28,883 nucleotides of DNA from a virus. A program made the position numbers and the translations under genes. Location of the stretch: IMG/VR virus record IMGVR_UViG_3300021373_003046, positions 1 to 28,883 of that record. One strand, 5' to 3'. Positions 1-28,883 of this stretch are shown one piece after another. The notes under the pieces were generated by a model. The model did not search any database and was not told the DNA's origin. It worked only from the letters and a program-made list of their open reading frames with translations. Position 1 is the stretch's first letter. Each line of letters begins with the position of its first letter.

Positions 1-1471
1 CCTCATATACATCATCAACGAAAACCTTAGTGAACTCTGCTTCATATTCAATGTTGTATGAAGTCTCGTAGTCCCCAGAGTAAACCGATTCGTAGTCCCC
101 AATATAAATCGATGCAAAGTCACCAGTGTAGTCACCGGTGTATTCTGTCTCATAACTCTCTTCGTATACCTTCTCAAAGTTACCGGTATAGTCACCTGTA
201 TAAGAACCTGTATACTCTTCTTCGTATAGTGCCTCACCGGTGTAGCCTGGATCATCAAAGAATGTTCTTCGTGTGTCGACTGCAGTACCACGCGCTTCCC
301 ATGTGCCTGTATCTGTGGGTGGGCCTTGTACCGATGACCTTAACTGATAAGTTCCTATACCAGTGTCCATAATCAATTTCTTGACTCGTTCACCAAAGGT
401 GAACTGCATATCAAGATCTTCCATTGCCTTCAGACCGGCAAAGATACCGTTCTGTCTAAAGATGGATATTGGATTAACGGTTGTAGGTTGAGTACCATTG
501 GTTCGAATCCAGATACTCTGACCAATACTTGATCCATCACCTCGTGTATCGACAAAGATGTTTTCAAGGAAAACTGTCCAATCAGAACTAGGAGCTGCTG
601 CACCCAATCGGAATACGCCAGGATATTCGTTGTTAACTATTTTAGAAACAAACCGTTCACACAACACATCCAGTTCTGAATCAGACATCTCCTTGAGACC
701 AGTATTGGTTTCATTCCAATACACTGGATTCTTTTTGCGAGGGCCTGAGGTTTCTACCGGACTCTGCGCGGGTGTGTTTTGATAAAGATCTGTTTCGGTA
801 ATGACTGTGTCTGGTGGTCGATTCAACTGCACACTGATCGTGGGAAAACTAATTGATTCATTTGCAGTCGGTGTGCCATTGTCGTTGTCTACCGACGACA
901 GGTTGAGTACAATGTTTAGAGACCCTTCGTCTTCAAGTTCGAAACGGAATGTGGTTTCGAATGTACCGCTAAGAGTTGGGTCAACAAAATCCTGCCATGT
1001 AGAACTGGTTGTGCTTCCGGATGTGACTGTTGGAGATACATCTTTTGTGAGAGCAGTGAATGTCGAACTACCGGAAGTGGATACCGAATAGGTTATGGAC
1101 TCAAATCCATTACCAGTGGACGTTGCATTACCTGACACCACGATTTCGATCACGTCATCGACATAGAGAGTGGTTGGTATACCACCGCTCGATGCGGTAA
1201 TCGTGTGCGTTGACTGAGTTACGTCCGACGTGATAGTGGCGGAAACACCTGCACTTGAGGTGATCGCTGGTGCGGTTGTGCCATCAATAAACTGAGTGTC
1301 TTCGTAGGTACCGACAAGAGTTCCACCACTGAAACGTGACAGTGCAGAACTCGCACTGGAATCTATAAGACTGAGGTGCGTCCCCGCCTGAAAGGCAAGA
1401 TAATCCTCTTCAGCAAGCTGAAGTTGTTTCAACTCTCCTGCTGACAGATTTTTTAAGGGACGGTATGGCAT
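1..1471 (-). CDS. Tail/baseplate-associated structural protein, 3' end beyond window (partial)
   Basis: An open frame of 490 codons starts at ATG 1471 and runs off the left edge without a stop. The N-terminus reads MPYRPLKNLSAGELKQLQ. A Ser/Thr-rich, beta-like region follows (about residues 40-230, with many TSS/TST runs), then a more globular part containing WIRTNGTQPTTVNPISIF and FGERVKKLIMDTGIGTY. The end visible here is a tandem Tyr-Thr-Gly-Asp region. This wording is familiar from structural proteins encoded next to the baseplate genes of cyanophage-type T4-like phages, so a tail-fibre or baseplate-fibre role is likely but not shown. The gene lies just downstream of the small coiled-coil gene and has its own late-promoter-like box (1499-1506). 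The repeat-rich, low-complexity composition is the only oddity. A neck or collar protein is an alternative. Confidence 0.75.
   Translation of the reverse strand, partial: MPYRPLKNLSAGELKQLQLAEEDYLAFQAGTHLSLIDSSASSALSRFSGGTLVGTYEDTQFIDGTTAPAITSSAGVSATITSDVTQSTHTITASSGGIPTTLYVDDVIEIVVSGNATSTGNGFESITYSVSTSGSSTFTALTKDVSPTVTSGSTTSSTWQDFVDPTLSGTFETTFRFELEDEGSLNIVLNLSSVDNDNGTPTANESISFPTISVQLNRPPDTVITETDLYQNTPAQSPVETSGPRKKNPVYWNETNTGLKEMSDSELDVLCERFVSKIVNNEYPGVFRLGAAAPSSDWTVFLENIFVDTRGDGSSIGQSIWIRTNGTQPTTVNPISIFRQNGIFAGLKAMEDLDMQFTFGERVKKLIMDTGIGTYQLRSSVQGPPTDTGTWEARGTAVDTRRTFFDDPGYTGEALYEEEYTGSYTGDYTGNFEKVYEESYETEYTGDYTGDFASIYIGDYESVYSGDYETSYNIEYEAEFTKVFVDDVYE
2..241 (-). repeat. Degenerate YTGDY/YExEY amino-acid repeat region
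   Basis: In the partial structural gene, about 80 residues are built from degenerate units of four to six residues such as YTGDY, YTGSY, YTGNF, YIGDY, YSGDY and YETSY. At DNA level, gtcacc/accggt and gta-type codons recur about every 12-18 bases. Tyrosine is spaced almost regularly. Regular Tyr/Gly spacing fits an extended beta or fibrous structure. The repeat continues to, and probably past, the window edge. Confidence 0.75.
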
Positions 1472-1497
1472 TAACTACTTACTCAAAAACATTTCTT

Positions 1498-1734
1498 CTA
1501 TTTATGGGTTTTTTGAAGTAGTATATTCAATGCCTCCTTGATTTCAGATATGTCAGACTCTAGGTTGTCAAGACGTTCTCTGTCTTTCTTCAACTCCAGA
1601 TCCTTTTGTTCTTGTCGTAGTTTTTTCTCTACCGCTTGACGAATCCGAACGCGATCGGTATTAAGGATCGCGTTGGATTCCATGTCACGGACTAGGTTTG
1701 GATGCCCTTCCACCGGCACATAACGATTACCCAT
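1498..1734 (-). CDS. Small coiled-coil protein, conserved next to phage tail genes
   Basis: The product has 78 residues. The N-terminus RYVPVEGHPNLVRD is followed by SNAILNTDR and then a highly charged helix rich in Lys, Glu, Arg and Gln (about residues 28-73) with Leu/Ile heptad spacing, so a coiled coil is likely. I recognise this pattern (RYVPVEGH...LVRD...NAILN, then coiled coil) from small genes beside baseplate genes in marine T4-like phages, where no function is known to me. It sits 3 nt after the DUF4815 gene and is probably made from the same transcript. A role as virion-assembly adaptor or oligomerisation peptide is inference only. Confidence 0.75.
   Translation of the reverse strand: MGNRYVPVEGHPNLVRDMESNAILNTDRVRIRQAVEKKLRQEQKDLELKKDRERLDNLESDISEIKEALNILLQKTHK
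1499..1506 (-). promoter_or_regulatory. T4-type late promoter box (CATAAATA)
   Basis: The minus strand reads CATAAATA, seven of eight bases of the T4 late consensus TATAAATA, 28 nt before ATG 1471. It overlaps the last codons of the upstream small gene. Spacing and place match the better boxes elsewhere in the window. Confidence 0.5.
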
Positions 1735-1737
1735 AGT

Positions 1738-4700
1738 TTATTTCGCCAAAAATTTGAAGTTCATATCGCGCACTCTGATAGGGTTATCCTGACCTTTCAT
1801 TACAAACTTACCTTGTCCTTTATAGAATGGATCAAGTGTACCACCCAAACCACCAGCTAACCACTGTTGTCGTTCAAAGACACCGTCATTACGAACTGAG
1901 AGGTCGTTAAGAGGTGCTTGATAAATCCAAGGTTTTTGTGTAATGTCTTCATCTGCACCCGCAGTTCTGAAGTAGAAGTCGACACCCGCACCTTCCGGAA
2001 CACTCAGATCCGCACGAACATCAATTGCACGTGCAGGTTCTAATACAGTGACCGGAGCGGTGATGTGCCTTGATCCACCGGTAGCACCTACTGGTGATGT
2101 TTCAGAAACATTATTGACAAGATCCGGTGTATCACTGTCGTCCATCATGTAACCCGCAACAATAAGTGATGCTCTCTGCAGATCCACGATAGGTGAAACA
2201 TAGTCGTTACTGGTCTTGAAGTCCGCCTTAACAAACAATGACTTACCACCGTTTCCGTTTGATGTCAACTCACCGGCTTCAATGGTTGGATTGTAAATCG
2301 CCTTTGGTTTTGCAAAGTCAATGTTTTCGTTTGGTGTGATACGGCGATACTGTGGATCAAGAGTGAATCTTGTTGTAGTACCACTGACATACTTACCCGT
2401 GGTGAACTTCGCAGAGACATCCAGTGACGTTTGCTTCGGTATGTTGTTTTCCATTGACAGGTTCGCGACAGAGAATGTTCTGTTCTCTACGTTTAGAACA
2501 CCGGTACCACCCGCAAATCCAGTTGCAGTCGCGGCAGTGGATACCTGAACACCGACTGATTTTAACGACTTGGACAGAATGGTGTGTGTCGCATTAATTT
2601 CAGAAATTGGAATACCGTTAAGATTACTTCCACTGTTACCCTCAACACCAGAGATTGTGATCTCATCACCCACATCAAGACCATGACCTTCATGTCGAAT
2701 TGCAATGAAGTTCTTGTTCAACGATGTGTAGATAGGATCTGCAACCAGTTCCTTACTTGGAAGGTCGATGTTAGTCAATATAAGTGAACCACCACCAAGA
2801 CTAAATTTGGCACGAGTTAACTTGAACATGAGATCCGTGTCTTTTGACCCTACGTAGTTTGTACTACTCTGTGGTAGGAACAGCTCGCCAGGGATTGGTT
2901 GTGTCGACACTGTGCGAGAGGTTGAACCATATACGTTCTCTGTAGTCTTCGCAGCATACACTTCATATTCGGTTGATGCAGACTGCAGACAGATCGCATA
3001 GTGAGTCCACGGTTGAAGGTATACAGGTTCCTCAAACTCAAAGGTTGTTTCATTACCCTGAATAACCGACAGTGTTGGACTACCACTTGTTATCGTAATC
3101 TCTGAGGCCTTCTTGTAGACATAAGAATCTGGAACGACTGTGTTCGCAGAAGGTTTACCATTCTCCACCGGACGTATTGTCAAACTGATCGGTAGATTTC
3201 CGGTATCTTTGGCACGGAAGAACAGATCGACCTTTGTCAGAACAAGACCGTAGGGGTTGTCAACATAGAATGACTGTGCGAGTGGATTCTCTGCAGGCAT
3301 CAATGGGCCTACAACACCACCTGATTGACGATTTTGGTCGAGTGTAATATAATCAGAAAGAACACCCGACATAGTGTTGTCGTTGTCGATCGTAGTCAAC
3401 TCTGCGGCTGTGAGACCCGCTTGGTTTGTACCATACTTACCCGCGAGTTTTGGATCAACGAGGTTGATGTCACCCGATGCAATCTTGTCAAGAACATCCT
3501 TGACCTCTTTTGGTGAGAAAGTATTGTAACGATTCATGAGATATGAGAACGGTACAACTGACTCAGGGTAACGTAACCACTTCCATCGATTCCAGAATCT
3601 AAATGGGCCACCCCATGCAACATAGTATGCAAATGCTTTACTACCTGCCTGTGCCCAGTCTGGTGTGTTGATGTCTAACAACTGGAATTCACGAACACCC
3701 GCACGGAATCGATTCTCTGTAAATGGATATTGCTTGTCAGCCTTATTCAATCGACGATACACACTTTGAGCACGATTAGATGGAATGAAGAATGATCCAA
3801 TCACTTCACCGTTTGCGTCGGTCGTCAGTTCAGTAGAACCTTCAGGGTGTTCATTGAGATCTATGCCGTATCGATTACCCGCGTTTTCATAAATTGTTAC
3901 TGTGGTGTTGTCTGACCATGTCTTGAACGTGGTCTCTTCACGACAGAACGCAGACACATCCTTTCCGTCAAAGAATGGTGTGAACTTGGTATTTGGTCTC
4001 AGACCCTTCGCATGGAAGTAAATCTTTCGAGAACGAATCCAAGGGGTGAGTGCGACATCCTTATAACGATCACCCATTTGATGACGAATCGTCTCAGAAG
4101 AAACAACTCGGCTCACGTGTCGTGGTGTACCCGTCTCTCTTGGATATGTACTATACTGTTCCTTGATAGATTGATATCGATCATCATATGTTCGGGTTGA
4201 CTGATACTCAGGGCCGTTACCACGTGCAACACGACCCAACCAGTTCCATTGCCAGTTATTCCATAGGAATGCCTGTTTGGTATCGAGTCTGTTGCGATTA
4301 TTCTCAACGGTTCGTGTCGCTGGTGTCTTGGAGTCTTTCCAATCATCTGAAGATGGAGACAGACGGATACTACCCAAGAACGGTGAGTTACCGGTGGGGT
4401 TGACCTTGACTGAAGTAGAAGCGAGTTCTTGGAACGCCCACTGTTCATCCGTGTGTGTCAGATAGACATTGTCACCTTTCTTGACAACACCACTAGACAA
4501 AGAACCATCGTATATCAGACGAACGTTGTCTTCGTCCAACATGGGTTGGAAAACGCCACTCTCTGGATCAAGAGATGAACCATAGTCGTCATTCTCTGTA
4601 TCAGAACCAGTCTGATCTGAACCATCATCTGTCTGAGATCCAACAACCACACGTTCGTTACCTGCACTGTCGAGAGACGGTTCGTGGAAAGCACGTAACT

Positions 4701-7176
4701 CTGCGATATTGAGTCTGGTGTATTCCTCCAGACGATCCAGTTTTGCTTCCAGACCAGCGATGTCTTTCATCGTGTAGTGTTTGTGTTCTACTGGCACAAA
4801 CGCGAGGTCAGTCTCATCCAGAGTGTTTGGGTTCAATGTGATCTTAAACAGATCGAGTGCATTCTCAGGTGTAGCCTTAAACTGCGGGAATTCTGCCTGT
4901 TGACCCATCAACAACTGAACGTCACCTTCCTGTGTCAGAATCAGTTTGTCTGAACGAGGTAGGTAGTAACTAACGTCTGCAGTGACGTTGTCACCAGACT
5001 TTGGAAGGTACTTTATATTGCTTATCGTGCCAAGTTGTGATGCGGAATCCCGATCAATGAAATCAGATCGGAAATCCAGATAGTTAAATAGACTAACTTC
5101 TGTTCCATCTGCAGTAACATGAGTTGGAATGTTTGAGTAACCCAATGTGTTATATGAAGACGCGGCAAAGAAGTCGCCATCTCCGTTGTGCTGCAATCGC
5201 GAATACTTGACGTAGATCTTGCCTGGAGCTGAGTCTTCACCATCAAGGATTAAACGACTACGACGATATAAATTGTCTCTCTGACCGTCATCGAATATCA
5301 TACTTGGTAGTATATTCGAACCGGAGCTAGTGAATCGACGCGCCGAGTCTACTTCATAGACATCAACGTGTGCAAATTTGTAGTAACTAACATTGTCACT
5401 GTCAATACGATATAGAGTGTCTGTGATATCATCGACCTTAGTCTTTGTTGCAATACTACCGGTCTTCTGAACATAGTAGGTGACTAAAAGATCACCACTC
5501 AACGTGTCGTTAGTGCCATTGAAATTGCTTATAACACCTGTTGAAGTATCGACATCATGAGTTATGTCAAAATTTGACACAGTAGACACAATCCAATTTG
5601 TTCCGTCAACAAATTGTTCATTGTCTGCAGAAACCAGTTCAGAAGATATATCAGCTGTTGCTACCGGAGTTCCACCCAGAGCGACTGTTACCTGCCGTTG
5701 TACTGTTAAGGTGATATCAGAGATAGACTCAAGTCTTGGTCTAGCAGTAGGCATCAACAAGTCATTTCTTTGAGTGCCATATAAGAGAGTGCCGTTCTGT
5801 GGTGTACGTGCAACTACAAGATTGTTATTCGACGTGAGACCAATGGTTTGGATGTCTTTGATTGACTCACCATCGTCGATGAATATATTTTCAACGTAAA
5901 CACGGTGTGTTGCACCAAGTTCTAAATCTGCTCTTTTCTCAATGTGTCTTACTCGACAACGGCCGATAGTATCATTCGATGGGTTGGTTGCATTTTTTGA
6001 AAGAAGAACAAAACCATCGTTAGAACCAGCACCAGTAATGTCTGGAACCAATTTACCAGATTTTATTAGAAAATAGTTACCATACTCAACCGGAACTACA
6101 TCTGATACAATTGTATCCGTCTTCTGTGGTCTTGGAACCTGCAACTTAACGGGAGTTGGATTTTCTACTCGATAACCGTTGACATATGCCATACCAGATG
6201 ATACAATAAGTTCAAGAGAGGAATCGTTTGCGACTGCGTCCTCAAAGTGAATACTGTATGGGTTGACGATATAGTCACCAGACTCTTCGTTTGTTCTTAA
6301 AGCAAGTAGATCGTTGATCTTGTTATATGCGTCTGTCTCATCGATACCCTCAACGATGGTTGAGTTCTCGATGTTCGCAAGGAATACGAACGTGTCGTCT
6401 GTACTCAAGTCTGCTTTGTCTGTCAACGTCAGTGTGATACGATATCGGTCAGCGCCTGGAGCTGCTGTGTTTGTCACACCACCGGTGTTGTCATAAAGTG
6501 AGGTATCGTCCGCAATGGTGACCACATCTTGATCGACCTTGAAACCCACTGTACCGGTAAACGATTGTGTGTATGGGCTGAGAATGATTGACTGCTTTGA
6601 TGCGTTAACGAAACGACCCAAGACGAAAAAGTCACCGGTTTCTACGTCGAGTCGGGTACCTCGACCAGAAGCGTCAGTTCCTTTCGTTACAAGTTCGTAT
6701 CCAGTTCCAGAAATATCGTTAAGTGTAACACCATCACCGAATCGTGATGGAGAACTTCCAATCGCCTCTAAACTGTCGTCGATGTATTGAATGTAAAGAG
6801 TGTTGGTGTCAAACCCCGCAGAGGTTGCCTGAATCTGCACCTGAATAACTTTAGCTGAAATACCAGTTACAGTGTCTTGAAAAACTGTCCCAATCGGAAT
6901 GTCTGCAAACGCACCACCTTGGTTGGTTGATGCAATCTTTACGTATTCGAGTGATGAATTGATTGACATACCACCAGACGAAACGGCAGCACCCTCTTTA
7001 AAGACATTACGACCCAATCTACTAATTTCTTTGTAGATAAGAGTCTGTAACTGTGTCAGTTCTCGTGCTTGTAACGCTCGACCACTGTTGAACAGTATTT
7101 GATGAAAATGTTTGTCAACATTGTAATCATCGTTATACGTTCCTTGTAGCGTATTGGATGTAAATGTGGTTGTCAT
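1738..7176 (-). CDS. Giant baseplate/tail structural protein with N-terminal DUF4815
   Basis: The product has 1,812 residues and is the largest gene here. The N-terminus has the DUF4815 signature (YNVDKHFHQILFNSGRALQ, then ARELTQLQTLIYKEI and FKEGAAV), which is common in large virion proteins of cyanophage-type T4-like phages. The middle is beta-rich with an acidic stretch (SQTDDGSDQTGSDTENDD, near residue 850) after a short coiled coil (DIAGLEAKLDRLEEYTRLNI). The C-terminal third contains PLAQSFYVDNPYGLVLTKVD, a recurrent phage structural module. It sits where T4 has the large wedge genes 7 and 10, between gp8 and fibre genes, so a peripheral wedge or fibre-attachment role is inferred. No enzyme motif was seen. 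The start is ATG 7176, 11 nt after the gp8 stop. Confidence 0.85.
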   Translation of the reverse strand: MTTTFTSNTLQGTYNDDYNVDKHFHQILFNSGRALQARELTQLQTLIYKEISRLGRNVFKEGAAVSSGGMSINSSLEYVKIASTNQGGAFADIPIGTVFQDTVTGISAKVIQVQIQATSAGFDTNTLYIQYIDDSLEAIGSSPSRFGDGVTLNDISGTGYELVTKGTDASGRGTRLDVETGDFFVLGRFVNASKQSIILSPYTQSFTGTVGFKVDQDVVTIADDTSLYDNTGGVTNTAAPGADRYRITLTLTDKADLSTDDTFVFLANIENSTIVEGIDETDAYNKINDLLALRTNEESGDYIVNPYSIHFEDAVANDSSLELIVSSGMAYVNGYRVENPTPVKLQVPRPQKTDTIVSDVVPVEYGNYFLIKSGKLVPDITGAGSNDGFVLLSKNATNPSNDTIGRCRVRHIEKRADLELGATHRVYVENIFIDDGESIKDIQTIGLTSNNNLVVARTPQNGTLLYGTQRNDLLMPTARPRLESISDITLTVQRQVTVALGGTPVATADISSELVSADNEQFVDGTNWIVSTVSNFDITHDVDTSTGVISNFNGTNDTLSGDLLVTYYVQKTGSIATKTKVDDITDTLYRIDSDNVSYYKFAHVDVYEVDSARRFTSSGSNILPSMIFDDGQRDNLYRRSRLILDGEDSAPGKIYVKYSRLQHNGDGDFFAASSYNTLGYSNIPTHVTADGTEVSLFNYLDFRSDFIDRDSASQLGTISNIKYLPKSGDNVTADVSYYLPRSDKLILTQEGDVQLLMGQQAEFPQFKATPENALDLFKITLNPNTLDETDLAFVPVEHKHYTMKDIAGLEAKLDRLEEYTRLNIAELRAFHEPSLDSAGNERVVVGSQTDDGSDQTGSDTENDDYGSSLDPESGVFQPMLDEDNVRLIYDGSLSSGVVKKGDNVYLTHTDEQWAFQELASTSVKVNPTGNSPFLGSIRLSPSSDDWKDSKTPATRTVENNRNRLDTKQAFLWNNWQWNWLGRVARGNGPEYQSTRTYDDRYQSIKEQYSTYPRETGTPRHVSRVVSSETIRHQMGDRYKDVALTPWIRSRKIYFHAKGLRPNTKFTPFFDGKDVSAFCREETTFKTWSDNTTVTIYENAGNRYGIDLNEHPEGSTELTTDANGEVIGSFFIPSNRAQSVYRRLNKADKQYPFTENRFRAGVREFQLLDINTPDWAQAGSKAFAYYVAWGGPFRFWNRWKWLRYPESVVPFSYLMNRYNTFSPKEVKDVLDKIASGDINLVDPKLAGKYGTNQAGLTAAELTTIDNDNTMSGVLSDYITLDQNRQSGGVVGPLMPAENPLAQSFYVDNPYGLVLTKVDLFFRAKDTGNLPISLTIRPVENGKPSANTVVPDSYVYKKASEITITSGSPTLSVIQGNETTFEFEEPVYLQPWTHYAICLQSASTEYEVYAAKTTENVYGSTSRTVSTQPIPGELFLPQSSTNYVGSKDTDLMFKLTRAKFSLGGGSLILTNIDLPSKELVADPIYTSLNKNFIAIRHEGHGLDVGDEITISGVEGNSGSNLNGIPISEINATHTILSKSLKSVGVQVSTAATATGFAGGTGVLNVENRTFSVANLSMENNIPKQTSLDVSAKFTTGKYVSGTTTRFTLDPQYRRITPNENIDFAKPKAIYNPTIEAGELTSNGNGGKSLFVKADFKTSNDYVSPIVDLQRASLIVAGYMMDDSDTPDLVNNVSETSPVGATGGSRHITAPVTVLEPARAIDVRADLSVPEGAGVDFYFRTAGADEDITQKPWIYQAPLNDLSVRNDGVFERQQWLAGGLGGTLDPFYKGQGKFVMKGQDNPIRVRDMNFKFLAK

Positions 7177-7186
7177 ATTTTACCCT

Positions 7187-8566
7187 TTAGTCTGTACCCA
7201 AGTCTAGGATAATCTTAATATCTTCGGTTTGTGTTGAACTGCGTGATACCGCATTGTCTAGGTTATTTATGTACAAAAGATCACCGGAATATCGGTCAAC
7301 AGTTGGATCACCTAGGCCTCCAGTTCCATTGATTGTTCTTTGTTTTGCGGTGTCGACTACGGAAGCTATTGTCTCACCTTCAGAGAATGCACCAAAACCA
7401 GTTGAGTCGTTCTGAACATAATATAACTTATTATTGGAAGTGTCGTGCCAATACGTTTTGCCTTGTGCATTACCGGACTGACCTTCGAATATTTCATCTA
7501 CGGTAAAGTCACCGCCGGCGCCAACGTTGAAGAAATCCATTGTATTTCCTGCAAGGTTGGTGAACAGTCTGTCTGAATCATATCTCTTCGGATTTTTGAT
7601 TAACATTATCTGTTTAAATGAATTCGGATCACCTGCGTCAGTGCTTACCGGAATGAGTCCTGATTCGTCGTCTTGAATCGTTGTCTGAACCATTAACTGA
7701 GTTGCACGTAATGTGGTCACTGGATCTGCAGCGATACCACCTTTCGGTGCAATGACCGGTCTAAGAATAGCAGATGAATTGATACCGGTAAATGTAACCT
7801 TTGCGGTGTTGTATCCTTTTCCGTGTTGCAACAGACCAAACCCATCGGAATCGACTGTGATTTTAGTAATCTTTCCGTTGTTCACGAATGCAGTGAAAGA
7901 CGCAGCGTCCGCAGTGCTATCCTGCAACCCTTCAATTAAAATTGTTGGTGCAACCGTGTAACCAGTACCACCAGAGTCAATTGCAATGCTTAAAATCTCT
8001 CCACTTAACTTCTGATTCTGAACACTAAATTGAACTGCCTCTTCTGCAATATTTGACGATGCAGAAATTCTTTGCACAGGCATCAAGGATGCGGTCTCAA
8101 ATCTTTCTAGTGTCACACCGGAGTGTGGAAAAAGGTATCTCCAAACATAACCATCTGAGGTTCTAAAAGAATTGTTTCTCGACTTATATGCAGTAGCGAG
8201 TGCTTCTGTTGGTTCAATCGTTGAGTTTCTAGCTGTACCAGTATTGTCTTTGGATTGTTCGATACAGACAAAGACCTCATCGTTACTGTTGATTACATAG
8301 TAGAGTGTTTGGTCTGGTTTGTCGTTGTCATATGCATTGTAAATCTGACCGGAAGACCATGTATACTTTGGAACGACATATGAATGGTTACTGATCACCT
8401 TCATGAAGTTCATTTCATTACGTGCACGTTCCTGTCGATACACAGTATCCGACGAAGAGTCCGCACTGGATATTCCGATATAATAGTTTGAAGTGCCGGA
8501 TTCAAGGTCTGCCTTGAACAAATCAAGTAGACTCTTTTTACCGATATTTGAAATAAAACTTGCCAT
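7187..8566 (-). CDS. 8: Baseplate wedge protein gp8
   Basis: The product has 459 residues and is a homologue of T4 gp8 (334 aa), a dimer linking wedge parts in the baseplate periphery. Landmarks shared with the family are the early YYIGIS and WSSGQIYNAYDND, the DGYVWRYLF box (about residue 140), FKQIMLIKNPKRYDSD, and a C-terminus SGDLLYINNLDNAV followed by RSSTQTEDIKIIL. The extra length comes largely from an insert of about 90 residues with two beta motifs, SGGTGYTVAPTILIEG and GKGYNTAKVTFTG, of the kind found in fibre-like domains. The start ATG 8566 lies 27 nt downstream of a perfect late-promoter box. The neighbours are gp6 upstream and the DUF4815 protein downstream. Confidence 0.88.
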   Translation of the reverse strand: MASFISNIGKKSLLDLFKADLESGTSNYYIGISSADSSSDTVYRQERARNEMNFMKVISNHSYVVPKYTWSSGQIYNAYDNDKPDQTLYYVINSNDEVFVCIEQSKDNTGTARNSTIEPTEALATAYKSRNNSFRTSDGYVWRYLFPHSGVTLERFETASLMPVQRISASSNIAEEAVQFSVQNQKLSGEILSIAIDSGGTGYTVAPTILIEGLQDSTADAASFTAFVNNGKITKITVDSDGFGLLQHGKGYNTAKVTFTGINSSAILRPVIAPKGGIAADPVTTLRATQLMVQTTIQDDESGLIPVSTDAGDPNSFKQIMLIKNPKRYDSDRLFTNLAGNTMDFFNVGAGGDFTVDEIFEGQSGNAQGKTYWHDTSNNKLYYVQNDSTGFGAFSEGETIASVVDTAKQRTINGTGGLGDPTVDRYSGDLLYINNLDNAVSRSSTQTEDIKIILDLGTD

Positions 8567-8592
8567 CTATTATGCTCTCAAAGTTATAGGTC

Positions 8593-8600
8593 TATTTATA
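8593..8600 (-). promoter_or_regulatory. T4-type late promoter (TATAAATA)
   Basis: A perfect TATAAATA on the minus strand, 27 nt before the gp8 ATG and overlapping the final codons of gp6. T4-type late promoters are recognised by gp55-RNA polymerase with gp33 and the sliding clamp. A gp33 gene is present in this window. Confidence 0.75.
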
Positions 8601-10395
8601 CTGAGGTTGTCGACACAGAAGTTACCAATGACTCAGCTGCATCATATCTCAATACATTATTTCTAAGTGGTGTAATCGAAGCTGCATTTGCGGGTAGTGC
8701 TCTTATCTTTACAAAAGTTCCCCCGATTAATGAGATCGAAAAGTCTTCTAAAGTTATTACTCCAGATGATGCATCATATGAACCAACGTTATCAACTATG
8801 ATATCACTACCACTGAATATTTCCAAAGCATTAGAGTTGAGTCGATTACGTAACTGACATGATCGTCCTCTGAATCTGAAACTATCAGATGAAATTACAT
8901 ACACTTCATCGTCTGGTGAAGCAATGCTGGACGCAAAACTGATTGTATAACCCGACACACCGGTGCGCGGAGTAAATCTCTTCTGCATCTTGATAATCGC
9001 ACGACTCGAAAGAACCGATGCGTCTGTTTCGTCGATGTCTGTCAGTAGATTAGAACGACGGAATGATTGGTCAAAATCTCCTAGATTTTCATCGAAATAT
9101 GACTGCATCTTGGACTTGACTGAGTTCTCAACTGAACTTGCATTGAGTGAAGTAAGGTTCGGATTAAACTGGAAGAACACATCAGCTTCAATGAATGTCT
9201 CAACTGGATCAACGAAAGACACATCGAATGTCACGACTGACAGTGTGTCAAATAGATCTCGAATACCATCTTTGGTGTTCTGTTGTACTGTCTCATCATC
9301 CGTATTAAAAACCAGTGAAGTGAATACGGTGCCATATTGAGGTGGAACATTGTCCTCGCCGCCCCATGTCTGAACATCCGACACTACATTACCATACTCA
9401 CGCAGAATTAACGCAGAGTAATCTTGTGCAGTTACCGCACGGTTCTGTGCAGCATACTGATAAGGAGCATTCTTACGAATTGACTCAGGTGTTTCTTTCA
9501 GTGATCCACCAGAAGAAAGTGTGGTAGTCGTTATATTAATTGTTTTTGAGTTTCCTGCGGTATCGGTCAATGTCGATTCTGGTTCAAAGGTTCTTGCACC
9601 GTTTGCCTCAGGGCCTGCGACCACATCATATAAGACTTCTATCTTGTTTCCGTTATCGGGTGATACACCAAGTCGAGAACCGTTTGAGAATGTAACCTCA
9701 TAGAAACCATTCGGCGTTTCTTTCACAACAAAGATTTTAGACTGTTCGGTAATCGATGCTGTTGTGTTGAGGTTTGTGTACGTGTCATATGCAAGAGTTG
9801 ACGTATCAGCATACACTCTTACTTGCACCGTGTCAAGATCTAATCGTGATTCCGGAATTACATAAGAATCATTCTCTTCGGGTGGGCCTGCAATGAATGT
9901 CTTGGTTCGTGACTGACCTTCGTAGATCTGGACATTGGTGTTGCCATCTAGTGCAAAGTAGTAAATTCCATTTCCATCATTTGTTGCAGTCAACACGTCT
10001 CGTGTCTTGAAAGTATATGTCTTCTCAGCAACCGTTGTGGTGAATGATGTTCCCTTTGGCATAGACACAGATGATGGGCCATCGGTGGGGTATTCTACGT
10101 ACATCCGAACAACCGCAAAGGATGCATTGCGTGAACCAACCACATAACCTAGTCCACTTGCAAGACCAACGAGAGAAGACCGCAACTGTGCGGTCGACAA
10201 GAATGATTCGTTTAGTGCGAAGTTTGCTAACAGGGCATTATAGTGTGTGTTGTATGCAAGCACATCCAATAGATTGGACAAACCAGACGCCTCAAAATTG
10301 TAATCTGAGAACTGATCTTTTTGTGCAAGGAACAGTTTTAGATTATTCTTAATCGTATTGAAATCTAACTCTGTTGATTTTATTGTAGTCGCCAT
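8596..10395 (-). CDS. 6: Baseplate wedge protein gp6 (baseplate J-like)
   Basis: The product has 599 residues, close to T4 gp6 (660 aa), the ring-forming wedge protein of the inner baseplate. The N-terminus has the typical ELDFNTIKNNLKLFLAQ, FEASGLSNLLDVLAYNTHYN and ALNESFLSTAQLRSS boxes. The middle has ETPESIRKNAPYQYAAQNRA, VTAQDYSALILREYG and DVQTWGGEDN, the signature of the baseplate_J/gp6 family. It follows gp25 by 12 nt, and the pairing of gp25 with gp6 fits their contact in the T4 wedge. A strong Shine-Dalgarno (AGGAAAAG) precedes ATG 10395. Confidence 0.92.
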   Translation of the reverse strand: MATTIKSTELDFNTIKNNLKLFLAQKDQFSDYNFEASGLSNLLDVLAYNTHYNALLANFALNESFLSTAQLRSSLVGLASGLGYVVGSRNASFAVVRMYVEYPTDGPSSVSMPKGTSFTTTVAEKTYTFKTRDVLTATNDGNGIYYFALDGNTNVQIYEGQSRTKTFIAGPPEENDSYVIPESRLDLDTVQVRVYADTSTLAYDTYTNLNTTASITEQSKIFVVKETPNGFYEVTFSNGSRLGVSPDNGNKIEVLYDVVAGPEANGARTFEPESTLTDTAGNSKTINITTTTLSSGGSLKETPESIRKNAPYQYAAQNRAVTAQDYSALILREYGNVVSDVQTWGGEDNVPPQYGTVFTSLVFNTDDETVQQNTKDGIRDLFDTLSVVTFDVSFVDPVETFIEADVFFQFNPNLTSLNASSVENSVKSKMQSYFDENLGDFDQSFRRSNLLTDIDETDASVLSSRAIIKMQKRFTPRTGVSGYTISFASSIASPDDEVYVISSDSFRFRGRSCQLRNRLNSNALEIFSGSDIIVDNVGSYDASSGVITLEDFSISLIGGTFVKIRALPANAASITPLRNNVLRYDAAESLVTSVSTTSV

Positions 10396-10407
10396 TTACT
10401 TTTCCTG

Positions 10408-11079
10408 TTAGAATTGGTTACCAATGAGTACAAATTCGTCTTCTGTTAGTAGTGAGAACTCATCCGGATCACCTACGGTCAATAGTGAGCCTGGTAGGAT
10501 ACCAAGTTCATCCGCACGGAGTAGATCACCACCCAAGGTCACGAGTCGTTCACCTTCTGTTGTCAAAATAATCTCATCGGGTTCGACTGGTGGTGTGACC
10601 GGTAACACAACTGCCGCAGCGGTTGGTGTGTCAGTCAATCTAATTCTCAATTGATCAGAGACCTGAGAGTTAACGATTCTAAACTCAAGAACCACCGATA
10701 CACTATTGTAGTCCGGAGTCGCAACGATCTTTAGATCAAGAATCTTTGCACGTGGTTCATATCGTTGAATCGCAGACTTGATCCGCGAGACCATGAGGTC
10801 ACCGGTATTCCCGTCCATCAACTCAAACAACAAACCACTCAAGTCGCCACCAAACTGAGGGCGATATGGTTTCTCATATCTATTCGTCAATAACAGGTTC
10901 TTGATGGACTGTTTAACCGAAGCTGCATCAGTCTTGACAAGGATATCACCATCCCCGTCTGTATAGGTTGGTTCAATCCTCGCTTCTAATGACAGATCTA
11001 TATCAGAGTATAGACGCTCGCGAACGACGCGGTTACTCCGACTTAGATTGCCATCTTCACTTGAGAATATTTTTGCCAT
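10408..11079 (-). CDS. 25: Baseplate wedge protein gp25 with C-terminal extension
   Basis: The product has 223 residues. Residues 20-150 match the gp25/GPW family: YSDIDLSLEARIEP, KQSIKNLLLTNRYEKPYRPQ, FGGDLSGLLFELMD and the conserved RIKSAIQRYEPRAKILDL. Gp25 has a lysozyme-like fold without activity and is a core wedge component that helps start sheath polymerisation. T4 gp25 has only 132 residues. Here a Pro-rich linker (PVTPPVEPDE) leads to about 55 extra residues with two similar beta-like units (IILTTEGERLVTL and FSLLTEDEFVLIG). ATG 11079 is chosen over a TTG one codon earlier. A perfect late promoter lies 20 nt upstream. Confidence 0.9.
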   Translation of the reverse strand: MAKIFSSEDGNLSRSNRVVRERLYSDIDLSLEARIEPTYTDGDGDILVKTDAASVKQSIKNLLLTNRYEKPYRPQFGGDLSGLLFELMDGNTGDLMVSRIKSAIQRYEPRAKILDLKIVATPDYNSVSVVLEFRIVNSQVSDQLRIRLTDTPTAAAVVLPVTPPVEPDEIILTTEGERLVTLGGDLLRADELGILPGSLLTVGDPDEFSLLTEDEFVLIGNQF

Positions 11080-11098
11080 CAATGAAACCTTTTCTTTT

Positions 11099-11106
11099 TA
11101 TTTATA
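11099..11106 (-). promoter_or_regulatory. T4-type late promoter (TATAAATA)
   Basis: A perfect TATAAATA on the minus strand, 20 nt upstream of the gp25 ATG and just before the stop of the preceding gene. It would start a gp25-gp6 transcript separate from the hub genes. Confidence 0.75.
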
Positions 11107-11727
11107 TCATTCCGGTAGGATCTCTAACAACTCATTTTGAGTCTGCAGAGTATTATTGAAACTTGTCTTCAGACGATATTCATAAGATACGTCGTAGGAT
11201 TCAGGCACCTCAGGCATGGTCAAAAGAATAGATGCAACGAGTTCGTCATTGGGGTCATACGTGTCATATGCTAACTCAAGTTCTGTGTAGTTGATGTAAT
11301 CTTTCCAGAACACTGCGAGTTCATACGTTTTGACCGGATCGTTTTTTCCGTTGCGATCAATCAACTGATACCCTATACCACGACCAAACCGACGTTCCTC
11401 ATTGAAACCCCCAGGCTTCTCACCGACATATCCGGCCGACGTAAAGTCTTGATAAGGTTCATACACTCCGTCAGATACAATCAATCGGTGTTGTGCAAAC
11501 TCAGGGTTACCAATCACAGTATTCAATGCATTGGCGTGTAACACCAGATTACGTGCAACCTGCAGTCGATCTACTGGGCCTGAGAAGTCTTCATTATACA
11601 ATCGATCAAACTGAGTGCGAGATCCAATTGCACCCAAAAACTTCGCACACGTAATTCCGTTACCCAATTTGGTAGACGATGTAATCTCACCACTAGGTTT
11701 GTATTGAGGGTCAACGAGTATCTTCAT
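11107..11727 (-). CDS. Uncharacterised baseplate-module protein, possibly a degenerate peptidase-M15-like fold
   Basis: The product has 206 residues and I do not recognise it with certainty. Its layout recalls Peptidase M15_3 (D-Ala-D-Ala carboxypeptidase-type) domains: VARNLVLHANALNTVI resembles the helical 'NL..L...LN.V' segment, HRLIVSDGVYEPY the 'I.SGYRS' strand, and ELAVFWKDYINYTELELAYD the '...yi.......D.li.y' end. However, the zinc ligands of that family (HxxxxxxD and the late His) are not evident, so activity is unlikely if the resemblance is real. The gene overlaps the spike gene by 4 nt (ATGA) and precedes gp25. The place suggests a hub or spike-associated virion part. It could equally be an unrelated phage-specific wedge component. 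Confidence 0.7.
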   Translation of the reverse strand: MKILVDPQYKPSGEITSSTKLGNGITCAKFLGAIGSRTQFDRLYNEDFSGPVDRLQVARNLVLHANALNTVIGNPEFAQHRLIVSDGVYEPYQDFTSAGYVGEKPGGFNEERRFGRGIGYQLIDRNGKNDPVKTYELAVFWKDYINYTELELAYDTYDPNDELVASILLTMPEVPESYDVSYEYRLKTSFNNTLQTQNELLEILPE

Positions 11728-13184
11728 TTTGTATTTACCTTGAATCGTTTACTGCGATTGTCTGCGGGGTTGTTACCCAATAGTTCACTACCGAATCTGA
11801 CCGTTCCTTTCTTCGAAGCACTACGTCCAATGTTGGTAGGCAGATTCTTTTTGAAACTGGAATTCAGTTTACCCTCACCCACCAAGAAACTGGTAAACTC
11901 ATCATTGTCATGATTCGCACGATCACGCAACTTCGACCGTATTTCGTGTATGCTTGGATCGTGACTGAACAACTCTTTATAGTCATCGGATCGTTTGATC
12001 TTGTCCGCAAGTTCGGGGTCAACACCAATCTGTCTAATACCATACTGAGATGTAGACAACAACATTTCAGTGATGTCTGTTGTGGGTAGTGGTGCAGTGG
12101 GTTCGAGTGGGTTGTAAGGCATGATACCCTCTTTAGGTATCGCAGGCGGTAAAACGACAGTTTTAACAGCAGATGCTTTGAGTGCTTTTGCTGCGCCTTC
12201 TGCAAATTTAGCTTCTGTTGATTTCATCGCATAGTCTGCGTGAATCGCTTCTGTTGCACGACCCACAAACACACCATAGAATGTGGACAGGTTTGTGTTC
12301 TCTCCAGGCTTACCACCATAGGTATTACCGTAGTAGTCGTGATTCGGGCCACCAAATGTTCCTTTCTGACCGATTGCAGTCAACGATCTTGCCGCCATGT
12401 TGGTTGTTGATGCAGCAGATACCCATTCGTTCACCGCAGTGGTGATCAAGTCTTGACCAGTGAGAATCTCTGTGGTTGCTTCAGTCAACATATTATTGTT
12501 GCCTTTGGTGACAATGTATCGATCACCCAATACTGTGTCGACACTCTGACCAATGACCTGATTACCTCGTGTCCCCCGAATCACATAGTTCTGATCACGG
12601 TTTACGGTCTTGGTGTGTCGTCCCTTGATTTCCTCTTTCTTATCTCCTGCAACATCGATGTTGTAATCACCGCCAACAGAAACATTGAAATCACCGTCGA
12701 TACGTAGATCAACATTACCTTTGTAAACAAGATCTCCCTCTCCCTCTACGATTACCTTTGAGTCTCCACCCACGACTTCGACTCGTTGTTTGCGTGTTGA
12801 TATGAGAACAGAACCATCTGCACGGAGTTCAATCCCCGCACCTGTTCGATGTTTGATGAGAACACGTTCACCGCCTGGCGTATCGTCCATCTCGAACGAG
12901 TGACCCGATGGTGTCTCCTGTATCTGGTTGAACGGAAAGATAGACGGTTCCTGATCTGGTAGATCTAGGTCGACGCCAATATCTCCACCACCAATCGACA
13001 ACCGGTTGACCGTTTCTCCTGTGGCAGCTTTGTTGATTGATGTGTCGTAGAAGTATTCTCTCTTCGGAAACTCACCCGATGGGTCTGCGAACCCTTCGCG
13101 GGGAATACCCTCAGTAACCTCTTTACCTAGACCCGCATTATCCGTTCCAACGCGGACTCTATATTCATCTGAAAAATTCGTCAT
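11724..13184 (-). CDS. 5: Central spike protein, gp5 C-terminal/VgrG-type beta-helix
   Basis: The product has 486 residues. Residues 90-130 carry the gp5/VgrG hallmark ETPSGHSFEMDDTPGGERVL followed by KHRTGAGIELRADGSVLIS. Residues 135-245 are short repeats with V-x-G-D/I-x-G-D spacing (GNVDLRIDGDFNVSVGGDYN), expected to form the trimeric beta-helix needle that pierces the outer membrane. The last ~120 residues (HDPSIHEIRSKLRD, SFKKNLPTNIGRSASKK) are a tail seen in cyanophage-type spike proteins. T4 gp5 joins OB fold, lysozyme and needle in one chain. Here the OB/lysozyme part is encoded two genes upstream. The gene overlaps the amidase gene by 4 nt (ATGA), which suggests coupled translation and balanced amounts. 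Confidence 0.85.
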   Translation of the reverse strand: MTNFSDEYRVRVGTDNAGLGKEVTEGIPREGFADPSGEFPKREYFYDTSINKAATGETVNRLSIGGGDIGVDLDLPDQEPSIFPFNQIQETPSGHSFEMDDTPGGERVLIKHRTGAGIELRADGSVLISTRKQRVEVVGGDSKVIVEGEGDLVYKGNVDLRIDGDFNVSVGGDYNIDVAGDKKEEIKGRHTKTVNRDQNYVIRGTRGNQVIGQSVDTVLGDRYIVTKGNNNMLTEATTEILTGQDLITTAVNEWVSAASTTNMAARSLTAIGQKGTFGGPNHDYYGNTYGGKPGENTNLSTFYGVFVGRATEAIHADYAMKSTEAKFAEGAAKALKASAVKTVVLPPAIPKEGIMPYNPLEPTAPLPTTDITEMLLSTSQYGIRQIGVDPELADKIKRSDDYKELFSHDPSIHEIRSKLRDRANHDNDEFTSFLVGEGKLNSSFKKNLPTNIGRSASKKGTVRFGSELLGNNPADNRSKRFKVNTK

Positions 13185-15082
13185 GAGTTTATCTCATCTG
13201 CAGTGAATGGACTCTGTGTCTCAGGTGACGTAAACTTAGAGTCCTTGTCAAAGTTTGCTTTTACGTATGCACGAACGTCAAAGCCTGGATCATTCGTCAA
13301 GAGATCAATGTCACTGTGACCAAGGATCTGACCGCCAGGCCATACAGCATAAAATGATCGACAGAAGTGATCAAATGTGTTAAACTGTGAACGTGTCAAG
13401 GATCTAACCGATATAAAGTCTTCAAGGTTTCTTGTCTCGCTGGGAACATTGATACCACCGATAAACACAATTGCAATACTGCGAGAGTCGTGTCCGTTGT
13501 TGGATGCGTGTTGACCTTGAAGATTTACAGGGCGACCTCGTTGCAAAGAACCATCTCGACGAATGATATAGTGATATCCAATTCCATTAAGACCAGCATC
13601 AAGGTGAATGTCGTTGATCTCTTCACTTCCTATGTTCTTGTTAGTCGGAGTTTCACTCCAGTGCACCACGACTTCTGTGATGTCACGAGTGACCTCTTTC
13701 AGTTCTGCCTGCAGTTCCTCGACTGAAGATATGTAGGGGAACACCGGATCACCTTGACCACCATTCCATTCGTCTGCATACGAACCGATCACATAAGGTT
13801 CATCGAACACTGGTTGATCAATCTCTGGTTCCAGTGCGGTCGTGATAGTGGTGTCAATCTGACGTAGTCGACTTTGAATCAACGAGTTATCAATATTGAT
13901 TTTATTCCTTATCAAATCCACAGCACGACTAAAATCTGTAGGATTACCTTGCGACAAATTGATTACACTGTTTAGTTCTGTTCTACTGAGTTTCTTAGGT
14001 GCGACTAATTCCTGCAGATCATTTGCAACCGTGGTGAATGTGTCCGCACTCAAAGATTGTACAACACCCACCTCGCCATCACCCGCAACACGAGAGGCAA
14101 TCGTGTTAACTTTTTCTGTCGCAAGTTCTTGATATTTGTCACGCAACTGTTGTTGTGTGCGTATAGATTTGATGACCTCAACCCCATCCTTTCCACCGGT
14201 CAAGTCAGAGAAATCTGCAGAACCGGCAGCCAAGTTTGCCTTTGTCTCTTTGTCCTTTGTAACCAATGACTGCAGAGTCGCGAGAGGTTTGTCCTTGACA
14301 TTCTGAATCGCAGCATTAAACTCACCAAGGTTTGCGGTTCGTGCATCTACCTCCGCTACCTGTGTTATCGCACCTGAAACCACTTCTCCAAAATTGGGTT
14401 GAGTTGAATCTGCTTCGATTAGACTTGTATCAATGTATTGCACTCGGCGGTTGATGTCCGCTCCTGCACCGGTCGCTTCAAGAACATCGGTGACACTCGT
14501 AATGGTATCACTTGCAAGAGAGTTGATTGTCTCGCTGGTAAACGCACCGATTTTACCTTCGACTCGTGTGACTGCTTTGAGTAGTCCATCTGGTGATGCA
14601 TCAAGAACCTGTTTTTGCAGGTTTCCACCACCCACATCAAGGCCTGTAATTTGTTTTAGAACATCTGAGATGGTACTACCGCCTCCGGTTGGTTCGAGAG
14701 AACTTGTGTCCGGAACCTGAATAGACATACCATTACCAAGATCTAATGACGTGAAACTAATCTGTATCTTTGATGTAGTAGGTGCCGTGACATTGCCAAT
14801 CAACTCATCAACCATGTTGGTCGCGAGATTATCGATACTCTTTGACGTTTCGTTCAGTAACCCTTCGGTAGTTGTGTTGTTCAGTTTATTCTGAAACTTA
14901 TCGAACTTTGATGTGAGAGACTGCACTCCGCCTTTGACTTCGTTTGCAATGCCACCGACCTGTGTCTCAAGTGCATCCTTTTGTGCATTGATTGCCTGTT
15001 GTGCCTGAGCTCTTACATCAACCTCACCAAGTAGACCTTGATTGTCCTTGATGGTGTTTATTAATTTGTCTTTATTGTTCAT
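13181..15082 (-). CDS. Coiled-coil virion protein with C-terminal zinc N-acetylmuramoyl-L-alanine amidase
   Basis: The product has 633 residues. Residues 1-440 are hydrophilic and largely helical (QAQQAINAQKDALETQVGG, KFDKFQNKLN), probably coiled coil. Residues 468-625 form an amidase_2/PGRP domain: EVVVHWSETPTNKNIGS, GIGYHYIIRRDGSLQRGRPV, GQHASNN, SIAIVFIGG, ILGHSDIDLLTNDPGFDVR. The zinc ligands would be His474, His589 and Asp598, the His-His-Asp set of AmpD rather than the His-His-Cys of T7 lysozyme. Tyr503 matches T7 Tyr46. The T7 Lys128/AmpD Lys162 position is Thr596. The domain cuts the bond between muramic acid and the peptide. Its place between the OB/lysozyme-like gene and the spike gene implies a tail-hub enzyme used during injection rather than a holin-dependent endolysin. 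Confidence 0.88.
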   Translation of the reverse strand: MNNKDKLINTIKDNQGLLGEVDVRAQAQQAINAQKDALETQVGGIANEVKGGVQSLTSKFDKFQNKLNNTTTEGLLNETSKSIDNLATNMVDELIGNVTAPTTSKIQISFTSLDLGNGMSIQVPDTSSLEPTGGGSTISDVLKQITGLDVGGGNLQKQVLDASPDGLLKAVTRVEGKIGAFTSETINSLASDTITSVTDVLEATGAGADINRRVQYIDTSLIEADSTQPNFGEVVSGAITQVAEVDARTANLGEFNAAIQNVKDKPLATLQSLVTKDKETKANLAAGSADFSDLTGGKDGVEVIKSIRTQQQLRDKYQELATEKVNTIASRVAGDGEVGVVQSLSADTFTTVANDLQELVAPKKLSRTELNSVINLSQGNPTDFSRAVDLIRNKINIDNSLIQSRLRQIDTTITTALEPEIDQPVFDEPYVIGSYADEWNGGQGDPVFPYISSVEELQAELKEVTRDITEVVVHWSETPTNKNIGSEEINDIHLDAGLNGIGYHYIIRRDGSLQRGRPVNLQGQHASNNGHDSRSIAIVFIGGINVPSETRNLEDFISVRSLTRSQFNTFDHFCRSFYAVWPGGQILGHSDIDLLTNDPGFDVRAYVKANFDKDSKFTSPETQSPFTADEINS

Positions 15083-15936
15083 TTAAACACCTCATCATAT
15101 GCAGTCTGTGCGAGGTTATCCGTTCGATTTGTTGTGAAAAGATAATAACTGTTGATCACCTGACTCGCAGTCTTGATGTCATTCGTATTTAGCAGTCGAC
15201 GATTAGCTGCACTAAATCGATTACGCAACTCAAAGAGGACATACTGTAACTGTAGAGAATAAGTCCTCCAATCCGTCACCGGTTGAAAACTTTGTGAGAA
15301 CAATAACAGTCCATTGAATCGAGAACCTACGTCACGAGTTCTATCCCATGCAGCGATACCAACCTTTGTTTCTGTTGTGCCAGAAACTCCGGTCAACAAG
15401 AACTCAGATGCGCCCTGCAATCCACCGGTGATCGCAGCTGCGTGAATCAGAGAATACCCGTTGTCTATGAAAAACTTCATTGACTGTTGACGACGTAGTT
15501 GTGTATCTGCTTGAACCTCTCCATCGTCTGCGAATCTTTCAACCACACTGTTTTGTAGTCTGCTAGTCTCACTGGACACACCAATTCGACTACGTTGAAT
15601 CTTAGACGGAAACTCTGTGTGAGGAATAGAACCCAAGACCAACGGAATCTGCGACATTGCACCGTCAAGGAATACACCGAAAACGAATGCACCCGCAAGT
15701 AACTGAGGCACACGACCATAACCACTGACCCCACCTTCTGTCGCGGGTATGACTACCTGTGCCCATGGCAAATCTTTTTCGGGGATTTGACCGGTATCCG
15801 GATTATGTACACCACGAATACGCACCTTGACTCTACCCTCAAGTCCAGCAGGTGGTGATGCGTTGATAACTGTACCGAAAAACCATCGGTAGTCATCACC
15901 GTAAAATTCTTTCTGTATGGGTCTTAGTATATTCAT
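15079..15936 (-). CDS. 5: gp5-type hub OB-fold protein with phage-lysozyme2-like C-terminal domain
   Basis: The product has 285 residues. Residues 15-105 match the gp5/VgrG OB domain (FFGTVINASPPAGLEGRVKV, RIRGVHNPDTGQIPEKDLPW, AGAFVFGVFLDGAMSQIPLV, LGSIPH), the collar that sits on the gp27 ring. Residues 150-240 resemble the phage tail lysozyme family (Phage_lysozyme2): QSMKFFIDNGYSLIHAAAIT, GGLQGASEF, GIAAWDRTR, LQLQYVLFELRNRF. In that family the box is usually G-N-L-x-x-E-S with catalytic Glu; here the aligned residue is Ala176 and a Glu is at 178, so activity is uncertain. It overlaps the gp27-like gene and the amidase gene by 4 nt each, in line with a shared hub complex. Confidence 0.85.
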   Translation of the reverse strand: MNILRPIQKEFYGDDYRWFFGTVINASPPAGLEGRVKVRIRGVHNPDTGQIPEKDLPWAQVVIPATEGGVSGYGRVPQLLAGAFVFGVFLDGAMSQIPLVLGSIPHTEFPSKIQRSRIGVSSETSRLQNSVVERFADDGEVQADTQLRRQQSMKFFIDNGYSLIHAAAITGGLQGASEFLLTGVSGTTETKVGIAAWDRTRDVGSRFNGLLLFSQSFQPVTDWRTYSLQLQYVLFELRNRFSAANRRLLNTNDIKTASQVINSYYLFTTNRTDNLAQTAYDEVFK

Positions 15937-17291
15937 AAAGTGAAGTCGCTAGGTAGGTCGCTGAGTTTGATCAATTCACATGAGACATTATGGTTTTCTT
16001 GTAACATAGTATGACCAATCGCCATTAACAGATAATCTCCACTTTTACGTGAATCAACCGTTGTGTTCACATCCTTTATATCACCCTGAACGTTTGGACT
16101 GAGAAAAATCATTCGTAATCTTTTGCCTGGGCTTATCTTTTGTTCAAAGAAAAGAGAACCACTCATTTCTATGGTTATCTTATTCTTCTTTAAAATTTGT
16201 CGTATGACTTTGTTTTTTGCTTTTAGTCGCGACTCAAATAAATCTTGATCCTCAATTAATTGAGTTTCGTCATGATAACTTTTAAATTGATTATACGTAT
16301 TTGTTGATGTGACTTGGTGAATATTCAATGAGTTATATTCATCTGAAAACTTGCCATCAATTTCAAGAGTGGGATCAAAGATAGACTGAACTGCATTATC
16401 TTCAATCAACCCATTGACGTAGAAATCGTTTAATATGTCTCTTATAGAAATATGCGAACTATAGGCTTGTCCGGTTGATGCGTCAATATTCGAATAAAGA
16501 GAACCAATCGCACCGTCTTCATACAAAGCTAATGCATTATCAATGTTCATTTCTTTAAATCGTTTTATTTCGTAGTATACCTTTAGACCTTCATTTTCAT
16601 CACTTACACAACCGGTTGCATCAGTATATCGCAATGGTAATTTTTTGTTGATGGGTTCATCTTGTAATAGTCGATCTAAACTTCTCATATAAAGATACGG
16701 ACTGTATAAATCACCAGAAATGTAAATAGGTGAACCAGTCTTTGTGGTCATTCGATCATTCAACCATCGTATTGCTTCAAGTGGACTCATATAGGGAATG
16801 ACAACCTTTCTTTCGCCTTGAACACTTCCATCAAACTTAGAGGTTTTCACTATCGTTTTTTTCAGATCTTGTTGAGCAATACCTATGCAAGCATTTTCAA
16901 GAGTTGTTTCGTATGATCGACTAATAGATTTGATTGCATCGACATAAACATGTTCTTCTACAAGATCCAAGCTCAATATTTCTGCGCGATCATTCCCCTT
17001 TTGTACATCTTTGATACTAGAAAAGAAAAAGGTTTTCTGAATGACTGGTTCATTTGGATCTTCACCATTTGCAATTACTAAAAATAAACGTTCGGTTCCC
17101 GATGTTGATAGAGATGAGCGTAAACCAAAATCATCGATGAGTATTACTCCGGCGTCGACGAATGGTTTGTTTAAGTGCTCGAAAAATTGAAGTTGAATAA
17201 TACTTTCACGAATGTCAATAACCTGATTCTCTCCAGTAGAGGAAAGAACAAGGTCTGCATTAATAATTGTAAAACGTGATTGATTAAGCAT
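15933..17291 (-). CDS. 27: Baseplate hub protein gp27-like
   Basis: The product has 452 residues (T4 gp27 has 391). The N-terminal half (SRFTIINADLVLSS, VIDIRESIIQLQFFEHLNKP, VDAGVILIDDFGLRSSL, TERLFLVI) follows the gp27/gpD-type hub tube-domain pattern of paired beta barrels. The middle has PYMSPLEAIRWLNDRMTTKT, the conserved 'P...L..L...A' segment of hub proteins, and the C-terminus is a beta barrel (KISPGKRLRMIFLSPNVQGD, SGDYLLMAIGHTM). Gp27 trimers join the hexameric tail tube to the trimeric spike. The position directly before the gp5-like OB gene supports the call. The local DNA looks more AT-rich than the adjacent gp5/spike genes. Confidence 0.85.
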   Translation of the reverse strand: MLNQSRFTIINADLVLSSTGENQVIDIRESIIQLQFFEHLNKPFVDAGVILIDDFGLRSSLSTSGTERLFLVIANGEDPNEPVIQKTFFFSSIKDVQKGNDRAEILSLDLVEEHVYVDAIKSISRSYETTLENACIGIAQQDLKKTIVKTSKFDGSVQGERKVVIPYMSPLEAIRWLNDRMTTKTGSPIYISGDLYSPYLYMRSLDRLLQDEPINKKLPLRYTDATGCVSDENEGLKVYYEIKRFKEMNIDNALALYEDGAIGSLYSNIDASTGQAYSSHISIRDILNDFYVNGLIEDNAVQSIFDPTLEIDGKFSDEYNSLNIHQVTSTNTYNQFKSYHDETQLIEDQDLFESRLKAKNKVIRQILKKNKITIEMSGSLFFEQKISPGKRLRMIFLSPNVQGDIKDVNTTVDSRKSGDYLLMAIGHTMLQENHNVSCELIKLSDLPSDFTL

Positions 17292-18043
17292 TATTCAGAC
17301 AACAACCTTTGTAGTTCACCGACTATACTATTAATATTTTCTCGTTTGATAATGCGTATTCGCTTTGACAGATCATTTTGATCAACCAAGTAGTCCAGAT
17401 TTGTTTTGAGTGTTGCGCCACTCAGATTGTCGAAGTATTTGTCCAACCACTCCGCAGAATCATTCTCGTAATGGTGTGTCCCTTCATACTCATAGACAGT
17501 GTTTGTCAACGATGCACCCACTTGATTCGGATCACTTGCATCGAAATTACTGGCATATGAGAGTGTCGTTCCACCGGTGAGGTCACTGTCCGATGATATC
17601 ACGATCTCACCCACGTCCAGATTCTTTCTCACAACAACACCGTTCTTCGCACCAACTAGCACAGCTTGACCTACGGGGTAGATACCTGAAAACTCTGCAG
17701 AGGAATCCGCAGTTGACAAATTGAGTTTGCACGTGTAGTGTTTGAAGAACTCGTTCTTTGCACGATCCTGTAACTGATCGATGGTCATCGGCCATCCAGT
17801 CTCTCTCAGACGATCGTTCATCAAGTAGAAGGTGAAATCATATTCGGGTTTCTCATAGAGAAGATACGCGAGTGTGTCTGGACGTTCCCCCTCTTTGATT
17901 TCATATTCAATGTATGCAGTTATTTGGTCAGCAAATGTATCAATGACATCAGAGTATTGTGACAATCGTTGAAAACTTACACCTTGAGTTTCGTTACCAA
18001 ATAAGTAACGAACGGTAGGGAAATTTTTAAAATAATTACTCAT
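17291..18043 (-). CDS. 53: Baseplate wedge protein gp53
   Basis: The product has 250 residues (T4 gp53 has 196). The start YFKNFPTVRYLFGNET and the segment DRLRETGWPMTIDQLQDRAK are the family signature, with SQYSDVIDTFADQITAYIEY and KPEYDFTFYLMND between them. The second half has a basic C-terminus (NDLSKRIRIIKRENINSIVG). Gp53 joins neighbouring wedges during baseplate closure. The stop and start codons overlap by one base on each side (TAATG), so it is translated with the tube-cap gene before it and the hub gene after it. Confidence 0.9.
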   Translation of the reverse strand: MSNYFKNFPTVRYLFGNETQGVSFQRLSQYSDVIDTFADQITAYIEYEIKEGERPDTLAYLLYEKPEYDFTFYLMNDRLRETGWPMTIDQLQDRAKNEFFKHYTCKLNLSTADSSAEFSGIYPVGQAVLVGAKNGVVVRKNLDVGEIVISSDSDLTGGTTLSYASNFDASDPNQVGASLTNTVYEYEGTHHYENDSAEWLDKYFDNLSGATLKTNLDYLVDQNDLSKRIRIIKRENINSIVGELQRLLSE

Positions 18044-19233
18044 TAGAAACCCTCGTCCCTGACTAAACCTTTGTGAAGTGCAGTAATTCCACGGAAGGTT
18101 AGTGAAATATCAACCTCAACAAATTCTTCTGCGTTATATAATCCAGAAGCAGTTGCATTAAAAGTAGTTTCGACAGATTCAAGATAACATCTTTCAAACT
18201 TAAATGCGGGCGTGTAACCACTCTGATTCAACACTTCGATTTGAAAAACATTTGGAAACTCATATGCAAAGGGTGGGCCACCTTCAACTACTGTGATTGC
18301 CTCTGGATACACCTCTTCACGAAAAAACTGTACAATATTTTTAATCTCTCGTTGTTCAACACTGTTCCTTGCGATCATTTTAAAACTAAATTGATGTGTT
18401 CTTAAATTGACTTTCTCAAACAAGGTTCTTTCATTAGGAGCGGTTGCAACTCTAGTTGCGTTTCTTGAAGCAGCGCCAATTTGCTGACCTGCTTGATCAG
18501 CAAGAAAACCAGTAATTGCAGTACCTACGCCTGCTTTACCACGAAAGAATTTTTCAACTCCCGCTCCCAACGCGGCACCCGTTGCGGTGGTTCCAGGCCT
18601 TGCAACCGCATTTAGTGCGACAGCTTTTGCCGCACCAGACAATCTTCCTTGATCATCCGATATTGCGGATAGGTTTCCCGCATTTGCGAGTATTCCTAAG
18701 TCTGCAGTGTTATATGATACATTATCTCTGAAGGGTAATGCTTTATATAAGGGCAATGTTACTCTACCGAACTCATTATTAGCATTTGTGTTATCATAAC
18801 TCTGAAACAGTTCAGATGTCGTCTCGATGGTTCCCTCAACAACTTCACCAACTGTATCAACGATACCTTCACGAGTTCGAGCGCCTGCGCCTTTGACTTC
18901 ATCTGCACGTTCTTTTTTGTTTATCTTAATTTTGTTACTTAAATCGAAGAGTGGTTTGATCTTGTGCACGGCAAAGATGATACGTGCCGGCGCAGTATCA
19001 ACACCCTCTAAAGGATATCTAAAGTTTCTTCGAAGGTCGCGGTTGTCACAGACTTCGGTGGTTGCTTCGGGATTTTCACGTTCCTTTGCAGTGTCTTGAG
19101 CGATTACGACTTCTTCGGTTCGTTGTTCACCTCTGTCATTATTTTGACCACCTAGCCTTTTCAGTTCTGCCTCTCGACGAGAAGACCTAGCCTTCTTTCT
19201 CTCGTAAGCATTCATCCCTTCGTATCTTGACAT
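18043..19233 (-). CDS. 48: Baseplate tail-tube cap/initiator protein (gp48/gp54 family)
   Basis: The product has 396 residues. The first ~110 residues are highly charged (NAYERKKARSSRREAELKRL). Residues 215-265 are Gly/Ala rich (TGAALGAGVEKFFRGKAGVG). The last ~120 residues form a tail-tube-like domain: LRTHQFSFKMIARN, EQREIKNIVQFFREEVYPEA, FKFERCYLESVETTFNATAS and FVEVDISLTFRGITALHKG. T4 gp48 and gp54 are gp19-related proteins that cap the baseplate and start tube growth. I cannot separate gp48 from gp54 by eye; the symbol is the likelier choice because of the length and the extended N-terminus. It is the first gene of the leftward baseplate run, directly after a perfect late promoter. Confidence 0.82.
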   Translation of the reverse strand: MSRYEGMNAYERKKARSSRREAELKRLGGQNNDRGEQRTEEVVIAQDTAKERENPEATTEVCDNRDLRRNFRYPLEGVDTAPARIIFAVHKIKPLFDLSNKIKINKKERADEVKGAGARTREGIVDTVGEVVEGTIETTSELFQSYDNTNANNEFGRVTLPLYKALPFRDNVSYNTADLGILANAGNLSAISDDQGRLSGAAKAVALNAVARPGTTATGAALGAGVEKFFRGKAGVGTAITGFLADQAGQQIGAASRNATRVATAPNERTLFEKVNLRTHQFSFKMIARNSVEQREIKNIVQFFREEVYPEAITVVEGGPPFAYEFPNVFQIEVLNQSGYTPAFKFERCYLESVETTFNATASGLYNAEEFVEVDISLTFRGITALHKGLVRDEGF

Positions 19234-19241
19234 AGTTCGAC

Positions 19242-19249
19242 TCTAAATA
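19242..19249 (+). promoter_or_regulatory. Candidate rightward late promoter (TCTAAATA)
   Basis: TCTAAATA lies 35 nt before the GTG of gp4 on the plus strand. It matches six or seven bases of the T4 late box depending on alignment, and its distance is normal for such promoters. It is weaker evidence than the opposing leftward box at 19268-19275. Confidence 0.45.
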
Positions 19250-19267
19250 AGTAAATTACTGTAAATC

Positions 19268-19275
19268 TATTTATA
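19268..19275 (-). promoter_or_regulatory. T4-type late promoter (TATAAATA) for the baseplate operon
   Basis: A perfect TATAAATA on the minus strand, 35 nt before ATG 19233, in the 50-nt divergent gap between the leftward baseplate genes and the rightward gp4 group. It should drive the gp48/54-gp53-hub transcript late in infection. Confidence 0.78.
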
Positions 19276-19283
19276 GGGAAACC

Positions 19284-19778
19284 GTGGCATATAAAGGCAA
19301 ATTCACACCCAAGAATAAAGACAAATACGAGGGTGATCCCACGAACATTATTTATCGTTCAATGTGGGAGCGCCATTGTTTTCGTTGGTGTGATGAAAAC
19401 TCCAAAGTCAAAAAGTGGAGTAGTGAAGAGGTCGTCATTCCGTACCTATATGAAGTTGACAGACGTATGCACCGGTATTACATGGATCTCAAGATTGTTT
19501 TTGAAAACAAAACCGTGTTGGTTGAGATCAAACCGGAAGCACAGACCAGACCACCTACCGGTGCAAGACGAACCAAACGGTATATCTCTGAGGGGTATAC
19601 CTATGTTAAGAACATGAACAAGTGGGAGGCTGCGAATGAGTATGCCAAGGATCGCGGGTGGGAGTTTCAGATCTGGACTGAGAAGACCGAACCCCTGAAG
19701 TCAATGATCGGTGCGACGTTGAAACCCATGAAGAAACTCAAACCACTGCCAAAATATAAGAGAAAAAAGACTAAATAG
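19284..19778 (+). CDS. 4: Head completion protein gp4 (restriction-endonuclease-like fold)
   Basis: The product has 164 residues, near T4 gp4 (150 aa), which is needed to finish filled heads before tail joining. A PD-(D/E)xK nuclease pattern is visible: Glu in YRSMWERHCFRWCDEN, Asp in HRYYMDLKI and the E-x-K pair in VLVEIKPEAQ, followed by RPPTGARRTKRYISEGY. The C-terminus is very basic (PKYKRKKTK), fitting DNA contact. The start is a GTG at 19284 with AGGGA just upstream; no ATG gives the conserved YKGKFTPKNKDKY beginning. It is the first gene of the rightward group, opposite the baseplate operon. T4 also keeps gene 4 beside gene 53. Confidence 0.88.
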   Translation: MAYKGKFTPKNKDKYEGDPTNIIYRSMWERHCFRWCDENSKVKKWSSEEVVIPYLYEVDRRMHRYYMDLKIVFENKTVLVEIKPEAQTRPPTGARRTKRYISEGYTYVKNMNKWEAANEYAKDRGWEFQIWTEKTEPLKSMIGATLKPMKKLKPLPKYKRKKTK

Positions 19779-19782
19779 ATTC

Positions 19783-19929
19783 ATGAAACATTTAGAAGAA
19801 GTCAACGAATCATACTTCCAACATCTGCGTTTTGCGTGGAGAGTTGCATTTGTGTTGTTGGTTCACGGTTTATTTCCAATGATATGGGAGAACAAAGCAT
19901 CACAGATGATGGAGCACCGTAGTGAGTAA
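19783..19929 (+). CDS. 48-residue DUF6356-like membrane protein
   Basis: A short ATG frame fits exactly between gp4 and the next gene. The product carries NESYFQHLRFAWRVAFVLLV, then HGLFPMIWENKASQMM, the layout of the DUF6356 family (ESY..H...A...G..L...G....H..FP..F...AS). The middle 17-20 residues are hydrophobic, so an inner-membrane segment is likely. It starts 4 nt after the gp4 stop and its end overlaps the next GTG start by 8 nt, which supports it being translated. The family's role is unknown to me. A holin-like or host-membrane role would be speculation. Confidence 0.7.
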   Translation: MKHLEEVNESYFQHLRFAWRVAFVLLVHGLFPMIWENKASQMMEHRSE

Positions 19930-20503
19930 CCTATTTCAGAAGGTAGAGTTCGAGGCATTCCGTGCGGGGATCACACCGCGCACACGAGAGTCTCGTGCAT
20001 GGTTTAGAAAACGTGTACAGAATATGCGAGTCAACCGACGCGAGTTGATGGACGCAGACATGATCGAGAAGAAACCCAGTTCAATATCGGGTGCGATGTA
20101 TATGTTTTTCTATGATGCAAAGATGAAAGACACTCTGCCCTATTGGGATGCGTTTCCGGTAGTCATTGCGATAGGGCCTGCAAAGGGTGGGTTCTATGGT
20201 CTGAACCTACATTATCTACCGATACCACTTCGTGCAAAGTTTCTTGACAATCTAATGGACATAACGAATAACAAGAGATACGATGAGACGACACAGTTTT
20301 CGTTGTCATATCAATATCTGAAGGCTACGAGTAAGATGAAGTATTTCAAACCGTGTTTTAAACATTATCTCACAAGTCAAGTGGAAGGTCAACTGTCCTA
20401 CATACCACCACCTGAATGGGAAATCGCTACGTTTCTTCCTGCAGCTCAATGGCAGAAGGGTGGTCAAAGTCAAGCATACAGTGATGCGAGGAAAATGATC
20501 TAA
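19922..20503 (+). CDS. Conserved T4-like phage protein, possible gp2-type DNA end protector
   Basis: The product has 193 residues. The N-terminus is basic (GITPRTRESRAWFRKRVQNM and RVNRREL) and the core reads AMYMFFYDAKMKDTLPYWD, FPVVIAIGPAKGGFYGLNLH, YLPIPLRAKFLDNLMDI. The core is well conserved in marine T4-like phages as far as I recall, but I cannot name a verified function. In T4, gene 2 (the protein protecting packaged DNA ends) lies next to gene 4, and this gene sits two places from gp4, so a gp2-like role is a positional guess. GTG 19922 is chosen because GGAG ends 7 nt upstream. It overlaps the preceding stop by 8 nt and the next ATG by one base. Confidence 0.75.
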   Translation: MSNLFQKVEFEAFRAGITPRTRESRAWFRKRVQNMRVNRRELMDADMIEKKPSSISGAMYMFFYDAKMKDTLPYWDAFPVVIAIGPAKGGFYGLNLHYLPIPLRAKFLDNLMDITNNKRYDETTQFSLSYQYLKATSKMKYFKPCFKHYLTSQVEGQLSYIPPPEWEIATFLPAAQWQKGGQSQAYSDARKMI

Positions 20504-21237
20504 TGGCAAAGATAGATACCATTGACGATTTAAAGGCAAAGGTCAGTGCAGGCCGAGGTTTTGCTTCACCAGCACTTTACTATGTTGTTTTGCCCAGTGA
20601 TAACAATCGCGATATATCATTTTTCGCAAAGTCTGTACAATTACCATCACGTTCTTTATTGTCAGTCGATCGTGAAATCGGAACAGATGTTCGTAAAGTT
20701 GCATACGGTTATCAAAACCCTGAAGTGTCGATGTCATTTCATGTGCTGAATGATCAGAAGACCAGACAATATTTTCAGGATTGGCAGAACAGCGCAGTGA
20801 CCAGATATTCGGATTTAGAGAATCATGTCGCGATCGCATATCCTGACACATACATGAGACCAGTAAAAATATATCAGATAGAAAAGGGTCTTGCGACAAG
20901 AATTCTTAGTAGAAGTAATAATGTAAGAGTAGGCCCAATCAATGTTGGTGTTCAGGGTTCACTTGATTTAAAAGCAAGTGGTCGAATAGTTTACGAATGG
21001 AAACTTAACTATGCGTATCCGATCACATTTAGTCAAGAAACTTTATCAGATGATGCTGGCGGAACCATTAGCCAGATAGATATAACATTCTCATATCGTA
21101 ATTGGACAGGAAAAGCACCAGAAGTTGGTGCAAGAGAAATCACAGTTGATGCTTCAGTGGAAGGCAACACAGATATTGTAAACCAAGCGACTAATCGTGT
21201 ATACAAAACAGTCGATAAAATCCTTGGAAGAATTTAA
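20503..21237 (+). CDS. Tail tube-fold protein (gp19/gp54 family)
   Basis: The product has 244 residues of the T4 gp19 tube family: FASPALYYVVLPSDN, FFAKSVQLPSRSL, KVAYGYQNPEVSMSFHVLND, KTRQYFQDWQNSAVTRYSDL, AYPDTYMRPVKIYQ, and a late YEWKLNYAYPITFSQE strand. Tube subunits stack as hexamers in the tail. The main gp19 gene of T4-like phages usually lies beside the sheath gene 18, which is not in this window. This copy sits before gp26 and the tape measure, so it may instead be the tube initiator (gp54) that pairs with the gp48-type protein at 18043. The ATG overlaps the preceding stop by one base (TAATG). Confidence 0.82.
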   Translation: MAKIDTIDDLKAKVSAGRGFASPALYYVVLPSDNNRDISFFAKSVQLPSRSLLSVDREIGTDVRKVAYGYQNPEVSMSFHVLNDQKTRQYFQDWQNSAVTRYSDLENHVAIAYPDTYMRPVKIYQIEKGLATRILSRSNNVRVGPINVGVQGSLDLKASGRIVYEWKLNYAYPITFSQETLSDDAGGTISQIDITFSYRNWTGKAPEVGAREITVDASVEGNTDIVNQATNRVYKTVDKILGRI

Positions 21238-21253
21238 TTATTGGAGATAGATA

Positions 21254-21943
21254 ATGGCATTACCGCAGTTAAACGACACACCCAAATACACCCTGACTGT
21301 TCCGTCAACCGGACAAGAACTTCGATATCGTCCCTATTTGGTACGAGAAGAAAAAGTGTTGTTGATAGCATCAAGTACCGAAGACCCAAAACAGGTCATG
21401 AATGCAATTTATGATACCGTTTCTGCTTGCGTTGAAGGCGTTGACATTAACACGTTGACGACTTTCGATCTTGAATATATTTTCATTCAGTTGAGATCCA
21501 AGTCTACGGGTGAGACAAGTGAGATCAATGTAAAGTGTCCGTCTTGTGGCCATAAAAATCCAGCGACAGTTTATTTGAATAATATCGTATGCACAAAATC
21601 CAATAGTGATCCGATCATTAAAATCACCGATGAGATTACAGTTGAGATGCGATATCCAAGTTACCGTGACGTACCGATGGATACACCAAACGAAGAAGTT
21701 GGATTTGGACTTGTTGCAAGTAGCATCAAAAGCGTGATAGTGGGCGACGAGAAAATTGATGTTGCAGATGAACCTTTCGAAAGTGTCGTTAAGTTCATTG
21801 AGTCGATGACACAAGATCAATTTACCACAATGTCAAAGTTCTTTGAAGACACACCCAGAGTGAAGTATGACTTACCACTGTTGTGCAGTGAGTGTGGCAC
21901 AAAAGAAACAATCGAAATAACAGGGATGACCAGTTTTTTTTAA
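21254..21943 (+). CDS. 26: Baseplate hub assembly protein gp26-like with zinc-ribbon cysteines
   Basis: The product has 229 residues, close to T4 gp26 (208 aa). The N-terminus (MALPQLNDTPKYTLTVPSTG, then LRYRPYLVREEKVLLIA) and TFDLEYIFIQLRSKSTGE are typical of gp26 in marine T4-like phages. Two CxxC pairs, Cys95/Cys98 (CPSCGHKNP) and Cys211/Cys214 (CSECGTK), could bind zinc. Gp26 is needed for hub assembly around the tape measure. The gene ends AGT TTT TTT TAA: eight consecutive T directly at the stop, followed by a strong stem. A share of ribosomes may slip by -1 and extend the protein into the downstream gp51-like frame (296 residues in total). GGAG upstream of ATG 21254 is a good ribosome site. 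Confidence 0.85.
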   Translation: MALPQLNDTPKYTLTVPSTGQELRYRPYLVREEKVLLIASSTEDPKQVMNAIYDTVSACVEGVDINTLTTFDLEYIFIQLRSKSTGETSEINVKCPSCGHKNPATVYLNNIVCTKSNSDPIIKITDEITVEMRYPSYRDVPMDTPNEEVGFGLVASSIKSVIVGDEKIDVADEPFESVVKFIESMTQDQFTTMSKFFEDTPRVKYDLPLLCSECGTKETIEITGMTSFF

Positions 21944-22005
21944 TATGCCTCGCACATAACGATCTGTCAAATCATTACAAAATGCATTTTTTATTGCAGA
22001 GGCAT
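21934..22005 (+). promoter_or_regulatory. Candidate programmed -1 frameshift signal (T8 slip site plus stem)
   Basis: The slip heptamer T TTT TTT spans 21934-21940 and sits in the gp26 frame as TTT TTT followed at once by TAA. Four bases later, 21945-21959 (ATGCCTCGCACATAA) pairs with 21991-22005 (TTATTGCAGAGGCAT): seven pairs, one bulged A, three pairs, one bulged C, four pairs, with a 31-nt loop. A homopolymer slip site, short spacer and long stem is the classical -1 frameshift layout. After a slip, translation reads LICLAHNDLSNHYKMHF and on to 22143. Confidence 0.65.
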
Positions 22006-22143
22006 CACAATTATACGTTGACAGAACTAGATGATATGATACCGTGGGAGAAAGAAGTCCACACCATATTACTATTACAAGCTTTGGAAGAAGAAAAAGA
22101 AGCAAAGGAAAAGGCTAAAAATGGCGGCAATTACACTGGATGA
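21940..22143 (+). CDS. 51: gp51-like hub assembly frame, probably expressed as a -1 frameshift extension of gp26
   Basis: These 67 codons lie in the -1 frame relative to gp26. The sequence AHNDLSNHYKMHFLLQRHHN, then YTLTELDDMIPWEKEVHTIL, resembles the short gp51-type protein (T4 gp51 is a baseplate hub assembly factor) that follows gp26 in marine T4-like phages, though I cannot check an alignment. No ATG with a ribosome site gives the N-terminal part: ATG 21945 stops after four codons, and ATG 21982 would cut off the conserved NDLSN and has no clear Shine-Dalgarno. The C-terminus is a Glu/Lys-rich helix. The end overlaps the tape measure ATG by 23 nt. The coordinates given begin at the first codon read after a -1 slip. 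A plain frameshift mutation or base-calling error is the alternative. Confidence 0.65.
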   Translation, partial: LICLAHNDLSNHYKMHFLLQRHHNYTLTELDDMIPWEKEVHTILLLQALEEEKEAKEKAKNGGNYTG

Positions 22144-24217
22144 TGTAGTCATCGAACAAATGGAAACCAATGAGACTTTGAGTGAATTGGACTCGAAGAC
22201 TCGCGTGCTTGTGATATCACAAGCAGATGGTTTTCAGAGAATGGTTGATAAGTTTCAAGAATTTATTGATTTTTCGAAAGGCGCAGAAGAAAGACGAATC
22301 TTGGCAGAAAATGAAGCTGCTCGTGAAAGAGAACGAGATGGTACAAGACCAGATGTATTGCCTGAAGCGCCTGATTCTGGACTGCCAAAAATACCAACCG
22401 GTGATGAGTCAATGTTCACCGGTTTTCAGTTAGCCTTAGGTGCAGGTGTCGCAGCGACCGTTGCAACAGCCACAGGTTATCTTCAGTCTTGGTATAAAAT
22501 AGTTACGTTAGGGTTTAGAAGTTTCAGTACTGACATGGCTAAGTTAACTACATCCCTTGGAAAGTTATTTGCTCCAATTGGACGAATAATTACATCCGTA
22601 GGTGGCGCACTTGGCAGGTTCTTTGGGATCACCGATGATGTGGTAAAGGTTTTTGGTGCACTTCGAGCATTTTTTGACCCATTCGGTAAATTTATTAGTC
22701 TACTCGCAAAAAGTGGTTTTGTTCAATTTGCAGGCAACTTCTTTAAAGCAGTTGGTCGTGTTGCAGCACCATTACTCTTATTGATCGATGTCTTCAAAGG
22801 AGTCACTAAAGAGGTTGGTGAACTCGAAGAAGATGCTACAATTTTTCAAACTCTTGGTGCGGTACTGGAAGGTGTGGTACGAGGAATAGCTAACTTCGTA
22901 TTCTTCCCCATCGATTTACTGAAAAAGGTCTTAAGCTTTATTTTAGGGTTTGTTGGGTTCGAGTCCCTTGAAAATGCATTAGATTCCTTTAGTTTTGCAG
23001 AGTTAGCCGGTGACCTTACTATGTTCGTACTCGATATACCCGCGAAAATTGCTGGTTTTCTTGGCGACAGTATCAAGAAATTGATCAATATGTATTTTAA
23101 TTTATTCTCTAACATATTCAATACAATTGGTGTGGGTTTAAACGTAATGGGTCAAATGGCGGGTCAAGCAATTGACTCCTTAATAGAAAAGTTGGTTGCC
23201 ATACCTGAGTCAATTTTCGAGTGGTTCGGTGGTCTTTTCGATACAATTAGTGCAACCGTCTCTGAAAAACTTTCCGGTGTTATGTCTGGAATCGGTGATT
23301 TCTTTGGCAACCTATTCGACTTTACTGAGATAAAGAAAAAACTTACATATATGTTTGCAGAGATAGGTATACCTAGAATTGAATTTGATTTACCGATCAT
23401 AGGAAAAGTGGGTTTTGGGCCTTTCTACCCCTTTGCAACGGAGGCTGGTTCTGAATTCGTGAACGCTTCGAATTCTATAGAAAGTAGATCTGAAAGTACT
23501 GCTAATGGTTACACGAACATTGAAGATCAAAGATCGGGTGTGAGTTCAATCGGTTCATTATCACTCGATGAAAATAATGCTGGAATGACGGGTTCACGTG
23601 CATTAACAAGTCAAACATATACGACAGATGAAGGTGGTGACACAGTTCAAAAAAGTGACAAAGTGTTTGCAGATTTTGATTATGAATCTGGAAAGGGTAC
23701 TGTTTCCTTTACGACAAATACATTTTTTGATAACTTAGAAAGTGACACCTTTGGTGAACTTGAAAATTTAAGAGAAGACTATGAAATTGGCCCAGTGACG
23801 ATGGGTAGAATTCGTCGTATGATTGATGCGGGAGCAACACCCGAACAGGTGAGGCAGTTTATAATTTTAGAACAACAAACTATTTCAGAAAAAATGAGTT
23901 CAGTTCTTTCTAGTACAAAAGAAAGGGTTGGTGCAGCTATGGACAAAGCAGTGAATTTCTTTGGTTTTGGTGGAGACGAACAAGTTGCAGAAAGTATTTC
24001 TGGTGTCAACACCGGTGATTCACGACCATTAACTGCGGCGATTGAAGGTGGAACGATGGAATCTGTTGCAAATTCTCAATCATCTCCACCTGTAATAGTG
24101 CAAGACAACTCTGTGATTGCTCCCCAGACATCAACAAATGTGACTCAGATGGGAGATACACCGGTCGCGGCCGCTACTAAAGATAACGGCACACGACTCA
24201 GTGCAGCTTATGGTTAA
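22121..24217 (+). CDS. 29: Tail tape measure protein
   Basis: The product has 698 residues; T4 gp29 has 590. At about 1.5 angstrom per residue it would set a tail near 100 nm. The N-terminus is charged and helical. Residues ~100-350 hold several hydrophobic, Gly/Ala/Phe-rich stretches (LALGAGVAATVATATGYLQS, FVQFAGNFFKAVGRVAAPLL, GIANFVFFPIDLLKKVLSFI, IKKLINMYFNLFSNIFNTIG), expected for a protein that may enter the host membrane. The C-terminal part is polar. The end VTQMGDTPVAAATKDNGTRL may meet the tube. It follows the gp26/gp51-like chaperones, the usual order. AGGAAAAGG precedes ATG 22121. The gene ends against gp32 with overlapping stop codons. Homology to gp29 specifically is by place and composition. 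Confidence 0.82.
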   Translation: MAAITLDDVVIEQMETNETLSELDSKTRVLVISQADGFQRMVDKFQEFIDFSKGAEERRILAENEAARERERDGTRPDVLPEAPDSGLPKIPTGDESMFTGFQLALGAGVAATVATATGYLQSWYKIVTLGFRSFSTDMAKLTTSLGKLFAPIGRIITSVGGALGRFFGITDDVVKVFGALRAFFDPFGKFISLLAKSGFVQFAGNFFKAVGRVAAPLLLLIDVFKGVTKEVGELEEDATIFQTLGAVLEGVVRGIANFVFFPIDLLKKVLSFILGFVGFESLENALDSFSFAELAGDLTMFVLDIPAKIAGFLGDSIKKLINMYFNLFSNIFNTIGVGLNVMGQMAGQAIDSLIEKLVAIPESIFEWFGGLFDTISATVSEKLSGVMSGIGDFFGNLFDFTEIKKKLTYMFAEIGIPRIEFDLPIIGKVGFGPFYPFATEAGSEFVNASNSIESRSESTANGYTNIEDQRSGVSSIGSLSLDENNAGMTGSRALTSQTYTTDEGGDTVQKSDKVFADFDYESGKGTVSFTTNTFFDNLESDTFGELENLREDYEIGPVTMGRIRRMIDAGATPEQVRQFIILEQQTISEKMSSVLSSTKERVGAAMDKAVNFFGFGGDEQVAESISGVNTGDSRPLTAAIEGGTMESVANSQSSPPVIVQDNSVIAPQTSTNVTQMGDTPVAAATKDNGTRLSAAYG

Positions 24218-25113
24218 TCCTCTGCGGCGAGTTTGGAGAAGAACGACATTGTATCTTCGTCGTCGTCTGCCACCGCTGCTCGAGGCTCTGGCGCCGGAGA
24301 TGATCGCATTGGCGCAGGTTCACGTACCGGTTCCATCTCGTGTGCTGTCGGACGCTCATCACGCCAGTTTGAAGTCGATTCTCCAAGAACCATCTGAAGA
24401 CGCGCCTTCAACTCATCATAAGTCTTGTAATTCGCAGGATCAGTAAACTCGTTCAAGTCATACAGACCGTTGTAAATTACTTCGAGTTGATCATCGTCAC
24501 CGTTCAGAAGAGGTGCGGGTGATGCGAACTCAGACTTATCGTAGTTGCGGTATCCCTCAACGTTTCGGATCTTCAACTTGAATGAAGCACCTTCCCAGAA
24601 GTCGAATGGATCGACCGGAGTTTCGTCTTGGAATTGCGGTTGCATCATATCCATCAACTTGTCAAAGATCTTCTTACCGAATGTGTATAAGAATACCTTG
24701 CCTTCGTTCTCAGGATTAGATGGGTCTGACTCAACATAGATGTTGGTCACATAGTGAAGACGACGCTTACGTTCACGAACGAGTGCGCGGAGTTCATCTG
24801 ACTCAGTCGCCCAGTCAGCACTGTTCATTTCTGAAACAGGATCTTGTTGACCGATAGATGTCAGTGACTTCTCAATATACCATTGACCGGTGGGGCCTTT
24901 GAAACCGTGATCCCAGTAACGAACGAACGGGACTTCGCCTGCTCGTGCGGGTAGGAATCGAATGACAGCATAACCGTTGCCCGCCTTGTCAACCGTAGGT
25001 TTCCATTGACGTTCATCGATGTATGATGACTTATCTTTTTTGGTTTCGGGGTTTGCTGCTGCAACCAAGTCAGCGATAGAATTACGGTTGCGTTTTAGAT
25101 CTGCAAAAGACAT
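24214..25113 (-). CDS. 32: Single-stranded DNA-binding protein gp32, cysteine-free
   Basis: The product has 299 residues (T4 gp32 has 301). The N-terminal ADLKRNRNSIADLVAA recalls the 'LAST' co-operativity segment. The core keeps NGYAVIRFLPARAGEVPFVR, HGFKGPTGQWYIEKSL, NPENEGKVFLYTFGKKIFDK, LMDMMQPQF, PVDPFDFWEGASFKLK and GYRNYDKSEFA, the OB fold that coats replication intermediates. The C-terminus is acidic (DDDEDTMSFFSKLAAED), the usual docking tail for replication partners. T4 gp32 holds zinc with one His and three Cys; this protein has no cysteine at all, and the aligned segment reads SLTSIGQQDPVSEM. A good AGAGGA site lies upstream. It is the last gene of the leftward group and ends on the tape measure stop. 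Confidence 0.92.
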   Translation of the reverse strand: MSFADLKRNRNSIADLVAAANPETKKDKSSYIDERQWKPTVDKAGNGYAVIRFLPARAGEVPFVRYWDHGFKGPTGQWYIEKSLTSIGQQDPVSEMNSADWATESDELRALVRERKRRLHYVTNIYVESDPSNPENEGKVFLYTFGKKIFDKLMDMMQPQFQDETPVDPFDFWEGASFKLKIRNVEGYRNYDKSEFASPAPLLNGDDDQLEVIYNGLYDLNEFTDPANYKTYDELKARLQMVLGESTSNWRDERPTAHEMEPVREPAPMRSSPAPEPRAAVADDDEDTMSFFSKLAAED

Positions 25114-25148
25114 ATGAGTTTCCTCTGTATAGTTTCTAGTTTGTTTGT

Positions 25149-25167
25149 TGTCACTGTATACGTGACA
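25149..25167 (-). promoter_or_regulatory. Hairpin/operator-like inverted repeat upstream of gp32
   Basis: TGTCAC and GTGACA form a 6-bp perfect inverted repeat around a 7-nt centre that holds the palindrome GTATAC, 36-54 nt before the gp32 ATG. A TATACT hexamer lies just upstream on the minus strand (without a clear -35). T4 gp32 represses its own translation through a structure in this part of its leader, so the repeat could be an autoregulatory element or an operator. I have no further evidence. Confidence 0.35.
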
Positions 25168-25185
25168 TAGTATATAGTACCAAAA

Positions 25186-25569
25186 CTATTCGGACTTTTC
25201 AAGGGGTTTCCAAATAGAATCGGCAGTATATACAAACGACCCTAAGCATTCCTTATCCCACTGGTGTGGTTCAATTAGGCTTATGATCGGATTACCTTCA
25301 ACAAGGTAAAGATGGTATGTCACCCCAACACGGGGGACAAAGTTGTACGATGCGTTGTAAAGATAGTCGTTTATCTTTGAGAGTTCCACTAGATTCTGAT
25401 ATTCCTGATTGAGTAGTTCTAATTTGTTCTCGAAATAATTACGTGCGAGTGACCCTCGTTCTGTCTGAAACAGTTTCGTATCAGGCAGTTCGATTGGTGG
25501 TGCGGCGTTGTTGTCGCCATAGGTAAGTAACGCACGTTTTTTAGTCAATGGGTAAGACCGAATCGCCAC
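25186..25569 (-). CDS. DUF2452 family protein
   Basis: The product has 127 residues. It shows the DUF2452 pattern: LTYGDNNAAPPIELPD near the start, a helical middle (RNYFENKLELLNQEYQNLVE), and the conserved end YNFVPRVGVTYHLYL, ISLIEPHQWDKECLGSFVYT, SIWKPLEK. The beta-rich C-terminal half looks like a small barrel. The family is known from phages and bacteria without an assigned role. The gene overlaps gp33 by 29 nt and lies just before gp32. In T4 the same slot between 33 and 32 holds the helicase loader gene 59. No similarity to gp59 is visible, so the shared position may be coincidence. Confidence 0.8.
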   Translation of the reverse strand: MAIRSYPLTKKRALLTYGDNNAAPPIELPDTKLFQTERGSLARNYFENKLELLNQEYQNLVELSKINDYLYNASYNFVPRVGVTYHLYLVEGNPIISLIEPHQWDKECLGSFVYTADSIWKPLEKSE

Positions 25570-25795
25570 CCTGAATATATCGTAGACGTTTCGCGTCAGC
25601 CTCCAGTTTGTCTTTAATCACCGGACTGATATATTTCTTAGCGTCTTCGGGTTCAATCTTGTGTTTCTCGCAAAGATGAATGATAGCATCAAGATAGTTC
25701 AACGAGAGATTTCGCACTGCGTCCTCAATCATCACCTGAAATCGTTTCTTGGTCATCACCAAGTCTTGTATCTGACTGTCGTCTTTTATTTCCAT
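25541..25795 (-). CDS. 33: Late promoter transcription accessory protein gp33
   Basis: The product has 84 residues (T4 gp33 has 112). The helix-rich core FQVMIEDAVRNLSLNYLDAI, IHLCEKHKIEPEDAKKYIS and VIKDKLEADAKRL matches the gp33 pattern in cyanophage-type phages. Gp33 binds the RNA polymerase flap and the sliding clamp and couples late transcription to replication. The TATAAATA late boxes in this window are its expected targets. The T4 clamp-binding tail is not obvious; the C-terminus here is GGDSVLPID. It overlaps its upstream neighbour by 10 nt and DUF2452 by 29 nt. Confidence 0.78.
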   Translation of the reverse strand: MEIKDDSQIQDLVMTKKRFQVMIEDAVRNLSLNYLDAIIHLCEKHKIEPEDAKKYISPVIKDKLEADAKRLRYIQGGDSVLPID

Positions 25796-26451
25796 ATCAT
25801 ACCTAAGTCGGGGTAGTAGACACCCTTGGTTCGTTTCGCAAGGCCTTCTTCGTCATATGCACGTGCCACACAGATTGGCACAGACTTATACTCACGATTC
25901 AAACCATAGTGAGAGTCTAACCAGACACCGGTTCTCAGGTAAGTCTGCATATTAGACACATAATGTTTTGACAAAAGATCTGTGTTCTTTTTCCAAGCAC
26001 TGATCCACAACTTCACCTTGTCGGGGTGTAACTTGTGATCCTCATCCAACTCAGAAACCGATGGATGTATTGCCGGTTCGTAGAACATCCTTTCCCGAAG
26101 ATCTCCACCCTTTTCGATCAAAGGTAGAATGACCTCACGTAAGGCCTTCTCGACTCTCTCAGGCATAAACCCTAGTTGTATTGCCTTCCAACCATGTTTC
26201 GCCATTGATGCGAGATAGACATCCGGTAGTTGAGATATATCAACACCCCAACCACTTTCGGTCTTTATCCACTTTTTTATCGAGTGCATATACTCACGAT
26301 CCGACACTTCATAGTGTACAAAATCTTCGCACTGAAGAAAAGCGTTGTACCGATCCTGTTCGGTTTTTGCCTTACGCAAACGATCCCACTTGGGTTCGGG
26401 TATCAGTGTCGCTTTTTTCTTTGGAGTTGGTCTCTTAATCCGTGCTGCCAT
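25786..26451 (-). CDS. Conserved T4-like phage protein of unknown function
   Basis: The product has 221 residues from ATG 26451. It is basic at the N-terminus (ARIKRPTPKKK), then has EDFVHYEVSDREYMHSIKKW, IKTESGWGVDISQLPDVYL, MAKHGWKAIQLGFMPE, MQTYLRTGVWLDSHYGLNRE and TKGVYYPDLGMIW. Trp and Tyr are frequent. I recall this set of motifs in the replication region of marine T4-like phages but know no function. A longer frame back to TTG 26493 exists; I prefer the ATG because it matches the basic start and overlaps the previous stop by only 17 nt. It is located where T4 has dsbA, upstream of gene 33, but shows no resemblance I can defend. Confidence 0.75.
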   Translation of the reverse strand: MAARIKRPTPKKKATLIPEPKWDRLRKAKTEQDRYNAFLQCEDFVHYEVSDREYMHSIKKWIKTESGWGVDISQLPDVYLASMAKHGWKAIQLGFMPERVEKALREVILPLIEKGGDLRERMFYEPAIHPSVSELDEDHKLHPDKVKLWISAWKKNTDLLSKHYVSNMQTYLRTGVWLDSHYGLNREYKSVPICVARAYDEEGLAKRTKGVYYPDLGMIWK

Positions 26452-26647
26452 CTTCAAACAATCCGCACCAGTTACAAGCTTTACCCTTCTCAATATTCAT
26501 CACTGCACGTTCTTTTGCACACTCGTGACGCCACATATCGTAGGGTCTCTCTAATGGGTTTTCGCTCTCAAAAATCTTATCCCAGTTGTCGGCAAAGACT
26601 TTGTGATCAACCGAAAACGGGCGTGGTTTCGATCCCTTTCCGCTCAT
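26435..26647 (-). CDS. Small conserved phage protein, 'MSGKGSKPRPFSV' type
   Basis: The product has 70 residues from ATG 26647, preceded by GGTGG. The first residues SGKGSKPRPFSVDHKVFADN and WDKIFESENP, and the later KGKACNWCGLFEDG, are a recurrent phage protein with a single CxxC near the C-terminus. A longer frame reaches further upstream, but that part overlaps the neighbouring gene and is low-quality sequence, so the ATG before SGKGSK is the likely start. The function is unknown. A dimer sharing zinc through CNWC is possible but not shown. It overlaps both neighbours by 17-41 nt. Confidence 0.78.
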   Translation of the reverse strand: MSGKGSKPRPFSVDHKVFADNWDKIFESENPLERPYDMWRHECAKERAVMNIEKGKACNWCGLFEDGSTD

Positions 26648-27194
26648 ATGTTTTCCACCATTCAGGTTTATCTCGTCGTGTCCACTTCGCAAACGCACGT
26701 TTGTCCTCCCAGTAGAATTGACGATAGGATGTAAGTGAATCACCCTCAACAATGCAATGTGGATACTGCGCCATTGCGGGGGTGGGTTGTGTAAATGGTG
26801 CGTCACTGATACCAGATGGAGGCAATAACAGAATGTACTCCAGTTTTAGTTTGGTTAGGTGTTCGCGACCGTAACGGTATGTATACTCTTCACAAAGTTG
26901 TGTCCAGAGTTCATACAACCAGTTATAGTTTGCAGCTGACTCACGCACCCATTTTGCGGATGGGTGGTTTACATGGCACGCCTTGTACAGTTCGTTGTTC
27001 ATAAATGAGTCGGGATGCATAAATCGTTTGATACGTCGACCAGCAGTGGTACGACCTTCCCACTCGTGACCGTCAATCACGCGGTGAGCAGTTGACATCA
27101 ACTGTGCATACTCGATAATCATTTTGACAACGTGTTTGTCAACGTGTTGTTGAGCGCAAACTAATGGATCTGGATCAAGATAAAAAATGTTCAT
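26607..27194 (-). CDS. Conserved phage protein, 'MNIFYLD' type, function unknown
   Basis: The product has 195 residues. The start MNIFYLDPDPLVCAQQHVDK and HVVKMIIEYAQLMSTAHRVI, the middle NHPSAKWVRESAANYNWLYE, and the end YRQFYWEDKRAFAKWTRRDK are a set of motifs I know from many large phage genomes. Conserved Asp, Cys and His near the N-terminus (D7, C13, H17, H21) and later Trp/Arg residues suggest a binding or enzymatic site, but I cannot assign a reaction. A link to DNA repair is sometimes implied by neighbours in other phages and should be treated as guesswork. It overlaps the methyltransferase-like gene by 20 nt. Confidence 0.75.
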   Translation of the reverse strand: MNIFYLDPDPLVCAQQHVDKHVVKMIIEYAQLMSTAHRVIDGHEWEGRTTAGRRIKRFMHPDSFMNNELYKACHVNHPSAKWVRESAANYNWLYELWTQLCEEYTYRYGREHLTKLKLEYILLLPPSGISDAPFTQPTPAMAQYPHCIVEGDSLTSYRQFYWEDKRAFAKWTRRDKPEWWKTYERKGIETTPVFG

Positions 27195-27849
27195 AATTAG
27201 ACTTGTATAAATGTAGTATTGATTTTGTCACAAAATCTTTCACGGGATAATGCTGAGTATACTCTATCTCTTCTAACAATTCAAGGTGTGGATGTTCAGA
27301 TACAACTTGTTGTACATCTTCACCTTCCATGTTGTCAATCAGAATGTAGGGTATCTCTAACTGCAAACACGATAACAGGTCTGTCTTAGCTCCATCATAT
27401 TTGTGTTCACCGTCAATGAACGCATAATCAAAAACACCAACGTCGTGATCACTCACTGCGTAAACCGACGATCTCTTATAAAACTGGTACCGGTCACCGT
27501 AGTACAGTCTACCCAAATCGCACCAAGCAACTCTAGGTATTTTTTTCTGTAGTTCTTCTGGATCTGGGTGCCTCCAAAGATCTGACCATGTGCTCCATGC
27601 GACAGGATCATAAGTATGAATGGTTGCGTTAGGGAAAGTCTCAAGTTGCATTGACGCACTGTAACCCATACAATGTCCGAACTCTAAAATCTGTTTCGCA
27701 TCACCTACGTGGGGTTTGATACTGTTTTCAAACCAATCAAATAGTTCATCGGTGTGAGGTAGGAATCCCCACATCTGACCACGCAAAAGAGTCAGATTTC
27801 TCCATATAGCTGGAGATCGACTGCTGATTCTAGTCGATATGTCGATCAA
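27175..27849 (-). CDS. Class I SAM-dependent methyltransferase-like protein
   Basis: The product has 224 residues from TTG 27849. Motif I is ILEFGHCMGYSASMQLE (about residues 54-70), followed by an acidic strand end (IHTYDPVA), a second D-rich strand (FDYAFIDGEHKYDGAKTDLL) and PYILIDNMEG, the order of strands in Methyltransf_24-type enzymes. The glycine loop E-F-G-H-C-M-G departs from the usual ExGxGxG but keeps the two outer glycines. The substrate is unknown; small molecules, glycans and DNA are all possible. Start choice: TTG 27849 has GGAGAG upstream at good spacing, while the longer TTG 27873 does not and would overlap the small membrane gene by 44 nt. The first in-frame ATG lies inside the fold. 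Confidence 0.72.
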   Translation of the reverse strand: MIDISTRISSRSPAIWRNLTLLRGQMWGFLPHTDELFDWFENSIKPHVGDAKQILEFGHCMGYSASMQLETFPNATIHTYDPVAWSTWSDLWRHPDPEELQKKIPRVAWCDLGRLYYGDRYQFYKRSSVYAVSDHDVGVFDYAFIDGEHKYDGAKTDLLSCLQLEIPYILIDNMEGEDVQQVVSEHPHLELLEEIEYTQHYPVKDFVTKSILHLYKSNYEHFLS

Positions 27850-27973
27850 GGAATTTCTCTCCGCGTTTGTCAACCCACGTTGCGATGTCGTAGATCGCAG
27901 AGATCAACATATAAAACAAATCCCACATTAGTGCAAGTGGGAATATCAATGCCAGTTTAAGATATCTTTTCAT
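27830..27973 (-). CDS. 47-residue single-pass membrane protein
   Basis: The ATG overlaps the dCMP deaminase stop as ATGA, with GGAGAAG just upstream inside that gene. The product is MKRYLKLALIFPLALMWDLF, then YMLISAIYDIATWVDK and a charged end RGEKFLDRHID. Residues 5-31 are hydrophobic after a KR start, so a membrane segment with the C-terminus outside the lipid is expected. It ends 20 nt inside the methyltransferase-like gene. Function unknown. The tight overlap and good ribosome site argue that it is expressed. Confidence 0.68.
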   Translation of the reverse strand: MKRYLKLALIFPLALMWDLFYMLISAIYDIATWVDKRGEKFLDRHID

Positions 27974-28440
27974 AGCTTCTCCAATTGGATACCGCACTGT
28001 TTTAAGAATTCTTTACCACTACCCTTCGAAGATTCATAATCCTCTTGATAGTACACCGTATTTATCCCCGTCTGGTGAATCAACTTTCCACACTCGATAC
28101 AAGGCATATGAGTACAGAACAAACTCGCACCCTCACCCGACTCAGTAGACCGTGCGAGTTTGGTGATTGCGTTTGCTTCTGCGTGTAGGACTTCGGGTTT
28201 GGTGTACCAGTCGCCATAGACATCCAGATCTTCGCCTGCCACATCAAACATCACACCTTCGTTGGGTTTCCACTCTTCGCAGTTGTTATCCCATCCAGAA
28301 GGGGTGCCATTGTAGCCTACGGAAATGATGCGATCATCCTTGACGACAACCGCACCAACTCGTTTCTTTCTTGCCGTGGACAGTTCTGCGGTCTTCTCCG
28401 CGATGTCCATATAGTAATACCGATACTTACTCTTTACCAT
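27970..28440 (-). CDS. cd: Deoxycytidylate (dCMP) deaminase
   Basis: The product has 156 residues. It converts dCMP to dUMP and so feeds dTMP synthesis during phage DNA replication. Zinc site: His86-Ala-Glu88 (VLHAEANAI) and Pro113-Cys114...Cys117 (HMPCIECGKLI); Glu88 is the proton carrier. The substrate pocket motifs RKKRVGAVVVKDDRIISVGY and NGTPSGWDNNCE are present. The family is about 150-190 residues, so it is full length. A clear GGAG precedes ATG 28440. In T4 the enzyme is allosterically controlled by dCTP and dTTP; whether that holds here is not visible. The gene is coupled to the small membrane gene that follows. Confidence 0.93.
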   Translation of the reverse strand: MVKSKYRYYYMDIAEKTAELSTARKKRVGAVVVKDDRIISVGYNGTPSGWDNNCEEWKPNEGVMFDVAGEDLDVYGDWYTKPEVLHAEANAITKLARSTESGEGASLFCTHMPCIECGKLIHQTGINTVYYQEDYESSKGSGKEFLKQCGIQLEKL

Positions 28441-28442
28441 GA

Positions 28443-28646
28443 CTACTCCTTATCAAAAAAGTCAGCAGGTTTCAACTCATTGTACAATTCACAGGCCTCA
28501 GACCGGAAACCCTCAACAGTGAGTCTCTCAATCTCGGCCTCGATTCGTTCTCGTTCGACCATACCGCGTTTGTAATACCGTTGGTCATCTGAGTATGTAT
28601 AGTACCAGTCATGAGACTCCAACATTTCTTTCAAATCTTCTAACAT
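28443..28646 (-). CDS. Small charged protein of unknown function
   Basis: The product has 67 residues rich in Glu, Arg, Tyr and Asp: EDLKEMLESHDWYYTYSDDQ, RYYKRG, then the helix VERERIEAEIERLTVEGF. Probably two helices. It starts in a TAATG overlap with the preceding gene and ends 2 nt before the dCMP deaminase ATG, so it belongs to the same transcript. I recognise no family. Confidence 0.62.
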   Translation of the reverse strand: MLEDLKEMLESHDWYYTYSDDQRYYKRGMVERERIEAEIERLTVEGFRSEACELYNELKPADFFDKE

Positions 28647-28831
28647 TACGCAATCCCCATAATGATACCAATTCGTTTCTGCTTGTTGACATTCACTGTC
28701 ACTGTAGAACCAACTGAACGTTCAGCTTCACCGACCATATCAAGATAGGTCAGCTCTTCTAACACTCGTTTACCGTACTTGGTAAACTCGACCAAATAGG
28801 TTCGCCAAATATATTCAGGTCTTACAAACAT
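28646..28831 (-). CDS. Small protein of unknown function
   Basis: The product has 61 residues: FVRPEYIWRTYLVEFTKYG, then LEELTYLDMVGEAERSVGST and VTVNVNKQKRIGIIMGIA. The C-terminal half is beta-like with alternating Val/Ile. Its ATG overlaps the previous stop by one base (TAATG) and its own stop overlaps the next start in the same way. No family recognised. Tight packing in an operon of real genes is the main support. Confidence 0.6.
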   Translation of the reverse strand: MFVRPEYIWRTYLVEFTKYGKRVLEELTYLDMVGEAERSVGSTVTVNVNKQKRIGIIMGIA

Positions 28832-28883
28832 TACGCGACCTCCATCATTGCTTCAAGTTCGTCGAACTGTTCGTCGATACCGT
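28831..28883 (-). CDS. C-terminal end of an upstream gene (partial)
   Basis: The last 16 codons of an open minus-strand frame, ending GIDEQFDELEAMMEVA and a TAA that overlaps the next ATG by one base. The body lies beyond the right edge. The acidic helical end gives no family hint. Confidence 0.5.
   Translation of the reverse strand, partial: GIDEQFDELEAMMEVA

Follow-up and report, generated by a model that had tools for sequence, protein, structure and literature searches.

In phage T4, gp5 is described as a protein with an OB fold, a lysozyme, and a needle, which is cleaved between the lysozyme and the needle; the lysozyme is thought to be active once the needle dissociates (PMC3004832). 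Another T4 protein, Spackle, is reported to inhibit the gp5 lysozyme (PMC7677548). The domain beside the OB fold has been exchanged among phages: it is a CHAP domain in Rhizobium phage N34, a VanY-like match under the cut-off in Methylophilales phage Melnitz, and a lysozyme2 domain in Caulobacter phage Cr30. In Cr30 gp5, the OB fold, the lysozyme2 domain (with an intact motif), and the needle follow each other in one polypeptide. In Melnitz, gp5 is split into two proteins, one with the OB fold and a lytic domain and the other with the needle.

Two lytic types probably occur in one hub elsewhere, in a relative of Cr30 (locus L102) and in Melnitz, with second domains that lie under the Pfam cut-offs. 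The C-terminus of Cr30 gp5 resembles that of L102 (48% identity over the protein). L102 has a sub-cut-off match to M15 peptidases (21.1 bits) and Cr30 has no M15 match; the matches in Melnitz are of the VanY/M15 type. Furthermore, in enterococcal tail endopeptidases, a PF18013 domain and a predicted amidase domain are reported together (PMC10194240), and the type VI secretion effector TseP is described as combining amidase and lysozyme activity (PMC11893102).

A T4-type tail module with a split gp5

We analyzed a stretch of viral DNA of 28,883 nucleotides (positions 1-28,883 of IMG/VR record IMGVR_UViG_3300021373_003046), which we will call the window. The window is a T4-type tail and baseplate module around a three-gene cassette (Table 1). 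Pfam and PHROG matches place the tube cap, gp53, a gp27-like protein, the cassette, P0005, gp25, and gp6 on the minus strand, and head closure, a DNA end protector, the tail tube, a hub protein, and a candidate tape measure on the opposite strand. (We call P0004 gp27-like from its position ahead of the OB gene.) The P0003, P0002, and P0001 genes are all on the minus strand, with a 4-nt overlap between each neighboring pair, and the chain of 4-nt overlaps extends to the gp27-like gene upstream and to the gene for the 206-aa P0005 downstream.

Table 1. Features of the window. Clade A is the window's own lineage, as defined in the text.
Feature	Positions	Strand	Basis
gp25-like wedge protein P0006	10408..11082	-	PF04965, 7.5e-13
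P0005, 206 aa, conserved 3' of the needle gene, no assigned function	11107..11727	-	
P0001, gp5-like needle protein, 486 aa	11724..13184	-	phrog_430, 5.3e-27, residues 83-271
P0002, helical protein with C-terminal amidase, 633 aa	13181..15082	-	Pfam; predicted structure
Amidase_2 zinc amidase domain, P0002 residues 466-611	13250..13687	-	PF01510, 35.8 bits (cut-off 26), match 466-600
Asp598, zinc ligand 3	13289..13291	-	60/60 clade-A cassettes
His589, zinc ligand 2	13316..13318	-	60/60 clade-A cassettes
Tyr503, putative catalytic Tyr	13574..13576	-	60/60 clade-A cassettes
His474, zinc ligand 1	13661..13663	-	H in 58/60 rows, gap in 2; 60/60 clade-A cassettes
P0003, OB and Phage_lysozyme2 protein, 285 aa	15079..15936	-	Pfam; AF2 model
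Phage_lysozyme2 domain (phi29 gp13 type), P0003 residues 143-285, degenerate catalytic site	15082..15510	-	PF18013, 34.9 bits (cut-off 28.2)
Codon of Ala176, at the catalytic Glu position of intact relatives	15409..15411	-	Alignment to the Cr30 VHES motif and the family
Gp5-type OB domain, P0003 residues 1-107	15616..15936	-	Gp5_OB, 28.4 bits (cut-off 25)
gp27-like hub protein P0004, 452 aa	15933..17291	-	phrog_350 'tail protein', 1.3e-28
Tape measure candidate P0016, 698 aa	22121..24217	+	phrog_58, 5.3e-11; phrog_1272 and phrog_1535 tape measure matches

Like the T4 gp5-gp27 hub, the window encodes a gp27-like protein, an OB collar, a needle, and a wall-lytic-type domain beside the OB fold. 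Unlike in T4, the OB fold and the needle are on separate genes, with a zinc amidase protein between them, and the lytic domain is a degenerate member of another family (the phi29 gp13 type). The OB fold is at the N-terminus of P0003, as in T4 gp5, but no triple beta-helix forms the C-terminus of that polypeptide. Melnitz shares the split, but it has two genes and no amidase gene in between; Cr30 shares the order of OB fold, lysozyme2 domain, and needle. The original prediction from the window's sequence had described an OB fold joined to a lysozyme2-like domain, a needle on a separate protein, three genes linked by 4-nt overlaps, and two types of wall-lytic domain in one hub-type cassette, and all of this agrees with the domain matches and the gene coordinates. 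It had also spread the roles of T4 gp5 over three genes. Since an amidase is no role of T4 gp5, these roles are on two genes, and a third has been added.

P0001 matches PHROG families of gp5 and falls under the Pfam cut-off for the needle (Gp5_trimer_C, 24 bits vs 30.9). It is similar to the needle protein of Melnitz (BLASTP, 2e-19), with an alignment that begins at the linker motif after the OB fold: the N-terminus of P0001 is the linker that, in other proteins of the gp5 type, trails the OB fold, and needle repeats follow. P0005 matched nothing in Pfam (E up to 1), in PHROG (E up to 0.1), or in the collection of named phages. We also considered that P0002 might be the tape measure and set this aside. 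P0002 has no match to a tape measure family at E up to 0.1 (PHROG) and is probably not the tape measure; P0016, which does match such families, is a better candidate.

The lysozyme2 domain of P0003 has lost its catalytic residues

The OB domain of P0003 has sequence matches to T4 gp5 (chains 1pdl and 1k28) and to the spike 9f4a; this part of the AlphaFold model is weak (blocks of about 45-68). From residue 141 onward, the model is confident, and its ten-residue blocks score 81-94, except for one at 62. The lysozyme2 model superimposes on the phi29 gp13 lysozyme with Z = 15.2 and 15.1 (3csq and 3csr; VIA-align), over 140-141 residues for the two structures and with 140 residues at 2.7 Å for 3csr; the next-best structural match is far below, at Z = 9.3. 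We considered a T4-type (GH24) lysozyme as well, and P0003 matched only PF18013 and Gp5_OB at E up to 1. Compared to named phages, the lysozyme2 domain alone gave just two weak matches.

Although the window's domain has the same fold as phi29 gp13 and scores above the profile's cut-off, it lacks the catalytic Glu, the Asn, and the Gln of the GIAQW motif. Where Cr30 has GNLVHES and GYGWAQW, the window has GGLQGAS and VGIAAW: the Asn position is Gly172, the Glu position is Ala176, and Ala replaces the Gln of the AQW motif. Across 51 sequences from the window's lineage (including the window), Glu is missing in 48, and ten different residues are found at its position (A 16, V 13, Q 5, I 5, T 3, K 3, E 3, and R, S, and C once each). 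At the Asn position, 44 sequences have Ala and seven have Gly; six retain the Gln. Glu178 of the window might be an alternative acidic residue, but it is absent from the other rows of this lineage among those listed. The fold is retained in the window's lineage, but the position of the catalytic Glu is unconstrained. Lists of phage tail lysins usually rest on domain matches, and a fold alone is an unsafe basis for naming them.

P0002 carries a zinc amidase domain with a complete triad

The amidase domain of P0002, which is the sole match to PF01510 in the whole record, has an amidase fold and a His/His/Asp triad (His474, His589, and Asp598), as well as Tyr503. Its structural matches (Foldseek) include T7 lysozyme (1lba, 4.4e-6), the clostridial amidase LysC, and PGRP-LB. 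Tyr503 presumably corresponds to the catalytic Tyr46 of T7 lysozyme, and we take Asp598 to be the Asp zinc ligand of AmpD-type enzymes. Although the window shares the fold, the triad, and the Tyr with T7 lysozyme, AmpD, and PGRP amidases, its amidase is the C-terminal part of a 633-aa protein in a hub cassette. Another difference is that the residue two before Asp598, which we take to correspond to Lys128 in T7 lysozyme and Thr158 in PGRP-LB, is not conserved across the window's family. It is Thr596 in the window, E, T, N, A, or Q (28, 14, 13, 4, and 1 times) in 60 sequences of the lineage; of five free-standing phage amidases, four have Lys there and one has Thr.

P0002 had been predicted to be a coiled-coil protein that ends in an amidase. 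The amidase stands; as for the coiled coil, the N-terminal ~430 amino acids are predicted with low confidence to be mostly helical with some strands, and the model is poor beyond the amidase domain (mean pLDDT 65). Many of the named-phage matches to the amidase domain are annotated as endolysins, lysozymes, or amidases, and no named-phage record matched P0002 over 80% of its length.

A related lineage has the reverse pattern

We gathered related viral loci using P0003 and P0002 as queries; a second group was recovered with the OB protein of phage C48C1 as the query and then with an alignment of intermediate sequences. The 328 loci that we fetched include several contigs repeatedly, and 217 of them hold both the OB and the amidase genes. 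We removed ten loci, nearly all from named phages, before counting, and we left out genes cut at the 3' end, exact duplicate pairs, and OB proteins of under 255 amino acids, which are the C48C1-like lineage without a lysozyme2 domain. This left 117 distinct complete cassettes, and the window is not among them. (Two of the 117, L112 and L325, are cut at the 5' end of the OB gene.)

The amidase gene directly follows the OB gene in 117/117 cassettes, and the needle gene comes after it in 115/117 (no needle was found in the other two), so the order of the cassette is not due to chance. With longest-frame starts, the OB-to-amidase junctions range from a 38-nt overlap to a 5-nt gap in all 117; when the junctions on both sides of the amidase gene are taken together, the overlaps reach 38 nt and the gaps 12 nt. 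Among the matches listed, the loci found with P0003 and P0002 share this gene order as far as they extend. This three-gene cassette was not recognized in named phages among the matches listed (of 1419 and 1584 records), in a collection search that may omit records close to the window. By gp6, the top named phage among the matches listed is C48C1 (39.8% identity), but its hub region is different: the OB fold and a short needle are in one 196-aa gene, which is followed by 76-aa and 451-aa genes, and the 451-aa product has no Pfam or PHROG match.

By the states of their catalytic residues, the cassettes form two groups with the same gene order. The window's lineage, clade A, has a degenerate lysozyme2 domain with an invariant amidase triad and Tyr; clade B has the reverse. 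The lysozyme2 domain is degenerate in 60 of the 117 cassettes (in 55, Glu is absent; in the other five, Glu is present and Asn and Gln are absent), and the triad is intact in all 60. The window, outside this count, shows the same state. In the other 57 cassettes, the lysozyme2 domain is intact, and in 56 of these, the triad is broken, with none of the ligands kept in 47 and one kept in nine. The remaining clade-B cassette, L322, has an intact lysozyme2 domain with a His/His/Cys triad and Trp instead of Tyr, so it may hold both sites. None of the 117 cassettes lacks both. As these cassettes are related by descent, the counts are not a significance test, and the reciprocal pattern should be read as essentially a single contrast between lineages rather than as 117 separate events.

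The profile scores show the same contrast. Five clade-B proteins score 68.5-100.9 bits for Phage_lysozyme2, vs 34.9 for the window and 40.0 and 44.4 for two other clade-A loci (L253 and L042). For Amidase_2, three clade-A proteins score 35.8, 44.2, and 43.2 bits, while among nine clade-B proteins, L243 and L322 reach 18 and 19.4 bits and seven have no match. In one alignment (A4), each of the ten clade-B sequences retains the Asn, Glu, and Gln of lysozyme2. The amidase-like domain of clade B mostly keeps an HY-I--DG-IQRGRP core and has lost the zinc ligands and the Tyr. In one lineage, then, what matches 'Phage tail lysozyme' above the cut-off appears to be a relic without catalysis, and in the other lineage its neighbor appears to be the relic. 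Among the open-licence papers listed in our searches, we found no report of a reciprocal loss of the two sites; the mirrored state in a related lineage is the new element here.

All three of our trees recover clade A as monophyletic (support 0.983-0.992). The tree of OB and needle does the same for clade B (0.893), but the gp27+OB and three-gene trees do not, and in these clade A is nested within clade B. (Supports are from FastTree; the maximum-likelihood tree, whose run reached its time limit, carried none.) On the trees, the lysozyme2 state changes once; the state of the triad changes once on the two trees that lack L322 and twice on the OB and needle tree, which contains it.

Using dN/dS pooled over non-independent close pairs (26 in clade A and 64 in clade B), we obtained 0.052 for the OB fold, 0.093 for lysozyme2, and 0.074 for the amidase in clade A, and 0.131, 0.212, and 0.254 for the OB fold, lysozyme2, and the amidase-like domain in clade B. 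In each clade, the highest value is for the domain with the lost site, yet it is far below 1, as are all the others; the domains without a site are thus still under purifying selection, which points to a structural or binding role for them.

Proposed role of the cassette

We propose that the amidase is probably the working wall enzyme of this hub and that the dead lysozyme2 domain is kept as a scaffold or to bind the wall. We observed the order of the genes, the identity of the domains, and the residue states with their reciprocal distribution; from these we infer the location in the virion, the assembly, the enzyme activity, and the role of the dead domains. The locus would encode the hub with which a marine T4-like myovirus punctures cells. 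By comparison to T4, P0003 would form the OB collar beneath the gp27-like ring and P0001 would be the needle. The lysozyme2 fold, which has lost the catalytic Glu along with its partners, would persist as a structural or wall-binding part, and wall cutting would have passed from P0003 to P0002. Synteny suggests that P0002 docks on the hub, and its helical N-terminal part most likely anchors the amidase there. When contraction pushes the hub into the periplasm, the zinc amidase would cut the MurNAc-L-Ala bond. In principle, the gene split makes a gp5-type maturation cleavage unnecessary. The related lineage would have made the opposite choice with the same cassette, keeping the lysozyme2 domain intact while the zinc site was destroyed. 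TseP is similar in that amidase and lysozyme domains are delivered by a contractile machine and the amidase part is also described as structural, but it is a single bacterial protein and both of its activities are reported as demonstrated (PMC11893102).

The original prediction had offered two options for the hub: a glycosidase-like and an amide-cutting module together, or replacement of the first by the second. The lysozyme2 domain of P0003 has lost its catalytic site, so a working glycosidase-like module is unlikely, and replacement fits better with a degenerate lysozyme2 domain beside a triad that is intact in 60/60. We think it very improbable that both modules work, with glycan and amide bonds both being cut and lysozyme2 using another acidic residue. 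This would be consistent with the retained fold, with a Pfam score over the cut-off, with Glu at the site in 5/60 clade-A cassettes, and with the hubs elsewhere that probably have two lytic domains. However, it does not fit with ten types of residue at the Glu position, with Ala or Gly at the Asn position in 51/51 and Gln in 6/51, or with Glu178 being missing from the other listed rows of the lineage. Alternatively, neither module might work in clade A, and the amidase domain might only bind peptidoglycan, like the non-catalytic PGRPs. There are PGRPs among the structural matches, and the Lys/Thr position by zinc ligand 3 is variable. But a domain that did nothing except bind would have no need of the triad, and 60/60 cassettes have all the zinc ligands and Tyr503, vs the scatter in clade B, so this also seems unlikely.

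We also considered that P0002 might not be a hub protein, although it is encoded among the hub genes, and might instead serve as an amidase in late lysis or be injected; annotations of the named-phage matches as endolysins, lysozymes, or amidases point that way. This seems inconsistent with the position of the gene, which in 115/117 cassettes is flanked by the OB gene and the needle gene with the junctions given above, and with the long N-terminal part that free-standing amidases do not have. Furthermore, clade B retains the protein despite its lost catalytic site, which an endolysin would not do. We consider a role outside the hub to be improbable. Another possibility, about which we are rather doubtful, is that clade A gained a fresh amidase domain by recombination and that the lysozyme2 domain decayed afterwards. 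The amidase domain of L001 (clade A) is no closer to that of L322 (34.5% identity) than to five free-standing phage amidases (35-40%), and two of the trees place clade A inside clade B. On the other hand, clade B is monophyletic in the OB and needle tree, the site of L322 is nearly intact inside clade B, and the two clades share the cassette and the flanks of the domain: hhalign of the clade-A and clade-B amidase proteins (five clade-B sequences) gave 99.8% over 225 columns including the flanks, so these proteins are homologous. The tree of the amidase domain did not separate vertical descent from domain replacement.

How did the mirrored states arise? We tentatively suggest that the ancestral hub had two working wall enzymes with different chemistries and that each daughter lineage kept one catalytic site while the other domain became non-catalytic. 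If so, then a hub can change the bond that it cuts with its architecture unchanged, and L322 would be a surviving two-enzyme form. By analogy to T4, whose superinfection-exclusion protein Spackle is an inhibitor of this kind, a possible driver is escape from inhibitors of one chemistry. These lineages are a natural experiment on the number and kind of wall-cutting chemistries that a contractile hub needs, and they suggest that lytic domains can be retained for structural reasons after catalysis is lost.

Several observations run against our reading of the amidase as the hub's working enzyme. The residue two before Asp598 varies within clade A, and 5/60 of its cassettes carry the lysozyme2 Glu, though without the Asn and Gln. 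Also, L322 combines an intact lysozyme2 domain with a plausible His/His/Cys triad, and the pattern amounts to one or two phylogenetic events.

We also noticed that L253, a MAG contig titled Thiotrichaceae, groups with clade A by both state and position. And in 22 of the 57 clade-B cassettes, homologs of P0005 are fused to the C-terminus of the needle.

Fusions of the needle to homologs of P0005

The gene that directly follows the needle gene in the window encodes P0005, a protein of 206 amino acids. In clade B, which is the related lineage with the same gene order, 22 of the 57 cassettes have a needle whose C-terminus is fused to a homolog of P0005 (for instance, in L276, L283, and L331). Because of these fusions, we suggest that P0005 is located on the needle.

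Lytic domains and gene boundaries in other hubs

Although gp5 of Pelagibacter phage HTVC008M is named a tail lysozyme, a Pfam search found the OB domain in this protein and no lytic domain. For gp5 of Rhizobium phage RHph_N34, the frame encodes OB and CHAP domains if the start is taken at 6989; the annotated start (7106) drops the first 39 residues, which belong to the region of similarity to the OB fold. The hub cluster of Pseudomonas phage Milchi includes an "endolysin" that is a PAAR protein; its match to M15 peptidases falls just under the cut-off, so it is possibly a spike-tip lysin.

In L083, the OB+Lys2 frame ends early, after about residue 164, and the downstream genes are present. This could be either a mutation or a sequencing error. 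Also, some C48C1-like hubs contain an additional protein (433–449 amino acids) between the OB/needle gene and the 451-amino-acid-type gene; the one in L187 matches coiled-coil and Phage_tail_C models.

Coordinates of the hub features, by locus
Feature	Locus	Coordinates
P0005	window	11107-11727 (-)
HTVC008M gp5	L099	4848-5900
RHph_N34 gp5 frame	L096	6989-7873
Milchi PAAR/M15 protein	L097	8946-9950
OB+Lys2 frame, ends early	L083	3792-4304
Extra hub protein	L187	6708-8057
Extra hub protein	L190	6698-7999
Extra hub protein	L237	6699-8048
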